Shown here: positions 1 to 64,000 of the stretch, piece after piece
Layout: the number at the start of each line of letters is the position of its first letter
Position numbering within the stretch: the first letter of the stretch is position 1
DNA from: Enteractinococcus coprophilus
GTDB lineage: Bacteria; Actinomycetota; Actinomycetes; Actinomycetales; Micrococcaceae
Length of the DNA stretch: 64,000 nt
Assembly: GCF_006716305.1 (NCBI RefSeq)
Contig: NZ_VFOU01000004.1
Coordinates: forward strand, 186,001-250,000
Direction of reading: 5' to 3'
Notes under the pieces: model-generated
Seen by the model: the letters and a program-made list of their open reading frames with translations, nothing else
Databases searched by the model: none
Told to the model about the DNA's origin: nothing
Made by a program: the position numbers and the translations under genes

Positions 1-2
1 CC

Positions 3-266
3 GGCTCACAGGGCAAAGACATCCTGGGCTTTACCAAAGATCAAGTCATTTCCGACATCCTGGATGCCTATGACGCCCACATGATGTACATGTCCATGAT
101 TGGTGACAAGGGCTCGCCCTCCAGCGTGGTCGAGGCCACCATTCCCGATGAGTGGACCGACAGCGACCAGATCCACACCCCCACCAGCACCATACCGATC
201 GTGCCAGCAGAACCAACTGGCCAACAGAACTCCACAGGACAAGGAGAAACCCCAAATGACCGCTAA
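3..266 (+). CDS. C-terminal tail of an unidentified protein (5' end outside window)
   Basis: The frame is open from the window edge to a TAA at 264-266, giving about 87 residues. The first half looks like a folded amphipathic segment (around DILGFTKDQVISDILDAYDA); the last 30 residues are rich in Pro, Thr and Gln, like a disordered tail. The stop overlaps the betB start by 11 nt, so the two are probably translated together and the gene belongs to the choline/betaine operon. A transporter with a long cytoplasmic tail would fit that context, but I see no membrane segment in the visible part, so no function is assigned. Confidence 0.6.
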   Translation, partial: GSQGKDILGFTKDQVISDILDAYDAHMMYMSMIGDKGSPSSVVEATIPDEWTDSDQIHTPTSTIPIVPAEPTGQQNSTGQGETPNDR

Positions 267-1746
267 TACAGCAACACTTTTCATCGACGGCCAATGGGTG
301 AGTTCCTCCAACGGCGACACCCGCACCATTTACTGCCCCGCGGACGGCAGTGAAGTCGGAGTCGTCTCGGAAGGGACCACCGAAGATACCGAACGGGCCA
401 TCATGGCGGCCCGAGCAGCGTTTGAATCCGGGGTATGGGCCGACCGGCCAGCCATCGAACGCGGCGACTTCCTCCTCGACGTCGCTGAAGCACTGCGCGA
501 ACGCAAAGATGAATTCGCCCGAGCCGAATCGTTGGACACCGGCAAACGTTTCGTCGAGGCCCAAGGCGATATGGAAGATATCATCGCCAGCTTCCGACAC
601 TTCGGCAAGATTGCCGATCACTACCCGGGGCGTTTGGTCGATGCCGGTGACTCCAGTGTCATTTCACGCGTCGTACACGAGCCGATCGGCGTCGTCGGGA
701 TGATTACCCCCTGGAACTTCCCGCTGCTGCAAGCGGCATGGAAAATTGCCCCCGCCCTGGCTGCTGGGAACTCGTTTGTGATCAAACCCGCCGAACTGAC
801 CCCGCACACCACACTGCTCATGGCAGACGTCCTGGATAAACTAGGACTGCCCGCAGGTGTTGCAAACGTGGTGCTCGGTGCAGGCAACACCGTGGGTGCC
901 CCGCTGTCCAGTCATAAAGAAATCGACCTGGTGTCCTTCACCGGTGGGCTGGTGACCGGCCGAAAAATTGCCGAATCGGCAGCGTACACCGTCAAAAATG
1001 TGGCCCTAGAACTTGGTGGGAAAAACCCCAATATTGTGTTCGCGGACGCGGATTTCGATGCAGCCCTAGACAACGCGTTGACTGCCGCCTTCCTGGATTC
1101 GGGTCTGGTATGTTCCGCAGGAGTGCGACTGATTGTGCAAGACAGTATCGCCGAGCGGTTCGTCGATGAACTTGTTCGTCGTGCTGGACACATCGTGATG
1201 GGTGGCCCATTCGACGACAACGCTGAGACCGGACCGCTGATTTCGGCCGAACACCGGGAGAAGGTCACTGATTACGTTAATCGCGGTGTCGAAGCCGGTG
1301 CCCGCCTGCGCGTTGGTGGGCACTGGGGCGGCGACGAGCATAAAGATGGCTATTTCTATGCACCCACTGTGCTGGATCAGTGCACCGCCGATAACCCAGC
1401 GGTCATTGAAGAAGGCTTCGGGCCCGTCATCACCGTCGAGACGTTTTCAACCGAGGCCGAAGCCATCTCGATCGCCAATGACACGGACTACGGTCTAGCC
1501 GGTGCCGTGTGGTCCTCAGACTCAGGGGTGACCAACCGTGTCTCGCGCAAACTGCGCCACGGCACCATCTGGATTAATGACTACCACCCCTACCTGCCAC
1601 AAGCCGAATGGGGTGGCTTCAAACAGTCGGGTATCGGTCGTGAACTTGGCATCACCGGACTCGAAGAATACACAATTTCCAAACACATCTACGAAAACAC
1701 CGAGCCGGCAGAATCCGGCTGGTTCCCTCGTCAAGACGCGTTTTAG
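256..1746 (+). CDS. betB: Betaine-aldehyde dehydrogenase-like NAD(P)+-dependent aldehyde dehydrogenase
   Basis: A 496-residue aldehyde dehydrogenase of normal length. Visible hallmarks are the cofactor-binding stretch VIKPAELTPHTT (about residue 175), the SFTGG turn, the general-base glutamate in LELGGKNP and the nucleophilic cysteine in SGLVCSAG (about residue 288). The family oxidises betaine aldehyde, or other aldehydes, to the acid. The choline-oxidation role is inferred from the GMC oxidoreductase 21 bp downstream. The ATG at 256 is chosen over upstream in-frame starts because AAGGAG lies at 241-246 and the conserved fold begins just after it (ATLFIDGQWV). Substrate specificity cannot be proven from sequence; a gamma-aminobutyraldehyde or similar dehydrogenase is the alternative. 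Confidence 0.85.
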   Translation: MTANTATLFIDGQWVSSSNGDTRTIYCPADGSEVGVVSEGTTEDTERAIMAARAAFESGVWADRPAIERGDFLLDVAEALRERKDEFARAESLDTGKRFVEAQGDMEDIIASFRHFGKIADHYPGRLVDAGDSSVISRVVHEPIGVVGMITPWNFPLLQAAWKIAPALAAGNSFVIKPAELTPHTTLLMADVLDKLGLPAGVANVVLGAGNTVGAPLSSHKEIDLVSFTGGLVTGRKIAESAAYTVKNVALELGGKNPNIVFADADFDAALDNALTAAFLDSGLVCSAGVRLIVQDSIAERFVDELVRRAGHIVMGGPFDDNAETGPLISAEHREKVTDYVNRGVEAGARLRVGGHWGGDEHKDGYFYAPTVLDQCTADNPAVIEEGFGPVITVETFSTEAEAISIANDTDYGLAGAVWSSDSGVTNRVSRKLRHGTIWINDYHPYLPQAEWGGFKQSGIGRELGITGLEEYTISKHIYENTEPAESGWFPRQDAF

Positions 1747-1767
1747 CCTGCAGGAATGGAGTACAAC

Positions 1768-3324
1768 GTGACAACAACGAATTACGACTATGTGGTGGTC
1801 GGCGGCGGCTCTGCCGGTGCAGTGGTCGCTGCTCGGCTAAGTGAAGACCCCAACGTAACGGTCGCCCTGCTCGAAGCAGGTCCCACCGATATCGATAAAC
1901 CAGAAGTCCTACAGCTCAACCGCTGGCCAGAACTGCTGGAATCCGGCATGGACTGGGATTACACGATCGAAGAGCAGGAAAGCGGTAACTCGTTTATGCG
2001 CCACGCCCGCGCTAAAGTGCTCGGCGGATGCTCCTCGCATAACTCGTGTATCGCCTTCCACCCACCCGCAGAAGACATGGACCTGTGGGAAGCAATGGGA
2101 GCCGAGGGCTGGAATGCCGAAACCATGCTGCCGCTGATCAAACGACTTGAGACTAACGACAACTCCGGTGCACACAACGGCAGCGACGGCCCGGTCGAAT
2201 TGATGAATATCCCCAAAACAGATCCGTTGGGCAACGCGTTGTTGGAAGCTTGTGAAAAACAGGGTATTCCGATCGTCGAGTTCAATGATGGCTCCACCGT
2301 GGTCAACGGTGCCGGATACTTCCAGATCAACTCGAAAAAAGATGGCACCCGCGCGTCCTCGTCGGTGTCCTACTTGCACCCCATCATGGACCGAGACAAC
2401 CTCGATATCCTGACCGACCACTGGGTGACACGTATTCTGTTCGATGACGACAATCGTGCGACCGGGGTGGAATATCTGTCCAACGCGTTCAGTCGGCTCG
2501 CCACACTGGAAGCCAACCGCGAAGTGATCGTCTCGGCCGGCGCCATCGATACTCCGAAACTGCTCATGCTGTCCGGGATCGGACCCGCAGATCACCTCAA
2601 TGAGGTCGGCGTCGGTGTTCGGGTGGACTCCCCCGGTGTTGGCTCCAACCTGCAGGATCACCCAGAAGCAGTGATCTCGTGGGCTTCGAAGGTGGACATG
2701 ACTCGCGAAGCCACCCAGTGGTGGGAAATCGGGATCTTCTCGCCGACCGAAGAAGGCCTGGATCTACCGGATTTGATGATGCACTACGGCTCCGTGCCGT
2801 TTTCGATGCACACCCGACGCCACGGGTACCCGCACGAGGATGAGTCGTTTGCGCTCACTCCAAACGTCACCCACGCGAAATCGCGTGGCACCGTCCGGTT
2901 GCGGTCGCGAGATTATGCGGATAAGCCAAAGGTCGACCCGCGCTACTTCACCGATCCCGAAGGTCACGATATGCGCGTAGCCGTCGAGGGCATCAAACTG
3001 GCACGCAAGATTGTCGCCCAGGAACCGATGGCGGAATTTGCTGGTCGGGAGCTGTTCCCAGGTGAAGATGTCCAGTCCGATGAGGACATCGCAGCCTACG
3101 TGACCAAAACGCACAATACCGTGTATCACCCGGCTGGCTCTTGCCGGATGGGGGCTGTCGATGATGCCATGTCGCCGCTGGATCCACAGCTGCGAGTCAA
3201 AGGCACCAAGAACCTGCGGGTTGTGGATGCCTCAGCTATGCCGCAGTTGACCGCGGTCAACCCGAACATCACCGTGATGCTCATGGGTGAGCGTGCTGCC
3301 GACCTGATCAAGGCTGATCAGTAA
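1768..3324 (+). CDS. betA: Choline dehydrogenase-like GMC family FAD oxidoreductase
   Basis: A 518-residue glucose-methanol-choline oxidoreductase. The N-terminus carries the Rossmann FAD motif VVVGGGSAGAVVAARL with an acidic residue ending strand 2 (LLEAGP). GMC signature 1 is seen as ARAKVLGGCSSHNSC, signature 2 as SAGAIDTPKLLMLSGIGP, and the C-terminal catalytic His-Asn region as YHPAGSCRMG followed by NPNITVMLMGERAADLI. It probably oxidises choline to betaine aldehyde, handed to the preceding dehydrogenase, giving the osmoprotectant glycine betaine. GTG at 1768 is preferred (GGAG at 1758-1761, 6-nt spacing); an in-frame ATG at 1756 would add four residues. It could act on another alcohol, but the pairing supports choline. 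Confidence 0.82.
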   Translation: MTTTNYDYVVVGGGSAGAVVAARLSEDPNVTVALLEAGPTDIDKPEVLQLNRWPELLESGMDWDYTIEEQESGNSFMRHARAKVLGGCSSHNSCIAFHPPAEDMDLWEAMGAEGWNAETMLPLIKRLETNDNSGAHNGSDGPVELMNIPKTDPLGNALLEACEKQGIPIVEFNDGSTVVNGAGYFQINSKKDGTRASSSVSYLHPIMDRDNLDILTDHWVTRILFDDDNRATGVEYLSNAFSRLATLEANREVIVSAGAIDTPKLLMLSGIGPADHLNEVGVGVRVDSPGVGSNLQDHPEAVISWASKVDMTREATQWWEIGIFSPTEEGLDLPDLMMHYGSVPFSMHTRRHGYPHEDESFALTPNVTHAKSRGTVRLRSRDYADKPKVDPRYFTDPEGHDMRVAVEGIKLARKIVAQEPMAEFAGRELFPGEDVQSDEDIAAYVTKTHNTVYHPAGSCRMGAVDDAMSPLDPQLRVKGTKNLRVVDASAMPQLTAVNPNITVMLMGERAADLIKADQ

Positions 3325-3339
3325 AAACTCACTACTCCG

Positions 3340-3384
3340 AGGGGTCGGCTTTTTGAACACGAAAGTTCAAGAAGCCGACCCCTT
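3340..3384. terminator. Bidirectional hairpin terminator
   Basis: An inverted repeat of 19 bp with one mismatch (arms 3340-3358 and 3365-3383) around a six-base ACGAAA loop lies 15 bp after the betA stop and just before the 3' end of the convergent GNAT pseudogene. Confidence 0.75.
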
Positions 3385-3391
3385 GTCATGC

Positions 3392-3705
3392 TTAGGCTGG
3401 ACCAATATTCAGCTTGGTCATTTGCTTTCCATGCTCATCGAAATTCGCCGATGCCAGCCAGTGTTCGAAAGATTGCTAGATAGCTGGCCAATCTTGATTG
3501 ATGATGGCAAACCAGGCAGTGTCTCGGCTGCGTTGCTTATAGACCATCGCTTGGCGAAATGTTCCTTCGTAGGTAAACCCCAGGCGGCGGGCGGCCGCAA
3601 TCGAGGCCCCGTTGAGGCTGTCGCACTTCCATTCGTAGCGTCGATATCCCAGTTCGAATACGTATCCGGCAGTGCCGGACCGATCGGTTGACCAAAGTAG
3701 TTAAC
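3392..3705 (-). pseudogene. GNAT acetyltransferase pseudogene (internal deletion, frameshift, in-frame stop)
   Basis: Read on the minus strand, two pieces of one GNAT-type gene can be recognised. The N-terminal piece, [14 protein letters not shown], is the opening typical of a RimJ/RimL-like group. The C-terminal piece runs [18 protein letters not shown], then an acetyl-CoA-binding helix and [11 protein letters not shown], then [12 protein letters not shown] followed by a TAG, after which homologous-looking sequence (FEHWLASANFDEHG) continues to a TAA at 3392-3394. The pieces are in different frames, and the middle 100 or so residues of a normal protein are absent. It is therefore a dead gene. 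Family membership is from remembered motif patterns, not a search. Confidence 0.7.
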
Positions 3706-3899
3706 GCATGGCCTAGCTGGCCCCTTTTGGTAGAACTGCCGTGCGGTTCACAGTCCGACAGGACATGGGCTCTTACAACGACCGATTCCGTCCTGACTTC
3801 GACTTTCCCGGAAGGTAAAGTATTGAAGCGCTAAGTATTGGAAGATAAGCTTCCCGAGGGAGCGGATACCTTATCTGCCACAAGCGAGGAGCTATATTC
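3706..3899. other. Intergenic region before the sulfur-relay cluster
   Basis: No convincing reading frame was found between the GNAT pseudogene and the first TusA-like gene. This stretch must hold the promoter of the plus-strand cluster, but I could not pick out a clear -35/-10 pair. Confidence 0.4.
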
Positions 3900-4130
3900 G
3901 TGGATCGACCCGAACCAAATGCCACCTGGGACGCCGGGGATATGGGCTGCGGTGAACTCATCGTCAAGCTCAAACTCAAGCTTCGTGATGAGCTTGCAGC
4001 CGGTGATATTTTGCAGCTCACCGCAACCGATCCCGGCGCCCCAGAGGACATCCCTGCCTGGTGTCGCCTCACCCGCAACCCGCTGATCTACCAAGATCAC
4101 CCGATATATTTCATTCAAACCAAGGAGTAG
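3900..4130 (+). CDS. TusA-like sulfur-carrier protein
   Basis: A 76-residue single-domain protein of the TusA/SirA fold. The usual CPxP active-site turn is replaced by DMGCGE (about residue 17). The family pattern then continues with a helix (LIVKLKLKLRDELAAG), a strand (DILQLTATDPGAPEDIPAW) and a second cysteine in WCRLTRN. TusA proteins carry sulfur as a persulfide on the first cysteine, so the retained cysteine suggests a carrier role. The GTG start has AGGAG at 3887-3891, 8 nt upstream. It is followed after 5 bp by a DsrE-like gene and then a second TusA-like domain fused to a methyltransferase core, so the three are likely one operon. Confidence 0.8.
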   Translation: MDRPEPNATWDAGDMGCGELIVKLKLKLRDELAAGDILQLTATDPGAPEDIPAWCRLTRNPLIYQDHPIYFIQTKE

Positions 4131-4135
4131 CCCTC

Positions 4136-4504
4136 ATGTCCGGTACCGGAAAATTCTGTGTCTCTATCACCCATGCCAAAAACGATACCGATAAAGCAAC
4201 TGTTGGCTTCGTGGTAGCCAACGCTGCTGCTGGTTCCGATCAAGACACCATGGTCTTCCTTTCCACCGAAGGGGTACGCCTGGCAGAAAAGGGCTACGCT
4301 GACGACATCCACGAAGAGGGTTTTGCTCCACTGGCCGAGCTGATCAGCAACTTCGTTGAAGCTGGCGGCCAGGTCTATGTGTGCGCCCCATGTATCAAGA
4401 AACGTGCCATCGCTCCAGACAATCTGATCGAGGGGGCAACCGTCGTCGGTGGGGCAAAACTCGTCGAATTCCTCGCCGACGGTACCCCAAGCGTCTCGTA
4501 CTAA
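4136..4504 (+). CDS. DsrE/DsrF-like sulfur-transfer family protein
   Basis: A 122-residue protein with a DsrE-like Rossmann layout: a first strand (FCVSITHAKND), a helix, a strand ending TMVFLSTEGVRL, and a conserved cysteine region VYVCAPCIKKRAI (about residue 82) with two cysteines in a CxxC arrangement. Members of this superfamily pass sulfane sulfur between carriers such as TusA and downstream enzymes. The ATG at 4136 is preceded by AAGGAG overlapping the stop of the upstream TusA-like gene, suggesting translational coupling. Its partner proteins are inferred from gene order only. Confidence 0.8.
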   Translation: MSGTGKFCVSITHAKNDTDKATVGFVVANAAAGSDQDTMVFLSTEGVRLAEKGYADDIHEEGFAPLAELISNFVEAGGQVYVCAPCIKKRAIAPDNLIEGATVVGGAKLVEFLADGTPSVSY

Positions 4505-4531
4505 ACCTTCTGTAGTGTGAAAGAGCCCGTT

Positions 4532-6139
4532 ATGTCCATGCCCACCGTGCACCCATACCCGCCAAAGACCAGTTTCAATGGTGGGGACCTTGATTGTGGC
4601 AATGGTCTGCTGCTGTTGATTCGTAAGCACATCGATCCGTTAGAACCCGGCGAGTTATTGGAAATTGTCTCGCATGATTCCACGGTCGAAGTAGATCTCC
4701 CGTCCTGGTGCCGGCTGACGAAAAACGAGCTGCTCAATATGCACACTGAGCCCGGAGTCTGGCGATTCTTGGTTAGCAAGGGACCTTTCACACCACCAGC
4801 AGACGCTGCCCTCCCGACGGTGACCGCACGCCCGGCAGCACACCCAGAGACACCGCTCGCTCCTTTGAAGCTGAAGAAAAAGCGGAAGAAACCGCAAATG
4901 GCGATCACGCAAGAAGTTGTGACGCCCCATATCCCAGACAGCCTGCCCGAGCCCGCCGATGCGCCGAACATCGAGCCGTTGTCCGTGCTGAGTTTGGGCA
5001 GTTGGCCGCGGCCACGCTGGATGTTGGAATCGTTACATCAGCATCTTGAAGGCCGTCTCGATGACGACGCGTTCCAAGCCGATGCCGATGACGCTGTACA
5101 ACTTGCTATCGCAGCCCAAGAACGCGCGGGCATTGATGTGGTGACCGACGGTGAACAACGCCGCGACAACTACTCATCATTCGTGGGCGGCATCCTGCAA
5201 AACTGCCAGCTCATTCCGGTCACCGATCTGCTGCCATATGTTGATGATCCTGACCAGTTCAACAAAGAACTACAAGCGCTGGATGTGCCAGCCGGCGAAG
5301 TCCGTCACCCAGCCGTTTTCGGTCCTCTGGGACGCAACGACCCGCTGACAGTCCATGAAGTGCAATATGCCCAATCTATTGCGACTAAACCGGTTAAAGT
5401 CAGCCTGCCCGGACCATATCTGCTAACCCGGACCATGTGGATGGAATGCGTTTCCGACCGCGCCTATGACAACCGCGAGCAACTCGCCGTCGATATCGTG
5501 CGCATCCTGCGCGAAGAAATTGCCTACCTGCTGGCCGAAGGCACCATCCTGGTACAGCTCGATGAACCCGTACTCACCGAGGTGCTCTATGGCGAACAGG
5601 GCCAAGGTGGTAGAACGTTTATGTGTGGTGCTCTCGGCGAGCGCGGTGCCCAGGATGAAGAACTGGCTTTTGCCCACCAGCTACTCGAGCAGGTCACGGA
5701 GGGCTTCCCCACCGACCGTCTGGCGCTGCATGTATGTCGTGGCAACTGGACCACCGATGAGACATCCGCTTTGACCGGTGGTTATGAACCACTGGTGCCA
5801 CTGTTCCGGTCAGTGAATGTCGGCACGCTTATTCTCGAGCTGTGTACCCCACGGGCGGGTGAGCTCGAAGCGCTAGCGGGCATCCGAGATGATCAGCGGA
5901 TCGGCGTCGGGGTCATCAACCAGAAAGACTCAGCTAACGATACGGTCGACGACGTCGCTGCCCGTGCTGAGCGGGCCATTAGGCTCTTTGGTTATGAGCG
6001 AGTGCTCCTCAATACCGATTGTGGCTTTGCGACCTTTGCCGATAACCCCATCCAATCGGCTCGTGCCGCCGAACGCGACCTTCGTTTGATCGCCCAGGCG
6101 CGAGACCAGCTGCGAACCAAATACCAGCACGGTGCCTGA
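4532..6139 (+). CDS. Fusion of a TusA-like domain with a MetE-type core methyltransferase domain
   Basis: A 535-residue two-domain protein. Residues 1-85 resemble the small TusA-like protein upstream (DLDCGNG near residue 20 and PSWCRLT near residue 59). A Pro/Lys-rich linker follows (about residues 90-150). The rest is a cobalamin-independent methionine-synthase barrel: GSWPRPRW, VVTDGEQRRDNY, QLDEPVLTEV, and the zinc set HVC (in ALHVCRGNW), the glutamate in ILELCTPRAG and the cysteine in NTDCGFATF. All four metal ligands known from MetE therefore appear present. The N-terminal folate-binding half of full MetE is absent, as in core methionine synthases. ATG 4532 is chosen (AAAGAG 7 nt upstream); a GTG at 4517 is possible. 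The methyl donor and acceptor are unknown. Confidence 0.85.
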   Translation: MSMPTVHPYPPKTSFNGGDLDCGNGLLLLIRKHIDPLEPGELLEIVSHDSTVEVDLPSWCRLTKNELLNMHTEPGVWRFLVSKGPFTPPADAALPTVTARPAAHPETPLAPLKLKKKRKKPQMAITQEVVTPHIPDSLPEPADAPNIEPLSVLSLGSWPRPRWMLESLHQHLEGRLDDDAFQADADDAVQLAIAAQERAGIDVVTDGEQRRDNYSSFVGGILQNCQLIPVTDLLPYVDDPDQFNKELQALDVPAGEVRHPAVFGPLGRNDPLTVHEVQYAQSIATKPVKVSLPGPYLLTRTMWMECVSDRAYDNREQLAVDIVRILREEIAYLLAEGTILVQLDEPVLTEVLYGEQGQGGRTFMCGALGERGAQDEELAFAHQLLEQVTEGFPTDRLALHVCRGNWTTDETSALTGGYEPLVPLFRSVNVGTLILELCTPRAGELEALAGIRDDQRIGVGVINQKDSANDTVDDVAARAERAIRLFGYERVLLNTDCGFATFADNPIQSARAAERDLRLIAQARDQLRTKYQHGA

Positions 6140-6169
6140 CGCCGGGGCACTGTTGTCTGCGGCAAAAGG

Positions 6170-7162
6170 TCAGGCTTCCGGGACTTCACCTTTTTGTGCG
6201 TAGTGCTGCAGTTGCGACCACAGACTCTGACGCACCTCTACCCTACGATTGTTGACCTCCAGTTCGGTCAGCCGGATCTTGCTACCGTGATCGCGCCGGA
6301 ACTGGTCGAGGAGCGAGTCAATCCGGTGGCGGTACCCAGGCAACTTGTTTGCATCGATGGCAACAATCGTGGCACCGATCCCCTGGCGACGCTCCCCGGC
6401 GTAGTAGGGGGCGGCTTCATACGATGAGTCCCCTCCGCTAAGCATCGCCATAAATTCCACCAGCATGGCGATATTGCCACCTTTATAACCACCAAACGGC
6501 AACAGTGTCCCCGCAAGCGCGGCCTGAGCATCAGTCGTCGGTTGCCCGTGACGGTTCAGCGCCCAACTCTCAGGGATCGCTTCGCGCCGGGTGGCATATT
6601 TTTGAAAATTCACGCGGGCGGTTGACGACGACGCTTGGTCAATAATGATTGCCCGACCATCTGCCAGTGGTACCCCGTAACTCAATGGATTGGTTCCCAG
6701 CAGGCGGTCATAGCTGCCGCCGACACTCATCACCGCCGGACTATTGGCAAACGCCAACGAGACCAACCCGTGTTTGGCCAGGCGACGCGCATAATACCCC
6801 AGCTCTCCGCCGGCGAAAGCATTTTTGATCATGAGCAGCGCCAGCCCGTGGGCTTGAGCAGCTTGAATGAGTGCATCCTCGCCCTGACGGTACGCATACT
6901 GCATGGGCCCATGATCCGCATCGACCAGACTCATTACATCCGTCACCGACGTGAGTTGAACCTGCGGTGTGGGGGTGATCAACCGATTGGTCACCGCCTG
7001 AAAATAATAAAACAGGTGCTCGAGGCCCACTGTTGGTTTGCCGTAGAGTTCCGCTTCCGTGGTGGCATCGGCAAGAGTCTCACAGACAGCCGTTGCGAAT
7101 CCGGCTTGGCGAGTGGATCGATAGACCAAGTCCCAGATCTCGGCGGCGTTGACCTGCTGCAT
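6170..7162 (-). CDS. Ldh_2-family (malate/L-lactate/ureidoglycolate dehydrogenase-like) oxidoreductase
   Basis: A 330-residue protein with the overall pattern of the Ldh_2 NAD(P)H-dependent 2-oxoacid reductases: a helical N-terminus, AGGELGYYARRLAKHGLVSLAFANSPAVM, LLGTNPLSYGVPLADGRAIIIDQASS, and a C-terminal GGYKGGNIAMLVEFMAMLSGG. The usual N-terminal DSHG signature appears here as KPTVG, and the histidine normally preceding the GYYA motif is also missing, so the catalytic base may be lost or moved. ATG 7162 is chosen because GGAGG sits 4 nt upstream and the fold starts there; an upstream ATG at 7198 would add 12 residues. It stands alone and faces the sulfur cluster. The substrate is unknown. 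Confidence 0.75.
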   Translation of the reverse strand: MQQVNAAEIWDLVYRSTRQAGFATAVCETLADATTEAELYGKPTVGLEHLFYYFQAVTNRLITPTPQVQLTSVTDVMSLVDADHGPMQYAYRQGEDALIQAAQAHGLALLMIKNAFAGGELGYYARRLAKHGLVSLAFANSPAVMSVGGSYDRLLGTNPLSYGVPLADGRAIIIDQASSSTARVNFQKYATRREAIPESWALNRHGQPTTDAQAALAGTLLPFGGYKGGNIAMLVEFMAMLSGGDSSYEAAPYYAGERRQGIGATIVAIDANKLPGYRHRIDSLLDQFRRDHGSKIRLTELEVNNRRVEVRQSLWSQLQHYAQKGEVPEA

Positions 7163-7198
7163 ACGTCCTCCAGACGTCCAAGGTTCCGGCTTGCTCAT

Positions 7199-7591
7199 TT
7201 CACGAGTTTATATTTCTCAGATTAGCGCTCGTCGATTCGACTAAATAGTGACGGTAGGTCACCTCAATAACCACCGGTAAGGTGAGGCCGGTGCCGAGCT
7301 AGCCTACGCTGACGCCATCCAGAGGGTCATACCACCGCTCCTCCGATAGGGGTCGATAGGTTCGAACTACCGGCTGTGGTTGAAAGACCGCATCCTACAG
7401 TTCGCGCATATCAGCACATATTGTTGAGCGATCAGCCCACCAACAGGACTAGATTGTGCAATACAGGCACCGATAGAACCGGGGGCGACCACGAGCACGT
7501 GTCCTTGCATGACCGACACCGGTGCCAGGCACGGGCCGGGTCACTAAACTCAGAACCACCGTTCGTTACAAGAAAATTCTGAAGGTGTCTC
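7199..7591. other. 393-bp intergenic region between divergent genes
   Basis: This region separates the minus-strand Ldh_2-family gene from the plus-strand LLM oxidoreductase and so should contain both promoters. I see no credible gene in it. A short frame at 7376-7582 has no ribosome site or recognisable motif. Confidence 0.4.
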
Positions 7592-8626
7592 ATGTCAGCT
7601 GAACAACATTTACAACGTTTGGGATTTCTGACGATCGGATTATTTGATCCACAAGATCCCGCTGCAGGACATGAGTCCACCCTAGAAATCATTGAACTTG
7701 GTGAACGATTAGGTTTCGACAGTGCTTGGCTGCGTCATCGGCACCTGCAATTTGGCATCTCCTCGCCCATCGCAGTGATGGCAGCAGCATCACAGCGGAC
7801 CACGCGCATTGAACTAGGTACCGCCGTCACGCCGATGGGATGGGAAAACCCACTGCGACTAGCCGAAGACTTCGCGACCGTCGATATCTTATCGAACGGT
7901 CGGATCAACCCCGGGCTCAGCGTCGGTACGCCAATGGACTATGACACCATCCAACACGTGCTGTACCCCAACACAGCTGAGCTCGAAGATTTCAGCAAAG
8001 CACGCGTTGACCTGTTCAACCGACTCATTGCTGGTGAACCCGTTCGGGAACTTTCCGGCAAACGCGGGGTAGTGGAAGAATTCTCAAACCGTATTGAACC
8101 CCACTCCCCCGGGCTACGAGAGCGTCTATGGTACGGAGCAGGGAGCATGGACTCAGCTATGTGGGCCGGCGAACACGGCATGAATTTGCTCACCAGTAGC
8201 GTGATCTTTCCTCAAGAAGATGACACGCCAGACTTCGCCGAAGTACAAGCCCAACAGATTCAGGCATTTCGAGCAGCCACTGCCAAGCACACCCCAAGCG
8301 CACCGGCCCGGGTATCGCAGGGATTAGTCGTGATTCCAACCGACTCCGCTACGACAGCGCAAAAGGCAAAGTACCAGGCTTATGTGGATGAGCGCACGCC
8401 GCGCACCGAAAAACCCCAGGGTCCGCGCAACATGCTCTTTGCCAAGGACCTCATCGGTACTAGTGAAGAAATTGCAGAACAGCTGCACGCTCATGCCGGG
8501 TATCAACAGGTCACCGAGGTGGCATTCGCGTTGCCGTTTAGTTTCGACCACGAAGACTACGTGCAGATTCTGACCGACATCGCCCATCGTCTCGGACCTC
8601 TATTGGGTTGGCATCCTTCCGTATAA
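7592..8626 (+). CDS. LLM-class (luciferase-like) flavin-dependent oxidoreductase
   Basis: A 344-residue luciferase-like monooxygenase. Motifs include the start of the barrel (LGFLTIGLFDP), ERLGFDSAWLRHRHL, TRIELGTAVTPMGWENPLRLAEDFATVDILSNGRINPGLSVGTP, and a C-terminal GTSEEIAEQL. This family uses reduced FMN or F420 to oxidise small organic substrates; which one cannot be read from the sequence. The GLSVG segment and the general layout resemble the FMN-using subgroup common in actinobacteria. GAAGGTGTC precedes the ATG as a weak ribosome site. It is monocistronic, between two intergenic gaps. Confidence 0.8.
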   Translation: MSAEQHLQRLGFLTIGLFDPQDPAAGHESTLEIIELGERLGFDSAWLRHRHLQFGISSPIAVMAAASQRTTRIELGTAVTPMGWENPLRLAEDFATVDILSNGRINPGLSVGTPMDYDTIQHVLYPNTAELEDFSKARVDLFNRLIAGEPVRELSGKRGVVEEFSNRIEPHSPGLRERLWYGAGSMDSAMWAGEHGMNLLTSSVIFPQEDDTPDFAEVQAQQIQAFRAATAKHTPSAPARVSQGLVVIPTDSATTAQKAKYQAYVDERTPRTEKPQGPRNMLFAKDLIGTSEEIAEQLHAHAGYQQVTEVAFALPFSFDHEDYVQILTDIAHRLGPLLGWHPSV

Positions 8627-8686
8627 AGCGGCCCGTTTCCCCTGCGACCTGGGACACCCCCGAGCAGGCAGCGTATTCTGGGTGCT

Positions 8687-9394
8687 ATGGAAATTGAGTG
8701 GATCTCAGATACGCTTACCACCCAAGCGATCCTCTTGGTGTGCTCATTTGTCCTGTCGGGAATCATCGGGCTCGAACGCGAACTGCGACAAAAATCCGCC
8801 GGAGCAAGGACCCACATTCTGGTAGGCATGGGCTCCGCGCTCTTCACCCTCGTCTCGGCATATGGCTTCGCGCAGGTGGTGGGCGAGAGCGTTGTCTTGG
8901 ACCCTTCCCGGATTGCCGCCCAGATCGTGACCGGAATCGGTTTTCTTGGGGCAGGGGTCATTTTCGTTCGCCGCAACATCGTCTCGGGTCTCACCACGGC
9001 TGCATCGGTGTGGGTCACGGCAGCAGTCGGGATGGCCTGTGGTGCGGGCATGCCTGTTATCGCCGCACTCACCGTTGCGTTATATCTCTTTGCGGTCACT
9101 GCCCTGACCGCATTGATTCGTCGCTTGCCAACACAGCGCCGCACCGAGCTGTACCAGGTGCGTTACCAGGATGGCCACGGAGTGTTGCGCGACATTTTGC
9201 AGGTCGCCTCAGATGCTGGATACGATATGGCGCTATCGGAAACCCACCGTGAACGAGGAGACACGGGACCTACCGTCCTGGCTCGCATCGAGTTCACTCA
9301 CGGCAAGCAACGTCCGCCGGAATCGCTGTTTCGTAAGATCAGTGAGGTCTCGGGCGTCTTGGAAATCAAAAGCGAAGACCAAGATCATGACTAA
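8687..9394 (+). CDS. MgtC/SapB family membrane protein
   Basis: A 235-residue protein with four to five N-terminal membrane helices and a soluble C-terminal domain. The family signature is clear: SGIIGLERELRQKSAGARTH, VGMGSALFTLVS, and then IVTGIGFLGAGVIF with VSGLTTAASVWVTAAVGMACG. The C-terminal 85 residues look like an ACT-like regulatory domain. MgtC-type proteins are linked to growth at low magnesium and to modulation of ATP synthase in pathogens; in this organism the role is unknown. It is a single gene, ended by the hairpin at 9413-9453. Confidence 0.88.
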   Translation: MEIEWISDTLTTQAILLVCSFVLSGIIGLERELRQKSAGARTHILVGMGSALFTLVSAYGFAQVVGESVVLDPSRIAAQIVTGIGFLGAGVIFVRRNIVSGLTTAASVWVTAAVGMACGAGMPVIAALTVALYLFAVTALTALIRRLPTQRRTELYQVRYQDGHGVLRDILQVASDAGYDMALSETHRERGDTGPTVLARIEFTHGKQRPPESLFRKISEVSGVLEIKSEDQDHD

Positions 9395-9412
9395 GGCGTA
9401 GCGGGCACAAAA

Positions 9413-9453
9413 AACCGCGTGTACCCGACCTGATCGGTCGAATACCCGCGGTT
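9413..9453. terminator. Bidirectional terminator hairpin
   Basis: Outer arms AACCGCG (9413-9419) and CGCGGTT (9447-9453), with an inner CGACC/GGTCG stem, lie between two convergent genes. A run of A before the left arm gives a U-tract for minus-strand transcription. Confidence 0.65.
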
Positions 9454-9463
9454 GAAAAACTGG

Positions 9464-10027
9464 CTAGACCGTTACGTTCACGCGATGCTTGGCGACCAGC
9501 TCTTCAAGCTGATCTAACATGGCGTGCATTTCGGCTGGGTGACGTTCTGCAGGTGAGAAGTCGCCGTCTTCCCAATCGAAAAACAAGTTGAAGTTCAATT
9601 CGGCACGAACCACTGGCATCGAGAAGTTCGCAACAATTTGGCGCCACTGCTCAATAGCACGGACACCACCAACAGCACCATGACCGATGAACGCAACCGG
9701 TTTACCAACCCATTCCGGGCCAAGAACATCAACGGCGTTTTTGAAGCCACCGGGCACGCCGTGGTTGTATTCCGGAGTGACAAAGATGAAGGCATCGAGC
9801 GAATCGATCTTGTCCGACCACTTCTGAACGTTTGGATCTTCATGGTTTTTATTGGCAACCATCGGGTGGACGTCGCTGGTCAGCAATGGTACGTTGTACT
9901 CGGTCAGATCAACATATTCGTATTCGAAGTCGCCGTCGCGCTGCGTTGCGATTTCGTGGGCGTATTTGGCCACTGGTTCAGTATTACGTGTTCCACGGAT
10001 CGAACCGTTGATGATACCGATCTTCAT
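9464..10027 (-). CDS. NADPH-dependent FMN reductase family protein
   Basis: A 187-residue flavodoxin-fold reductase. It has the phosphate-binding loop GIINGSIRGTRNTEPVA at the N-terminus, the FMN-contacting FVTPEYNHGVPGGFKNAVD (about residues 80-100) and GHGAVGGVRAIEQWR. Such enzymes reduce FMN or quinone-like substrates with NAD(P)H and often protect against electrophiles. GAAGGAGC precedes the ATG at good spacing. The next gene upstream is divergent, so it is monocistronic. Whether it supplies reduced FMN to the nearby LLM oxidoreductase is speculation. Confidence 0.88.
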   Translation of the reverse strand: MKIGIINGSIRGTRNTEPVAKYAHEIATQRDGDFEYEYVDLTEYNVPLLTSDVHPMVANKNHEDPNVQKWSDKIDSLDAFIFVTPEYNHGVPGGFKNAVDVLGPEWVGKPVAFIGHGAVGGVRAIEQWRQIVANFSMPVVRAELNFNLFFDWEDGDFSPAERHPAEMHAMLDQLEELVAKHRVNVTV

Positions 10028-10217
10028 AGACGGGTTGCTCCTTCGGTGTCGGAAGTTCTCCCGGCCAATATTCAGGGGTGGCTGACAGCCGGGCGCTGCT
10101 GTTCCATTTCATCCTATTCGCGCCGAAAAAGTAAACCTAATTCAAATTTGTAACTATCGGCTGAATGGCCATGTTGAATCTACGTCATTACCGCGACCAT
10201 GGTCTCAGCTTGGCTAT

Positions 10218-10223
10218 TACAAT
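10218..10223 (+). promoter_or_regulatory. -10 element (TACAAT) for a leaderless transcript
   Basis: TACAAT ends 6 nt before the ATG at 10230 and no Shine-Dalgarno precedes that start, so transcription and translation probably begin at the same base. No good -35 box is visible. Confidence 0.5.
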
Positions 10224-10229
10224 GAACTC

Positions 10230-10805
10230 ATGACTGACCACCGTGATGCCCTGTTACTCGTCGATCTCCAAAATGCATTCTTTGATGAAGAAGGCCTAGC
10301 AGAACAAGAAGCTGAACTCACTGCCGCAGCGAATAGGCTGTCGGAAGCGGCTATCGAGGCAGACATACCCGTGTTTGTCGTGACGACGGTTCACAGTCGC
10401 GACACTTCGACCTGGACCCTGAACATGCTTGAAGCCGGTGAGGGCTTCCTCTTTTCCGGTGAAGAAGGAACCGAGGTCATTGACGGCTTAAATACCGATA
10501 AGACCACCAGGATCGAAAAGACTCGCGATAGCGCATTCTTTGCCACCGACCTGCATCTGCGCCTTGTCAATCTCTCGGTCAACCGGATCGTCCTAGCTGG
10601 AGTATCCACCCACGGCTGTATCAGCCAAACCGCTCGTGATGCATATGCGCACAACATGCGTTCGGTGTTGATCAGTGATGCGACCGCCGATGCTCGTCAG
10701 GATTATCACGAAGCCCAACTCCAACGACTTGAAGAAGATGGTCAGGCTTCAACTGCAACCATGGACGAAATGATCGCTACCTGGCAGAACACTGCTGACA
10801 ACTAG
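10230..10805 (+). CDS. Isochorismatase-like cysteine hydrolase
   Basis: A 191-residue single-domain hydrolase. The expected catalytic triad can be placed: Asp in LLLVDLQNAFF (about residue 11), Lys in RIEKTRDSAFF and Cys in GVSTHGCISQTARDAY. The cis-peptide region before the cysteine is also as expected. Family members hydrolyse amides or isochorismate; the substrate here is unknown (nicotinamide and peroxyureidoacrylate enzymes are relatives). It is a single gene, probably translated from a leaderless message, and ends at a strong hairpin. Confidence 0.85.
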   Translation: MTDHRDALLLVDLQNAFFDEEGLAEQEAELTAAANRLSEAAIEADIPVFVVTTVHSRDTSTWTLNMLEAGEGFLFSGEEGTEVIDGLNTDKTTRIEKTRDSAFFATDLHLRLVNLSVNRIVLAGVSTHGCISQTARDAYAHNMRSVLISDATADARQDYHEAQLQRLEEDGQASTATMDEMIATWQNTADN

Positions 10806-10847
10806 AGTGCCCCGACGGTCCAGGGGCCCGACTCCTGACTTGAAATA

Positions 10848-10886
10848 ACACAACAGACCTTCCCGATGCGGGGAGGTCTGTTGTGC
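10848..10886. terminator. Strong bidirectional terminator hairpin
   Basis: Arms CACAACAGACCT (10849-10860) and AGGTCTGTTGTG (10874-10885) pair perfectly, extended inward by TCCC/GGGG, between the convergent isochorismatase-like and PhnA genes. Confidence 0.8.
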
Positions 10887-10904
10887 TGGTAACTCTGTGT
10901 GGTC

Positions 10905-11267
10905 TTAGGTCGCTTTCTTGACGACGCTAGATTTCAGCTGCATATTTCCAAAGCCCGGGACTCTCGCGTCGATATCGTGCCCGTCGACGGCGTCTTCAAG
11001 AAGTCGGATGTCGGTGACTTTTGTCCCTACTTTAATGACCCCGCCGGCGCCTTTGACCTTGAGATCCCTCACCACGGTCACGGTATCGCCGTCGGTGAGT
11101 ACATTGCCGACGGCGTCCCGGATGACAGCGACAGCAGGCGTGGCTTCGGTTTCGACAGCAACCTCGGGTGACCATTCGTGGCCACACATCGGACACACCA
11201 GCAATGCACCGGATTCATACGTGTATTCTTCGTGGCACTCTGGACATGCGGGCAACTGATCGGACAT
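10905..11267 (-). CDS. PhnA-type zinc-ribbon protein (YjdM family)
   Basis: A 120-residue protein with an N-terminal zinc ribbon (CPECHEEYTYESG then CPMCGHEW) and the PhnA C-terminal beta domain (RDAVGNVLTDGDTVTVVRDLKVKGAGG, ending DIDARVPGFGNMQLKSSVVKK). The length matches the family. Despite the old name it is not part of a phosphonate-degradation cluster here, and its biochemical role in general is not established. It is the only gene between a terminator and a minus-strand aldolase-like gene. Confidence 0.88.
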   Translation of the reverse strand: MSDQLPACPECHEEYTYESGALLVCPMCGHEWSPEVAVETEATPAVAVIRDAVGNVLTDGDTVTVVRDLKVKGAGGVIKVGTKVTDIRLLEDAVDGHDIDARVPGFGNMQLKSSVVKKAT

Positions 11268-11349
11268 AACGACGGCTCTCCACCTGTTGTATAAACCTAC
11301 TCATGGGAGCTGATGACAGCTCCCATGCATCATAGCAACAGGTTAGATT

Positions 11350-12120
11350 CTAGGGCGCGACCCAGTGCTTCAGCTTTTTCTCGGAGACTTCACCAAGCCA
11401 TTTCTGCCACAGTGGTCCAAAGGTCACACGGCGCACGCCGAGTCGTTGGAGATCAGAGAAATCGCCGGCACCATGCCCTTCAACGGGGTGGGCAGTGACG
11501 TTGACCGGTACCGAGACCGCTTCAACAGCCACTTTGACCTGGTCTCGGGAGCTCAGCCCCACAGGATAAACCGCACGGGCTCCGGCCCGTTCCATGAGGC
11601 GCAGCCGTTCCACTGCTTCGTCCAAAGGGTCGCGGTAGAATTCCCTGCCAAGCTTGACCGCATCTGTGCGTCCGTTAATGACAAAGGGAACTCCAGCCGC
11701 ATCTGCAGCTTCGCGGGCGCGAGCTATATAGTCGGCGTGCTCATTCCGAGAACGAACGCGATCTCCTTCAGAGTGCACAACGTCTTCGATATTTGCCCCT
11801 GCTGCGCCCACTTCTAATAAGCGGTGGATCAGTTCGCCCGGTTGTAGACCGTAGCCAGATTCGACATCGACGCTGATCGGTATGTCAACCGTCCTCACGA
11901 TGCGTTTGACGACCTTCAGATACGCAGTGATTTTCATCCGCTCGCCATCTTCGCTGCCGATCGAGTCCGCGACGGGATGGCTTCCGACCGTCAGACCTCG
12001 AAAGCCGGCCTCCGCTGCGACCCCGGCGCTCCAGGTATCCCACACGGTTGGCAAAACAACCATGTCACCGGATTCGTGAAGGTCAGCCAACTGTTGTGCA
12101 TTTTTCGTTACATCCACCAT
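11350..12120 (-). CDS. Isocitrate lyase/PEP mutase family protein
   Basis: A 256-residue TIM-barrel protein of the PEP mutase/isocitrate lyase superfamily. Motifs include VLPTVWDTWSAGVAAEAGFRGLTVGSHPVADSIG, the metal-binding DVESGYG, ANIEDVVHSE and INGRTDA. Short members of this group cleave or form C-C bonds in 2-oxo or oxaloacetate-like compounds; the KKCGH loop of true isocitrate lyases is absent. AGGAGG lies 5 nt before the ATG. The substrate is unknown. Confidence 0.82.
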   Translation of the reverse strand: MVDVTKNAQQLADLHESGDMVVLPTVWDTWSAGVAAEAGFRGLTVGSHPVADSIGSEDGERMKITAYLKVVKRIVRTVDIPISVDVESGYGLQPGELIHRLLEVGAAGANIEDVVHSEGDRVRSRNEHADYIARAREAADAAGVPFVINGRTDAVKLGREFYRDPLDEAVERLRLMERAGARAVYPVGLSSRDQVKVAVEAVSVPVNVTAHPVEGHGAGDFSDLQRLGVRRVTFGPLWQKWLGEVSEKKLKHWVAP

Positions 12121-12370
12121 GAAACCTCCTACAGAATATCCACTTCCACCCTACGACCGCCCTTTTGGTCTGTACACAGATGAATAACACGACCACGGAA
12201 ACACTGCGTGAAATGTCACCAAACTCGCTTGAAATCGTTTTTTCAGTAAGCGCGGAGGATCCCCTGTTGTGCAGCAATGCCAGCCCATGGTGGGGACTAG
12301 TCCAAGCCAAGTAAGTTGCGAAGCATCCAAGGTCAAGGCTCTTGGCTTCGAAAGACCGGCAAGGAGGCCG

Positions 12371-12385
12371 TCAAGCCCTCAGGTG
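12371..12385 (+). repeat. 15-bp direct repeat, copy 1 (flanks zapE)
   Basis: TCAAGCCCTCAGGTG at 12371-12385 recurs exactly at 13506-13520, on either side of the zapE-like gene. Confidence 0.5.
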
Positions 12386-12404
12386 TAGCTGTGCGTTCAT
12401 GGAG

Positions 12405-13484
12405 TTACTGTCCGCGTAACAACGCGAGTCGGCTCTGTGTGCGGAAGAGGTCTGGTGGTGGTTCTTCCATGTCGGCGAGGCTTTCGCGGGATACTGTGGC
12501 GCAGGCTACCAGCGGGATGTCGCGATCGACTAAGACATCGATGAGCGTGACGAACCGCTGGCGGGATGCTGGATCAGTCTGCGACAATTTTGGGATGCCA
12601 GTGAGCACCCAATGGTCATAGTCTTCAGTGAGATCCATGAAGTCACTGGTCACTGACCGGGCCTGCAGCAAGTCTGCGAAGTCGAACCAGATCTCTTTGT
12701 CTCGTACAGCAAGTGCTTTGAGTGCTCGATGACCTTCAAGGACAGTTGTTGCTTCGGTAGGCCGCGGTGGCATATAGCCAGCCGACCGCAGCACCTGATA
12801 CGGATGGTCTCCGGGCTCGGCAACAAGCCAGCGACCAGATGCGAAACCGGAGTCACGAGCAGCATGCAGGGAGCGGTAGTCGGTTCCACCATCGAGTGCC
12901 TGTACCGAAAAGTGTTCCCGCAGGATGGTGATACTCGGTTCGATCACATGGTGGAAAGCCGGTTCTTGCAATAAATTTTCAGGTGCATAGTTTGAGGTGA
13001 TAAGCGTTGGGATCCCGCGTTTAGCGATCACGGCTAACAGCCGGTTTAACAGTGCGGCACTGCCGGGATCGTGGACGTGTAGTTCGTCAAAGAAGAACAA
13101 CTGGGTTCCAGTGAGCAATTCGTTCAGCGTCGCTTCGATCGCTTCGCGAGTACTGGTTTTAGCCCCCAGCTGCCGTTGGAGACCGCGAAAGAAGTCATGA
13201 AAGTGCACCTGACGTTTTGTCCCAACGGGATAGGGGGCGGCTTCAAAGAGCTGCGTCATCAGCCACGTTTTGCCGCGGCCCGGTGGACCGTAAACGAAGT
13301 AGCCGACCTGCCCCAACTGAGTCGCATCATCCGAGGTGGCCTCCTGGAGAAATTTCACGACCTGTTGAGCGAGGTCATACTGTTCGGAGTCAAGGACTAC
13401 CCCCTGTGGGGTTAAGCCGTTTTCAAGCTGGGCGAACACCGTGTCGAATGCAAATGATGAACGTGGGATTTCCGTTGTCTCCAT
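12405..13484 (-). CDS. zapE: ZapE/AFG1-like P-loop ATPase
   Basis: A 359-residue AFG1-like ATPase. The Walker A motif is GPPGRGKTWLM (about residue 66), Walker B is LFFFDELHVHDP (about residue 133) and sensor-type motifs follow in PTLITSNYAPENLL. The C-terminal half has the typical VDFADLLQARSVTSDFMDL-like segment and ends RLALLRGQ. In Proteobacteria ZapE acts at the division ring; mitochondrial AFG1 is linked to protein quality control. The role in actinobacteria is less clear. The gene stands apart from its neighbours and is flanked by a 15-bp direct repeat. Confidence 0.85.
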   Translation of the reverse strand: METTEIPRSSFAFDTVFAQLENGLTPQGVVLDSEQYDLAQQVVKFLQEATSDDATQLGQVGYFVYGPPGRGKTWLMTQLFEAAPYPVGTKRQVHFHDFFRGLQRQLGAKTSTREAIEATLNELLTGTQLFFFDELHVHDPGSAALLNRLLAVIAKRGIPTLITSNYAPENLLQEPAFHHVIEPSITILREHFSVQALDGGTDYRSLHAARDSGFASGRWLVAEPGDHPYQVLRSAGYMPPRPTEATTVLEGHRALKALAVRDKEIWFDFADLLQARSVTSDFMDLTEDYDHWVLTGIPKLSQTDPASRQRFVTLIDVLVDRDIPLVACATVSRESLADMEEPPPDLFRTQSRLALLRGQ

Positions 13485-13505
13485 GAGCGCTCATCATAGT
13501 CAACC

Positions 13506-13520
13506 TCAAGCCCTCAGGTG
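13506..13520 (+). repeat. 15-bp direct repeat, copy 2 (flanks zapE)
   Basis: This is identical to the copy at 12371-12385. The sequences on either side do not match, so it is not part of a longer visible repeat. Confidence 0.5.
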
Positions 13521-13529
13521 AGTTCGTTC

Positions 13530-13988
13530 TCAACGCGAAGAACCCCACTCACGAGCTGGCCAACGTCGAGGCAGCAGCTGCCAGAACAATGGACTGAGGC
13601 TTAGCTGTAGTGCTCCCAGTCCAAAGAACAGTGGCTGCAGGAAGAAGGTTTCGTTGATGATCAAGACTTCAACGAAGATGAAAACCACCATGGTCATACC
13701 AGCGAATGCGTGCAGGGTTGCGACCCATCGACTTCGGCTCAGGTGTGCGATCAGTGCGAGTATCTGTACCAGGCCAACGAACGCCAGTGCTAGGGCGGCA
13801 AGCCAATACTGGTCCTCAAAAAGTGTCCCGGCCAGCAGGTCGGCACCAAAAAGTTGCGGTCCGGCGGTTGCGATCCCCCAGGCTCCTGCCGCACAGCTGA
13901 TCACGTTGACGATGGCAATGACCAGTAAGAACACCGAGAGTATTTTCTGATGAGGAATGTGGTTTCTTGGTTGATCTGCAGATCGCAT
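13530..13988 (-). CDS. Small four-helix membrane protein of unknown function
   Basis: A 152-residue protein with about four hydrophobic segments (residues 17-40, 60-82, 93-112 and 118-138) separated by short loops. The N-terminus is polar and basic. I do not recognise the family. It starts 15 bp after the PPK2 stop on the same strand and could be co-transcribed with it. Confidence 0.7.
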   Translation of the reverse strand: MRSADQPRNHIPHQKILSVFLLVIAIVNVISCAAGAWGIATAGPQLFGADLLAGTLFEDQYWLAALALAFVGLVQILALIAHLSRSRWVATLHAFAGMTMVVFIFVEVLIINETFFLQPLFFGLGALQLSLSPLFWQLLPRRWPAREWGSSR

Positions 13989-14003
13989 CGGTGCTGCACC
14001 CCT

Positions 14004-14903
14004 CTAGCGGCTGGCCTCGAGTCTGCGGCGTTGTTCTGCGATATTGAAGTTACCAGGTGGCCACGATAGGTCCAATGATTCAAGTGTTTCGATCAGAAGT
14101 TGTTGAACAGCCAGTTTGGCGTACCATTTCCGGTCGGCTGGAATCACGAACCATGGAGCGTGTTCCTTGTCCGTGACTTCGATGGCGATGCGATGAGCCA
14201 CCATGTACGCATCCCATTTCAAGCGGGCATCGATATCTGCGGGAGTAAACTTCCAGTGTTTCTGCGGGTCATCCAGTCGTGCTGAAAGACGTTCGTATTG
14301 TTCTTCCCGGCTGATGTGCAACATGACTTTGATGATGATGGTCCCGTTGTGGGCGAGTTCTTGTTCGAACTGGCGTATTGATCCGTAGCGGCGCTGTAAT
14401 CGAGCCGGTGGGGTCAGTTGGTCAACCCGGTGCACCAGGACATCTTCGTAGTGTGAACGGTCAAAGACGGCGATGTCGCCGTGCCGCGGGGTGTGATGAC
14501 GGATGCGCCAGAGGAAGTCGTGTTGCATCTCTTCTGGAGTGGGTTTTTTGAAACCAACCTGGTGGATGCCCTGGGGGTCCATAGACCCGACCACGTGTTT
14601 GGTAATACCGCCCTTTCCGGAGGTGTCCATCCCCTGAATAACGAGCAGCACGGATCTGTGAAGATCAGCAGCTTGGGCATTGGCGAACAGTTTGGTTTGC
14701 AGCTCTGATAACCGTTCCGCATTGGTGGCTAGCAGTTGTTGTCCCGCCACTTTGCCAAAGGTTTCGCCGTTGGAATCCTCAAAGGCCGGGGTGCGGCGGC
14801 AATCTAATGCGTCGAGATCTACTAAGATGCCGTCGTCATAGGCAAACTCACGTAGCGCTTTATAAAAGGGACCGACTCGTTGCAGAGCTTGGTTGGCTTG
14901 CAT
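14004..14903 (-). CDS. ppk2: PPK2 family polyphosphate kinase
   Basis: A 299-residue polyphosphate kinase 2. Walker A is VIQGMDTSGKGG (about residue 76), followed by DPQGIHQVGFKKPTPEEMQHDFLWR and the Walker B/lid DRSHYEDVLVHRV, then RQFEQEL and the RLDDPQKHWKF lid region. PPK2 enzymes move phosphate between polyphosphate and nucleotides; the HDFLWR and RSHYEDV pattern resembles the class III enzymes that can phosphorylate AMP and ADP. ATG 14903 is chosen because GGAAGGA lies 7 nt upstream; a longer frame to 15002 overlaps the DUF3137 gene. Direction and nucleotide preference cannot be read from sequence. Confidence 0.88.
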   Translation of the reverse strand: MQANQALQRVGPFYKALREFAYDDGILVDLDALDCRRTPAFEDSNGETFGKVAGQQLLATNAERLSELQTKLFANAQAADLHRSVLLVIQGMDTSGKGGITKHVVGSMDPQGIHQVGFKKPTPEEMQHDFLWRIRHHTPRHGDIAVFDRSHYEDVLVHRVDQLTPPARLQRRYGSIRQFEQELAHNGTIIIKVMLHISREEQYERLSARLDDPQKHWKFTPADIDARLKWDAYMVAHRIAIEVTDKEHAPWFVIPADRKWYAKLAVQQLLIETLESLDLSWPPGNFNIAEQRRRLEASR

Positions 14904-14958
14904 CTGCGTCCTTCCGGGCTCGCTGGTGGTGTTAACAGCGTACCCGGTCAGACCCGGA

Positions 14959-16200
14959 TTAGACTTTGGTCCAGATTCTGGTGTTGAGATTGAAATGTTC
15001 AATCAGCGAAATGAAAGCGACCAAATCCTCGTAGATCTCTTTGGCCATCTGGTAGCCATCGTCCTCATTTTTCTGGAATCCCAGGCTGAAACGGTCAGTG
15101 TCCATGACTACCGCAAAGTACATACGAGTGCCATTGAACGATACGGCAATCCGATCGGACTCCATGCGTTCAGCAGCGTCACTAATAGCCAGCATGAGTT
15201 GCGGGGTGATTAAGTAACGAGCTTCAGCTTGATCGGTGGTCCAGCCTTCAAATCGTTTAGTGATTTCAGGGTCTTCTAACACCATCGGTTCAAGTCCGGT
15301 TTTTGCAGCGCTTTCTTCGGTGAAGGATCGGATCGCTTGGTCTTCACGTTCGCGGGGTAACAGATACGTGCGGGAGTTGAACTCTTTGTGGAAATCAGCG
15401 ATGAAAAACACCATGGAAGGCCCCATGCGATTGGTGGATTCTTCAAACCGAGAGTATTTTTCTTTGACTTGTTCTACCAAGGAGCCTGGCAACAAGTCTG
15501 TGAGGGAACCGCTGGAGCTGCGACGGTGGTCTTCAATGCGTTTGTGAGTACGCCAACTATCACCGTGTTTATCACGCAGTCTGCGGTCGCGTTCGCGGTC
15601 GTGACGTTTGTCCTCGCGCTCTTGGCGACGGGCCTGGCGTTGCTTCGCTTCCTGACTCAGTTCGATCTTGGAAGTCTGCCATTTAACATCGGAGATCATA
15701 AAGTCGGTGTCACCCAAGGTGCCACGAATGTAGTCTTCCTGAGTTGCGTTAGCGTCCCGAATGAAACCGGATGAAGACAGCATAGATCTGGAGATACCAC
15801 CGTCTGGATCATAGGATGCTTTCAAACCCGATTCACTACCGGTGACGGTGCGGGCGCTGAGTTCTTTGACGAGCGCTTCGAACATTGGTGCGACAACGGT
15901 TTGGGAGTACTGGCCAGAGGCTTGGTTCATCTGGCGCATCACGTAGACGACGGTGGGTGCAGCTATAATCACGGCAAGTACCAGGGCGAGCATACCGAGG
16001 AGCTCGAGACCGGTGAAAAAGAATAATAGCGCCAGCACAAAGAGGCCCAGACCAATAAACACCGGAATCATCAAGCCGATGGATTTAGCATTCCAGGTGG
16101 TCATCCAGGAGGTATCCTTGGTGACCTTGATGGAATGTTTACGAATCTTTGACCAAACGGAGTCAAATGATGGCACAGAGATTCTTGGATGCGAACTCAT
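14959..16200 (-). CDS. DUF3137 domain membrane protein (LemA partner)
   Basis: A 413-residue protein. Two hydrophobic helices lie at about residues 42-62 and 66-88, and a highly charged Arg/Lys/Asp/Glu segment around residues 185-230 is likely disordered or coiled. The C-terminal soluble region contains the DUF3137-type pattern (RMESDRIAVSFNGTRMYFAV). The start overlaps the LemA stop by 4 nt, so the two are translationally coupled. The function is unknown; the recurring pairing with LemA suggests one envelope complex. Confidence 0.75.
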   Translation of the reverse strand: MSSHPRISVPSFDSVWSKIRKHSIKVTKDTSWMTTWNAKSIGLMIPVFIGLGLFVLALLFFFTGLELLGMLALVLAVIIAAPTVVYVMRQMNQASGQYSQTVVAPMFEALVKELSARTVTGSESGLKASYDPDGGISRSMLSSSGFIRDANATQEDYIRGTLGDTDFMISDVKWQTSKIELSQEAKQRQARRQEREDKRHDRERDRRLRDKHGDSWRTHKRIEDHRRSSSGSLTDLLPGSLVEQVKEKYSRFEESTNRMGPSMVFFIADFHKEFNSRTYLLPREREDQAIRSFTEESAAKTGLEPMVLEDPEITKRFEGWTTDQAEARYLITPQLMLAISDAAERMESDRIAVSFNGTRMYFAVVMDTDRFSLGFQKNEDDGYQMAKEIYEDLVAFISLIEHFNLNTRIWTKV

Positions 16201-16817
16201 TTGTCGAGAAATCCTTCAAGGTTGTACTGAGCGCGTTTGCGTTGGTCTGTGAGTTCAAATAGTTCGTGTTCGCGGAAGCCAAGCATGCCTGCGATCAGCA
16301 CGGTTGGAAAGACTTCGCGTTTGGTGTTGTAATCAGTGGCAGCACGGTTGTAGACGCGACGAGCAGCTTGCAGACGCTCTTCAACTTCATTGATGGTACG
16401 TTGCAGCAGCTCAACGTTCTGCCACGTGTTCATATCCGGGTAGTTCTCAATTGAGGCAAGTGCACCCGGACCCTGTTGACTTTGTTGGATCAGGTACTGC
16501 TCTGCTTCTTTCAGCGATGCGTTCAGCTCAGATTTTTCATCGACGGTCAGCTCGCGAATGGTGCGACCGGTGCGCAGCGATGTGGCTTTCAGTATCAGCT
16601 CGACTTCGGTTTGGACGATTCCAGTAGCAGCCTCGGCTTGGGCTTTGATCTGGTCAAAGCGTGTTTCTAAGGCAACGTCGATGCCTTGGAGCGCTTCCTT
16701 CGAAGCGTTGCGAGCTTTGACTAACCGGTTGTAGATCACGATGCCCCAGATAACGAGGAGAACGATGATCAGGCCGATGATGATAGGTACCCCTTCAGAC
16801 AGAAATGAGCCATCCAT
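16197..16817 (-). CDS. lemA: LemA family protein
   Basis: A 206-residue LemA protein with one N-terminal membrane helix (PIIIGLIIVLLVIWGIVIYN), then the family core RLVKARNASKEALQGIDVALETRFDQI, a long coiled helical bundle (TWQNVELLQRTINEVEERLQAARRVYNRAATDYNT) and the conserved FPTVLIAGMLGFREHELFE. LemA proteins sit in the membrane with a large exposed helical domain; their biochemical role is not settled. GAAGGATGTG precedes the ATG. It is the first gene of a pair with the DUF3137 protein. Confidence 0.92.
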   Translation of the reverse strand: MDGSFLSEGVPIIIGLIIVLLVIWGIVIYNRLVKARNASKEALQGIDVALETRFDQIKAQAEAATGIVQTEVELILKATSLRTGRTIRELTVDEKSELNASLKEAEQYLIQQSQQGPGALASIENYPDMNTWQNVELLQRTINEVEERLQAARRVYNRAATDYNTKREVFPTVLIAGMLGFREHELFELTDQRKRAQYNLEGFLDK

Positions 16818-16958
16818 AACATCACATCCTTCGGTCCTTTAGTAACGTGAGAAGACTTCGCCCACAGCACAGAACCGCTGCAAACAACCTAAAAGGATAC
16901 CGGGGATGGTCTAAACAAGCTACCTCTGGGGTGCGATTACTTGAAAACCACAGAAAAT

Positions 16959-17522
16959 CTATGCGGTCCGTTCGTAGCGTAGGTAGACCGTACCGTTTTC
17001 GAAGGTGCGCTGTTCGACAAGCACCACGCCCAAGCGCACCCCTTCGGGCAGGGCTTTTAGGCCGCCACCTATGATGATCGGCACAATAAAGAATTCAAAG
17101 CGCTCGATGAGCCCGGCACGAATGGCATCGGCTGCTGTGGTCGGGCCGAAGATCTCGACGACTCCTTCGGCTTCTTGACCGATGCGTTGTACGCGTTCAA
17201 CGTCCAGGTCGGGTACGAGTTCGTCGTCGGCAACCATATCTGTTGGGCTCAGGGTGGATGAGGCAACGATTTTGTCGATGTGCTGCCAGAGGCGGCCGAA
17301 GACTTTTTCGGCGGGCGTGGCCTCGTCGGAATCGGGGTAGGTATCCCAGAAGTGCATGAGCTCATAGGTTTTGCGTCCCATGATCTCCGTGGAGACTTCG
17401 CTCATGCGTTGCAGGTGAGCGTCGAAGATCTCCGGACTGGGCGTGGCCCACTGGAAGTCGCCGTCGGTATCGGCAATGTAGCCATCCAGCGACATCACGG
17501 CTGTATAGCTGAGTATTCCCAT
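16959..17522 (-). CDS. Dihydrofolate reductase family (RibD C-terminal-like) protein
   Basis: A 187-residue protein of the DHFR-like reductase family: MGILSYTAVMSLDGYIADTD at the start, MGRKTYELM, KIVASSTLSP, a cofactor-contacting EGVVEIFGPTTAADAI, and the closing FFIVPIIIGGGLKALPEG with TVYLRYER. AAGGAGG stands 5 nt before the ATG, which excludes a much longer in-frame extension to 17924. These proteins are NADPH reductases of mostly unknown substrate. A decayed relative lies at 28177-28740. Confidence 0.87.
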   Translation of the reverse strand: MGILSYTAVMSLDGYIADTDGDFQWATPSPEIFDAHLQRMSEVSTEIMGRKTYELMHFWDTYPDSDEATPAEKVFGRLWQHIDKIVASSTLSPTDMVADDELVPDLDVERVQRIGQEAEGVVEIFGPTTAADAIRAGLIERFEFFIVPIIIGGGLKALPEGVRLGVVLVEQRTFENGTVYLRYERTA

Positions 17523-17605
17523 GACGTCGTCCTCCTTGTGACGCAGGCTCGCGGGTGCCGTCGCGGCAGACGCGGATGCTGCCACAAAGTCTACTCGTGT
17601 GCGCC

Positions 17606-18271
17606 TTAGACGTGTAGACGTTTGGCAAGTTCGTGCCGGACTTCCGCCCCGCGATAGACCTGGATGACCACCAGCGCGATCACGCTGACGGCGACGCAGA
17701 TGGCCGATGGCAGGGTGGTGGTGACCCAGCTGAAGACTAAGAACACAATGGGCAGCAGGCCCAGCAGGATCGTGATGCCGCTGTAAACGATGTAATTGCC
17801 CACTTCGATGCGCATCGAGCGGACCGTGATCAAAAGGGCCAAGATGGACGAGCCACAGACGATTGGGATGGCGTAGTTCAGCGACCACCCCTGCCAGCCG
17901 TTGAGGTAGTCCCAGTAGAGACACACCAGTCCGACGATGAGGACCAAATATACGATGCTTTTGGCAACGTTACGACGTTTGCGCACCGCCATCACGGCAA
18001 CCAACCACATGGTGACGACGCCCAGCCAGACGGAGCGCACCGCGCCGAATTCTGCTGGGCCACGGCCCAAGAACAGTTGGACGGCAAAGGAGCCCAGGAT
18101 GATCGCTAAAGAACCAAAAAACAGCAGCCGGAAGATGCGGCGTCGAGAGAAGCTCAGTGCCACGGCCGGAAATGGGCTGGGCGAAGCATGGCCTCTGGTC
18201 GGTTCTTGGCACAGTGGGCAATGTTGCCAGTCGCCGGCGATTTCGACTGAGCAGTCGTGACAGCGTTTCAT
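17606..18271 (-). CDS. DUF6320-like zinc-ribbon membrane protein
   Basis: A 221-residue protein starting with a zinc ribbon (CHDCSVEIAGDWQHCPLC), then a basic linker and about six membrane helices from residue 46 on. The ribbon-plus-membrane layout matches the DUF6320 family. It is the last gene of an overlapping three-gene operon: its ATG overlaps the acyltransferase stop by 4 nt. No reaction can be assigned. The tight coupling suggests that it anchors the acyltransferase/hydrolase pair or works with it at the membrane. Confidence 0.75.
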   Translation of the reverse strand: MKRCHDCSVEIAGDWQHCPLCQEPTRGHASPSPFPAVALSFSRRRIFRLLFFGSLAIILGSFAVQLFLGRGPAEFGAVRSVWLGVVTMWLVAVMAVRKRRNVAKSIVYLVLIVGLVCLYWDYLNGWQGWSLNYAIPIVCGSSILALLITVRSMRIEVGNYIVYSGITILLGLLPIVFLVFSWVTTTLPSAICVAVSVIALVVIQVYRGAEVRHELAKRLHV

Positions 18272-19617
18272 GATTCGAGTTCCTCGGCGAGCTCGAATTC
18301 GGTTACTCGGGCGGCAGCTACGGTCACGGCTATACCTTGGTCGGTGAGGTAGCGGGCGAATTCTTTGATGTGATCGGTTTCGATAAAGGGCGAGGTAAAA
18401 CTAATGGTCAGCAGTCCGGCATGCGACATCACGCACATCTGTGGTCGCACCGCGGAGACGTGGAAGGCCATGGCCCCCACGTGCGATTCGATGGCCTCGG
18501 GCAGAGTCACGCGCCCAAGGTTGGACACCGAGACGGTCAGACCACGGTTGTTGGCCCAGTTGAGGCCCCGCAGGATGACATCTTTCAGCGGGCGTGGCAC
18601 GACACGTAACAGCGGCGAACGTTCAACGCGAGTCAATCGACGCAGCTTCTTGCCCAGGGCTTCCGGAGAGGCTTTCGGCCGGAATTGCTGTTCCAGCTGC
18701 CGACCGACTGAGGCGATGTCGTCTGGGCCTTCACCGTAAGTATGTTCCACGCGCACCGTTGCAAAAAAGTTTCGGGGTGATACCGATGGGAAAAACTGGC
18801 GTAGATTGACCGGGATGGTGGCTGCGAGTGTACGGGAGCGGCCGAAACCATCGGAGGAGCGGCGAATTGCTTCAAAAAACAGGGCGGTCAGATACATGGT
18901 CATCGACACACCCTCGGCCTTTGCCAGGGTCAGGACATCGTTGGCCGAAGCCGTCAACTCTACAGCGCGGGTTCGGTAGTCCGGTGTGCGGGTCCCGGTG
19001 ACTTGGAAGACTTTGGTGGTGGTTGTCAGGCTCGATTCGACCTCGACTTCAGCGGCCCGCTCATCGGTGGTGCTGGGTCGTCGGAAGTATTGGGCAAAGC
19101 TATCCACCGCCAGGTCTCGTGCGGCGATATTTTCATCGGCTGCACCCGGCTGGGCGATGAGCTGAGCTGTGGAGGTGTCTTCGATGTCAGGTTGCTGGGG
19201 GTAGCGCGACCGGATGTATTCGGTGACCAGGTCCGTCAGAAACCACAGGGCTCCGGTGCCGTCCGACAGGGCGTGAAAGATCTCCAGGATGATGCGGTTC
19301 TGGTGGTACATCACTCGGAAGAGCAGACCGGTTCGATCGGCGTCATAAATTGGTGCGCAGGTCGGTTGATTATCGGGGGTGACGGTGGGGCGCAAATCGC
19401 TGTCTTGGAGGTAGTACCAAAAGATCGCCCGACGTAACACCGCGTGATAGAGCGTAAAGCGGTCGTAGGTGATATCAAGCGCGACCTGCAGCAACTGCGG
19501 ATCGACATGGTGATCCAACTCAGCGCTGAGACGGAACACTTTTGTGTCAGTTTCACTGCGTGCTGCCAAAAAGATGTTCGAGGCGTTATCTAAGCGGACC
19601 CATTTCCGGCGTGTCAT
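18268..19617 (-). CDS. Condensation-domain-like acyltransferase (alcohol acetyltransferase/PapA type)
   Basis: A 449-residue protein of the CoA-dependent acyltransferase/condensation superfamily. The active-site HxxxDG motif is present as HALSDGTGALWF (about residue 117). Other fitting segments are LHHVD-like HHVDPQLLQVALD near the N-terminus and VSNLGRVTLPEAIESHVGAMAFHVS, with TISFTSP near the C-terminus. Such enzymes transfer acyl groups to alcohols or build lipids. It overlaps the hydrolase gene upstream (4 nt) and DUF6320 downstream (4 nt). The product of the operon is unknown; an ester or lipid modification is the simplest guess. Confidence 0.75.
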   Translation of the reverse strand: MTRRKWVRLDNASNIFLAARSETDTKVFRLSAELDHHVDPQLLQVALDITYDRFTLYHAVLRRAIFWYYLQDSDLRPTVTPDNQPTCAPIYDADRTGLLFRVMYHQNRIILEIFHALSDGTGALWFLTDLVTEYIRSRYPQQPDIEDTSTAQLIAQPGAADENIAARDLAVDSFAQYFRRPSTTDERAAEVEVESSLTTTTKVFQVTGTRTPDYRTRAVELTASANDVLTLAKAEGVSMTMYLTALFFEAIRRSSDGFGRSRTLAATIPVNLRQFFPSVSPRNFFATVRVEHTYGEGPDDIASVGRQLEQQFRPKASPEALGKKLRRLTRVERSPLLRVVPRPLKDVILRGLNWANNRGLTVSVSNLGRVTLPEAIESHVGAMAFHVSAVRPQMCVMSHAGLLTISFTSPFIETDHIKEFARYLTDQGIAVTVAAARVTEFELAEELES

Positions 19618-20627
19618 GTTGGATCCTTTGTTTGAGCTTCATCGTCCAGAAAGGCGTTGATCACCTCATAGGCTTCCCGGACCGCTCGAGCCAGCCGCGG
19701 CAACGCAATGAACCCGTGTAAGGCGCCGTTGACCCGGTGAACGTGCACGTTATTGTCAGCCCCGCGCAACGCCTGACCATAGGCTTCGCCCTCATCTCGC
19801 AGCAGGTCCAGCTCGGCGGTGATGATCAAAGTGCGGGGCTGATCTTTCAGGTCGCGTGCCATCAGCGGCACCACGTTCCAGTCTTTTCGTCCGTTGGGGT
19901 CTGGAACGTAGAGCTCAAAATAGGCTTGCACTTCGGCGTTGGTCAGGCGCAGACCTTCACCATGTTCTCGGACTGAGTCAAATGGCGAGGTGTCGGCATT
20001 GTGATCCCAGTACGTCACCGGGTACAGCAGAATCTGGCGGGACACACCCCGATGCCCCTCGTCACGCAGTTGTAGTGAAACCACCGCTGCGAGATTGGCT
20101 CCTGCCGAGTCGCCGATCAGCACGATGTTGTCGGCATTTTCGATACCCACGGGGGTGGGGTCATCGAGCAGGCTGCGAATGATCTGGTAGCAATCCTCGA
20201 GGCCAGCCGGAAATGGGTGTTCTGGTGCGAGTCGGTAGTCAACGGCGACGACAACGGCCCCCGTCAGATCGGCCATGTTCATGCAGGTTGGGGTGTAACT
20301 GTCGACATCGCCAATAACCCAGCCGCCCCCGTGAAAGAAGACCAGCACGTCGTCGCGCGTCTGCTCTTTGGGGTGAAAGACCCTGACGGGAATGTGGTGC
20401 GTGCCGGCTTCGGAGGGAACTTCGTAGTCCACGGCGCGGTTCGTCGGAACGCGCGGTACTGCAAGTTGTCGTTGGAATCTGCGGACTTTTTCATAGTCTT
20501 CACGCATATCAACCCGTGGCGCAGCAAAAAGCCCGAGGATCGCCCGCACAAAGCGGTTGACCGGCGAGCGCTGCTCGGCATTATTGGTTTGGCGTTTCGC
20601 CCTACCCCGTGTCCACATAGCCCCCAT
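19614..20627 (-). CDS. Alpha/beta hydrolase (hormone-sensitive lipase-like esterase)
   Basis: A 337-residue esterase. The oxyanion-hole motif is FFHGGGWVIGD (about residue 95), the nucleophile lies in GDSAGANLAAV (about residue 172), the acid is probably the Asp in TAELDLLRDEG and the base is in GALHGFIALP. This is the HSL/type IV carboxylesterase pattern. It is the first gene of the hydrolase - acyltransferase - DUF6320 operon, with start-stop overlaps throughout, so a shared ester or lipid substrate is likely. GTG/ATG choices near the N-terminus leave an uncertainty of a few residues. Confidence 0.86.
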   Translation of the reverse strand: MGAMWTRGRAKRQTNNAEQRSPVNRFVRAILGLFAAPRVDMREDYEKVRRFQRQLAVPRVPTNRAVDYEVPSEAGTHHIPVRVFHPKEQTRDDVLVFFHGGGWVIGDVDSYTPTCMNMADLTGAVVVAVDYRLAPEHPFPAGLEDCYQIIRSLLDDPTPVGIENADNIVLIGDSAGANLAAVVSLQLRDEGHRGVSRQILLYPVTYWDHNADTSPFDSVREHGEGLRLTNAEVQAYFELYVPDPNGRKDWNVVPLMARDLKDQPRTLIITAELDLLRDEGEAYGQALRGADNNVHVHRVNGALHGFIALPRLARAVREAYEVINAFLDDEAQTKDPT

Positions 20628-20705
20628 CCTATGGCAGAACCAGTGGAGCCCCGTCCTTGGGTGACGGCAGCACCGTCACCCGAGAACAGTCACCACTTGG
20701 TGCTT

Positions 20706-21521
20706 TTAGCGTGAGTCGACCTGGTCCATGGATTTTGGTGCATGCCAGAGGTCTTCGCCCCGGCCGATCGCATCGAAACCACCGTCAACATAGATCACTT
20801 GGCCTGTCATAGACCGGTTGAGTCCTGAGACCAGGAAAACTAAGACATCTGCGATATCCTCGGGTCGCTGGGCGCCGTTATACGGTGCCGGCATTGCCCC
20901 AAAGGCCATGTCCCGGCCCTCCTGGGTAGACAGCAATTGTGTGGTCATCGGAGTTGCGACCACGCCCGGGCCGACCGCATTGATACCGATACCTGCACCA
21001 GCAAACTCCTCGGTAGGAGCAACCCGACGCACCCAGGTGGCTATAGCCCGCTTGGAGGCGGAGTAGTTGGCATACCCGGCCATCTGGCCTTGATCGGCAA
21101 GCGACTGACCATATTCGAGTGCTTCAGATTCTTGATCGTCAAGTAGTAGCTTCACCAGATGCGGATCGGTGGGCTGCAGACTTGCAGCAGAGGCGGTGAT
21201 GGCAACCCGCCCATTTTCCGATTGAGCCAACAGCCGCCGAAATGCGTGCACTGTATTGCGAGCGCCAAAGAAATTGACTTTCAGATCAAGGGGTGTATTT
21301 GTCTGAGTGCCAGCATTGGCGATCACCCCGTCGACCTGGCCGTATTGCTCTTCTACTTGTCTGACGACGTCATCGACCGCCGAGCGATCGGACAGGTCTA
21401 CCTCGAATTCGGCGTTTTTCAGATCCAATCCGATCGCGGTATCACCACGATCTTCGACCAGCTGGGCACACATCGCACCAATCCCAGAACCTGCTCCGGT
21501 GACTACAATATTTCGGGCCAT
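20706..21521 (-). CDS. SDR family oxidoreductase
   Basis: A 271-residue short-chain dehydrogenase. The cofactor motif is VVTGAGSGIG, the structural motif is DGVIANAG, and the catalytic Tyr-Lys is YSASK (in GYANYSASKRAIATWVRR) with an upstream Ser in ITASAASL. VGPGVVATPM and GQVIYVDGGFDAI complete the fold. A segment between the Ser and Tyr is longer than usual, resembling 3-alpha-hydroxysteroid dehydrogenase-like SDRs. ATG 21521 is chosen because AAAGGA sits 6 nt upstream; an ATG at 21527 lies right on that site. The substrate is unknown. Confidence 0.86.
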   Translation of the reverse strand: MARNIVVTGAGSGIGAMCAQLVEDRGDTAIGLDLKNAEFEVDLSDRSAVDDVVRQVEEQYGQVDGVIANAGTQTNTPLDLKVNFFGARNTVHAFRRLLAQSENGRVAITASAASLQPTDPHLVKLLLDDQESEALEYGQSLADQGQMAGYANYSASKRAIATWVRRVAPTEEFAGAGIGINAVGPGVVATPMTTQLLSTQEGRDMAFGAMPAPYNGAQRPEDIADVLVFLVSGLNRSMTGQVIYVDGGFDAIGRGEDLWHAPKSMDQVDSR

Positions 21522-21752
21522 AACCATTCCTTTCAGACAACCGATAAGGTGCTCGGTTTCATTTCATGACAACCCTGTTTGGGTGTTGTCTTTCCAGCAA
21601 AACGATTCGACGCCGCCACCGTCAAGTCGCGGAGTTCTTGTAGTTGGAAACGACCCCCTGTTTTAGCACGAAATTTCCGTTAGTCTTGATAACCCAAGGT
21701 TCACGACAAGTGCGGCGTAGTGGCGTACTGCCTTGAAGAAAGAACACTCATC

Positions 21753-22670
21753 ATGTCGACACCTCCCCCACTGTTCACTACCGAATTCTCCACGCCCACA
21801 CCTGTGCTCTTAGATACCGATATTGGTTCCAATGTGGATGATCTGCTGGCTTTGTTATTTATGTTGGGTAGCCGAAACTTGCGGCTGGTGGGCGTGACCA
21901 CCGTATACGGCGACACTCGCCTTCGAGCCAAAATTGCTGCCGCGACCCTGTCCTTAGCGGGACGAGATGGCATTCCGATTGGTTTTGGCAGCGAAGAACC
22001 CCGATCAGGCCGAGATGTTTTCTGGGCCGGCCACGAAGGTGAAGGCTTCGATCTTAGCCACGTCGAAGACCCGGAGACTACGGCAGCCTCAGTTTATGCT
22101 CAAGCGCTGCAAAAGTACGGTTCTCAGCTGGTCATTGCCGCCATCGGCCCTCTCACAAATGCAGCCGAAGCTCTTGAAGACTCCAAAGTAAAGCCACGGT
22201 GTGTGGTGGCCATGGCTGGCCAATTCGAAGAAGGCCGGCCGGATCATAATGTTTTCTCCGACGCCGTAGCGGCAGGGCGCTTCATGGAATTAGGTATCCC
22301 CATTATTTGCATTGGCATTGAGCTGTGTCGCCAGGTGCCGTATGACCCGACGGATTTGGAAACGATCCAACGGGCGCGCCCTGCACATCGGCTCACGCAG
22401 TTGATAGTGGAGCAGTCTCGGACGTGGTGGCAACAGCAGGGACTAGAGCAATCTAATCCGTGTGATCCGCTGACGCTACTGGCGCTGAGTCATCCTGAAG
22501 TTTTTGAATTTCAACAGGCCAAGATTCAGTTCCCGGCCTACGGCAGTCAAGCTGGTCAGACACGCTGGATGTCTTCCGACTACGGCCACCAATGGTTCGC
22601 CACAGGGGTTGATGTGCCACGTGCACGACGTCTGATCCTAGACACCGTGATTCGTGGAATGCAGTCCTGA
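21753..22670 (+). CDS. Inosine-uridine nucleoside hydrolase family protein
   Basis: A 305-residue nucleoside hydrolase. The calcium- and ribose-binding motif VLLDTDIGSNVDDLLALLFML (here DTDIGSNVDD, versus the common DTDPGxDD) opens the protein, followed by AAIGPLTNAAEAL and, later, a FSDAVAAGRFMELG segment. PCDPLTLLAL carries the C-terminal acidic residue. These enzymes cleave the N-glycosidic bond of nucleosides for salvage. The start at 21753 has a weak AAGAAAG site; an alternative at 21720 lacks one. It is a single gene. Confidence 0.84.
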   Translation: MSTPPPLFTTEFSTPTPVLLDTDIGSNVDDLLALLFMLGSRNLRLVGVTTVYGDTRLRAKIAAATLSLAGRDGIPIGFGSEEPRSGRDVFWAGHEGEGFDLSHVEDPETTAASVYAQALQKYGSQLVIAAIGPLTNAAEALEDSKVKPRCVVAMAGQFEEGRPDHNVFSDAVAAGRFMELGIPIICIGIELCRQVPYDPTDLETIQRARPAHRLTQLIVEQSRTWWQQQGLEQSNPCDPLTLLALSHPEVFEFQQAKIQFPAYGSQAGQTRWMSSDYGHQWFATGVDVPRARRLILDTVIRGMQS

Positions 22671-22744
22671 CCGGTTTGTCCTTGAGAACCCGCACGATCT
22701 ACTCTCGGCCCACGCGGCTGAAAGAGCCTCGGCAGTAAGGGAGG

Positions 22745-23773
22745 TTATTGAGCGTTGCTGTGGGCTTTTTGCACCTCGAGATCGTGCTTTTCTTGGCGTG
22801 CTGACCGATAGCGGAAGAACAGCGCCAGCAAGCCACCGGAGATGTTGTGCCACACACTGAAAACGGCAGCGGGAAGGGCTGCAACCGGGCTGAAGTGTGC
22901 TGCGGCCAGCGTCGCTGCCAGACCCGAGTTCTGCATGCCCACTTCGACTGACGTGGTGCGTGCCACGCGTTCTGGATATTTGAACACCCGCGCTGCGAAG
23001 TAGCCCAGCAAGTATCCCAAGCCGTTATGCAAGATGACGACGGCCAACACCAGCAGACCTGCTTCGACGATACGGTCGGCGGACCCCGAGACCACGGCGA
23101 TCACAACGTAAGAAATACCCAACACACTCACCCATGGCAACAGGGGCAGCACTTTCTCGACCCAGCTGCGCAGCAACCAACGGACCAAGAGTCCTGCAAC
23201 GATCGGGATGAGGACCATCTGCACGATCGACATGGCCATGGATCCTGCATCTACGGGTAACAGGGTGCCGGCCAACCACAGCGTCAGCAGCGGTGTGAAG
23301 ATCGGTGCCAGCAGTGTCGAAACCGAGGTCATGGTGACCGACAGTGCCACATCACCTTTCGCAAGGTACGTGATGACGTTCGAGGAGGTGCCACCTGGCG
23401 CACAACCCACCAAAATCACCCCGACGGCTAGTTCGGGTGGTAGTTGGAAAACAAATACCAATGCCACCGCCACGGCAGGCATCAGCACATACTGGGCGAT
23501 GACGCCGAGCAGAATCGGCAGCGGCCGCTTGATGACCAGTGCGAAGTCCGGGATGGTCAGTGTGATCCCCATGGCGAACATAATGACACCTAGGGCAATG
23601 CTGGTGTACTGGGCTAGCGGTGCCGTCTGGGTCGGGAACAGGAACCCGATGAGAAATGCGGCGATAATGATGACGGGAAAGACCGTCACTGCGATGCGAG
23701 CTGACCGGTCTTCGCTCGATCGTCCCGCAGCCGGTGGCTGACCGGGCTGTTCTGTCTTAACTGGCTCCGCCAT
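22745..23773 (-). CDS. Bile acid:sodium symporter family (BASS) transporter
   Basis: A 342-residue membrane protein with nine to ten helices, a polar N-terminal tail and a polar C-terminal tail. Family features include LGVIMFAMGITLTIPDF, LVGCAPGGTSSNVITYLAKGD (the unwound helix with the sodium-binding region) and SVEVGMQNSGLAATLAAAHF. BASS proteins move organic anions (bile acids, pantoate, pyruvate-like acids) with sodium. The substrate cannot be told. It is monocistronic and convergent with the nucleoside hydrolase. Confidence 0.88.
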   Translation of the reverse strand: MAEPVKTEQPGQPPAAGRSSEDRSARIAVTVFPVIIIAAFLIGFLFPTQTAPLAQYTSIALGVIMFAMGITLTIPDFALVIKRPLPILLGVIAQYVLMPAVAVALVFVFQLPPELAVGVILVGCAPGGTSSNVITYLAKGDVALSVTMTSVSTLLAPIFTPLLTLWLAGTLLPVDAGSMAMSIVQMVLIPIVAGLLVRWLLRSWVEKVLPLLPWVSVLGISYVVIAVVSGSADRIVEAGLLVLAVVILHNGLGYLLGYFAARVFKYPERVARTTSVEVGMQNSGLAATLAAAHFSPVAALPAAVFSVWHNISGGLLALFFRYRSARQEKHDLEVQKAHSNAQ

Positions 23774-23907
23774 CGTTATGTCCTACCCTCTCACGTGCTG
23801 TGTGTAGTCGCACCTACTCCAGTGCTCTATGCAACTTAGCAGCCGGACGAAGCTGCATCTTGGGTATGACGAATAACTTGAAGATTTGAGCAGAGGACGA
23901 CAGGTTT

Positions 23908-24384
23908 GTGGTGAACGAGAGGGGCTACTTTCGGCTCACCTCGAAGAGTACTGTTGATGTCATGACACGCAATATCTCGGCTGCATCGATCGCTGGGATG
24001 CAGGCACGTCCCCCGCTACCTCAGCGGCGTCTTGACGCACCGCAGCGTTTCCTGCTTGCCTGTGGGCTGTTACTCATCGCTTCGGGAGTCTTCCACGGTA
24101 TTGTTTTATTAGTCACGAATGGGTCATTCGACGGGCCACTGTCGTGGCGCAAACCGTTGTTATTTGGGTTGTCTTTTGGCATCACTGCGGTCACCATCGC
24201 GCTGGTTGCTTTACCCCTACGACTACGCCGGTCAGTGTCCTGGCTCGAAGTTGGTGTCCTCATACTTGCTTTGCTATTGCTGGTTGGTAGCGGGGTAGCA
24301 ACTCTGGCTGCCGTGAATTGGCACAAGCTTCAGCACCTAAGGTTAAAAACCACACGGCGACTCAGTTATGAGATGCGGTTGTAG
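23908..24384 (+). pseudogene. Truncated membrane protein abutting the exporter operon
   Basis: A 158-residue frame with about three hydrophobic segments after residue 50 (FLLACGLLLIASGVFHGIVLL, the SWRKPLLFGLSFGITAVTIALV stretch and VGVLILALLLLVGSGVATLA). From memory, relatives with the SWRKP...FGLSFG pattern are about twice as long. The frame runs 19 bp into the convergent ABC permease gene and ends in an unrelated-looking basic tail (KTTRRLSYEMRL). I infer a 3'-truncated gene, but an intact small membrane protein cannot be excluded. GTG 23908 has AGAGGA about 10 nt upstream; an ATG at 23962 is possible. Confidence 0.5.
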
Positions 24385-25202
24385 ATCCGCAGTGCGATAG
24401 GGGCAAAGATCGCGGTAATGAGCACTGATACCCCGACCACAATGAGCAGGTTCTGCAAATTCGCTACGCCGTTCATGAGATCTCGGAGGGTGTCTACTAA
24501 TTGGCTTACCGGGTTCGCGTTGACGAAGCCCTGGAGCCACGTTGGCATCGTTTCTGGTGGTGCGAACACCGAGCTGATGAAGGTCAAGGGAAACAAGATC
24601 AGTACGGAGACACCTTGAACTGCGCTGGGCGTGCGTACCTTGAGCCCGATGACCAACCACATCCAACTCAAGGCAAAGCAGAACATGAACAACACGGCAA
24701 TGGCCGCCACTATGCCAAGTACCCCGCCTGGGGCACGATACCCAAGGAGAAACCCGACCACCAGAGTCAGTGCCGTAGCGATGCCATACCGTAGCGAGTC
24801 AGCCAGTAGCGCTCCCACCAGGTGGGCTGGCCGCCAGACCGGCTGAGTACGGTACCGATCAAAGACGCCTTTTTCTATGTCAGTGTTGATCGTCATTGCC
24901 GTGTATATCGTCAGGAAGAGGACAGTCTGCGTGAGAATGCCAGGTAGTGCAAACTGCAGATACTCTTCGGGTGTTCCACTGATCGCGCCACCGAAAACGT
25001 AGGTGAACATCAACACGAATAGCACGGGATAGAGGACGGCGTCGAGCAGTTGTTCGGGTACGTGTCTGATCTTGAGCAATGAACGTCGAGTGAAGGTTAG
25101 CACCGCTAATCCCGGACCGATCAGACGGACAGATCCGGTGGTGGCTAAAGCATCTTCCAACCGAACCGTGAATTGTTCGTCGCGATGATTTTCAACGGTC
25201 AT
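24366..25202 (-). CDS. ABC-2 type exporter permease (DrrB-like)
   Basis: A 278-residue permease with six membrane helices. Family features are the N-terminal LIGPGLAVLTFTRRSLLKIRHVPEQLLDAVLYPVLFVLMFTYVFGGAI, then the FDRYRTQPVWRPAHLVGALLADSLRY cytoplasmic loop and the C-terminal FPLTFISSVFAPPETMPTWLQGFVNANPVSQLVDTLRDL. This is the DrrB pattern of drug or lipid exporters. Its start overlaps the end of the ATPase gene by 11 nt, so the pair is coupled. The substrate is unknown. Confidence 0.9.
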   Translation of the reverse strand: MTVENHRDEQFTVRLEDALATTGSVRLIGPGLAVLTFTRRSLLKIRHVPEQLLDAVLYPVLFVLMFTYVFGGAISGTPEEYLQFALPGILTQTVLFLTIYTAMTINTDIEKGVFDRYRTQPVWRPAHLVGALLADSLRYGIATALTLVVGFLLGYRAPGGVLGIVAAIAVLFMFCFALSWMWLVIGLKVRTPSAVQGVSVLILFPLTFISSVFAPPETMPTWLQGFVNANPVSQLVDTLRDLMNGVANLQNLLIVVGVSVLITAIFAPIALRIYNRIS

Positions 25203-26178
25203 CGGGCTTCTCCTGAGTCTTGGAGCGCGGAGTGGTCAGTGCAAGAAAAACTTCGTTGAGACTGGGTTGTCCAAGTGAAAACTCTGTGAGGTGTACACCT
25301 TGCCGTTGCAGTTCTGCGATCAGCTCTGCGGCTTTTGTGATGTCATTAAGGCGCATGCTCACCGTGACCCCGTCCGTGCTGAGTTCCGTGGGTTCTGCAA
25401 AGCGGGCATCGAGCAGGGTGACGGCGGCGCCAGCCTGGTCGGCGCTGGCAAATCGGATGTGCAAGATCCCGGAGCCCACAATGGATTTGAGCTCGCCGGG
25501 CGTCCCCTCGGCTACGATACGCCCCGCGTCCAGGACGGTCACGCGATCTGCCAGTTGATCAGCCTCGTCGAGATATTGCGTGGTGAGCAAGACGGTGGTG
25601 CCCGCAGAGACGAGGGTGCGCACGGCGTCCCACACATCGTTTCTACTTCGCGGATCCAATCCGGTTGTGGGTTCGTCAAGGAAGAGTAGATCTGGGCGGA
25701 CCAACAGCGAGGCGGCGATGTCGAGGCGTCGTCGCATGCCGCCCGAATATTTGCGAACCTGACGAGCCGCAGCATCAAGCAAGCCAAAGGCTTCCAAGAG
25801 GGACTCTGCCCGGGATTTTGCAGTGCGACCTCGGTAACCGCGCAGCCGTGCAAGCATTGCGAGATTTTCCAATCCTGTGAGGTCTTCGTCGAGTGAAGCG
25901 AACTGGCCGGTCAGGGCAATACGCTCGCGCACTTTTCCCGGATGGGTCAGCACGTCGTAGCCAAGAACCTTGGCGTACCCGCTACTAGGGCGCAGCAAGG
26001 TGGCCAGAATACGCATGACCGTGGTTTTTCCAGCGCCATTGGGTCCCAAAACCGCATGTACTCCACCTGCGGTGATGCTGAGGTTGACGTCATCGACGGC
26101 GGTCTGGGTGCCGAAGTGTTGCGTCAAGTTCTGTGTCTCGACCGCCAGCGGGTGGCCATCTCTCTGCGAGCTAGTCAT
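25192..26178 (-). CDS. ABC exporter ATPase (DrrA-like)
   Basis: A 328-residue ATP-binding subunit. Walker A is GPNGAGKTT (about residue 44), the signature is KYSGGMRRRLDIAASLL, Walker B is LLFLDEPTTGLDPRSR and the switch histidine is replaced by glutamine (LLTTQYLDEADQL), as is usual for DrrA relatives. The C-terminal 90 residues form the DUF4162-like domain. It pairs with the overlapping DrrB-like permease to form an exporter. ATG 26178 starts just before the conserved domain; a longer frame to 26280 lacks any recognisable extension. Confidence 0.88.
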   Translation of the reverse strand: MTSSQRDGHPLAVETQNLTQHFGTQTAVDDVNLSITAGGVHAVLGPNGAGKTTVMRILATLLRPSSGYAKVLGYDVLTHPGKVRERIALTGQFASLDEDLTGLENLAMLARLRGYRGRTAKSRAESLLEAFGLLDAAARQVRKYSGGMRRRLDIAASLLVRPDLLFLDEPTTGLDPRSRNDVWDAVRTLVSAGTTVLLTTQYLDEADQLADRVTVLDAGRIVAEGTPGELKSIVGSGILHIRFASADQAGAAVTLLDARFAEPTELSTDGVTVSMRLNDITKAAELIAELQRQGVHLTEFSLGQPSLNEVFLALTTPRSKTQEKPDDR

Positions 26179-26483
26179 ATTCACACTTTCGTGGTGCCCC
26201 AGCCCTGCGTGCTGAAGAGCATGCTGGATCGGGACGGTGGCGACTCTGTGGCCGTGGCATCCACGTCCTGGGATGGTCACGATGGCTTATCGACGAGCAC
26301 AGCCTCGAGGACCTTGTAAACCGGAAGGGTTCGGATCCTCTACATGAACAGAATTTTACGCTTGGGCAAAACATCCAACAAGGTCGCTGGAAGGAGCAGC
26401 CGGCTCTAGATTCCTAGTATGCACACCCTTGGGACGTACTTTCGCGAATGACATCCGTGGTTCGGCCTGGTATCAATGATGGC
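26179..26483. other. Intergenic region, no gene seen
   Basis: This lies between the divergent exporter operon and a plus-strand hypothetical gene. No convincing coding frame, repeat or hairpin was found. Confidence 0.4.
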
Positions 26484-27029
26484 ATGGTCAAACCGATGAA
26501 CACCTCTGCCATCGCCACTGCTACCGGCCGGTCTTGGGAGAGCTGGGTGCAGCATTTTGACGACGCCGGCGCTCGGCAGATGGACCACCCTGCGATCGCG
26601 GCCTTGGCATTGGAACTCATGCCGGAGTCCGTTGAGCAAAAGGAATGGTGGGCTCAAAGCACTGCCGTTGCCTTTGGACAGTACGCGGGTCTGCGCGTTC
26701 CGGGACAAACCAGCACCGGCGACTTTCAGCTCTCTACGACGCGCACGGTTCCAGGCAATAAGGATCAAGCCCTTCAAGCCTGGCTGGAAGTCGTCAATGC
26801 TCGGACAGAGTTCGGGGGCGTGCCGATCGAGGGTGAGGCTTCCACTTCAAGCACTGACCGTTGGCGGTACTGGCGCGTAGCCCTATCGGATGGGTCGCGC
26901 GTTGTCGTGAATATCAGTGAGAAGCAGAACGGGAAGTCCGCGGTTGGCCTGCAGCATTCCAAGCTCGATTCTGCCGAGGCTATTCAATTTTGGCGTCCGA
27001 TTTGGAAAGATCTCTTGGCAAAAATTTAG
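26484..27029 (+). CDS. Hypothetical protein with DUF4287-like N-terminus
   Basis: About 181 residues. The first 70 (TGRSWESWVQHFDDAGARQMDHPAIAALALE and EQKEWWAQSTAVAFGQY) resemble the DUF4287-type helical domain. The remainder (FQLSTTRTVPGNKDQALQAW through FWRPIWKDLL) resembles a SRPBCC/AHSA1-like fold that ends in a helix. Such fusions exist in actinobacteria, but their function is unknown. There are three possible starts (26448, 26484, 26496) and none has a clear ribosome site; 26484 is a compromise. Confidence 0.65.
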   Translation: MVKPMNTSAIATATGRSWESWVQHFDDAGARQMDHPAIAALALELMPESVEQKEWWAQSTAVAFGQYAGLRVPGQTSTGDFQLSTTRTVPGNKDQALQAWLEVVNARTEFGGVPIEGEASTSSTDRWRYWRVALSDGSRVVVNISEKQNGKSAVGLQHSKLDSAEAIQFWRPIWKDLLAKI

Positions 27030-27098
27030 CCTCTGCCCGGGAGCGCTATATAGCTCGAAGCCTGGTCATGATGCGATCACGCGTTCTTCCATCTGCCG

Positions 27099-27140
27099 CC
27101 AGAACGTCCAGCGCGAAGAAGTTCGCGCTGGACGTTCTGG
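27099..27140. terminator. Perfect 19-bp hairpin with GAAG loop
   Basis: The arms at 27099-27117 and 27122-27140 are exact inverted repeats around four bases (27118-27121). It lies 8 bp past the stop of the small arginine-rich gene and about 70 bp past the stop of the plus-strand hypothetical gene, so it can terminate both. There is no clear U-tract. Confidence 0.7.
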
Positions 27141-27148
27141 CATTCGAC

Positions 27149-27280
27149 CTACCGCATAAAACGACGGATGAGCCGAGTGATCTCACCTCGGCCACCCCGA
27201 CCACCTCGCCCTCTAGGGCGGCGCCGTGTTGTGCGTGAATTAGCAGCGGATCGCAGCATCCTCGACAATCTATTTAGCAT
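27149..27280 (-). CDS. 43-residue arginine-rich small protein
   Basis: This open frame encodes 43 residues with a glycine-arginine core (RRRPRGRGGRGGRGE), flanked by amphipathic ends (MLNRLSRMLRSAANS and EITRLIRRFMR). About one third of the residues are Arg and there are no Lys. ACAGGAG precedes the ATG (27278-27280) with 7-8 nt spacing, and a perfect 19-bp hairpin follows the stop by 8 bp. It therefore has the full layout of a gene despite its size. The composition suggests nucleic-acid or ribosome binding, or a membrane-active peptide; no family is recognised. Confidence 0.6.
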   Translation of the reverse strand: MLNRLSRMLRSAANSRTTRRRPRGRGGRGGRGEITRLIRRFMR

Positions 27281-27485
27281 CGCGGTTCTCCTGTGATGTC
27301 GGGGTCATTACACGAGCAAGATTACGCTTCTGATCTGTACTGCGCGAGGCTCGCGCTCCCGCTGCGTCCGTATTTGCTGCGTCTTCGCAAGGCTGGGGCG
27401 GTGTCGCGACGGCTTGCTACTGATATATCTCGTGGGCAAAACCGTAATCATGTCGTTCAACGAGATGCAGGACGAGCCGTATACC

Positions 27486-27521
27486 GGAGGCCCAGCGGGA
27501 CGGGGTGCCGGCTGGGCCTCC
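27486..27521. terminator. Hairpin terminator (GGAGGCCCAGC stem)
   Basis: Arms 27486-27496 and 27511-27521 form a perfect 11-bp GC-rich stem with a 14-nt loop, followed by TAGTTT on the plus strand. It lies 62 bp downstream of the DUF1801 gene (minus strand) and probably ends that transcript. Confidence 0.7.
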
Positions 27522-27583
27522 TAGTTTCGGTCTAGGGTGCGCTATGCGCACCTAAATACTATTAGCGGTACTGTGAAAGGTTC

Positions 27584-27949
27584 TCACCGAGCGTTGACAG
27601 ATACGGCGGATCGTACGATCTCCGCGACGCGTTTTTCGGTCACGTCATCAAGTTCTTCAAGGTACCAGGCCGCTGGAATCAGCTGCCCGTCTTCGCCACC
27701 GGCTGGTTTCAATTCTGCCTTTTCACTCAGACCAAGCGTCATCCGCTCGTCATTTCGGAAAAACACTAATACTGGGCTGCTGGCATGTAGCGCGTAACCG
27801 GGCATGCCGTACCAAATCCGGGGTTTCAGTTCTGGGGCAGCGGCTGTGATGATCTTATGCATACGCTGCATTGTGGTCCGAGCAGGCTCATCCATGCGAT
27901 CAATCTTGGCGAGCACCTTTTGAAGATTTTTCTCGTCTTTGGTTGCCAT
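27584..27949 (-). CDS. DUF1801 / iron-chaperone-like (YdhG) family protein
   Basis: A 121-residue protein with the family layout: N-terminal helices (VLAKIDRMDEPARTTMQRMHKIITAAAPELKPRIWYGMPGYAL), a strand (SPVLVFFRNDERMTLGL) and a C-terminal helix (VTEKRVAEIVRSAVS). The YGMPGY motif is typical. DUF1801 proteins have a frataxin-like fold and are sometimes annotated as iron chaperones; this is not shown here. AAAGGA lies 7 nt before the ATG at 27949, which is preferred to the ATG at 27955. Confidence 0.8.
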   Translation of the reverse strand: MATKDEKNLQKVLAKIDRMDEPARTTMQRMHKIITAAAPELKPRIWYGMPGYALHASSPVLVFFRNDERMTLGLSEKAELKPAGGEDGQLIPAAWYLEELDDVTEKRVAEIVRSAVSVNAR

Positions 27950-28176
27950 GGACATATCCTTTCTAGAATACCGATTTTTATATCGGTCGCGAGGCTAATG
28001 CGCTGGTTAGCGCAGCACCCCACGTGGACATGTCCTGAGAAATTCAGTCCTCTCCACAGTGATTCAGGTTGTTGAACCTGGAAGCGCTGTCGGTGTCGCC
28101 TAAAGCGACCACACTCCTATGATACCTCCGGACCATAAGGCCCCGCGATTCCGTGAGGCTTAGTGTCAGTGGCGCC

Positions 28177-28740
28177 TCAGTAGCGGTCGTACCGCAGAAA
28201 GACGGTACCGTCGTCGAATGCTTGTTTCTGTGTGAGTTTCAGTTTTGCGATAGGCACCCTCAGGGAGTGCACGTCGACCTTGGCCGATCATTATCGGAAC
28301 AATGAAGAGTTCCAAGCGGTCAACAATCCCCGCCCGGAGCGCTTCAGCTGCTGTGAACGGACCGAAGATCTGAGTGATGCCGTTGTTTCTTGCCACAATA
28401 TGGCGTATATCACTAAGGGTCAGCTCGCGCACTAACTGAGTCCCGTTTGCCAAAAGTTACTCTTGGAGAGGGTAGAGGAAACAACGACCTTATCGATAGC
28501 TAGCCAACGTTTGGCAAATTCAACCTCTGCGGCGGAGTGCTCAGCATTTTCAGCTACGGTGGACCAATACTTCATTAGGCTATATGCTCGCCGCCCAAGT
28601 ATTTCGGTGGTCACGTGGCTCATGCGCTCCAGATGATGCGCAAACACTTCATCGCTCGGAGCCGCCCATTGAAAGTCCGTGTTGCTATTCGCCACATACC
28701 CATCAAGAGAAATGGTCGCAGCATAATTCAGCATCCCCAT
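28177..28740 (-). pseudogene. DHFR-family reductase pseudogene (two frameshifts)
   Basis: This is closely related in layout to the intact gene at 16959-17522. Frame one gives MGMLNYAATISLDGYVANSN to VVSSTLSKSNFWQ (28740 to about 28445). Frame two gives LVRELTLSDIRHIVARNNGI, then IFGPFTAAEALRAGI and FIVPIMIGQGRRALPEG (to about 28262). Frame three gives PIAKLKLTQKQAFDDGTVFL and ends RYDRY with a stop at 28177-28179. Together these rebuild one complete protein, so two single-base-type shifts have inactivated it unless they are sequencing errors. Confidence 0.8.
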
Positions 28741-28912
28741 AGCTGCCGCCCTTCAAGGCTATAGAGTCGGCGTGTGGAGCCAAGTGTACAACTGACAGCA
28801 CGTCTTTTGGCCGGTTATTTTAGATATAGGCCGCTGGCTCACCCTTGCTGTATAGAAGCAAGCGTCTAGGGTGGGTCTTTTCGAGTGACGTCTCATCAGG
28901 TACGCTGCCGAC

Positions 28913-29347
28913 ATGACTATCAGGCTCGACAACGTCGCCATCGCGGTCCGAGATCTCGAAGCTGCGGTCGCATTTTTCAGCGACCTCGGTCTGGCTGTCC
29001 TAGGGCGCGACACGATACGCGGCAAGTGGGCCGATACCGCTGTGGGACTGGATGGAAACCATGTCAAGATCGCCCTGCTACAAACCCCTGACGGTAACGG
29101 GCATATAGAACTTTTCGAGTACATTCACCCCAAAGCAATCGAAACCAACCCCACGCTTCCCCACGAAATTGGTATGCACCGGGTGGCTTTCGCGGTTGAC
29201 GATATCAACGAGGCCCTTGAGATAGCCGCGCGGCACGGTTGCCATCCGTTGCGTGGAGTGGCGACCTATCAGGATTTCTATAAACTCACTTATGTTCGCG
29301 GCCCAAGCGGCATCATTGTCATGTTCGCCCAGCAGCTCCAGCCGTAA
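28913..29347 (+). CDS. VOC (glyoxalase-fold) family protein
   Basis: A 144-residue vicinal-oxygen-chelate protein with paired beta-alpha-beta-beta-beta modules: IRLDNVAIAVRDLEAAVAFFSDLGL, then HIELFEYIHP, then IGMHRVAFAVDDINEALEIAARHGCHPL, and a final TYVRGPSGIIVMFAQQL. The metal-ligand positions (Asn/His in the first strand, Glu in ELFEY, His in MHRVAF) are plausible. Such proteins include epimerases, dioxygenases and resistance enzymes; the substrate is unknown. No obvious ribosome site is seen. Confidence 0.82.
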   Translation: MTIRLDNVAIAVRDLEAAVAFFSDLGLAVLGRDTIRGKWADTAVGLDGNHVKIALLQTPDGNGHIELFEYIHPKAIETNPTLPHEIGMHRVAFAVDDINEALEIAARHGCHPLRGVATYQDFYKLTYVRGPSGIIVMFAQQLQP

Positions 29348-29358
29348 TTCCCTGGTCA

Positions 29359-29866
29359 TCAGTCCGTGAGTTGGACTGTCAAGGTAGCACCCAGGTCTTC
29401 GGCTGCGTCGAGATCCTCCTGGGTCACATCGCCCATGGCCTCCACCGTTTCGCCGCGACGGCGCCAGCCCAATCCACCCACGATCCCTTCGACCGATCGA
29501 ACGGCCCCAGTGGTGTCATACCGACCATGCACAATCAGCCCATATAAACGACGACGAGTGTCTTGGCTGCCGCCGCTTGCACTTCCGTCATCGCTGAGTG
29601 ACCCGCTGATTTTGAGGAATGTGCTATCGAAGACGTGTTTGAGCGCACCGCTCATGTACCCAAAGTTTGCCGGGGTAATAAACGGGTAGCCGTCTGCGTG
29701 TCGGATGATGGTTTTCATCCTGTTCCTCCCGGGCCCATGCCAATGCAGGAATCGAACTGACCTCGACACCCTCAATGTCGGGGTGGTTGGCCCCTCGTAG
29801 AGCCGCATGGGGCAGTAACTGTACGCTATCAGTCGGACTGTGGTGTATCACCAGAAGATGTGTCAT
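29359..29866 (-). pseudogene. Flavodoxin-fold protein gene with a frameshift
   Basis: The N-terminal frame (MTHLLVIHHSPTDSVQLLPHAALRGANHPDIEGVEV, from 29866) and the C-terminal frame (HADGYPFITPANFGYMSGALKHVFDSTF to LTVQLTD, ending 29359) join near 29705-29730 into one flavodoxin-like protein of about 169 residues. The FMN-binding TPANFGYMSG loop is kept. A single shift separates the two halves, so the gene is inactive as written, or the assembly has an error. Confidence 0.72.
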
Positions 29867-30032
29867 AACTCCACAATGGCACGCGCAGCTCGTTAGCGCC
29901 TACCGCAAATCGCAGCAACACGTAGGAACTCTCATCGAGCAAGCCTCGCAGTCTCTCCAGCCAGTTCGAGGAGGCCCTGAAGTGTTCACCGTTCAGACAG
30001 ACGAGCCTCGGCAGTGAGCGCTCATATTTCAC
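29829..30032 (-). CDS. Short hypothetical protein
   Basis: A 67-residue frame that overlaps the start of the frameshifted flavodoxin-like gene by 38 nt. It shows a helix-like centre (SSNWLERLRGLLDESSYVLLRFAV) but no family I recognise and no strong ribosome site. It may be the C-terminal remnant of a longer decayed gene. Confidence 0.35.
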   Translation of the reverse strand: MKYERSLPRLVCLNGEHFRASSNWLERLRGLLDESSYVLLRFAVGANELRVPLWSYDTSSGDTPQSD

Positions 30033-30092
30033 AGGCGTAAAGCGTTCCCGGGAAACACGCCGCCAGCATCGGGACTGGCGTAGCCTGTGTAC

Positions 30093-30584
30093 ATGACCGA
30101 CATGGTAGCGCAGTGGAGCGATTTCAATGTTGCGATGACCGGTGCGAGCGCGGCGCTCGCTGGTCTCGTTATCGTGGCCGCAAGCGTCAACATTGGCACG
30201 ATTATTCGAGCCGGCACGCTCACCGCTCGACTCGCGGCCGCAGTCGCGGCCCTCGTTTTGGCCTTAGTCGTCTCTGCTGCGGGCCTTATCCCCGGGATGA
30301 GCTCGATATCATATGGTCTCGTGATTATCATTGCGGCAGTCGGGGCTGGGGTGTTCCAATCGCATGCGACATGGATTATTCTGCGCGATCCAGACCAGGC
30401 ACAGGGCGGCCGTATTTCTAAGTCGACCCTCGGTTTTCTCCCGGTCGTTGCCTATCTCGTATCCGGCATCATGATGGTCAGCGGTCAGCCAAGCAGCCTC
30501 CTGTTTGCGGCCGCTGGGGGTATCTTGGCGATCGTGTCGGGAATCCTTGTGTCATGGATCGTGCTCGTCGAGGTGCTCCGCTAA
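30093..30584 (+). CDS. Conserved-looking four-to-five-helix membrane protein
   Basis: A 163-residue hydrophobic protein with membrane segments near residues 15-35, 45-65, 70-90, 115-130 and 135-160. The N-terminal WSDFNVAMTGASAALAGLVIVAASVNIGTII has the small-residue packing seen in an uncharacterised actinobacterial family. Its function is unknown. ATG 30093 or the in-frame ATG at 30087 may be used. It is convergent with the desaturase gene, only 4 bp apart. Confidence 0.7.
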   Translation: MTDMVAQWSDFNVAMTGASAALAGLVIVAASVNIGTIIRAGTLTARLAAAVAALVLALVVSAAGLIPGMSSISYGLVIIIAAVGAGVFQSHATWIILRDPDQAQGGRISKSTLGFLPVVAYLVSGIMMVSGQPSSLLFAAAGGILAIVSGILVSWIVLVEVLR

Positions 30585-30588
30585 TAAA

Positions 30589-31710
30589 TCAGCGCGGCCG
30601 GAATTCTGTTTTGACCGGACAGTCCATCGGATCGGCATATCCGAGCCCCACCCGGTTGAGATAGGTGACGATAATCTTATATGCCTCGAAAAGTCCGGTT
30701 TCGGTATAAGGGATGCCCCGCTCAGCACAGTGTTGTTTAACTATCGGCCGAACAAAGCGCAGATTCGCACTGGGCATGCGGGGAAATACGTGGTGTTCAA
30801 TCTGATAGTTCAATCCGCCCATGGCCCATTCAACGAGTCGTCCACCTTTGATATTGCGCGAGGTGAGGACTTGGCGGCTAAGGAAGTCTATCTTTGAGTC
30901 TTCGGGAATCAGGGGCATGCCTTTGTGGTTGGGAGCAAAGCTTGCGCCCATATAGACCCCAAATACCATCAGCTGCATGCCCATAAAGGCCGCACCCAAC
31001 CCTGGCCCCAGCAACCAGATAATGATGATCGGAAAACTGACAAGCCGGATGATCAGAAAAAGCAGTTCTACCCATCGGTGTTTTAGCTTGGGATTTTGCA
31101 CGACCGATCGAATGGAGTGGTAGTGGAGTGCAAATGCGAAAAGTGTCAGCAACGGAAAGAACAGCCACCCTTGACGTCGGGTAATCCATCCCATGAAACC
31201 ACCACGATCAGTGTCTTCCCCTGGGACAAACACCAGGGTCCCGGTGGCGATGTCGCCGTCCTTGCCAATGGTATTGGGCACTGCGTGGTGTCGATTGTGT
31301 TTGCGAGTCCACCACCCATAGCTCATACCCACGATTAGATTTCCGATAATGCGTGAGAACCACGCATTACGGCTACCAGATGCAAAAATTTGCTGGTGCG
31401 CACCATCATGTGCCAGAAATGCGGTTTGTGTGAATAACACACCGAACAGCACCGCGACTGCGAGCTGCCACCACGTATTTCCTAGCGTCACGAGCAAAGC
31501 ACCAGCACCAACAAATGCGGCTCCTAACAGGATTATGCGCCAAATATAGGCACCGACGCGGCGTTCCATCAGGCCGGCGTCTCGCACCTTTTGCGACAGC
31601 TCGAAGAAATCATTGACCTGTTCATGTTGACCTGGTTTTCGGGGTGCCCGACGTCGCGATGCGACAGAACGTGGGGCATTAATGCTGGAGGTTTCAGAAG
31701 ATGCTGACAT
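30589..31710 (-). CDS. Membrane fatty acid desaturase
   Basis: A 373-residue desaturase. The three histidine boxes that hold the diiron site are HDGAHQ (first), HNRHH (second, in RKHNRHHAVPN) and QIEHHVFP (third). Hydrophobic helices lie between them. The enzyme would introduce a double bond in acyl chains of membrane lipids. It ends next to the histidine-kinase gene on the same strand; the kinase's stop lies 92 bp upstream of this start. This suggests a temperature- or fluidity-controlled system like Bacillus DesK/DesR/Des. ATG 31710 follows a weak AAGG site. Confidence 0.88.
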   Translation of the reverse strand: MSASSETSSINAPRSVASRRRAPRKPGQHEQVNDFFELSQKVRDAGLMERRVGAYIWRIILLGAAFVGAGALLVTLGNTWWQLAVAVLFGVLFTQTAFLAHDGAHQQIFASGSRNAWFSRIIGNLIVGMSYGWWTRKHNRHHAVPNTIGKDGDIATGTLVFVPGEDTDRGGFMGWITRRQGWLFFPLLTLFAFALHYHSIRSVVQNPKLKHRWVELLFLIIRLVSFPIIIIWLLGPGLGAAFMGMQLMVFGVYMGASFAPNHKGMPLIPEDSKIDFLSRQVLTSRNIKGGRLVEWAMGGLNYQIEHHVFPRMPSANLRFVRPIVKQHCAERGIPYTETGLFEAYKIIVTYLNRVGLGYADPMDCPVKTEFRPR

Positions 31711-31802
31711 ATTTCTAACCTTATGCACCGGGTGTGGGCAGCACATCACCCTGCAGAGCCAATCTCACCCCCTACTAGAGTATGGTCTGCAACCAGATAC
31801 GA

Positions 31803-33716
31803 TCACAGCGCCAGGTGCGCATAGACTGCAAAGCCACCCTCCGGGGTCGGTCCGACTTGGTATGTCCCGCCAACGGCTACGGTGCGTTCGCGGATGCCAT
31901 CCAGGCCAAGTCCCGAACCTGGGGCGGGCGTCGTTGTCCGATCGGGACGAGGACCATTGATCACCGCGATGCTTATGCGGTCGGTGTTATCAGCAGCCAC
32001 GGTGATACTTAACTCCACGTCGACGGCTGAACCGGGCGCGTGCCGAAGCGCATTACTCAAGGCCTCCTGGACTATTCGATATGCAGCAAGACCCGTGGCT
32101 GGCGCGGTCTTGTCTAGGACATCCTTGTTGGTCGAATCAAAACCGCGGTAGCGAATCTCAGTACCCGATGCTCTGGTTGCTTCAACGAGTGCGTCAATGT
32201 CGTCCAACCCAGGGGTGGGTGTGGTGGGAGCATCGTCGTCGTTGCGCAAGATGCTTAGCAGCATACGCATCTCCGACAACGCTTGTCTCGAGGACTTTGC
32301 AATCTCGTCAAACTCCCTTTGGGAGGCCTCATCGATGCCCGGATTCCGGTACTGTGCAGTGGCGGCCTGGACGCTGATGACGGACATACTGTGGGCGACC
32401 ACGTCATGTAATTCTCGGGCAATTCTGTTGCGTTCTGCAAGTTCTTTGCTGCGGCGATCCTGTATTGCACTAGTTCTTTCAGCGGCTTCAAGCCGCCCAG
32501 CATTGCGGATCCACATTCTACTCAATGTGGCAGCGACAACGACAGCTCCACTCACTGTTGCAAAAACGATACTATTGCCCAACGCCCCCGCTGGAAGCTC
32601 GGGAGCCTCAGCAACCAGAACGCTAATGGTCAGCACCACTCCGGCGCTCCAAGCTGACACCGCGTAGTACCAAGGTCTGGCGAGACCTGCCACAATCAAG
32701 ACCGCACATTGGGTCAACAGCACCGTAACCGGCCAGGGCCACACCGAAACCTCAGCTGGTGCAGTCACGAGTATTAGTGCACCGGAGGCGACCAGTGAAA
32801 CGGCTAGACTTATCCATGTCCAGCGCAATGTGGCAACGATGGCTGCACAATGCAACATCGTCCACACCATGACTACGGCCGCATTCACAGAATAGACTGC
32901 GCTCACCACCGGCCATGCGACCGCCAGAAGCACGACTGCAGAAAATATTGTGCCAGTGAGAGCCCACGCTGTTGGGCCAAAGGAGGTCTCCGACGATCCC
33001 CAAGTATCCTGATAATCGGTGAGAAGCGGATTCTCCTTCCCCGCCTGTGCTGGCCGCTGATTGGCGCCCAGCAACACACTGGTCAGCATTGCATCTACTT
33101 CGGCCAGCATCTGCATGACGTGGGCAAGAGTCAAGACAAAGATCAGCCCGATCACGAAGCCCACGCCTGAATCCAAAAGGTACTGGCCTGCAGGGCTTCG
33201 CGGCATGAGCGACGGAGTAGTGATCTGGATCAGTTGAATGACAGCCCGCTCGCCGGGGACAAACAACGACCAAAAAAAGTATGTCACCCCGCCAAGGCCA
33301 ACCGCTGACCAGACCACAGCAAAAACAAAGGCGGTGAGCCGAAGCGGGAAAGCAATGAGTACTTCGAAAACCCAATCCAACCAACGCTGCGGATCTGCAA
33401 GAATCCTGAGCCGTCCGGCAATGGTCGGTTGAGTCGGACGATACCTGGCAGGTTCGATGGTCACACCCCAGGCTCGTAACCGGTTTCTAGAAAGTGTCGC
33501 AAAAGCAGACGCCATGAGCAGGGTTAGTGGCAATACCACAAGGCCCAACCCGACCACCATTGTGGCGATAGAGATCACGAGCAAACTCAACAGCAGTGAA
33601 AAACTAAAAATCGCGATCGGCAGACCAGTAAGCACGTAGATATAATTATCTCCGAGACGCTTATAGACCGAGCCAAAACCCGTTTCATGATTGTGATCAG
33701 TGGCTGCTGTGTTCAT
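31803..33716 (-). CDS. NarL-type sensor histidine kinase with membrane 'Sensor' domain
   Basis: A 637-residue kinase. The N-terminal 190 residues hold four membrane helices in the pattern of the actinobacterial Sensor domain (NYIYVLTGLPIAIFSFSLLLS). A second group of helices lies at about residues 245-400. The HisKA_3 phosphorylation site is ERNRIARELHDVVAHSMSV (about residue 440). The ATPase domain has VQEALSNALRHAPG and GSGLGLDGIRERTVAVGG. The response regulator gene is divergent, 95 bp away, and the desaturase follows on the same strand. ATG 33716 or GTG 33725 may start it. Confidence 0.88.
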   Translation of the reverse strand: MNTAATDHNHETGFGSVYKRLGDNYIYVLTGLPIAIFSFSLLLSLLVISIATMVVGLGLVVLPLTLLMASAFATLSRNRLRAWGVTIEPARYRPTQPTIAGRLRILADPQRWLDWVFEVLIAFPLRLTAFVFAVVWSAVGLGGVTYFFWSLFVPGERAVIQLIQITTPSLMPRSPAGQYLLDSGVGFVIGLIFVLTLAHVMQMLAEVDAMLTSVLLGANQRPAQAGKENPLLTDYQDTWGSSETSFGPTAWALTGTIFSAVVLLAVAWPVVSAVYSVNAAVVMVWTMLHCAAIVATLRWTWISLAVSLVASGALILVTAPAEVSVWPWPVTVLLTQCAVLIVAGLARPWYYAVSAWSAGVVLTISVLVAEAPELPAGALGNSIVFATVSGAVVVAATLSRMWIRNAGRLEAAERTSAIQDRRSKELAERNRIARELHDVVAHSMSVISVQAATAQYRNPGIDEASQREFDEIAKSSRQALSEMRMLLSILRNDDDAPTTPTPGLDDIDALVEATRASGTEIRYRGFDSTNKDVLDKTAPATGLAAYRIVQEALSNALRHAPGSAVDVELSITVAADNTDRISIAVINGPRPDRTTTPAPGSGLGLDGIRERTVAVGGTYQVGPTPEGGFAVYAHLAL

Positions 33717-33811
33717 GCTATTCACTGTAGGGGCATCCTGCTGCCGTTTGCATCACGCTCAAGAGTGAACGTGAACGGTCGCGGTCAGTACTTTTGAGGT
33801 AAGTTTGAGGC

Positions 33812-34537
33812 GTGTCTGACATTCCGCATTCCTTCACTGCATCATCCTCTGCTACAGCGAATGATGGCGTGCGCGTGCTCATCGTGGACGACCAATCTAT
33901 GATTCGAGCAGGCTTCGCAGCGTTACTGGATGCTCAAGATGACCTCGAGGTTGTGGGGACAGCCGCAGACGGCGCCGGAATCCTAGATGTGGTGCAACAT
34001 ACCAAACCCGATGTTGTGCTGATGGACATTCGGATGCCGAAGGTCAACGGGCTTGAAGCCGCGCGCCTTGTGCTCAGTCAACCCGGGAAGGTGCCAAAGA
34101 TTCTGATGCTCACGACATTCGATGCCGATGAATACGTCTTCTCAGCACTCCGGGCTGGCGCCAGTGGTTTTCTGCTCAAAGATGCTACCCCCGAAGAATT
34201 GGTCAATGCTGTTCGCGTGGTCGCCGCAGGCGATGCATTGCTCTCTCCTCAAATCACCAAGACTCTGATTTCCGACTACCTGTCTCGGCCCGCAACACCA
34301 CAGACTGCACAAGCCGTCAAGGACCTGCTCACCGAACGCGAGCTGGAAGTCACCCGCCTTGTGGCTCGCGGATTTTCCAACGTGGAAATCGCAGAGTCGC
34401 TTTCGCTTGCCGAACAAACCGTCAAAACGCACGTGTCCCGGATTCTGAGCAAGCTCAGCCTTCGTGATCGTGTCCAAATTGTCGTGACCGCCTATGAATC
34501 TGGTCTCGTCAGACCAGGCGAAGCGAAATTCGCATGA
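33812..34537 (+). CDS. NarL/FixJ (LuxR-type) response regulator
   Basis: A 241-residue regulator. The receiver domain (residues about 20-135) shows LIVDDQSMIRAGF, the phosphoacceptor Asp in VVLMDIRMPKVNG, Thr in LMLTTFD and Lys in GFLLKDA. The C-terminal LuxR helix-turn-helix is LTERELEVTRLVARGFSNVEIAESLSLAEQTVKTHVSRILSKL. The GTG start gives an unusual 20-residue Ser/Thr/Ala-rich extension. It is divergent from its presumed partner kinase and most likely controls the neighbouring desaturase or the shared intergenic promoters. Confidence 0.9.
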   Translation: MSDIPHSFTASSSATANDGVRVLIVDDQSMIRAGFAALLDAQDDLEVVGTAADGAGILDVVQHTKPDVVLMDIRMPKVNGLEAARLVLSQPGKVPKILMLTTFDADEYVFSALRAGASGFLLKDATPEELVNAVRVVAAGDALLSPQITKTLISDYLSRPATPQTAQAVKDLLTERELEVTRLVARGFSNVEIAESLSLAEQTVKTHVSRILSKLSLRDRVQIVVTAYESGLVRPGEAKFA

Positions 34538-34677
34538 CCGCGAGCTACACCACAATTTAGGCAGACTGATCACATGCTCGTCAATATCAATATTGCTAGC
34601 ATGCCCGTTGGTCTTAGCCTTCGGGGCCGACCAATCGGAATGTTGAGCTAGAATCCGTAGCGGACGGACTGACAGGA

Positions 34678-35349
34678 TTATTCTGGTGCCTTTGGCGTTG
34701 ATGGCTGCCCTTGGAACCTAGTATCTGCGTGGCCAACAAGGCGATCACCCAGGGGCCCGAGAATGAGTAAAGCGAGCCAGCAGAACTTCGCCGTATTGCC
34801 GTCGGTGAGATACGCCACCGGAATGGAGACGAGAAAGACTATCGGTGCACCCAGCGAGTTGATAGCCCGCGCTCTGAGCTGCTTACGATTTAATGGTTTT
34901 ATCAACAGGCCACGCCGCGCCGCGATCTGCAGCATCATCGCATGGGCCATAACTGCGAGCGCAATGTTGACGGCATAAACCGCGGTCGGCAACGGCAGGT
35001 CGTCGGTATGTGGGTCGCTTATGCCCTGTGTTGTGAACGGTATGAAGATAATGAGGCCGGCCACGACGATATTCCACGTGATCGTAGTCGGGTCCAGGCC
35101 GGTGAAGTTTGCCAGCATCGCATGGTTACGTCGCCAGAAGGCCACGATAACAAGGAAGCTGATCAGAAACCCCAATAGCTGAGAACCAATTCCCTGCGTG
35201 AAGAAAGCCTCTATACTGCTCCAGGCTTCCGGCGAGGTGACGTCAATGTTAAGGACCAGCAACGTCACCGCGAAAGCATAGATCGCATCCAAGAACCCGA
35301 GTACGCGATCAAAACTTGAAGTTTCTCGCTGATACACCGGCGCCGTCAT
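34678..35349 (-). CDS. TMEM175-family potassium channel-like protein
   Basis: A 223-residue membrane protein of one six-helix TMEM175 repeat. The selectivity-region motif at helix 1 is usually FSD; here it reads FLDAIYAFAVTLLVLNIDV. Other features are SFLVIVAFWRRNHAML and WNIVVAGLIIFIPFTTQ. Bacterial TMEM175 proteins are tetrameric potassium channels. The Ser-to-Leu change at the signature may alter conduction or simply reflect subfamily variation. ATG 35349 is used; a TTG is possible at 35355. Confidence 0.8.
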   Translation of the reverse strand: MTAPVYQRETSSFDRVLGFLDAIYAFAVTLLVLNIDVTSPEAWSSIEAFFTQGIGSQLLGFLISFLVIVAFWRRNHAMLANFTGLDPTTITWNIVVAGLIIFIPFTTQGISDPHTDDLPLPTAVYAVNIALAVMAHAMMLQIAARRGLLIKPLNRKQLRARAINSLGAPIVFLVSIPVAYLTDGNTAKFCWLALLILGPLGDRLVGHADTRFQGQPSTPKAPE

Positions 35350-35475
35350 GCTCAAAGACTAATGTGCGCTTGCAGACCTCACAAGCAGTCTGCGCCAAGG
35401 CATATCACCAGCGTAGGCCACCCTGTAGCATTGAAATCGCTAGTCGAAGTAGTGTCGTCTGCTGGAGAGTGGATC

Positions 35476-35886
35476 ATGAGCGCAGTTGAAAATCTATCCG
35501 AGAAGCAATGTTGGGAGCTACTGCGAAGCGCCGAGGTGGGACGGCTGGCCGTCATCGTCGGTGACCACCCTGAGATCTTCCCGGTGAACTATGCGGTGGA
35601 TCAAGGCACGGTGCTCTTTCGCTCCGCGGCAGGCACCAAAGTGACCAGCGCGTTGAGCGATGCACCCGTGGCGTTCGAAGCCGACGGATACGACGCCGAG
35701 ACGGGATTGGTCTGGAGCGTCGTCGTCAAAGGTCAGGCCACCACGTTTCGGGCCATTGAAGAAGCTGTCAATTCCCTTAAGGTTGAGGTTCGCCCCTGGC
35801 AGGAGGGCAAGAAAGAACGCTTCATCCGTATACGTTCCCATGAAGTTACCGGGCGCCGTTTCCCCAAGACATCGCAAGGGGCCTAA
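35476..35886 (+). CDS. Pyridoxamine 5'-phosphate oxidase-family (split-barrel flavin) protein
   Basis: A 136-residue protein with the split-barrel pattern: LSEKQCWELLRSAEVGRLAVIVGDHPEIFPVNYAVDQGTVLFRSAAGTKV and VWSVVVKGQATTF, ending with a basic strand IRSHEVTGRRF. Relatives bind FMN, F420 or heme. GGAG precedes the ATG at 35476 with about 9 nt spacing, so upstream in-frame codons are excluded. No neighbour points to a pathway. Confidence 0.82.
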   Translation: MSAVENLSEKQCWELLRSAEVGRLAVIVGDHPEIFPVNYAVDQGTVLFRSAAGTKVTSALSDAPVAFEADGYDAETGLVWSVVVKGQATTFRAIEEAVNSLKVEVRPWQEGKKERFIRIRSHEVTGRRFPKTSQGA

Positions 35887-35902
35887 GCCTCGTATTACCT
35901 AA

Positions 35903-36418
35903 TTATCGATGCACCTTCGTAACAGTGCGACGCGGTACACCGAACCATCGCGGTGTCACCGCTCGATAGCGTTTAAATTCTATTCCGAAGCGTTGCTGTA
36001 GTACCGCCTCTTCAGCTGGTATTTGTGTTCGATCGATGACGGCTGCGAACAGTGCAACAGGAATCAGAGCGGGCCACGAGCGCCGCCACACGGCATGTGC
36101 GGTCAGCACCCCTGCTAACCCCAGATACATTGGATTCCGAGTCAACCTATTGGGTCCCGATACGACCAGCGTGCTCGTATCCAACGTTTCGGGATTGACG
36201 GTCGTATGATATCGCCGAAACTCTAGAACCGCACCGCCCATTAACAGACCTGCCCCACCCCCTATAATCGCCCCAGCTATTCTAGATCCTTTCGAGCTCG
36301 CGCGTTTTTCGCTCAACAATATTTGAACACCGAAAGCGACCGCGGCGAGCACGGGAGGGGGTACGTGTTGTTTTCGCGAACCCGCGTCTGCATCAGATCT
36401 GTGTTGGTCGTCGTCCAT
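35903..36418 (-). CDS. Isoprenylcysteine/phospholipid methyltransferase-like membrane protein
   Basis: A 171-residue protein with three to four membrane helices (PPVLAAVAFGVQILLS, IAGAIIGGGAGLLMGGAVLEF, then LGLAGVLTAHAVWRRSWPALIPVALFAAVI). The C-terminal segment carries the methyltransferase pattern SGPNRLTRNPMYLG, then EEAVLQQRFGIEFKRYRAVTPRW. This family methylates isoprenylcysteine or phospholipid amines, or has unknown targets in bacteria. ATG 36418 follows AAAGGTGAA. The gene lies directly downstream of the shortened VOC gene; their ends are separated by 44 bp. Confidence 0.8.
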   Translation of the reverse strand: MDDDQHRSDADAGSRKQHVPPPVLAAVAFGVQILLSEKRASSKGSRIAGAIIGGGAGLLMGGAVLEFRRYHTTVNPETLDTSTLVVSGPNRLTRNPMYLGLAGVLTAHAVWRRSWPALIPVALFAAVIDRTQIPAEEAVLQQRFGIEFKRYRAVTPRWFGVPRRTVTKVHR

Positions 36419-36462
36419 AGTATTCACCTTTGCTATCTCACCGGCTGCGGCAAGCCACCGAT

Positions 36463-36687
36463 TCACCGTGCCGCATAGACACCCAACCGATTGCCACTCG
36501 GATCAGTGAATTCAAATCGGCGTCCACCGACTTCGGAGTCGCCGTCAACAGATTTGATGCCGGTGTAGTTCGGACCGTAATCATTGAACTCCCACCCGAA
36601 TGCCAATTCATAGAACGTGCGAGTGACTTGCAGGTCGGTCACTCCGAACTCTATGTAGCTGAGGGTGTGATGACTTTCGGCGACCAT
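36463..36687 (-). pseudogene. VOC family protein missing its central part
   Basis: A 74-residue frame. It begins as a normal VOC protein (LSYIEFGVTDLQVTRTFYELAFGWEFNDYGPNYTGIK) and ends as one (RRFEFTDPSGNRLGVYAAR), but the 40 to 50 residues that should lie between VGG and RRFEF, forming the start of the second module, are absent. The reading frame is preserved, so the change looks like an in-frame deletion. GGAGAG lies 5 nt before the ATG at 36687. It could still be made, but is unlikely to bind metal normally. Confidence 0.65.
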
Positions 36688-36836
36688 GGGATCTCTCCAA
36701 ACATGAGGTTTCATTGCATCTAGTTTTCCACTACCCTGCGCCGACGTCTATGCACATCAGAAAGCTGCACTGACAGGTAGTGCTGATGTGACTTGATGCC
36801 ACGCAGACGGCGCTATCGTGCAGGTACGCTGAAGAC

Positions 36837-37277
36837 ATGCAGGAATTGCACATACCAGCTGGTCCCGGTGCACCTCGCGGACTCCGCATCCCAGCAGCCG
36901 AGCTGACCGAAGAGTTCTCTCGTGCCTCAGGGCCCGGCGGGCAAGGTGTCAACACCGCCGATTCGCGGGTTCAGCTCAGTCTGGACCTCAGGGCAACATC
37001 TGCGCTAGACGAAACCCAACGACAGCGTGTTCTGAAACGATTAGCTTCGAGACTCTCCGGCACGGTCCTCACCATTGACGCAGCCGAACACCGGTCACAG
37101 CACCACAATCGGAAAGCAGCAAGACAACGTTTAGCAGCCCTGTTACGCGAAGCCGTGATGCCAGAAATCGTGCGACGGCAGACCCGGCCCACCCGCGGTT
37201 CGAAACGTCGTCGACTCGAAGCAAAACGGAGACGCGCCGAGATTAAGCGCAATCGCAAACCTCCCAGGCCTGATTAA
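36837..37277 (+). CDS. arfB: Alternative ribosome-rescue peptidyl-tRNA hydrolase ArfB
   Basis: A 146-residue release-factor-like protein. The catalytic GGQ motif is present (FSRASGPGGQGVNTADSRV), and the C-terminal tail is rich in Arg and Lys (about residues 115-146), as needed for insertion into the mRNA channel of stalled ribosomes. The family frees ribosomes stuck on broken messages by hydrolysing peptidyl-tRNA. The ATG at 36837 follows a plausible start; the next gene lies 11 bp downstream, so they may be co-transcribed. Confidence 0.9.
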   Translation: MQELHIPAGPGAPRGLRIPAAELTEEFSRASGPGGQGVNTADSRVQLSLDLRATSALDETQRQRVLKRLASRLSGTVLTIDAAEHRSQHHNRKAARQRLAALLREAVMPEIVRRQTRPTRGSKRRRLEAKRRRAEIKRNRKPPRPD

Positions 37278-37288
37278 GGAGTGCGCAC

Positions 37289-37921
37289 ATGTCACCCGGT
37301 GAACCGTTGAACATTACCTATCCATTTCACGGCAGGTGGCAGGTACGCAATAGCCCGGCCAATCGCGTGCCGAGTCATGGCACGGCTGTCTTTGGGCTCA
37401 GTTACGCCATCGATTTCGTTCCCGTGGACGACGAGGGACGCTCTGCGTCTTTCACCCTGGGTTCGTTGATTCAATCCGAACCGCCTGAGTCATTTACGGG
37501 CTTTGGCAGACCGATTCTCTCCCCCGTCGACGGCCTCGTTGTGGGGGTGCATGATGCCGAAGTCGATCATCACGCTTATCGTGGTTTCGCCTCGATCGGT
37601 TATGCGCTGACCCAGCGTCGTCGCGCAGGAGCCGGTTGGCTGGTTCTTGCCGGCAACCATGTGTTTATCCAGACGGTCCATGTGACCGGTACCGTTGTGG
37701 TTGCACTGTGCCATTTACAGCAAGGCAGTGCGGAAGTAACGGTTGGCCAACGGGTCGAGTCCGGGCAATCGATTGGGCGCTGCGGTAACTCAGGAAATAG
37801 TACCGAACCCCACCTGCATCTGCATGCTGTTGACAGCCTGGACATCCTACGGGCTAACGCCGTTCCAATTCAGTTCGATGGTACAGTCCCGCACAATGGG
37901 ATCATCGTTGAACGACACTGA
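37289..37921 (+). CDS. M23-family (LytM-like) metallopeptidase
   Basis: A 210-residue peptidase. Zinc ligands fit the M23 pattern: His and Asp in PSHGTAVFGLSYAIDF (about residue 30) and the HLH motif in EPHLHLHAVD (about residue 188), with CHLQQGSAEV between. There is no signal peptide or membrane helix, so the protein may act in the cytoplasm or be released by other means, unusual for a cell-wall peptidase. AAGGAG precedes the ATG. It is directly downstream of the arfB-like gene. Confidence 0.8.
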   Translation: MSPGEPLNITYPFHGRWQVRNSPANRVPSHGTAVFGLSYAIDFVPVDDEGRSASFTLGSLIQSEPPESFTGFGRPILSPVDGLVVGVHDAEVDHHAYRGFASIGYALTQRRRAGAGWLVLAGNHVFIQTVHVTGTVVVALCHLQQGSAEVTVGQRVESGQSIGRCGNSGNSTEPHLHLHAVDSLDILRANAVPIQFDGTVPHNGIIVERH

Positions 37922-37969
37922 GATTTTGGGGGAATTAATCCGCGAACGGAATCACTCATTGATGAAGTT

Positions 37970-38380
37970 CTAGAGCTCTTTGAAGTATCGGGTAACCGGC
38001 CACCGGTGGTACTCGGCCGTTTCACAGCCAAGCCTTGCTGCTTCATGCTCCGGGTCACCGCCGGTCTCCACCATGACCATGCTCATCCCGGCATCTTGGA
38101 TTTCTTGGTGGTCCTGATTCATCAACCGCTGCCGCTGATGTTCAGAGGGAACACACAACACGTAGATCTCCCCCATTTTGTCTTCCGGGTGGATCCGTAT
38201 GCTGATCCGCGCGACCACAAGGTCATCAATTTCTGCGACGGTGACGCTATCGGAGTCGTCATCAAGCACCGCGCCAAGGTCTAACATCTGGCGGGCTTCC
38301 CAACCTTGAGGGTAGAAATTGTCGTAAACAAAGCCGGGGACAGCGTAAAACAAAACACCCCTAGACGATGTTGAGGACCA
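37970..38380 (-). pseudogene. GNAT acetyltransferase remnant
   Basis: The reading frame contains recognisable GNAT pieces: WEARQMLDLGAVLDDD, VTVAEIDDLVVARISIRIHPEDKMGEIYVLCV, and the end AGMSMVMVETGGDPEHEAARLGC with HRWPVTRYF. The RxGxG acetyl-CoA motif that should follow PSEHQRQ is missing, and the junctions around RLMNQ and LGCETAEY show short losses. The N-terminus runs antisense to the next gene. It is probably a non-functional remnant. The boundary at 38380 is approximate. Confidence 0.6.
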
Positions 38381-38396
38381 GTGGAAGAGTGGTGAC

Positions 38397-38867
38397 ATGA
38401 CAGAACAACGCATCATCAGCGCGGAGCGCGAAGTCGCACTCCCAGCCGCCGAAATCTTCAAACTCATCGCCGATCCAGTTCGTCACCCGCAGTTCGATGG
38501 CAACGACAACCTCGCCCACGCCGATCAAGGGCAGCGCATTGCGCGCGTTGGTCAGACCTTCACCATGGAACTCACCAGCGGCCAACGTCGGGTCAACGAA
38601 GTCGTAGAGTTTGAAGAAGGCCGACTCGTCGCGTGGAAGCCAGCACCGGTTGGCGAGGATCCTCCCGGCCATCTATGGCGATGGGAGCTCGAGCCGATCG
38701 ATAACGTCACGACCTTGGTCCGTCACACCTATGACTGGAGTGAGCTCACTGATGAGAGCCGATTCGAGCGTGCCCGAGAGAACACTGAAGAAGCCCTCGA
38801 CCGGTCAATCACCAAGCTCGCTGAGTTGGCTGAAGCAATAGACGCCGGCGCCGAGGTCACCGACTGA
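38397..38867 (+). CDS. SRPBCC family (polyketide cyclase-like) protein
   Basis: A 156-residue START/SRPBCC protein: ISAEREVALPAAEIFKLIADPVRHPQFDG at the start, then VVEFEEGRLVAWKPA and LEPIDNVTTLVRHTYDWSEL, closing with a long helix. It would bind a hydrophobic ligand in a helix-grip cavity. The substrate is unknown and no neighbour suggests one. The ATG lies two bases after GTGAC and lacks a strong ribosome site. Confidence 0.8.
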   Translation: MTEQRIISAEREVALPAAEIFKLIADPVRHPQFDGNDNLAHADQGQRIARVGQTFTMELTSGQRRVNEVVEFEEGRLVAWKPAPVGEDPPGHLWRWELEPIDNVTTLVRHTYDWSELTDESRFERARENTEEALDRSITKLAELAEAIDAGAEVTD

Positions 38868-38903
38868 CTACACGACCTCTGACCGGGTACTCCAAGATCA
38901 GGC

Positions 38904-39398
38904 TCATGTTCGTGTTGAAAGCTCTTTTGTCATCCGGAACTTCGTCAGGTCGACGCCGTTGATCACCGGGTGTTGCTCTGCCTCGACCTGAAAACCGTAG
39001 GCCTCAAAAAACGCCTGGGCAGTAATGCTGACATTCGCCGTAAGTCGTCGCGCTGCATAGCTTCGCGCCCGATATTCCAAGAACGTTATAAGTTCTCGCC
39101 CTACCCCTCTGCGGGTAAAACCGGGGGCCACATACATCAGGTTGATATAGCCTTCTTCGCTGACATCCGAGAAACCAGCAACTTGCTCGTCCACAACAGC
39201 CACGTAACTACTACGACGACGCATCGACTGATCCCAGGCTGAGATGTCAGTTCGCTCGGGCCGAGCCCACGCGACAATCTGTTCGGGCGTGTAATCTGCT
39301 GACGCCGTGTTCATAATCGCTCTGCGAAAGATTCGTAAAGTCGCCTCCGCCTCCGTCCTTCTGTACGCGCAGATTCGAAGTGCTTCGCCGGTTTTCAC
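38904..39398 (-). CDS. GNAT family N-acetyltransferase
   Basis: A 164-residue acetyltransferase with an intact acetyl-CoA motif (GYINLMYVAPGFTRRGVGRELITFLEYRARS) and C-terminal strand (TANVSITAQAFFEAYGFQVEAEQHPVINGV). It is of the PhnO/ElaA-like length class. The substrate is unknown. It starts at GTG 39398. In contrast to the remnants at 3392 and 37970, nothing is missing from the fold. Confidence 0.85.
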   Translation of the reverse strand: MKTGEALRICAYRRTEAEATLRIFRRAIMNTASADYTPEQIVAWARPERTDISAWDQSMRRRSSYVAVVDEQVAGFSDVSEEGYINLMYVAPGFTRRGVGRELITFLEYRARSYAARRLTANVSITAQAFFEAYGFQVEAEQHPVINGVDLTKFRMTKELSTRT

Positions 39399-39528
39399 AT
39401 CACCATTTTATTCTCACACCAACAATACGACGCGCTCATTTGTAACGAGCGTCAGCGCGTGTTCCCGATCAGCCCAGGCACCCGATAACATCGGCCACCC
39501 ACACGTTTTAATGCATTAACTGTCATCC

Positions 39529-40071
39529 TCAGGTCAGATCGGATGCGCCAAGCACGCTATCGTTCATAGTGGCGCCTGCCAGGACTCTCAGCTCTTGCGC
39601 TCGTGGACGCCAGAATGCTGCTCGTACAGCAGTAAATTCTTTGAGATGTGAAGATGTCAGCTCATCAAGAGCGCGCATATATTCTGGAACAATCTCACGG
39701 GGTAGTCGCAGGCCTACTGTCAAGTGGGGTATCCAGCGCGGTCCACGCCCATCCGGGTTCAGCGCACTGATCTGACGAGCAGCTCTCTCCAGCTCGTCAG
39801 TGGTTTCTAGGAGCCAAGCGACAGTTTGTTTGCGCTTCGTTCCGAACACAACGCTGCCCACTCGTTTCAGAGACGCTGGAACCACCGGCGGAAGTAACTC
39901 GGCTGCACACTGAACGACATCGGCGGGCATTGCGGGTGAGAAAGTGATCGTCACGTGCGGGGTCTGCTGCTGTGCTTGAAATCCGCGTTCTGCCAGACGT
40001 TTGAAGACGTCTCGAACCTGTTGTTCGTCGTCTTCTGCCAGATGCAAAAGTATGTTGTCTGGTGACGCCAT
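39529..40071 (-). CDS. 2'-5' RNA ligase-like (2H phosphoesterase) protein
   Basis: A 180-residue protein of the 2H phosphoesterase superfamily. The two H-x-T motifs are HVTITFSP (about residue 39) and HLTVGLRL (about residue 116), spaced as in LigT/CPDase enzymes. These act on cyclic 2',3'-phosphates or 2'-5' linkages in RNA or nucleotides. GGAG lies about 10 nt before the ATG. There is no partner gene. Confidence 0.82.
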   Translation of the reverse strand: MASPDNILLHLAEDDEQQVRDVFKRLAERGFQAQQQTPHVTITFSPAMPADVVQCAAELLPPVVPASLKRVGSVVFGTKRKQTVAWLLETTDELERAARQISALNPDGRGPRWIPHLTVGLRLPREIVPEYMRALDELTSSHLKEFTAVRAAFWRPRAQELRVLAGATMNDSVLGASDLT

Positions 40072-40430
40072 CTATAGTGGTCTCCTCAGTCTGGGTACAA
40101 TGCCGATGACACATGTTCAGGTAATGCTATTGCCGATTCGGGTGGTTCAACGGTAAGCGATCTGTAGTCTCAAGTTGTTCCTAGCTTGGCATAATTCTAT
40201 GACTCTGCTCGAGCACTCTCCGTCGCGCGGTAAACGACTGTTCAATGCTTTACACATTGTGCGTCGTATTAACTGAGGGACTGTCTTTGCGTTACATAGG
40301 TTTCAAATCTTCGGCGCGTTCGTTAATCAAAATCGTTATGTGATGGGGGAACGCAAGAATCGTCGCACCATGAGGAGAAGTAGTTGATCAACGAATTTGT
40401 GGCTCGAAACAGGTTGTCACTCTCACCAGC
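40072..40430. other. 359-bp non-coding stretch, more AT-rich than its surroundings
   Basis: There is no reading frame with codon use or motifs suggesting a gene. It is visibly richer in A and T than its neighbours, in keeping with a decayed or promoter region. No tRNA, hairpin terminator or repeat stood out. Confidence 0.4.
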
Positions 40431-41132
40431 CTAAGCTCGCAACGGGACTTCCTGGTGGGCCGTTCCGCTGTCACGTATGCCACGTGCGATGAGATAGATC
40501 GCAAACGAGATCTCCCACGCGAAGATTGGCACGACGAAGAATATAGCGAATGCGTTACTCGCATCTGCGATGTTGAGCATCAAACCCACATTCCAGACGA
40601 AAACGAGCGGGCCTCCGATGAGCCCCAGCATCGGGATAATCCTTGGTACCAGCCGTTTTCGATACAGCAGCGTTGTGATCACGACAGTATTGAACGAGCA
40701 AATTAATCCTGGTCCCAAGATAAACGCGGCCTCGACTACCTGAATGAGTGCGATGTCGACTACTTCTAAGATCGGTTCGCCCCCTAATCCGTCCGAGCCA
40801 TTCAATCCTGGATCTGTCAATATCACAGCGAACATGGCAGCAGCACCGGTTCCAATGACTGCTGCCTCCAGGGTACGTAGACCCACATAGCCGATCGCCA
40901 AGTGAGGGCCCTTGTCTCGTAGCAGTGGGTAGAGCGCAACAGAAGTGCCCACAACCGCGGCAGCCAAAATTACCTCAAGCACCATACCAAATACGAGCAA
41001 GGGTTCCGCACGAGTCGCCAAGCTTGGGTCCTCAAGAAACGGCATATACAGGATTCGCGCACCGACGCTCGTGACGTGGGTGATCAGGTACAAAATGCCG
41101 GCAAAAACTGCTGCTCTACGTCCCGGACTCAT
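40431..41132 (-). CDS. DUF4386 family membrane protein
   Basis: A 233-residue protein with about seven membrane helices, starting SPGRRAAVFAGILYLITHVTSVG and including LLVFGMVLEVILAAAVVGTSVALYPLL, then LRTLEAAVIGTGAAAMFAV and FVVPIFAWEISFAIYLIARG. This is the DUF4386 layout; its function is unknown. GGGGAG stands 8 nt before the ATG at 41132, which is preferred to an in-frame start at 41174. Confidence 0.8.
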   Translation of the reverse strand: MSPGRRAAVFAGILYLITHVTSVGARILYMPFLEDPSLATRAEPLLVFGMVLEVILAAAVVGTSVALYPLLRDKGPHLAIGYVGLRTLEAAVIGTGAAAMFAVILTDPGLNGSDGLGGEPILEVVDIALIQVVEAAFILGPGLICSFNTVVITTLLYRKRLVPRIIPMLGLIGGPLVFVWNVGLMLNIADASNAFAIFFVVPIFAWEISFAIYLIARGIRDSGTAHQEVPLRA

Positions 41133-41324
41133 GATGACTCCCCTGAGGAGTGACTCAGACGAGGTGCGCGTCACACTCCTGGTAGGTTTGACGCTAATCC
41201 GGCTGCCCTACCATGTCAATGCTTGTGGATATCGGCCAAGAAATGGACTGAAAAGTGCCTCTCCTTTGGCAAACTTGGGAAAGGATCGCCGCACCAAGAC
41301 CCCGGTTCCTTGGCGTTGACGCAC

Positions 41325-41353
41325 GCGGGGCCTGTTATCCCATCAGGCCCCGC
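41325..41353 (-). terminator. Hairpin terminator (10-bp stem)
   Basis: Arms GCGGGGCCTG (41325-41334) and CAGGCCCCGC (41344-41353) form a perfect stem 8 bp beyond the end of the frameshifted lipoprotein gene. No U-tract is present. Confidence 0.6.
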
Positions 41354-41361
41354 CATCTGAG

Positions 41362-41834
41362 TTACTGTAATATGATGTGCTCCGGGTACAGTTCGATCAC
41401 TGCCTGCGCCCACTGCGAGTAATCAGCTGGGCACATGTTGCATGCCGTATACCATGATTTCAGCCATGTTCGCTTCGGTTTGCTCACGGTCGGCTTCATC
41501 CATACCTTCTGGGATCATGCCAAGGAACAGTGGTGAGCTCTCGATATGAACCTGAACAGTTGTAGTGTCCACGTCATGAAAACTGAAGACCCCGCTCAGC
41601 CAAGGCAGCCTCTACATCTCCCTGCCCGGCATCAGCACTCTCGCTTGCACCGAGATCTTGGTCTTCTGCCACCGCGGAAACTTCGGTATCATTTTTTAGC
41701 TCTGCCGTTGCGGTTTCGCTCGGAACATCGTCGGTCTCCCGCGGAGCTGATGCTTCAGAACCACAGCCTGAAAGCAATAGACTCGCTAGCAGCACCGAAG
41801 TAAGAAGTGTGTTCTTAGTGGTAATGCGAGACAT
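41362..41834 (-). pseudogene. Lipoprotein gene broken by two frameshifts
   Basis: The intact N-terminus (41834 to 41574) has a signal peptide with lipobox LLSGC followed by an acidic, Ser/Thr-rich region (SEASAPRETDDVPSETATAE). A frame shift near 41580 leads into FHDVDTTTVQVHIESSPLFLGM, then IPEGMDEADREQTEANM and GMQHVPS. A second shift near 41435 leads into PADYSQWAQAVIELYPEH and ends at a TAA (41362-41364), just before a terminator hairpin. The three segments follow one another without gaps, which argues for one original gene of about 155 residues. The ancestral function is unknown. Confidence 0.6.
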
Positions 41835-41916
41835 ACAGCCTCATTCGTAGGCAAGCGGTGCATCTAATCTAGTGGTTTCTGGTTGTTTACTACCGTATGC
41901 GTAGTACATACAGGTT

Positions 41917-42771
41917 TCATGACCCCTGATTCTGCAAGCGCTGGGGCCAAATTCCCCTCGCGCCAAACACTTGAGCAACCGCCGGCCCGTTGTCTGTCAC
42001 AATCCCGTCAACGCCCATTGCCAGGAGGTTTTTCATCTGTTGCGGGTCATTGATGACCCACACGTGCACAGCAATCCCTGCTGCGTGGCAGGCATCAACA
42101 AACCGCTGTGTCACCACCCGGATTGGCCCTTGGCGCATCGGGATCTGGACCGCATCGAGCGGCAGTCTCCGGCGCAGGCCACGAACCATAGCCTTGAAAG
42201 CACCTATGCGGCGAGTTGACCGCAAGAGGACGACTGTCTCTATGCCGCCAGACGACGCCACGGACGGGTCTGTCGAACGCAGGTTGTCGAAGAACAGCCG
42301 CCGATGGGCGTCTCTGAATGAGGTGATAAGCACTCTGCACCAGGCGTTCTGGCGTCGCAGAATCTCAACCATCAGGGCAGCTGACGCACGGTCTTTCAGA
42401 TCAACGTTAAATCGCGTCGTCGGGAACGTCTCAAGTAGCTCTTCGAAGAGCACCAGCGGCTCAGAAATGATCTCGTTGCGGGGTGCTGCGCCGATGATCT
42501 GCACGGATGCTAACTCATCCCACGTGGTGCTGGAGAGGGGTCCGGTCCCCGTGGTGATGCGGTCGAGGGTTTCATCGTGGAACACCACGACCTTGTTGTC
42601 TGCGGTGGTGCGCACATCGAGTTCCACATATCCAAAGCCGGCGTTAACTGCGTTACGCACCGCAGTTAGAGTGTTCTCGCGTTGTATGTCGGCACCACGA
42701 TGGGCCAGTGCAACCGGCCAGCCAGACTGCCCTGGCAGCGAGTCAGCAAAATAGGAATGAGTTGACGGCAT
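41917..42771 (-). CDS. Glycerophosphodiester phosphodiesterase
   Basis: A 284-residue TIM-barrel phosphodiesterase. The hallmark ALAHRGADIQRENTLTAV holds the His-Arg-Gly of the active site, GYVELDVRTTADNKVVVFHDETLDRITTG holds the Glu, Asp and second His, and NVDLKDRAS follows, with MGVDGIVTDNG near the C-terminus. It has no signal peptide, so it is probably intracellular. It hydrolyses glycerophosphodiesters to sn-glycerol-3-phosphate and an alcohol. Confidence 0.9.
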   Translation of the reverse strand: MPSTHSYFADSLPGQSGWPVALAHRGADIQRENTLTAVRNAVNAGFGYVELDVRTTADNKVVVFHDETLDRITTGTGPLSSTTWDELASVQIIGAAPRNEIISEPLVLFEELLETFPTTRFNVDLKDRASAALMVEILRRQNAWCRVLITSFRDAHRRLFFDNLRSTDPSVASSGGIETVVLLRSTRRIGAFKAMVRGLRRRLPLDAVQIPMRQGPIRVVTQRFVDACHAAGIAVHVWVINDPQQMKNLLAMGVDGIVTDNGPAVAQVFGARGIWPQRLQNQGS

Positions 42772-42828
42772 GTGTTCGCGGCAGCCTTACGCACCCATCA
42801 AGAGCAGTGCGTGATCAAGGTATTAATC

Positions 42829-43269
42829 TCAAGCTTTGAGTACATACCGCAGGATCTCAACGACCTGGTCGGTTGTCGTACACCAGGCCTGAGCCTCGGC
42901 ATCGACTTCTTTGAGCGGATGGACGATATCTGCCTCGTGCAGGGTCACGTAGGGTTTCCCCAGCGCAGCGCAGTAACCCGCATCGAAGGCAGCATTCCAC
43001 TGCTTGTACTGGTCTCCGAAGCGCACCACCACTAGGTCTGCCTTTTCGATCAGCGTGCGCGTGCGAATTGCATTGACTTTGGCAGATTGGTGATCACGCC
43101 AGAACTGGCTTTCGGTTCCGCCTAGATGGTCGCCGGCCGCATCACTTGCGGGGTGGTCGGTCACCGGTGCGGTGAAGACGATGTCCAGTCCGGCCGCCTT
43201 CGCGCCGCGCTGGATTTCTTCACGCCAGTCGGTGTGAATTTCGCCGGAAAGATAGACGGTGAAGCTCAT
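42829..43269 (-). CDS. YtoQ family protein
   Basis: A 146-residue protein of the YtoQ family. It has a nucleoside 2-deoxyribosyltransferase-like fold pattern: FTVYLSGEIHTDWREEIQ at the start, APVTDHPASDAAGDHLGG, the conserved KVNAIRTRTLIEKADLVVVRFGDQYKQWNAAFDAGYCAALGKP and a closing helix. The role is unknown. AAAGGAG sits at ideal spacing before the ATG. Confidence 0.85.
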   Translation of the reverse strand: MSFTVYLSGEIHTDWREEIQRGAKAAGLDIVFTAPVTDHPASDAAGDHLGGTESQFWRDHQSAKVNAIRTRTLIEKADLVVVRFGDQYKQWNAAFDAGYCAALGKPYVTLHEADIVHPLKEVDAEAQAWCTTTDQVVEILRYVLKA

Positions 43270-43356
43270 CGGTCAGGGCTCCTTTATCGAGTGGGGAGGA
43301 GTTTGCTAAGGCTCATTCATCATGACAGTGCTTTCGTTCTCACCATAACGCACATG

Positions 43357-43387
43357 AAAAACCCGCCACCGATCGCTCGGTGACGGG
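43357..43387 (-). terminator. Intrinsic terminator of the DJ-1/PfpI gene
   Basis: On the minus strand the arms pair over 11 bp with one mismatch (43377-43387 and 43362-43372, loop 43373-43376) and are followed by TTTTT (43361-43357). It lies about 30 bp beyond the stop of the DJ-1-like gene. Confidence 0.8.
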
Positions 43388-43419
43388 CCTTTCACTTAGA
43401 CATACTGGCAAGAGCAGTG

Positions 43420-43986
43420 TCAGACGGTTTGTTGGCGGTGTTTCCCTTCAGCTGCTTCTTCAAGCAGCTTGGCGTTGAACGCCTCGAGATCGCCTGGATG
43501 TCGAGAGGTGGTCAGGCCGTTATCGACGACAACTTCCTGGTCGACCCAATTCGCGCCGGCATTTTTCAAATCGATGGAGATCTTATCGACACTCGTCACG
43601 GTGCGTCCTTCTACAACACCAGCGTTAATGAGTATCCACGGGCCGTGGCAGATTGACGCAACCGGTTTCTTTGCTGAAAAGAACCCGCGCACGAAGTTCA
43701 AAACGTCGTCGTTAGTCCTGAGTGCATCGGCGTTCAAAGTGCCACCGGGCAAGACCAAAGAGTCGAAATCTTCGACCTTCGCTTCACTGATGTGGCGATC
43801 AACGCTAAAGGAATCTCCGTGTTCCCAGTCGCCCTGCATCGCGGTGATGCTGTCTTTCTTATCGGACACCAACACAGGGGTGGCTCCCGCTTTCTTGACG
43901 GCTTCCCAGGGCGAGGTCAGCTCATCCTGTTCAACGCCGTTGGTAGCGACGAACGCAATTGTCTGTCCGGTCAAATTCTCAGTCAT
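43420..43986 (-). CDS. DJ-1/PfpI family (type 1 glutamine amidotransferase-like) protein
   Basis: A 188-residue PfpI-like protein. The nucleophile elbow is PVASICHGPWILINAGVVEGRTVTS, with the Cys followed by His. The Glu for the triad lies in ATNGVEQDELTSPWE, and ALRTNDDVLNFVRGF is also typical. Family members are proteases, chaperones or deglycases for methylglyoxal-type damage. AGGAGG lies 5 nt before ATG 43986; a longer frame to 44031 lacks support. Confidence 0.88.
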   Translation of the reverse strand: MTENLTGQTIAFVATNGVEQDELTSPWEAVKKAGATPVLVSDKKDSITAMQGDWEHGDSFSVDRHISEAKVEDFDSLVLPGGTLNADALRTNDDVLNFVRGFFSAKKPVASICHGPWILINAGVVEGRTVTSVDKISIDLKNAGANWVDQEVVVDNGLTTSRHPGDLEAFNAKLLEEAAEGKHRQQTV

Positions 43987-44088
43987 ACATCCTCCTGGAA
44001 TCATCGAAGATATCTTCCACCATCCAGACAAACACCCTGCAATCCATCCCGCAAGGGTTGTTCAACGACGTGCAGTTCTCGTCTCGGA

Positions 44089-44526
44089 TCAGGCGAGGGT
44101 GGCGTTCAGCGTGATTTCCACGCCCTGCAGTGCTTTCGAAACGGGGCAAGTGTCCTTGGCTTCAGCTGCAAGACGCTGAAAGTCAGCGTCTTCGATACCC
44201 TCGATCGTCGAGTTGTTGACAAGTTCGATACCGGTAATGCCGCCTTCAGCGATGTTGAATGTGACATTTGCGGTGCTCTCAATGGTGGTCGGCGGAGTGC
44301 CGTTCTCGGAGAGCATGTTCGAAAATTGCATTGAGAAACACGTCGCTAAAGCAGCACCGATGAGCTCCTCGGGGGAAGTGGTACCGCGCTCGGACTCCTC
44401 AGAGCGAGCTTTCCAGTGCGTTGGAAGAGTCCCAAGCTGGGATGTCTCCAGGCTGACGGTACCGCTACCGGATTTGAGATCGCCGTTCCAGACGGTCTTG
44501 GCGGAGTTAGTAACAGGACGAGGCAT
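44089..44526 (-). CDS. OsmC family peroxiredoxin-like protein
   Basis: A 145-residue OsmC protein. The two redox cysteines are in ALATCFSMQFSNML and AKDTCPVSKAL, and SPEELIGAA precedes the first one as usual. The family reduces organic hydroperoxides using thiols. AAGGAG lies 5 nt before the ATG. It is located next to the DJ-1-like gene on the same strand, which would fit a small stress-defence pair, though a 100-bp gap separates them. Confidence 0.9.
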   Translation of the reverse strand: MPRPVTNSAKTVWNGDLKSGSGTVSLETSQLGTLPTHWKARSEESERGTTSPEELIGAALATCFSMQFSNMLSENGTPPTTIESTANVTFNIAEGGITGIELVNNSTIEGIEDADFQRLAAEAKDTCPVSKALQGVEITLNATLA

Positions 44527-44693
44527 GAATTCTCCTTAGATCAAATATCTCAGTTACACGGTGAGACCGTGCTTGTTGCTCACTGTAACACCGACCCAGG
44601 ACGGATCAACAGGTAGCGTTCGGTGCGATCCACAACGCCGCTTGGTTGACTACCGCTCAAGTATGTCAATACGAATTTCTCTGGGAAGACGGC

Positions 44694-45014
44694 TCACGCG
44701 ACCTTCAAAGGCGTAATCTCAGCGATCTTATCCCGCAGTATCCTACGCTTAAGTCGCAGCTCGTAATGAGATTGCAAGTTCATCCAAAACTCTTCAGACG
44801 TGCCGAAGTACCGCGCCAGACGGATAGCGGTCTCAGCGGTAATGCCCCGCTTACCATGCACGATCTCATTAATTCGGCGCGGCGGCACCCCTATCGAAAC
44901 AGCCAGTTTGTTCTGCGTGCTGCCAAAGCCCTCGATGAAGTCCTCCATCAGGACCTCTCCCGGGTGAATGGGATCAATCAGGTTTTCTTCAGTGATAGTC
45001 GACGAGTTCGACAT
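44694..45014 (-). CDS. higA: HigA-type antitoxin (XRE family)
   Basis: A 106-residue antitoxin of the HigA/VapA family: IHPGEVLMEDFIEGFGSTQNKLAVSIGVPPRRINEIVHGKRGITAETAIRLARYFGTSEEFWMNLQSHYEL covers the helix-turn-helix core. GGAGG lies 8 nt before ATG 45014. The remnant of the toxin gene (44989-45162) overlaps this start by 26 nt, as in an intact operon. The antitoxin would bind DNA and HigB. Confidence 0.88.
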   Translation of the reverse strand: MSNSSTITEENLIDPIHPGEVLMEDFIEGFGSTQNKLAVSIGVPPRRINEIVHGKRGITAETAIRLARYFGTSEEFWMNLQSHYELRLKRRILRDKIAEITPLKVA

Positions 45015-45162
45015 TGTCTGCACCTCCATCTCTCCAGACGAAGCGGATACGCCATTGCGCGTTCCCACGAATACTGTGCTGCCCACGACGGTCGCCAGAT
45101 AGTTGCTCTAACCGGTTTCCAGGTGGGATTCGGAGATCTGCGATATCCTTCGCAGCGTGGCA
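44989..45162 (-). pseudogene. higB: HigB toxin remnant (N-terminal half missing)
   Basis: On the minus strand the frame reads AAKDIADLRIPPGNRLEQLSGD, RRGQHSIRGNAQWRIRF and VWRDGGADNVELVDYH with a stop at 44989-44991. This matches the C-terminal half of a RelE/HigB-type RNA-cleaving toxin, from the LRIPPGNRLE strand through the QWRI strand. Upstream the frame closes at 45163-45165, and no N-terminal half is found before the ychF end at 45192. The toxin is therefore truncated. Confidence 0.75.
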
Positions 45163-45191
45163 TCAGCCTATAACGGGACACGTCAATAACG

Positions 45192-46277
45192 CTAGACGTT
45201 AAAGCGGAATTCGACGACGTCGCCGTCTTGCATCAGGTAGTCTTTGCCTTCAAGGCGGACTTTACCTTGCGCTTTGGCTTCAGCCATAGAACCGGCTGCG
45301 ACGAGATCCTCGAACGACACCACTTCGGCACGAATGAAACCACGCTGGAAGTCGGTGTGAATGACGCCGGCAGCTTCAGGTGCGGTATCACCCTTGTGAA
45401 TAGTCCAGGCCCGTGCTTCTTTTGGCCCGGCTGTTAGGTAGGTCTGTAGGCCTAGGGTTTCAAAACCGACACGCGCTAGCTGGTCCATTCCGGATTCTTC
45501 GCGACCGGCCATCTCCAACATCTCGCGGGCTTCGTCTTCGGACATATCAACAAGCTCCGACTCGAACTGCGCATCGAGGAATACCGCCTGAGCCGGCGCG
45601 ACCATGTCAGCCAGTTCTTTTTGACGTTCCTCATCAGCCAATACGCCGTCGTCTGAGTTGAAGACGTAAATAAATGGCTTGGCGGTTAGTAGGTTTAACT
45701 CCCGCAGCAAGTCCATTTCGAGCTTGTCGGAGTCAATCGACGAGAAGATGGTATCGCCGCGTTCCAGGACTGCTTGGGCAGCAAGCATTGCGTCAAGAAC
45801 TTCTTTATCAGTCTTTTTGCCTTTGACCTCTTTTTCGACGCGCGGAATGGCGCGTTCAAGGGTCTGCATGTCGGCAAGAATTAATTCGGTGTTGATCGTC
45901 TCGATGTCTGAGGACGGATCGATCTCACCATCAACGTGGATAACGTCGGTGTCTTCGAAGACACGAACGACCTGGGCGATGGCCGAGGATTCACGAATGT
46001 TGGCCAGGAACTGGTTACCTAGACCTTCGCCTTCGGAAGCCCCCTTAACAATGCCAGCGATATCGACGAATGAGACAGTTGCCGGCAGTAACTTTTGTGA
46101 ACCAAAGATTTCCGCGAGCTTGTCCAATCTCTCATCGGCGAGGTTCACGATCCCGACGTTTGGCTCAATCGTCGCGAACGGGTAGTTCGCGGCAAGAACC
46201 GTCTGGCGAGTGATGGCATTAAATAACGTTGACTTACCGACGTTGGGCAGTCCGACAAAACCTATTGATAAAGACAC
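45192..46277 (-). CDS. ychF: Redox-regulated ATPase YchF
   Basis: A 361-residue Obg-related ATPase. G1 is GLPNVGKSTLF, G2/G3 include DIAGIVKGASEGEGLGNQFLANIRE and the NxxE motif for ATP over GTP is represented by YVFNSDDGV. The C-terminal TGS-like end is GDTAPEAAGVIHTDFQRGFIRAEVVSFEDLVAAGS with KGKDYLMQDGDVVEFRFNV. YchF is a ribosome-associated ATPase conserved in bacteria. It starts at GTG 46277. It is the first clearly core gene after the decayed region. Confidence 0.93.
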   Translation of the reverse strand: MSLSIGFVGLPNVGKSTLFNAITRQTVLAANYPFATIEPNVGIVNLADERLDKLAEIFGSQKLLPATVSFVDIAGIVKGASEGEGLGNQFLANIRESSAIAQVVRVFEDTDVIHVDGEIDPSSDIETINTELILADMQTLERAIPRVEKEVKGKKTDKEVLDAMLAAQAVLERGDTIFSSIDSDKLEMDLLRELNLLTAKPFIYVFNSDDGVLADEERQKELADMVAPAQAVFLDAQFESELVDMSEDEAREMLEMAGREESGMDQLARVGFETLGLQTYLTAGPKEARAWTIHKGDTAPEAAGVIHTDFQRGFIRAEVVSFEDLVAAGSMAEAKAQGKVRLEGKDYLMQDGDVVEFRFNV

Positions 46278-46396
46278 GGCCCCTACTCTACCTGGTGGAA
46301 TTGGTCCAGAGATGGCTGTGGGAGTTTTTGAACTTTCGGCGGAATAATCGGTGCCTCTGCCCCGCCGACGATCATCTTGTGGCCGCGCCGCGCAAA

Positions 46397-46431
46397 GGTG
46401 GTCTCACCACTACTTGGGAAGTGAGACCACC
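46397..46431 (-). terminator. Hairpin terminator downstream of the flavoprotein gene
   Basis: Arms GGTGGTCTCAC (46397-46407) and GTGAGACCACC (46421-46431) form a perfect 11-bp stem, 10 bp past the flavoprotein stop, followed by TTTG on the minus strand. Confidence 0.7.
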
Positions 46432-46440
46432 AGGCGAACC

Positions 46441-48180
46441 CTACTCGACCAGTTTGCCTTCCTGACTTACTTCGCGGATCAGTTCGCTGATCTCTTCCGG
46501 AATTGGTCCGATTTCTTCTCGCGTGACTCCGGTTTCCGGTGACCAGACGAGGTTGACCTGCATGGCCGGGTCCATATCTGGATAGTCACTGCGATTGTGA
46601 CACCCACGAGTTTCACGGCGCTCCAGCGCTGCCTCAAGGGTGGCACGAGCTGCGAGCGCAGATGACTTGAGATCGTAGGCATGTGCGAGATCCTGGAACC
46701 CGGCAATATCGGGATGGATACCCACGTTTTCCATGCGCGCTTCGATCTCGTCGAGGCGCGCGAGACCTTGTTGCAGGCCTTCTTCGGACCGGACGACGCC
46801 AGCGCAGTCGGTCATCATATCTCGGATGGCACGCTGCAGGGCACGTACGTTTTCAGGTCCATCTGCAGAAAGTAGCCTGTCGACTTCGCCACGTGCGTTC
46901 GCGATGGCATCTGCAGAACGGGTTTGTGCCGGCAGGGTCGCGGAGTATTTAGCTGCGGCTTGTCCGACGATGCGCCCGAAAACGAGTAACTCGATGAGCG
47001 AGTTCCCTCCGAGCCGGTTTGCGCCGTGCAGCCCACTGGATGCTTCACCGATCGCGTAGAGCCCGTCGACCTCAGTGGAGTGATCTTCCGATCGCACCCA
47101 TACGCCACCCATAGAGTAGTGCGCTGTTGGGGCGACCTCGATTGGCTCACGGGTAATGTCGAGCATTTGGGTTTCCATCAGGGTCTGATAAACCCGTGGA
47201 AGTCGCTTCAGGATAATTTCACGCGGTAAGTGGGAAACATCTAGCCAGACTCCCCCGTTTTCAGTTCCGCGACCGTCCTGAATCTCGGTATATGCAGCAA
47301 GTGCCACGCGGTCCCGAGTGGACAGTTCCATGCGTTCAGGATCATAGCGTTCCATGAAGCGCTCGCCCAGTGCGTTTCGAAGAATACCGCCCTCACCACG
47401 TGCCGCTTCAGACACGAGTGTTCCAGCAGCGTTTTCAGGCTCCAAGATGCCTGAGGGGTGAAATTGCACTAGCTCTGGATCCCGTAGGCGCGCTCCTGCT
47501 TCGACTGCCAGGCGGAAAGAGTCGCCCGTGTTCTCATCACGGCGTGACGAAGTCCGCCGCCAAATCCGGTTGTGCCCACCAGCGGCCAGGATGACGGCGT
47601 CGGCGTGGATAAGGTAGCGAGTACCATCGCTGATATCGAAACCATAGGCACCAAAGACTCGGTTGTCGTCGGTCAGAATATCGGTGATGTAGACGGTGTC
47701 CAGAATGGGGATCTCGAGTTGTTCACTGCGTCTAACCAGGCTGCGTTGGATTTCTAATCCCGTGTAGTCCCCGGCGAAGGCAGTCCGGCGGAAAGTGTGG
47801 GCCCCGAAGAACCGTTGTGAGATGCGGCCATCTGCTTCACGGGCAAAGCCCATACCGTAGCGTTCCAGGTCGCTGATGCCTTCGGCAGCACCTTTCGCTA
47901 CAATCTCCACGGTTCGAGGGTCGGCCAGGTTGTAGCTTTCTTTGATAGTGTCTGCCGCGTGTTGTTGCCAACTATCTTCGACATCCATCGTGCCCAGGGC
48001 GGCGTTAATCCCGCCGGCCGCGAGCGCAGTGTGCGCATCGTGCCGTGGTCGTTTACCTACTGCGGTCACCTCGACCCCGTGCTCGGCTAATTCAATGGCA
48101 GCCCGCAAGCCTGAGCCACCGGTGCCGATCACTAAGACGCTGGTAGAAATTTGTTGTTCATGGGTTCTGAATCTTGTCAT
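46441..48180 (-). CDS. SdhA/FrdA-like FAD flavoprotein (succinate dehydrogenase/aspartate oxidase family)
   Basis: A 579-residue flavoprotein. The N-terminal FAD motif is VLVIGTGGSGLRAAIELAEHG, followed by AHTALAAGGINAALG, where the His is at the position of the covalent FAD link in succinate dehydrogenase. Further motifs are RGEGGILRNALGERFMERY, the substrate-binding HYSMGGV and GANRLGGNSLIELLVFGRI. The C-terminal helical domain is present. No iron-sulfur (sdhB) or membrane subunit is adjacent, so it is not in a standard sdh operon. A LysR regulator is divergent. ATG 48180 is chosen; TTG 48204 is possible. Confidence 0.8.
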   Translation of the reverse strand: MTRFRTHEQQISTSVLVIGTGGSGLRAAIELAEHGVEVTAVGKRPRHDAHTALAAGGINAALGTMDVEDSWQQHAADTIKESYNLADPRTVEIVAKGAAEGISDLERYGMGFAREADGRISQRFFGAHTFRRTAFAGDYTGLEIQRSLVRRSEQLEIPILDTVYITDILTDDNRVFGAYGFDISDGTRYLIHADAVILAAGGHNRIWRRTSSRRDENTGDSFRLAVEAGARLRDPELVQFHPSGILEPENAAGTLVSEAARGEGGILRNALGERFMERYDPERMELSTRDRVALAAYTEIQDGRGTENGGVWLDVSHLPREIILKRLPRVYQTLMETQMLDITREPIEVAPTAHYSMGGVWVRSEDHSTEVDGLYAIGEASSGLHGANRLGGNSLIELLVFGRIVGQAAAKYSATLPAQTRSADAIANARGEVDRLLSADGPENVRALQRAIRDMMTDCAGVVRSEEGLQQGLARLDEIEARMENVGIHPDIAGFQDLAHAYDLKSSALAARATLEAALERRETRGCHNRSDYPDMDPAMQVNLVWSPETGVTREEIGPIPEEISELIREVSQEGKLVE

Positions 48181-48212
48181 GGCTCCACGGTAAAAAGCCG
48201 TCAATGATTAGT

Positions 48213-48228
48213 CCAATGAATTATTTGG
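48213..48228. promoter_or_regulatory. Candidate LysR operator (CCAA-N8-TTGG)
   Basis: CCAATGAATTATTTGG is a partial palindrome in the 76-bp gap between the divergent flavoprotein and lysR genes, 29 bp before the lysR ATG. LysR proteins often bind such dyads between divergent genes. Binding here is inferred. Confidence 0.4.
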
Positions 48229-48256
48229 TTCGAATCGATGCGTATATGCTATCGAC

Positions 48257-49189
48257 ATGAACCTAGAGCAGCTCGAAAGTTTTCTCACCGTCGCTGAGAC
48301 GGGGCATTTCACCAAGGCAGCGGCGCAATTACATATCGCGCAGCCGACCTTGAGCCGCCAGATTTCAACGTTAGAAGCCGAGCTCGGCTCGGAGCTTTTT
48401 CACCGAGCTAGGGGCAACATCACACTGACCGCAGCCGGAGAAACACTCCGCCCCGTAGCTGTTCGAATGTTGGCCGATGCAGAACAGATTCGCTTCCAAA
48501 TGCAGGAACTAGCAGGTCTGCGACGCGGTCGAGTCCGTCTCGGTGCACCGCCGAGTATGTGTGTTTCTGTCGTCGCGGAGGTGGTGGGCCCTTACCATCA
48601 GGATTATCCCGGGGTGGATCTGCATTTACGTGAATCTGGGTCACATAACCTCTTGAACGAATTGATTAGCGGCAGTCTTGATATGGCCATCGTTGTTGCT
48701 TCTGAGCACGATCCGTCCGCAATGGAAAGCTTGGACCATATTCCGCTATTTGAAGAAGAACTCGTGGTGATTGCCTCCAGTCAAAAGCATCCTGGTCAGC
48801 ATACACAGCAGCTAACTCTTCAACAGTTAGCAGAGTTACCTCAAATTGTTTTTTCGCAAAGCTATGACCTTCGTGCCGCAACGATGGACGCTTATCAGCA
48901 AATGGATTTAGATCCAAACGTGGTTTTAGAGGGCGCGGAGATGGATGCTGTCCTGCGTTTCGTGGAACGGGGTCTGGGAGTAGCAGTCGTTCCAGCCACG
49001 GTCCTCCTGGACCGCCCTCATCTTTCGTCATCCAGGTTGATCGAGCCCTCACTCATGCGAACTATCTCACTGGCCCACCGTCGAGATGTCACCTTGAGCA
49101 AGGCTGCGGCCGCGATGCAAAACCTCATCCTTGCCACAGTCTCAGAAGTTGCCGACCAAAGTCCTGCTATCCGTTCACTGATTGACTGA
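48257..49189 (+). CDS. LysR family transcriptional regulator
   Basis: A 310-residue LysR regulator. The N-terminal helix-turn-helix is NLEQLESFLTVAETGHFTKAAAQLHIAQPTLSRQISTLEAELGSELFHRA, followed by the dimer helix and a periplasmic-binding-like effector domain (ARRG-like LRRGRVRLGAPPSMCVSVVAEVVGPY). It is of the CynR/GltC-type and is divergent from the flavoprotein gene, so it probably controls that gene. It ends convergently with the copper ATPase, overlapping by 15 nt. Confidence 0.92.
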   Translation: MNLEQLESFLTVAETGHFTKAAAQLHIAQPTLSRQISTLEAELGSELFHRARGNITLTAAGETLRPVAVRMLADAEQIRFQMQELAGLRRGRVRLGAPPSMCVSVVAEVVGPYHQDYPGVDLHLRESGSHNLLNELISGSLDMAIVVASEHDPSAMESLDHIPLFEEELVVIASSQKHPGQHTQQLTLQQLAELPQIVFSQSYDLRAATMDAYQQMDLDPNVVLEGAEMDAVLRFVERGLGVAVVPATVLLDRPHLSSSRLIEPSLMRTISLAHRRDVTLSKAAAAMQNLILATVSEVADQSPAIRSLID

Positions 49190-51301
49190 GGTTGCTTCGG
49201 CTTGCAGTACTGCTTTTGTGCTGGTTTCAGGGGCCAAATCAATTCGGCGTAAGAGCTGCGCGTTCAGTGCTACCACTACGGTCGACAGAGACATCAAGAT
49301 CGCGCCGACTGACATCGGGAGGACAAATCCGATGGGTGCCAAGATCCCTGCAGCGAGTGGGACAGCGAGCAGGTTATAGCCTGCGGCCCACCATAGGTTT
49401 TGTTTCATCTTCTGGTAGGCAGCGCGAGACAGTTCAATGACGGACAGCACGGACCGCGGGTCGGAACTCGCAAGTATGACTCCCGCCGATGCAATGGCCA
49501 CATCAGTTCCCGCACCAATGGCTATACCCACATCTGCTTGCGCGAGTGCCGGCGCGTCATTGACCCCATCCCCGACCATCGCGACTTTTTTGTCTTCGTG
49601 TTGTAGCTGGGCCACCTTTGCGGCTTTGTCTTCAGGACGCACTCCGGCAAAGATGCGGTCGATCCCTAACTGTCGCCCCACATCTTGAGCAACCGCTTCG
49701 GCATCGCCTGTGATCATGACGACCTCAATGCTCAGCTGATGCAATGCGTGGACTATATCATGAGATTCAGGACGAATCTCATCCGCAAGTTTGAGTCCAC
49801 CAATCACTTCGCCATTGCACAGTACGTGCAAGATGATGGCGCCTTCATTCTTCCACTGCTGCGCATGGGGGATCTCTGATTGTTGTGCTTCCTGTAAGAG
49901 GTACGGTCCGCCAACTTGAATGTGTTGGTCATTGACGATTGCTGAGACACCGACCGCGGGCGAAGATGAGAACTGGGAAGCTGGTGGAAGCTGTATGCCA
50001 CGATGGTGGGCTGCTTTTACAATGGCTGTGGCTAAAGGGTGCTCGCTGGGCTGTTCGGCAGCTGCGGCAAGTTCTAAGACTTCCACGGCGGAGTACTTTC
50101 CTACGGGTTCCACGTGCGTGACCGTCGGAGCACCTTTGGTGAGCGTGCCGGTCTTATCGTATAGCACGGTGTCCACCTCGCGCATGGCTTCTAGTGCCAA
50201 TCGGTCTTTGATCAGCACTCCGCCCCGAGCAGCACGTTCCGTGGCGATAGAAACTACCAGCGGTATAGCTAATCCCAGCGCGTGTGGACAGGCAATGACC
50301 AACACGGTAATGACACGTGCTACGGCCACATCTGGTCCGGATACCATAAACCAGATGATCGCCGTAATGACAGCGGCACCAAGCGCAAACCAAAACAGTA
50401 ATGCGGCGGCTCGATCCGCAAGGCGTTGTGCTCGAGATGACGAGCTTTGTGCTTCGGCGACCAGCCGATTGATACCGGCCAATGCGGTGTCATCGCCAGT
50501 AGCCGTGACACGGATTTTCAGTCCCGAGTCAGTGGCGACTGTCCCGGCGGTGACGGTTGAGCCAACGCCTCGGTGGACCGGATGTGATTCGCCGGTAATC
50601 ATGGATTCATCCATTGACGCCTGCCCGTCGAGGATCTCACCATCGGCGGGTACGCTTGCCCCGGGGCGGACAAGAACGACATCGTTAACCACGAGCTGGT
50701 CAGGGCTCACGCTGACGATCTGATCGCCCTCGAGGCGCTCGGCTTCGTCCGGTAATAATTCGGCCAGCGAATCTAGTGCAGAAGTTGTTTGTTCTAGTGA
50801 CCGCATCTCAATCCAGTGGCCGAGCAGCATGATGACCACTAACAGTGCCAGTTCCCACCAGAATTCAAGATCAGAGGCGACCAATCCGAGGGTGGCAGCC
50901 CAGGAGGCTATGAAGGCCACCGTGATGCCCAACGAGATGAGTAGCATCATCCCGGGAGCTCTCGCTTTGATCTCGCCGACTGCTCCGGTCAAAAACGGCC
51001 ATCCACCCCAGAAATACATCACCGTGCCGAGTAAGGGCGCGACCCATAGTGCCCAATCTGGCACGGTATACCCCAACAGGTGGCCAAACATCGGCGAAAA
51101 TAGAACCACGGGAATGGCAATGATTAGGTTGATCCAAAATAGCCTGCGGAATTGCCGGACGTGATCGCTATGATCGCCGTGGCCGTGATGTGCATGTGCG
51201 TGGTGGTTCTCATCTTCGGCGGGGTGTTCGTACTCGGAGTGATGATCGTGTTCTTGAACGGCGTGGCTGGTGTGATCGTGGTGCTCATGATCTGCTGGCA
51301 T
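49175..51301 (-). CDS. copB: CPH-type heavy-metal (copper) P-type ATPase, CopB-like
   Basis: A 708-residue P1B-type ATPase. Instead of heavy-metal-associated domains, the N-terminus (residues 1-50) is a histidine-rich tail (HEHHDHTSHAVQEHDHHSEY and more), typical of the CopB group. The membrane metal motif is CPHALGLAIP. Catalytic motifs are TGES, DKTGTLTKG, the SEHPLA nucleotide site and GDGVNDAPAL. CPH ATPases export copper or silver. GAGG lies 8 nt before the ATG. There is no chaperone or regulator of copper nearby. Confidence 0.9.
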   Translation of the reverse strand: MPADHEHHDHTSHAVQEHDHHSEYEHPAEDENHHAHAHHGHGDHSDHVRQFRRLFWINLIIAIPVVLFSPMFGHLLGYTVPDWALWVAPLLGTVMYFWGGWPFLTGAVGEIKARAPGMMLLISLGITVAFIASWAATLGLVASDLEFWWELALLVVIMLLGHWIEMRSLEQTTSALDSLAELLPDEAERLEGDQIVSVSPDQLVVNDVVLVRPGASVPADGEILDGQASMDESMITGESHPVHRGVGSTVTAGTVATDSGLKIRVTATGDDTALAGINRLVAEAQSSSSRAQRLADRAAALLFWFALGAAVITAIIWFMVSGPDVAVARVITVLVIACPHALGLAIPLVVSIATERAARGGVLIKDRLALEAMREVDTVLYDKTGTLTKGAPTVTHVEPVGKYSAVEVLELAAAAEQPSEHPLATAIVKAAHHRGIQLPPASQFSSSPAVGVSAIVNDQHIQVGGPYLLQEAQQSEIPHAQQWKNEGAIILHVLCNGEVIGGLKLADEIRPESHDIVHALHQLSIEVVMITGDAEAVAQDVGRQLGIDRIFAGVRPEDKAAKVAQLQHEDKKVAMVGDGVNDAPALAQADVGIAIGAGTDVAIASAGVILASSDPRSVLSVIELSRAAYQKMKQNLWWAAGYNLLAVPLAAGILAPIGFVLPMSVGAILMSLSTVVVALNAQLLRRIDLAPETSTKAVLQAEATSVNQ

Positions 51302-51511
51302 CTAGCTGCGCCTCGCTTTCGATGTGCCCAGGAGCGTGCGAGAGGAAATACTGTCCGTTTAACCTTTTCACACTTCAGGTGAAGATGCCTGGGTTCGATC
51401 ACGCTCTACGGCCGTGTCACCATTCGATTTCGCTACTATGCCTATTCACATTGTTTTCGACGCTCACGAACAAGGATCGCAAGTATGTAACGGACATGGG
51501 TGGGCGAGATT

Positions 51512-52015
51512 TCAGGCGACCAGATAGTCACTGAGTCCAATCTCGGGATCCCATACGTGATGTGTGTAGAGGTCTTCTTTGTCCAAATACCCGTCATTCC
51601 ACTCAACTAGCTCATCCATGATGTCGTCCAAGGTTGGGGCCCATAAATCGTGCATGAGGAGGTAGTCGATGACCACGTCTCCGACAAAAACTGTCTGATA
51701 CGTCCCGGGGTCTCGCAAGAGCCATCCGGGTGCCAGTTTCAGGGTTGTCATGACTCTTTCGAGGTTGGTTGCCCGTATGAGCTGATCTCCAACATAGGAG
51801 ATCAGTCCTCTGACCAGCGAAACGGACTTGCTGGTGAAATGCCCTTCGTCGGTGTATCGCAGACGTTCGCGTACAAAGTCGGCATATTCGTCGAGATTGG
51901 CACAGCGATGGTCTCGACCGATCTTTTCAAAGCGCTTGACGTCTTGTCGGATGCAGGTTTTCTCGCGGCGGGTAAATTCGCGAATCCGCAGTGTGGTATC
52001 TGCTGTGGTGTTCAT
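51512..52015 (-). CDS. Hypothetical protein, possibly DUF3806-like
   Basis: A 167-residue protein without signal or membrane segments. Features are a basic N-terminal half, a centre DEGHFTSKSVSLVRGLISYVGDQLIRATNL resembling the DUF3806 domain, and an acidic C-terminus with WNDGYLDKEDLYTHHVWDPEIGLSDYLV. AGGAG lies 6 nt before ATG 52015. The function is unknown. Its start lies downstream of nothing obviously related. Confidence 0.7.
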   Translation of the reverse strand: MNTTADTTLRIREFTRREKTCIRQDVKRFEKIGRDHRCANLDEYADFVRERLRYTDEGHFTSKSVSLVRGLISYVGDQLIRATNLERVMTTLKLAPGWLLRDPGTYQTVFVGDVVIDYLLMHDLWAPTLDDIMDELVEWNDGYLDKEDLYTHHVWDPEIGLSDYLVA

Positions 52016-52127
52016 TGTGTTCTCCTGTCGCCTAGCAACGGTTCGGATGATCACAACTCTGACACCACGCCAAGAAGCCCGCGGAACATATTGCCGAAAC
52101 TGTGGATAACTCCGAGGCGAAGGTCAA

Positions 52128-52454
52128 TTAGCGGTCTGGATTTATTGTTTTGATCTGTTCTATGATCTCGGCCAATTGTCTGCGGGTGGTAACGCCCGAT
52201 TTCGCAAAGACGTGTTTGCCTTTGCGAAACGCGACGATCGTGGGCAAAGAGCGGATGCCCATGATCGCGGCCAGATCTTGTTCTTGGTCCGTATTGACCG
52301 TGGCGAACTGCACGTCATCAACCCGTTCGGCGACGTCGGCGAAGATCGGCCGGAAACGTGTACAAGTGGTACACCATTGCGCCCAGAAATCAACGACAAC
52401 CGTGTCATGCTCTTCGATCGTTTTGCCCAGTGTGGCTAAGGTCAATTCATGCAT
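52128..52454 (-). CDS. Thioredoxin-like protein with CTTC active site
   Basis: A 108-residue thioredoxin fold. The active site reads VDFWAQWCTTCTRFRPIF, i.e. WCTTC instead of the usual WCGPC. The cis-proline is present in SLPTIVAFRKGK. The CxxC spacing is intact, so it can be redox-active, but losing the Gly-Pro pair should shift its redox potential toward a more oxidising value. The gene is short and monocistronic. It could be a specialised thioredoxin or an oxidoreductase relay. Confidence 0.85.
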   Translation of the reverse strand: MHELTLATLGKTIEEHDTVVVDFWAQWCTTCTRFRPIFADVAERVDDVQFATVNTDQEQDLAAIMGIRSLPTIVAFRKGKHVFAKSGVTTRRQLAEIIEQIKTINPDR

Positions 52455-52523
52455 GCTGCTCCCGTGGCCGTAGATAAAAGGTTGAGTGCCTGGGCACCTA
52501 TCAGCAGTGAGCCTATCGAGTGG

Positions 52524-53348
52524 TTAGTCGACGAAGATATCCTTTTCGAGGTCCGCTGAATCAACACCCGGCGAGTACTTCGCAAAATCCGTGACTCCCG
52601 CATCTTCTAAGGCGTCTTCACAGAGGATTGCCTGACCCGCATACCGGCTTGGTTCTGCCGTCAGCACGACATGTGCTGCGTCGGAATACACCTCGGGCGT
52701 CCGGGAGCGTTCATACATGGTGGTACCACCCAACGCATACTGGACCGCTGCGGTTTGAATTGTCGTTTTCGGCCACAAACAAGTTGCCGGGATGTTGTTT
52801 TGGGCACCAATGCCCAGAGCGGCCAGGCTCATCCCATATTTGGCCATCATGTAGGCCGGGGCCGCACCCAACCATTTTGGTGAGAGATTCAGCGGTGGTG
52901 ACAAGCTAAGGATTCGCGGGTCTGCTGAGGCTTTCAGGTGTGGCAGTGCAGTCCGGGTGAGCAGGAAAGTGCCGCGTGCATTAATGTCCTGCATCAAGTC
53001 ATAGCGTTTCATCTCGATATCGGAGGCTGGCTCGAGATTGATGGCTGATGCATTATTAATGACGATGTCGATACCACCGAATTCGTTGACAGCGCCGTCG
53101 ACGGCTGCCTGTACATCAGTTTCCTCGCGGACATCACCAACGACCGGCAGGGCCTGTCCCCCAGCCTGACGGATTTCTTCTGCAGCCGTATAGACGGTCC
53201 CGGGCAATTTGGGATGCGGCTGCGCTGTTTTAGCTAATAAAACGATATTGGCCCCGTCTGATGCCAGGCGTTTTGCAATGGCTAGTCCAATGCCACGGCT
53301 GCCTCCAGAGATCAACACGGTCTTGTTCCGCAAGCTAGTTTCGGCCAC
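52524..53348 (-). CDS. SDR family oxidoreductase (HSDL2-like)
   Basis: A 274-residue SDR: VLISGGSRGIGLAIAKRLASDGANIVLLAKT (glycine motif), DIVINNASAINL (NNAS structural motif) and an active site close to APAYMMAKYGMSLAALG (YMMAK with Tyr and Lys). The N-terminal insert PHPKLPGTVYTAAEEI and the PPLNLSPKWLGAAPAY segment are typical of hydroxysteroid dehydrogenase-like 2 proteins. GTG 53348 with GGAG 5 nt upstream is chosen over an upstream start at 53411. The substrate is unknown, probably an acyl-CoA or hydrophobic alcohol. Confidence 0.85.
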   Translation of the reverse strand: MAETSLRNKTVLISGGSRGIGLAIAKRLASDGANIVLLAKTAQPHPKLPGTVYTAAEEIRQAGGQALPVVGDVREETDVQAAVDGAVNEFGGIDIVINNASAINLEPASDIEMKRYDLMQDINARGTFLLTRTALPHLKASADPRILSLSPPLNLSPKWLGAAPAYMMAKYGMSLAALGIGAQNNIPATCLWPKTTIQTAAVQYALGGTTMYERSRTPEVYSDAAHVVLTAEPSRYAGQAILCEDALEDAGVTDFAKYSPGVDSADLEKDIFVD

Positions 53349-53494
53349 GAGCGCTCCATTCGGTTGGGTGTTGCATAGATTACATTGTGCCAGTCTTTTC
53401 CGATACCGCAAGTACCGGCTATCGGTGGCACGCCAGAAAGTTATCTCAGCGCGCCAGGCCTATCATGTCCGTTCGATGTGCCAGGCTTAGAGGC

Positions 53495-54712
53495 ATGGAG
53501 ATTTCGACTGCGATTGTGCTGTGTATTCTGATTGCCGTGCTGTTTTTCATCGGCGGCTATGTGATTGGGAAACGTAGCGCGGGCGGACCATCGGATGGCA
53601 CAACCGAGGCGGCCTTGCGGGAGCAGTTAGCCACCGCGCAGACCCGTGCTGAGCTGCTCGATCGGCAACGCACCGAAGATCGCCAGCAGTTCCAATCGCA
53701 GCATCAGATTTTGCAGATGCTTGGCCCGTTGTCCCAGCAGCTCGACCAGTTGGGTACCCAGGTTGCCCAACTAGAACGCGATCGTGGCCAACAATACGGT
53801 CAGCTATCTCAGCAGTTGCGCACCGCCCACCTGACCGACTCGGCACTGCTAGAAAACACCCAGAAGCTCGTTGCGAGCCTGCGTTCCTCATCTGCTCGGG
53901 GCCACTGGGGTGAAGTCCAATTGCGACGCATTGTTGAAGCCGCAGGAATGCTGCAGCACACGGACTTTGAAGAACAAGTCAACCTGCTCGTGAACACCGC
54001 TGAGCGTGATGGCGAACAATTCCGTCCTGACATGCTCGTGCATCTGCCGGGTGGCAAGTCATTGGTCGTGGATGCCAAGGCACCCATGTCAGCCATTCTC
54101 CAAGCTGCCGAAATTCCGGCCGACGGAACCGAAGAAGACCAACGGCGTCGTACCGAATTTGAAGCAGCCCATGCTCGAGCACTTCGAGCACACGTCAAAG
54201 ACCTGGGAACCAAAAAATATTGGAATGCCCTGGACAATACACCGGATCTGGTGTTGTTGTTCTTGCCGGCAGAATCTCACCTGTCTGCAGCTCTGGAGGC
54301 CGACGGCCAACTCTTGGACTATTCGTTTAGCCAAGGTGTAGCAGTGGTATCTCCGGTATCGCTGTTAGCGACGTTGAAATCGGTTGCGTATGCCTGGCAA
54401 CAGGAAAACCTCGTGGATAATGCCCGGACCGTCTTTGCGTCAGCCCGCGAACTCTACGAACGTCTCGGGTTGTTAGGCCGTCGTTTAGACTCCCTGGGCA
54501 AGTCAATCAACACGACGGTCACCCGGTTCAACTCGATGATGGCAACGCTTGAAGGTCGAGTGCTACCTTCTGCTCGACGTCTCGAAGAACTGGATGCCTC
54601 GTTAGACACGATTACTGTTGCAGAGCCCGTACAGCAGAGCACCCGGGATGTCACCGCTCCGGAACTCCAGGCCAATATTGATGCAACCGTTGGCAGTACC
54701 CAGACGGAGTAA
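53495..54712 (+). CDS. rmuC: DNA recombination protein RmuC
   Basis: A 405-residue RmuC. There is one N-terminal membrane helix (AIVLCILIAVLFFIGGYVIG) and a coiled coil of about 100 residues rich in Gln and Glu. The conserved domain follows: SARGHWGEVQLRRIVEAAGM, RPDMLVHLPGGKSLVVDAKAPMSA and LVLLFLPAESHLSAALE, with VVSPVSLLATLKSVAYAW. RmuC limits inversions at short inverted repeats. ATG 53495 is preferred to the long extension from 53387. The downstream SnoaL-like gene begins 4 bp after the stop. Confidence 0.9.
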   Translation: MEISTAIVLCILIAVLFFIGGYVIGKRSAGGPSDGTTEAALREQLATAQTRAELLDRQRTEDRQQFQSQHQILQMLGPLSQQLDQLGTQVAQLERDRGQQYGQLSQQLRTAHLTDSALLENTQKLVASLRSSSARGHWGEVQLRRIVEAAGMLQHTDFEEQVNLLVNTAERDGEQFRPDMLVHLPGGKSLVVDAKAPMSAILQAAEIPADGTEEDQRRRTEFEAAHARALRAHVKDLGTKKYWNALDNTPDLVLLFLPAESHLSAALEADGQLLDYSFSQGVAVVSPVSLLATLKSVAYAWQQENLVDNARTVFASARELYERLGLLGRRLDSLGKSINTTVTRFNSMMATLEGRVLPSARRLEELDASLDTITVAEPVQQSTRDVTAPELQANIDATVGSTQTE

Positions 54713-54716
54713 GACC

Positions 54717-55181
54717 ATGAATCGGCAATCACCCAAATCTATTGTTACTGATTTCCAACGAGCCTGGAATGCCCACGATGCCGACGCGCTAGCGGAACTC
54801 TTTGTCAAAGACGCCGACTTCGTCAACGTCACCGGCCTGTGGTGGACGACGAAAGAACGCATCCGGAAAGCACACGAATTCGGTTTCGCTCATATTTTCG
54901 GCAGCTCCACCATGAATGTTGGTCGAACCGAGATCCGAATGCTCGGCGCTGATCACGCCGTCGTTCACGCCCGGGTGACCGTCACCGGACAGCACACCCC
55001 AGACGGGCAACTAGCTGAGGATCGTCGCACTGTCTTTAGCTTTGTAGTCACTCGGCTGCACGATGAACAAGGTGACTACTGGCGTGCGGTATCAGCCCAA
55101 AACACCGACGTCGTCCCTGGTGGTCCAGATACCCACGTGAATTCACCAGATGGACAAACCGCGGTGCGGTATCGAGACTAG
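54717..55181 (+). CDS. SnoaL-like/SgcJ family protein
   Basis: A 154-residue cone-shaped (NTF2-like) protein: IVTDFQRAWNAHDADALAELFVKDADFVNVTGLWWTTKERI at the start and a second half with TVFSFVVTRLHDEQGDYWRAVSAQNTDVVPG. It matches the SgcJ/EcaC group. GGAG overlaps the rmuC stop region 7 nt before the ATG, so the gene is coupled to rmuC. The reaction is unknown. Confidence 0.82.
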   Translation: MNRQSPKSIVTDFQRAWNAHDADALAELFVKDADFVNVTGLWWTTKERIRKAHEFGFAHIFGSSTMNVGRTEIRMLGADHAVVHARVTVTGQHTPDGQLAEDRRTVFSFVVTRLHDEQGDYWRAVSAQNTDVVPGGPDTHVNSPDGQTAVRYRD

Positions 55182-56110
55182 CGGTACGAACGCCGACGAT
55201 TAGCGGAAATAAAACCACCCAGGATACCTAAGAGTCCAACACCAATCGCTGTGGCACCAAAGACCAGCAGCTGCGGGTCCGCCCAGTCCTGAACGGCATC
55301 CAGCAGTGACCGAACCAACGCCTGGTTTGGGTCACCTTCAGTGCGTTCCACCACGGTATTTTGCATCCACATAGACCCGAGCTTGAGTGCCACAGCACAC
55401 ACCGCAGCGACCAACCCGGAAACCAGCAGCACGAGCCAACGACTCCCCCAGGAAGCAACAACCAACGCCATCACAAAGATAATCGCTGCCAACGCCAAGA
55501 TCGCCGGCCACATGGTCATTAATTCTTCCACCATGACCACCTGTTCAGCAGTCAAGAAACTCACCGGTGGAATTGGGGTCGCAATCGTTGTTTCGGATTC
55601 GGCATCAAGCTGGAGCAAAGGGGTTTCTACGCCCGGTAGGTCCACGGTGGCTTCAGTGACCGCGTCTTCAATCATCGATAACGTCAGGTCAGTAACCGGC
55701 CCTAGCTGTAAATCGAGTTGCGCATCGGTAGCGTTATCGGCAAGAGTTTCTCCGGTTTCCATCCGATCACGTAACACCGTGATGTCCTGCAACCATCCCG
55801 CCCGAGTTTGTTCCAGCGATTCTGCCCACGCCGCATCGAAATCGTCGTGCCCCACGATCCGAGCAGAGGCTTCTGCCACGGCTTGGTTCAACGCGTCGTC
55901 CACGAGCGCGACGCCCGTCGTATCTGCCGCAAGATTCCCGACAGCGCTGGGCACGGCAGCCTTGAATTCTTCAGCCGACTCCCCGGAAGCTAAGATATTT
56001 TGGACAGGTTCGGGCTGATGGATCAGTTCGCTCAGTTTCCACGACACCAGCCCAAAGGAAGCAGTGAGACCGACAATGATCGCTAAGATGACCGCCAAGA
56101 AGTTACGCAT
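55178..56110 (-). CDS. Membrane protein with large external domain, unknown function
   Basis: A 310-residue protein with an N-terminal membrane helix (FLAVILAIIVGLTASFGLVSW), an acidic soluble region of about 170 residues (Ala, Asp, Glu, Thr rich), then three helices at about residues 200-225, 225-250 and 280-300. The layout suggests that the acidic region is outside the cell. I do not recognise the family. It ends 4 nt inside the convergent SnoaL-like gene. Confidence 0.75.
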   Translation of the reverse strand: MRNFLAVILAIIVGLTASFGLVSWKLSELIHQPEPVQNILASGESAEEFKAAVPSAVGNLAADTTGVALVDDALNQAVAEASARIVGHDDFDAAWAESLEQTRAGWLQDITVLRDRMETGETLADNATDAQLDLQLGPVTDLTLSMIEDAVTEATVDLPGVETPLLQLDAESETTIATPIPPVSFLTAEQVVMVEELMTMWPAILALAAIIFVMALVVASWGSRWLVLLVSGLVAAVCAVALKLGSMWMQNTVVERTEGDPNQALVRSLLDAVQDWADPQLLVFGATAIGVGLLGILGGFISANRRRSYR

Positions 56111-56187
56111 TCGTGAATCCTGCTCTCTTCACAATGTCGTGGGTGTGAAATCATCGTGGTGTTCCAAATCTAGTGTAAGTGGTAGCT

Positions 56188-57450
56188 ATGTCTGAACACA
56201 TTCCAACCCCCGATAGGCCTGCTCAACCGCAGCTTGCAGCCGATACGACGCCAGAGAGCCCATGGCCGCTGTCGCGCCTGTCGGAAAATCTGAAGAACTA
56301 TATTGAGCGGATCTCCCCCACCTGGGTCGAAGGTCAACTCATCGAACACCGTGTCAGCCGTGGTCATGCGTGGATGACCATGCGTGACCTCGACGTCGAG
56401 ATGTCCCTGCCCGTTGTCGCCTGGTCTCGCACCGCCAATCGTCTAGATCCTTCGATTCAAGAAGGCGCCCGCGTCGTCGCCTTGGTCAAGCCGAACTTCT
56501 ACACCAAGACCGGCCGGTTGACTATGGTCGTCAACGACATGCGCCCGGTGGGTATTGGTGAGCTATTAGCCCGCGTTGAACGCCTGCGCCGGGCGCTAGC
56601 CGACGAAGGCCTGTTCGCACCGGAACGCAAGAAACCACTGCCGGTATTACCGAATACCATCGGGTTAATTACTGGCCGTGATTCGGATGCGATGCATGAT
56701 GTCCAACGCAATGTGTGGCTTCGCTGGCCTGTTGCCCGTTTCGAAGTGATCCACGCTGCAATGCAAGGACCCCGAGTGTCCGATGAAGTCAGCGCCGCGT
56801 TACACGTTCTCGACCGGGACCCTAGCGTTGATGTCATTGTGGTCGCACGTGGTGGCGGAGCCCTCGAAGAGGTGATCCTGCCGTTCTCGGATGAGGCCCT
56901 GGTGCGAACAGTCTCCCAGTTGACTACACCGGTGGTATCGGCCATCGGTCACGAAGCCGACCGCCCAGTGTTAGATGACGTCGCCGATTTCCGCGCTTCC
57001 ACGCCCACTGACGCGGCGAAAAATATTGTCCCCGACGCTGCCATAGAGCTGGCGGGCATCATGGATGTGCGCACGCGCATGGCACAGGCGGTGCAACGTC
57101 TCGTAGATGTACAACGTCAGCAGATCGCGCAGCTTCGCTCTCGACCGGTCATGGCTCAACCAGAGACGATCATCCAGTTGCGCGCCGAAGAGATCGATCA
57201 GTTGGTCACCCGTTCTCGAGCAACCTTTGGGCACCAACTCCATCGCGCGACCGACCATATTGAACAGCTCAAAGCCCGAGTCCGGTCGCTGTCACCCCAA
57301 CAAACTCTCAACCGCGGGTATGCGGTGGTCCAGCATGACAACACGATCCTGCGTGATGCCTCGACTGTCTCGCTGGGCGATGAACTCGATATTTTGGTGG
57401 CAGCGGGCCGCCTGAGTGCAACCACTACCTCGGTAACCGAAACATCCTAA
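56188..57450 (+). CDS. xseA: Exodeoxyribonuclease VII large subunit
   Basis: A 420-residue XseA. The OB-fold domain (WPLSRLSENLKNYIERISPTWVEGQLIEHR) is at the N-terminus, followed by the catalytic region with IGLITGRDSDAMHDVQRNVWLRWP, VDVIVVARGGGALEEVILPFSDEALVR and SAIGHEADRPVLDDVADFRASTPTDAA. The C-terminal helical region and NRGYAVV complete it. The enzyme digests single-stranded DNA with XseB. ATG 56188 is used; GTG 56179 is also possible. XseB follows after 11 bp. Confidence 0.94.
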   Translation: MSEHIPTPDRPAQPQLAADTTPESPWPLSRLSENLKNYIERISPTWVEGQLIEHRVSRGHAWMTMRDLDVEMSLPVVAWSRTANRLDPSIQEGARVVALVKPNFYTKTGRLTMVVNDMRPVGIGELLARVERLRRALADEGLFAPERKKPLPVLPNTIGLITGRDSDAMHDVQRNVWLRWPVARFEVIHAAMQGPRVSDEVSAALHVLDRDPSVDVIVVARGGGALEEVILPFSDEALVRTVSQLTTPVVSAIGHEADRPVLDDVADFRASTPTDAAKNIVPDAAIELAGIMDVRTRMAQAVQRLVDVQRQQIAQLRSRPVMAQPETIIQLRAEEIDQLVTRSRATFGHQLHRATDHIEQLKARVRSLSPQQTLNRGYAVVQHDNTILRDASTVSLGDELDILVAAGRLSATTTSVTETS

Positions 57451-57461
57451 GGAGCAATCCC

Positions 57462-57746
57462 ATGACTGAACAGCAACCTCAACCTGCCGTCGAAGGCTTC
57501 TCGTCGGCGGATGTTTCCGACATCAACACCATGAGCTATGAGCAAGCGCGCTCCGAGCTCATCCAGACTGTAGAACGACTTGAGGCCGGCGGCGCCGGGC
57601 TTGAAGAATCCTTAGCCCTCTGGGAGCGCGGTGAAGCGCTGGCTCGTCGCTGTGAATCCTGGCTCGAGGGTGCACGCTCGAGATTAGAAGAAGTCCGCGC
57701 GCAGACTCAACACAACCAGGAACCGGGTGCAACCAACGCTGGCTAG
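57462..57746 (+). CDS. xseB: Exodeoxyribonuclease VII small subunit
   Basis: A 94-residue XseB: MSYEQARSELIQTVERLEAGGAGLEESLALWERGEALARRCESWLEGARSRLEEV is the whole family core, with a disordered tail at each end. It assembles in several copies on XseA. AAGGAG lies 7 nt before the ATG. The stop overlaps the end of the convergent aminotransferase by 4 nt. Confidence 0.93.
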   Translation: MTEQQPQPAVEGFSSADVSDINTMSYEQARSELIQTVERLEAGGAGLEESLALWERGEALARRCESWLEGARSRLEEVRAQTQHNQEPGATNAG

Positions 57747-58978
57747 GCGTGACGGTAGCGGTAATCTTCTAGGAAGTCTGCGATCCGACCGATGCCATCG
57801 GTCAATTGCTGTACAGATGGCAGCGTGACCAACCGGAAGTGGTCAGTATCCGGGTAGTTAAATGCTCCACCATGAGATACGAGGATTTGTTGTTGGCGGA
57901 GCAACTCAATGACGAAGCTTTCGTCATTTTCAATCGGATACAGTTCCGGATCGAGTTTCGGAAAGACATAGAGCGCGCCGTGGGGTTCTTGGACGGTGAC
58001 GCCTGGGATCTCACGCAGCAGTTTCGTAGCCACATTGCGTTGATCTAGCAATCGGCCGCCGGGCAAGATCAGATCATTAATCGATTGGTAGCCGCCCAAA
58101 GCCGTTTGAATGACGTGCTGGGCTGGCACATTAGAACACATGCGCATATTGGCCAGCAGCGTCAGGCCTTCAAGGAAGTCAGTCGCCCGGTGTTTTGCCC
58201 CGGAGACGGCCACCCAACCGGCACGATAGCCCGCCACCCGATACGCCTTAGACAGGCCAGAGAAGGTGAGCACCAAGACGTCGTCGGCAATCGAGGCTGC
58301 GTGAATATGTTTAGCATCTTCATACAGGATCTTTTCGTAGATCTCATCGGACAGCACGACCAACCCATACCGGCGAGCAATTTCAAAGATGCCCTCAAGA
58401 GTTTCGCGGTTATAGACGGCGCCGGTTGGGTTATTCGGGTTGATGATCACAATGGCCTTGGTCCGTGCCGAGACCCGAGCTTCAATGTGATCCAGATCTG
58501 GGATCCAGCCTTCTTCTTCTACAGTCCGGTAGTGCACAGCGTTGCCACCCGACAGTGTGGTGGCCCCGGTCCACAGCGGATAGTCGGGGGCTGGGATGAG
58601 CACTTCATCGCCGTCATCAAGCAGCGCTTGTAACACCATGGAGATCATTTCCGAAACGCCGTTACCGATGAAAACATCGTCGCTGCGGATGTCCATGATG
58701 CCTTCGGTTTCGTAGTACTGCGAAACCGCTCGGCGGGCTGAAGTAATACCTTTGGAATCGGAATATCCCTGCGCCTCGGGCAGGTTAGCGATCATGTCTT
58801 TGAGAATCTCATGCGGCGCTTCAAAACCGAAGGGCGCGGGGTTGCCAATGTTCAACCGCATAATGCGTTGACCAGCTGCTTCCAGGCGTTGCGCCTCTTC
58901 CAGGATAGGACCTCGCACGTCGTAGCGAACGTTGAGTAATTTGGATGATTGGCGAATATCGCGATAAGTGCGGGGCAC
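57743..58978 (-). CDS. alaT: PLP-dependent aminotransferase (AlaT/class I)
   Basis: A 411-residue class I/II aminotransferase. Features are RLNIGNPAPFGFEAP at the start, the PLP-ring region VFIGNGVSEMISMVLQALLDDGDEVLIPAPDYPLWTGA, NPNNPTGAVY, the lysine in TFSGLSKAYRVAGYRAGW and RLVTLPS near the end. This pattern is that of alanine-forming AlaT-like enzymes, transferring amino groups between alanine, glutamate and pyruvate. A function in valine synthesis is a possible alternative. It is monocistronic. Confidence 0.87.
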   Translation of the reverse strand: MPRTYRDIRQSSKLLNVRYDVRGPILEEAQRLEAAGQRIMRLNIGNPAPFGFEAPHEILKDMIANLPEAQGYSDSKGITSARRAVSQYYETEGIMDIRSDDVFIGNGVSEMISMVLQALLDDGDEVLIPAPDYPLWTGATTLSGGNAVHYRTVEEEGWIPDLDHIEARVSARTKAIVIINPNNPTGAVYNRETLEGIFEIARRYGLVVLSDEIYEKILYEDAKHIHAASIADDVLVLTFSGLSKAYRVAGYRAGWVAVSGAKHRATDFLEGLTLLANMRMCSNVPAQHVIQTALGGYQSINDLILPGGRLLDQRNVATKLLREIPGVTVQEPHGALYVFPKLDPELYPIENDESFVIELLRQQQILVSHGGAFNYPDTDHFRLVTLPSVQQLTDGIGRIADFLEDYRYRHA

Positions 58979-59024
58979 CGGGTCCTCCTGAAACCTTTGA
59001 GTTTAGGTCGATTGTAGATGACAA

Positions 59025-59966
59025 CTAATCATTGTCGTCGGTGATATTGATCACTGTGTCGGGATCGATCAGATCCGCTTCGGCTAGCCAATACCGAACC
59101 GCATCATCGACCTCGTACTGCAAATCTGAGACTGAAGTTTGAGCGTTGTAGTAGCCGCGCATCAGCGTCGTGGCGGCGTCGCTATTGAGCACGTCCAACA
59201 CTTCACCCACTTCAGCAGCCAAAGGATTGTCGGCATCGATGTGCGAGACTGCAACGATATTGCTGTGAGGCCATTGCCGGGTTTCGATATCAAGGCTTGC
59301 CAGCCCTTGATCACTGATCGCAGGGTTTACTCCGCGCAGCATAACCACTGTGTTCGGTTCCATAGTTAGCTGTTCGATCAGCTCCGTAGAGGTCTCAGCG
59401 TCCAACGTTTCGACGGTTTCAAATGTCGGCTCGCAGCCCTGTTGGGCGAGAGCATCACCGATGATCTCTAAGGATTCCTCATCCAGTTGCGGATGAAACC
59501 AGGTCTGTTCCGCACAAGCCTCACCCATTGGCATTTCCGGGTCGTCGGTCTCGACAACCTGTCGCGCGAATTTGGCAGCTGTAATTGATGAGGCGGTGGC
59601 CACGAACCCAATTTCAGCGGGTGCTTGAGCCACGATCTCAAGGTCTTCGGGCAGCTGAACTGTGCGCTCTTCCGCCTGTTGATCTTGCGGAGCTGTGAGG
59701 ATCCCGAGGACCGCCTGGTCCTGCGCGGTCGGTGCGTTCAGTGCCCCATATGCCTCCGATAGTGCGCTGTGCTGTTGGATTTCCACGTCCACGCCCTGGG
59801 CTTTCAGGTACTCTGCCACCGCCATCGAGGTGGCTTCGTCGAGCGCCCTGGACGTCGTCATGATGGTGAGCTGGCTTGTCTCAACTGCTGTCTGGTCCGA
59901 ACACCCAACGACGAACACCGCCGCGGCGACTAGTCCTGCCCAACGCAAGCTGTGTGCATGTCTCAC
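59025..59966 (-). CDS. Lipoprotein resembling glycine-betaine-type substrate-binding proteins
   Basis: A 313-residue exported protein with a signal peptide and lipobox (AAVFVVGCSDQT). The mature part starts as a type II periplasmic-binding fold (LTIMTTSRALDEATSMAVAEYLKAQGVDVEIQQHSAL) similar to OpuAC-like proteins. No permease or ATPase is adjacent, so it is an orphan binding protein here. GTG 59966 with GGAG about 10 nt upstream is chosen; its start lies just 4 nt beyond the NUDIX stop, suggesting a two-gene operon. Confidence 0.75.
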   Translation of the reverse strand: MRHAHSLRWAGLVAAAVFVVGCSDQTAVETSQLTIMTTSRALDEATSMAVAEYLKAQGVDVEIQQHSALSEAYGALNAPTAQDQAVLGILTAPQDQQAEERTVQLPEDLEIVAQAPAEIGFVATASSITAAKFARQVVETDDPEMPMGEACAEQTWFHPQLDEESLEIIGDALAQQGCEPTFETVETLDAETSTELIEQLTMEPNTVVMLRGVNPAISDQGLASLDIETRQWPHSNIVAVSHIDADNPLAAEVGEVLDVLNSDAATTLMRGYYNAQTSVSDLQYEVDDAVRYWLAEADLIDPDTVINITDDND

Positions 59967-59970
59967 GTGG

Positions 59971-60435
59971 TTATGGCTCCTGGGGTGTACGGCCGATGCT
60001 TTTCGAGATCTCCAAGGCTTCTTCAACCCATTCCGACACTCGATGGCCCTTGGTTTTGTCGAGATTATGCAACTGGCTGATTGGGATCCAGGCAGCGTCC
60101 GTTGAGGACCCACCGACCTCTGGACGCAGGGTTCCCGACACAATCTCAGCGGTGTATAACAACCGTAAAATCTGCAGCGGCAAGTGTTGTCCGGGAACAC
60201 GTTTTTCCCTGGGAATCACGTGTGTGGATACTGATAAGAACCTTGTGAGAGCAATGTTATAGCCGGTTTCTTCCCATACTTCTCGGACGCAAGCGGTCTC
60301 GGGTTGTTCGTCAAACTCGATACCGCCGCCCGGCAAGGTCCAGAATGAGCCGACCGAGCTTTCCCATAAGCTCAGCAAAACTTCATCCTTTTTCGTAATT
60401 AGCGCATAAGACGCGGGTCGCCACAGAAAATCCAT
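59971..60435 (-). CDS. NUDIX hydrolase
   Basis: A 154-residue NUDIX protein. The box is complete: GGGIEFDEQPETACVREVWEETGY, i.e. G-x5-E-x7-RE-x2-EE-x-G. The N-terminal strand MDFLWRPASYALITKKDEVLL precedes it. NUDIX enzymes hydrolyse nucleoside diphosphate derivatives. ATG 60435 is preferred: a TAGACT -10 element lies 8 nt upstream, implying a leaderless message. An in-frame ATG at 60492 would add 19 residues that do not look conserved. The lipoprotein gene follows directly. Confidence 0.85.
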   Translation of the reverse strand: MDFLWRPASYALITKKDEVLLSLWESSVGSFWTLPGGGIEFDEQPETACVREVWEETGYNIALTRFLSVSTHVIPREKRVPGQHLPLQILRLLYTAEIVSGTLRPEVGGSSTDAAWIPISQLHNLDKTKGHRVSEWVEEALEISKSIGRTPQEP

Positions 60436-60443
60436 ATTTTCCA

Positions 60444-60449
60444 AGTCTA
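60444..60449 (-). promoter_or_regulatory. -10 element for the NUDIX operon (TAGACT)
   Basis: TAGACT on the minus strand ends 8 nt before ATG 60435. No consensus -35 box lies at the right distance. Confidence 0.45.
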
Positions 60450-60477
60450 GTGGTCGCAACGTCCGCAAAGTGATCAC

Positions 60478-60483
60478 TAGACT
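60478..60483 (+). promoter_or_regulatory. -10 element for the TPR-like gene (TAGACT)
   Basis: The same hexamer on the plus strand ends 7 nt before ATG 60491, where there is no Shine-Dalgarno sequence, so the transcript is probably leaderless. Confidence 0.5.
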
Positions 60484-60490
60484 ATGAGTC

Positions 60491-62341
60491 ATGGAATTCT
60501 CGACGTCGTCGGCTGAATTTGATGGATCAGACAGCCAATCCGATCTCCCTTCACTTGTCGAACCGAAGCTTCGAGCATTACTAGGCAATCGGTCGGCAGT
60601 CGCTGACCTGCACCAAGAAACTGCTCACACCGCTCGTGGCTGGTTAGATCTAGCGCACGAAGCCGCCTACGCCGATGATCTTGACCGTGCACTATCTTGT
60701 GCCACCCACGGTTTAGCCAGTGCTGGGACCAATCCCGACGTCAAACTTGGTCTCTATCGCCTCTTAGCGTCTGTACATCACAAACTTGAAGACGAAACCG
60801 GCATGCAGCGTGCCATCCAAGAGCGCACCAAATTGCTGCGCTCGCTCGGCCAGACACACCAAGCAGAGATGGAAGACCAACTGGGTTCCATTCTGTTCGC
60901 CGAAGCCGACGGGTTTGCCGCCACCGTATTGCAAGGGGTCGCCGATCAAGAACGCTCCCTCGACACCATCGACACAGTTTTGACCGATGTCCTCATCGGT
61001 CTAGCCGTACATCACATGAGCCAGATGCGAGCTGACGACGCCCTCGACGCGATCGAAGAAGCCGTAGATCTACAACGTCGTCGTGCCGATGCCGGCTACC
61101 GACTTTCAGCTGGCTCGTTGGCGAACACCGAAATGTTCCTAGCCCACCTGAAATTTATGAACGAAGAGGTCGATGACGCCGATGAGCTGTCAAAGGCCAT
61201 CTTGGATTCCGGTTGCAACCGCGCCGTACGTGCCGCGATGTGGATGATGCAAGCCGTGATCGCTCACCACCGTAATGACATGCAGCAGTCGGCCACCTTT
61301 GGTCTGCGCGCTTTGGAACTCTACGCTCGGTTACAGATTCGACCCGGCGCTGCTTCTGCGGCTTCTTTGGTGGCGTCAGTTGCCCGTCGAGCAGAGAAGC
61401 ACCAGTTGTCTGTTTTGGCCTGGCGGGTCGCGGTGGATCAGGCAGAACAGGGCGAGGTTGAAGAAGCCTCAGGCCTGGTCGCTGCCTTGGGCCACCAACT
61501 GCTGGATGCCGGAGAAGTGACCGAAGCCGAAGAAGTGTTGAGCGGCTTAGTAACTCGGGAACGGTTAAACGGCAACCACCACGTCTTAGCCCATGCGCTG
61601 ATTGATCTAGCCAACGCCGTGTCCCGCCAGGAACGCTACCGGGACGCCGTGACACACTGGCGCGACGCGATAGACGCGTTTATCAAGGTCGATCGAGTCC
61701 GCGAAGCCGCCCGCACGAGTCTTGCCGCCGGTATGAAACTTGCAGAAACCGAACATACACACATGTATTCTGAAGCCGAAGACCTGTTGCGTCAGGCCGT
61801 CGAGATGGCGAAAGCATCAGAAGACCCGGCGGTCGAGACCCAGGGGTTACGCGAACTGGCGAAGCTGCTGTGTGAGCAGACGAAACCTGAAGGACTGAAA
61901 CTCTATGACCAGGCGATCACACTGGCCAGTAACGACGACGTCCGGTATGTCGCAGCAGATCTGACCCGCCTGAAGGCACGGGCTTATGCGAAGTTTGGCA
62001 AGACCAATAAGGCTGTGGCGACCGCGCTGACGGCGGCGGATATGTTTGAAGATGAAGCCGAGCTCGCCATGGGCCACTGCTGCGAGCTGCTAGCCGGGAA
62101 GTTTCTGGTTGAAAAACACAAATGGGTTGAGGCCATGACCCTGTTTTCCACAATCGCTGATGCTGACGGTATCAAGCCGCAACTGCGCAAGGCCGCCCTA
62201 TTAGGTTTAGCTACCGCGCTGCGTGGTCAAGGCGATGAGGCTGAAGCCAAACGGGTGAACCTCCAAGCCGAACGGATCCAGATTGATACCCCGCTCGAGC
62301 CGGAGTATGAGTTCATTACCGAGACGTTTTTCGAAGACTAG
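60491..62341 (+). CDS. Large TPR-like helical-repeat protein
   Basis: A 616-residue all-helical protein without signal or membrane segment. Repeating helix pairs of 34-40 residues with TPR-like spacing of Ala, Leu and Tyr can be followed through most of it (for example ALIDLANAVSRQERYRDAVTHWRDAIDAF and GLRELAKLLCEQTKPEGLKLYDQAITLA). The composition is acidic. TPR proteins bind other proteins; no enzymatic domain is visible. Its start, 55 bp from the divergent NUDIX gene, shares a small promoter region. The family is unrecognised. Confidence 0.75.
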   Translation: MEFSTSSAEFDGSDSQSDLPSLVEPKLRALLGNRSAVADLHQETAHTARGWLDLAHEAAYADDLDRALSCATHGLASAGTNPDVKLGLYRLLASVHHKLEDETGMQRAIQERTKLLRSLGQTHQAEMEDQLGSILFAEADGFAATVLQGVADQERSLDTIDTVLTDVLIGLAVHHMSQMRADDALDAIEEAVDLQRRRADAGYRLSAGSLANTEMFLAHLKFMNEEVDDADELSKAILDSGCNRAVRAAMWMMQAVIAHHRNDMQQSATFGLRALELYARLQIRPGAASAASLVASVARRAEKHQLSVLAWRVAVDQAEQGEVEEASGLVAALGHQLLDAGEVTEAEEVLSGLVTRERLNGNHHVLAHALIDLANAVSRQERYRDAVTHWRDAIDAFIKVDRVREAARTSLAAGMKLAETEHTHMYSEAEDLLRQAVEMAKASEDPAVETQGLRELAKLLCEQTKPEGLKLYDQAITLASNDDVRYVAADLTRLKARAYAKFGKTNKAVATALTAADMFEDEAELAMGHCCELLAGKFLVEKHKWVEAMTLFSTIADADGIKPQLRKAALLGLATALRGQGDEAEAKRVNLQAERIQIDTPLEPEYEFITETFFED

Positions 62342-63531
62342 GCAAGATCCATCAGGGCTTCTGCCACGGTAAGGTATGCCCTACCACGTGCCGCCGCGTC
62401 GGCGTGTGGTTGATATGTCGGGATAAGACTGACAACCACGGCTGCAGCACGGACCGCCAAGGTTCTTGGATGGGCATGTTCTGCCAGACGCTGGAAGGTG
62501 AGCATCGCGCTCTGCCAGCCCCAGGGTTGTGCATCGTTGTAGCCCAGCACTGCTAAGTGGCCGACCAAACACGCATAATCATCGACCCGGTAGCCGGGCC
62601 CAGCCCCGTCCACATCCAGCAGGTGCTGGATCTTGCCGGTGATCGGATCGACCAGGATGTGCGCCTCATAGAGATCTCCGTGGGTCGGCACGATAGGCCC
62701 GAGCCGGATGCTGTCGTGGGCGCGTTCGAACCGATCCCCCAGGCGTGTGAGGCGTTCGCGTTGACTGGGCATGGCACGGTGGGCAGCCAGCATAAATTCC
62801 TGGTAGCGGTCTGCCCAAGAGGGCTGCTGGGGTCGTTGCATCACTTCGGTTGGGAAGCGATCCAAAATCTCGATGAGTTCAAAACAGTTAAACCGGTTAT
62901 GTGCTCCCTCGGCACGGATGTAATCACCAAGTGGCATACCTTGACCGCCGACAAGGGCCAAGACATCTGAGATAGGTTCGGTGACCGGCTCAACAACCGG
63001 CACTGTTGCAGCTGCAAGCAGCTGATGCATCGCATATACCGGTTGGGCGGTGCCGCTACGCAGCACTTTCAAAAAGAGCGTATCGCTGAGGCCACCCGCT
63101 GCTATTGGTGCGAGACTGGCTCGAAACACCGCGCGATTCAGCGGGCGATAAATAACCGCAGTTAAAGCTGTCAGATCCCGGTCGGGTGCAAAATGCTCGC
63201 GCACCTGGGCTGGTGTGGCGGCTAAGCGAAGACCCGGTAACAAGGGATCAGCGGGGTGTTGCCAGATGAAAATATGTGTGTCGGCAGCGGTGACGAAATA
63301 GCCGACAGCTTCGGTCGGTACTTGTGCAGTTGTGATGCCGTAGAACGCTTGGTGTGCCTCTCCCCCGGGCAGGCGCACCAAGGCTTCCACGATGGCATAG
63401 TAATCTCCGCTGCGGTATTGGACATCACGCAGTACGGCATTGTCGAGCTGACGTCCGGACCGTGCCAGGACATCGGTGAGGGCTTCGGTGAGTTGGGTAG
63501 CCTCAAATGGTCCAAACCCACCGGTGAACAC
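62338..63531 (-). CDS. Aminoglycoside phosphotransferase-fold kinase (APH family)
   Basis: A 397-residue APH/choline-kinase-fold protein. The catalytic loop is PTHGDLYEAHILVDPITGKI and the metal-binding Asp is in HLLDVDGAGPGYRVDDYACLVG. The N-terminal half (VEALVRLPGGEAHQAFYGI and more) is only loosely like the usual kinase N-lobe. The family phosphorylates small molecules, including antibiotics, but the substrate here cannot be told. GTG 63531 follows AAGG at 8 nt. It ends 4 nt inside the convergent TPR-like gene and lies just after a gene leaving the window, perhaps as one operon. Confidence 0.8.
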   Translation of the reverse strand: MFTGGFGPFEATQLTEALTDVLARSGRQLDNAVLRDVQYRSGDYYAIVEALVRLPGGEAHQAFYGITTAQVPTEAVGYFVTAADTHIFIWQHPADPLLPGLRLAATPAQVREHFAPDRDLTALTAVIYRPLNRAVFRASLAPIAAGGLSDTLFLKVLRSGTAQPVYAMHQLLAAATVPVVEPVTEPISDVLALVGGQGMPLGDYIRAEGAHNRFNCFELIEILDRFPTEVMQRPQQPSWADRYQEFMLAAHRAMPSQRERLTRLGDRFERAHDSIRLGPIVPTHGDLYEAHILVDPITGKIQHLLDVDGAGPGYRVDDYACLVGHLAVLGYNDAQPWGWQSAMLTFQRLAEHAHPRTLAVRAAAVVVSLIPTYQPHADAAARGRAYLTVAEALMDLA

Positions 63532-63542
63532 AGCGCGAGACC

Positions 63543-64000
63543 TTAGATCGCCCGACGACGGTTGAGAACTTTGTCCAGATCCAGCCGGGTGTTGGCCTTT
63601 TCGGAAATCTTTTCTTGATATTCGCTCGAGACACCTTCAGATAACTGCACGTCCCGCGACGGGAGGGGATCCTGTGGCGTGTCTAGTGGCCGTGGTGCTT
63701 CTCGTTGTACCTCTGGAGCGTCCAGATAAATCGGGCGTGGTAATGGAATCCGAGCAGGAATCGGTGCCGGTGCATCCGCTACGGGTTCCTCAGTCTCTTC
63801 TTCGATGGCTTGCTGCTGTTCTGGTTCATCAGCAAAATCAAAGACCTCGTCATTACGGCGCACTGCAGACGGTACGCGCTGGTCAGTGGTGTAGGTAGCA
63901 ATGGAGGTCTCAAGGCCTTCAGAAATGGTGAGCTGTTCACGTTCTCGGGCGCGCTTTTTGGAATCCAATATGACAAGACCGCGCAGGATGCCGTAGCATG
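63543..64000 (-). CDS. C-terminal part of an unidentified, acidic, Pro-rich protein (5' end outside window)
   Basis: The frame is open to the window end, giving at least 152 residues. The part seen starts CYGILRGLVILDSKKRAREREQ and runs into a low-complexity stretch rich in Glu, Pro and Ala (about residues 55-110 of the visible part), ending in a basic helix. There are no catalytic motifs. A short frame from TTG 63968 is a subset. It is 11 bp upstream of the phosphotransferase gene and likely co-transcribed. The function is unknown. Confidence 0.6.
   Translation of the reverse strand, partial: CYGILRGLVILDSKKRAREREQLTISEGLETSIATYTTDQRVPSAVRRNDEVFDFADEPEQQQAIEEETEEPVADAPAPIPARIPLPRPIYLDAPEVQREAPRPLDTPQDPLPSRDVQLSEGVSSEYQEKISEKANTRLDLDKVLNRRRAI

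Follow-up and report, generated by a model that had tools for sequence, protein, structure and literature searches.

What might a methionine-synthase barrel do when it is joined to a sulfur-carrier domain and encoded beside two further carrier-like proteins? This question is raised by three consecutive genes in a 64,000-nucleotide stretch of Enteractinococcus coprophilus DNA (positions 186,001 to 250,000 of contig NZ_VFOU01000004.1; hereafter the window). Taken as a whole, the three genes are tentatively best explained as a selenium-salvage module, which may release selenium from methylated forms for use by the cell.

A three-gene cluster with a fused carrier domain

The genes form a tight plus-strand cluster that encodes a TusA-like protein (TusA1), a DsrE-like protein and a fusion of a TusA-like domain with a core-MetE barrel (Table 1). 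The genes and reading frames are as described in a first-pass annotation of the sequence, and Pfam agrees: all three proteins exceed its gathering scores, the TusA cut-off being 28.6 bits. The fusion is numbered from the ATG at 4532, which is taken as its start; a GTG at 4517 is a possible alternative ORF start.

Table 1. Features of the cluster, in positions of the window
Feature	Position	Strand	Description
TusA-like carrier protein TusA1	3900..4130	+	76 aa, GTG start; Pfam TusA 36.1 bits
DsrE-like relay protein	4136..4504	+	122 aa, VCAPCIKKR; Pfam DsrE 62.5 bits
TusA::core-MetE fusion	4532..6139	+	535 aa; Pfam TusA 36.3 and Meth_synt_2 82.6 bits
TusA-like domain of fusion	4568..4783	+	residues 13-84; Pfam TusA
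Carrier Cys22 of fusion TusA domain	codon 4595-4597	+	
Core-MetE barrel of fusion	4979..6121	+	residues 150-530; no folate-binding half; Meth_synt_2
Zinc ligands H400 and C402 (HVC)	5729..5737	+	invariant in 76 aligned fusions
Zinc ligand E436	5837..5839	+	invariant in 76 aligned fusions
Zinc ligand C497 (NTDCG)	6020..6022	+	invariant in 76 aligned fusions

That the N-terminal domain of the fusion is TusA-like is borne out by its Pfam match and by the beta-alpha-beta-alpha-beta-beta order in a predicted model of the fusion (pLDDT 85.9, pTM 0.76), where most ten-residue blocks of the domain have pLDDT values of 92-96 and the Cys22 block has 81. The TusA proteins of the window do not reach the NCBIfam TusA equivalog (30.7 and 37.2 versus 78 bits), and the classical CPxP motif is absent from both, CGEL being found in TusA1 and CGNG in the fusion. 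The loop is indeed replaced, as first read, but by DMGCGEL in TusA1 and DLDCGNG in the fusion, not by DxGCG in both; the carrier Cys is retained and the prolines are gone. A second cysteine, in WCRLT, is seen in both as reported. Across aligned rows, Cys17 (in DMGCGEL) and Cys55 (in WCRLT) of TusA1 are kept in 79 and 78 of 80, respectively, Cys22 and Cys60 of the fused domain in 99 and 97% of 76, and Cys83 and Cys86 of the DsrE-like protein (VCAPCIKKR) in 84 of 84.

The joining of the two domains is real and no sequencing artefact. The same fusion occurs in five other genomes of the genus (Yaniella) with 81-90% identity, and tblastn matches cover both domains in all 80 reference loci kept, which come from many phyla and were taken as the best 80 among 504 confirmed relatives, a Burkholderiales-rich set. 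An uninterrupted gene call of more than 470 aa was obtained in 73 of these 80 loci; gene calling gave no such call in the other seven (L078, L079, L090, L098, L112, L131 and L135). Though taxonomically wide, the fusion is patchy, being present in 6 of 197 genomes of the window's family, Micrococcaceae. Where it occurs, the set is conserved, with a DsrE gene in 78 and a second TusA gene in 74 of the 82 fusion loci inspected. For the TusA::core-MetE architecture, no entry was found in Pfam or NCBIfam, and our literature searches found no paper on it.

Among the neighbours of the set in the window, an aldehyde dehydrogenase/GMC pair, an Ldh_2 gene and a luciferase-like oxygenase gene recur in some but not all of the other five Yaniella loci. 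MgtC-like and FMN-reductase-like genes and the gene at 10230-10805 follow in all five, but beyond the genus their clusters turned up in none of the loci; they are therefore not counted in the system, and may have a role within Yaniella. Rfam has no match within the window, and the only RNA element in six related loci is one tRNA.

The methionine-synthase core

All four metal ligands claimed at the outset (H400, C402, E436 and C497) are retained. The homocysteine residues S157, E208 and D344, matched to those of 3RPD, are 100% conserved in the 76 aligned fusions, and they also match the homocysteine residues (Ser, Glu/Gln, Asp) described for core methionine synthases (PMC7857596). The best solved match of the barrel is 3RPD, a core methionine synthase holding selenomethionine (E 5.6e-21, 22% identity). 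Because the homocysteine pocket is retained, homocysteine/methionine is a likely partner, more so than the unspecified thioether that had been offered as another product. The carrier domain does stand in place of the folate-binding half: the N-terminus is TusA, and the Meth_synt_1 match, of only 13.5 bits against a cut-off of 27, lies within the core.

The fusion shares with MesA-D and the core-MetE proteins a zinc barrel lacking the folate half, the same zinc ligands and homocysteine residues and the closest fold, that of 3RPD. It differs from MesD by its extra TusA domain, by its low identity to 3RPD and by its place in a tree where MesD, the only one of MesA-D represented (by the one annotated copy, L178), falls in a separate clade. 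No match to MesX (DUF1852) was found among six neighbour genes scanned. Curated MetE scores are likewise not reached (PRK05222, 78.9 versus 541 bits; TIGR01371, 70.5 versus 929.95), and every hit to an NCBIfam methionine-synthase model stays far under its cut-off, the best with 145.9 versus 406 bits. Three further core cysteines, C225, C306 and C365, are also kept in 76 of 76 aligned fusions, while a TusA-less relative (A1) retains C365 and not C225 or C306; these cysteines might act alongside the carrier.

Such a core could represent a fifth folate-independent methionine synthase family, in which the TusA domain brings or gates a methyl donor to homocysteine and selenium is incidental. The invariant zinc and homocysteine residues are consistent with this, as is the genome of the window, in which the fusion is the sole Meth_synt_2 gene and no PF02574 gene is found, yet MetX-type and PF01053 genes are present side by side. 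Methionine is also indicated by MetX-/MetY-like neighbours, named by eye, in four Binatia loci, and by Corynebacterium sp. NML130628 (G593), which has no PF02574 gene, no MTHFR match and a best Meth_synt_2 match of 6.3e-9. However, three Yaniella genomes without the fusion (G415, G487 and the 71% complete G549) also have neither MetE nor PF02574, so that the fusion does not fill a methionine-synthase gap in the genus. Outside Actinobacteria, PF02574 genes are found in 22 of 22 genomes, several of which have a full-length MetE match too. A general role as gap filler was consequently rejected, and the fusion is no general substitute for methionine synthase. As a fifth synthase family would also leave the distribution of SelD, described below, unexplained, we consider it rather unlikely.

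Association with selenium genes

SelD, called by TIGR00476 above its cut-off, is found in 77 of the 81 distinct fusion-bearing genomes (35 of 35 whole genomes and 42 of 46 further distinct ones) and in all 20 fusion-bearing genomes whose titles mark neither MAG nor uncultured. The carriers with SelD span Actinobacteria, Planctomycetota, Binatota, Proteobacteria, Myxobacteria, Chloroflexi, a Verrucomicrobiales MAG and others; the four in which it was not detected (G630, the only Acidobacteria genome tested, G646, G651 and G654) are all MAGs. Given the Burkholderiales-rich selection, the lack of correction for kinship and base rates known for few lineages, this link might be a by-product of taxon sampling and the function unrelated. 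That is very improbable, for the link holds over many phyla and also where SelD is a minority trait: 54 of 197 Micrococcaceae genomes have SelD, and all six fusion carriers lie within those 54 (hypergeometric 3.4e-4, kinship not corrected for). Likewise, SelD is found in five of five fusion-bearing Corynebacterium genomes, whereas the control C. glutamicum is without it.

Genes for selenocysteine formation lie near the module in only 5 of 82 loci. On two Paracoccus plasmids selA directly follows the fusion, with selB upstream on the one locus that reaches that far, and selB is upstream of the module in three Chloroflexi loci. The genome of the window encodes selD, selA and selB, and also a formate dehydrogenase whose two ORFs are separated by TGA (genes named by eye), an apparent selenocysteine protein. 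Since Yaniella G487 has selD, selA, selB and formate dehydrogenase without the module, the module is not needed for selenocysteine. A TusA match with a TGA in G108 proved to be an ordinary CPLP TusA that ends at this stop.

The module thus probably serves selenium metabolism. The first-pass annotation had suggested that the carrier channels sulfur to an alkyl-transfer site; a carrier working with the zinc site does fit the conserved residues and gene set, but the element is probably selenium, because of the frequency of SelD among the carriers. In a sulfur version of the reaction, methanethiol or another methylated sulfur compound would be split, homocysteine taking the methyl group and the carriers the sulfane sulfur, which would accord with TusA and DsrE being sulfur carriers. 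In single loci, flavin oxygenase-type proteins are also encoded next to the module: an alkanesulfonate-monooxygenase-like one in L143 and FadE16/SfnB-like ones in L109, all below cut-off. Furthermore, G227, the one genome tested with a related TusA-less core, is without SelD, and its core adjoins acyl-CoA-dehydrogenase-like, PhnD-like and OsmC-like proteins. Yet it is the TusA-fused form that associates with SelD, a pattern with which the lack of SelD in G227 also agrees, and the oxygenase types of L109 and L143 are each absent from all other loci searched. The sulfur version is therefore improbable. Between or beside the DsrE gene and the fusion, some lineages encode a PhnD/E/C-like ABC transporter. 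Its binding protein distantly resembles TIGR04553, the 'putative selenate ABC transporter' of NCBIfam (77 bits against a cut-off of 250), which favours selenium, but it is nearer PhnD (147.9 bits, below the cut-off of 261.1), which speaks against it.

A proposed route for selenium and its relatives

For the selenium-salvage module we infer a substrate, a direction of transfer and a series of chemical steps. Methylated selenium would be imported or made in the cell, for instance as methylselenol from selenide and S-adenosylmethionine, and would be attached, as the selenenyl sulfide Cys-S-Se-CH3, to the carrier Cys in the TusA domain of the fusion. Homocysteine would sit in the core-MetE barrel as a zinc thiolate that accepts the methyl group, and the perselenide remaining on the carrier would be a good leaving group. 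One product would be methionine and the other selenium bound to the carrier (Cys-S-Se-); the DsrE-like and free TusA-like proteins would relay this selenium towards SelD for selenophosphate. The invariant zinc and homocysteine residues and the selenomethionine in 3RPD are in line with such a route. That this is the reaction, with the zinc-homocysteine thiolate demethylating CH3-Se-S-TusA to methionine and carrier-bound perselenide in one step, is much less likely than a role in selenium metabolism as such, and somewhat less likely than not. In free solution the attack of thiolates on selenenyl sulfides falls on Se or S rather than on carbon, so the enzyme would need to enforce methyl transfer.

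The same SelD association would be expected if the module delivered or stored selenium but did not demethylate it. The zinc site and the homocysteine pocket would then hold or sense a selenium or thiol species, and the carriers would buffer selenide and pass it to SelD, or protect against it. Known carriers lend themselves to this reading: in Metallosphaera, a DsrE3A/TusA pair is described as handing a sulfur group between cysteines (PMC4175335), and YedF, a TusA-DsrE protein, has already been linked to SelD (PMC5322559). The invariance of the whole set of zinc and amino-acid-binding residues nevertheless argues for catalysis, and delivery or storage alone seems somewhat unlikely.

Both carrier systems differ from the module proposed here for selenium salvage. 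The Metallosphaera pair, as described, transfers thiosulfate in sulfur oxidation with no methyltransferase. YedF has the same two carrier domain types joined to each other, with CPxP and CGxC, whereas in the window TusA is joined to core-MetE, the loops are CGEL and CGNG, and a separate DsrE gene carries CAPC. The corrinoid type I MGCs of anaerobes, found mostly in selenocysteine-making organisms, have been proposed to recycle methyl selenide, and their Mlps are placed in the UroD superfamily, which includes MetE (PMC10418091). The type I mlp clusters thus share with the module both an argued recycling of methyl selenide in selenium users and a superfamily, but Mlps are coenzyme M methyltransferase relatives that work with corrinoid proteins, whereas in the cluster described here a TusA carrier is combined with a core-MetE barrel.

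At least one copy of the fusion is annotated as '5-methyltetrahydropteroyltriglutamate-homocysteine methyltransferase', which is probably misleading and a caution for annotators. To our knowledge, little is established about how selenium is delivered to SelD. For the conversion of methylselenol to selenide, one account gives no identified enzymatic pathway as of 2016 (PMC5187540). A three-gene set that occurs in many phyla, tracks SelD and combines a chalcogen carrier with a methyl-transfer site for homocysteine is a defined, expressible candidate for both questions. If the proposal is correct, the module would be a methylselenide demethylase with protein-held selenium, corresponding to the proposed corrinoid route but working without cobalamin, and a candidate for the step whose enzyme has been missing.

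Conservation and distribution of the fusion

The three genes of the module are consecutive and are all found on the plus strand. The zinc ligands of the fusion named in the first-pass annotation, H400, C402, E436 and C497, are correct and are invariant across an alignment of 76 fusions, the window's and those of 75 loci, as are the core cysteines C225, C306 and C365 and the homocysteine-binding triad S157, E208 and D344. The triad corresponds to Ser433, Glu484 and Asp599 of E. coli MetE (PMC7857596, section 11), and its positions were also placed by alignment of the fusion to 3RPD. Cys22 and Cys60 of the fusion's carrier domain are conserved in 99 and 97% of the same rows, respectively. The CPxP motif had been described as replaced in both TusA-like domains, which holds for the prolines (CGEL in the first gene and CGNG in the fusion) but not for the carrier cysteines, Cys17 and Cys22, which are kept. 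Cys17 and Cys55 of the free TusA-like protein are found in 79 and 78 of 80 rows, respectively, and Cys83 and Cys86 of the DsrE-like protein in all 84, where both row sets include the window and mutually overlapping loci of Yaniella.

Features of the module, its relatives and their surroundings (coordinates without a locus number refer to the window)
Feature	Position	Strand	Remarks
TusA-like protein, 76 aa	3900-4130	+	
DsrE-like protein, 122 aa	4136-4504	+	
Fusion, 535 aa	4532-6139	+	TusA-like domain, linker, core-MetE barrel
Genes 3' of the module	7592-10805		MgtC-like, FMN-reductase-like, 191-aa and luciferase-like monooxygenase genes
Gene pair of unknown kind	L145:7911-9978; L149:9865-11949		in L145, 171 + 511 aa; located between DsrE and fusion; eight to ten loci
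Second, divergent DsrE-like protein	L099:11517-11873		Pfam DsrE 31.7 bits; directly 3' of fusion
TusA-less core relative with its neighbors	L068:13182-17049		
Selenocysteine genes of the window's genome	L167:3899-13620		formate dehydrogenase (TGA at 4463-4465), selD, selA, selB; named by eye

Among solved structures, the AlphaFold model of the fusion (60 sequences; pLDDT 85.9, pTM 0.76) best matches 3RPD (E 5.6e-21); this B12-independent methionine synthase with selenomethionine is termed a MesD protein in PMC7857596. The fusion reached no NCBIfam family at cut-off. In a maximum-likelihood tree of 75 cores, which carried long-branch warnings among the non-fusion rows, 19 representative fusions formed one clade (support 100/99), separate from canonical MetE, one annotated MesD and the other core-MetE relatives fetched. 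The closest outsider, with a lower support of 94/83, is a TusA-less protein of genome G227, which is 43-44% identical to that of the window.

The fusion is not a gene-boundary artefact: it belongs to a conserved, though patchy, family. Scanning reference genomes with core-located patterns yielded at least 504 confirmed relatives of the query. The 80 best of these were retained, and in every one of the 80 loci the match covers both the TusA domain and the core. Carriers among these best 80 include Yaniella, Corynebacterium, Helcobacillus, Acidimicrobiales, Planctomycetota, Binatota, Chloroflexi/Dehalococcoidia, Verrucomicrobiales, Obscuribacterales, Burkholderiales, Nitrospirillum, Anaeromyxobacter and others. 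The fusion is found in six of nine Yaniella genomes (81-100% identity), which are the only six carriers in the 197-genome family sample, and among 396 phylum-wide genomes only the window's own has a two-domain match, in both cases among the matches listed. It is additionally found on three Paracoccus plasmids, and the loci of two of these bring the set examined to 82. Of the 82 loci, 78 contain a DsrE gene and 74 a separate TusA gene; the upstream DsrE gene lies <150 bp from the fusion in 53 loci, 150-600 bp away in 4 and at a distance of 0.6-4 kb in another 21. Two of the four loci without DsrE (L115 and L120) are near a contig end and two (L106 and L130) have longer flanks, and four Binatia loci have DsrE and no second TusA gene.

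Association with selenium genes

In Paracoccus ferrooxidans, the gene order is cysteine desulfurase, TusA, DsrE, two unknown genes, fusion, selA and trxB, with selB nearby, and a search for the selenophosphate synthetase SelD was therefore undertaken. SelD was over cut-off in all 35 fusion-bearing whole genomes, and the Paracoccus plasmid record by itself had no match at that level. A second set of 49 genomes comprised the fusion-less G227, in which SelD is absent, two already counted (G617, and G620, whose SelD place is the same as that of G519) and 46 fusion carriers not counted before; 42 of these 46 have SelD, two of them by partial matches (G658 and G660). Overall, SelD is found in 77 of 81 distinct fusion-bearing genomes (that of locus L113 not among them), including all 20 whose titles mark neither metagenome-assembled nor uncultured origin; the four negative carriers (L094, L116, L127 and L131) are all metagenome-assembled. 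As background, 54 of the 197 genomes sampled from the window's family and 2 of 14 control genomes have SelD, a selenium trait is reported for <40% of sequenced organisms (PMC5322559) and selenocysteine synthesis for 21.5% of bacteria (PMC10418091). In the family sample, all six fusion carriers are SelD-positive (hypergeometric 3.4e-4, kinship ignored), and within Yaniella alone the six carriers are among seven SelD-positive of nine genomes (chance value 0.08).

The window's genome contains selD, selA, selB and a TGA-interrupted formate dehydrogenase, and selA and selB also adjoin selD in G487, Helcobacillus, C. riegelii and a Bordetella genomosp. Such genes are rare near the module: selA is found in two Paracoccus loci, one of which has selB, and selB in three Chloroflexi loci.

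Neighboring genes and a TusA-less relative

PhnE-like permeases are found in 16 of 84 gene-called loci and a PhnD-like cluster in 15, which holds at least one protein of a different kind (in L109, after the fusion and with no transporter genes beside it). Most members of both clusters are beta-proteobacterial, and most lie between DsrE and the fusion. For the Duganella binding protein, only the score against the broad subfamily TIGR01098 exceeds the cut-off; those against the equivalogs PhnD, the closest (147.9 vs. 261.1 bits), and, more weakly matched, 'putative selenate ABC transporter' (77.2 vs. 250 bits) fall below theirs. Ten other loci contain an unassigned protein of 510-525 aa, which a small membrane-type protein precedes in eight; the one pair tested, that of L145, had no match in Pfam or NCBIfam. 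These transporter-like and membrane-type neighbors suggest that the module acts on an imported substance.

A second DsrE-like protein directly follows the fusion in several beta-proteobacterial loci. Among the genes 3' of the module in the window, the MgtC-like, FMN-reductase-like and 191-aa genes are kept in all five other Yaniella loci and found in no module locus outside Yaniella, and the luciferase-like monooxygenase is found in one of the five.

The TusA-less relative of L068 (44% identity), from a genome without SelD, is accompanied by acyl-CoA-dehydrogenase-like, PhnD-like and OsmC-like proteins. Homologues of the first two (50 and 46% identity) follow the module in L109 (Gemmataceae) and score below cut-off against the NCBIfam families Rv1679/Rv1680. 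This relative may be a sulfur counterpart of the module.

Proposed reaction and methionine synthesis

The zinc and pocket residues point to zinc and homocysteine (or methionine) as partners, the DsrE/TusA relay genes to a chalcogen that is passed on, and SelD to selenium as that chalcogen. A carrier domain takes the place of the MetE half that delivers the methyl donor. Judged from these features, the simplest reaction using the pocket, carrier, relay and SelD clues together would be transfer of a methyl group from a carrier-bound methylselenide to homocysteine, which we propose tentatively; demethylation would leave carrier-bound selenium for SelD. Because selenolates leave better than thiolates (pKa 5.43 vs. 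8.22; PMC5187540) and methylselenol can arise spontaneously from selenide and S-adenosylmethionine (PMC3511371), such a recycling enzyme would pay. Similar reasoning on methyl-selenium recycling is applied to corrinoid clusters of anaerobes in PMC10418091. In a search with subscription literature largely outside its range, we found no paper describing the fusion or tying core-MetE to selenium, and the main text of a comparative genomic study of selenium genes (PMC5322559) lacks the word 'methionine'.

No PF02574 (MetH/BHMT-type) gene was found in the window's 2.88-Mb genome, where Meth_synt_2 is represented by the fusion alone; two weak matches to MTHFR, of 41.7 and 25.6 bits against a Pfam cut-off of 24, leave room for methylene-folate reduction. 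PF02574 genes are found in 22 of 22 genomes outside Actinobacteria (the Paracoccus plasmid record apart), several of which also have a full-length MetE match, vs. 1 of 16 actinobacterial genomes. Given these genes outside Actinobacteria, and as the three fusion-less Yaniella likewise had neither MetE nor PF02574, the module is rejected as a general replacement of methionine synthase and instead adds to methionine synthesis. All nine Yaniella genomes searched (G000, G443, G467, G504, G519, G534, G415, G487 and G549, the last 71% complete) lack MetE and PF02574 matches and keep a MetX-type gene adjoining a PF01053 gene, the MetX matches being below the model's cut-off, as in all control genomes. 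Given this gene pair without either synthase, Yaniella may be methionine auxotrophs or may obtain methionine by another way, e.g., from methanethiol.
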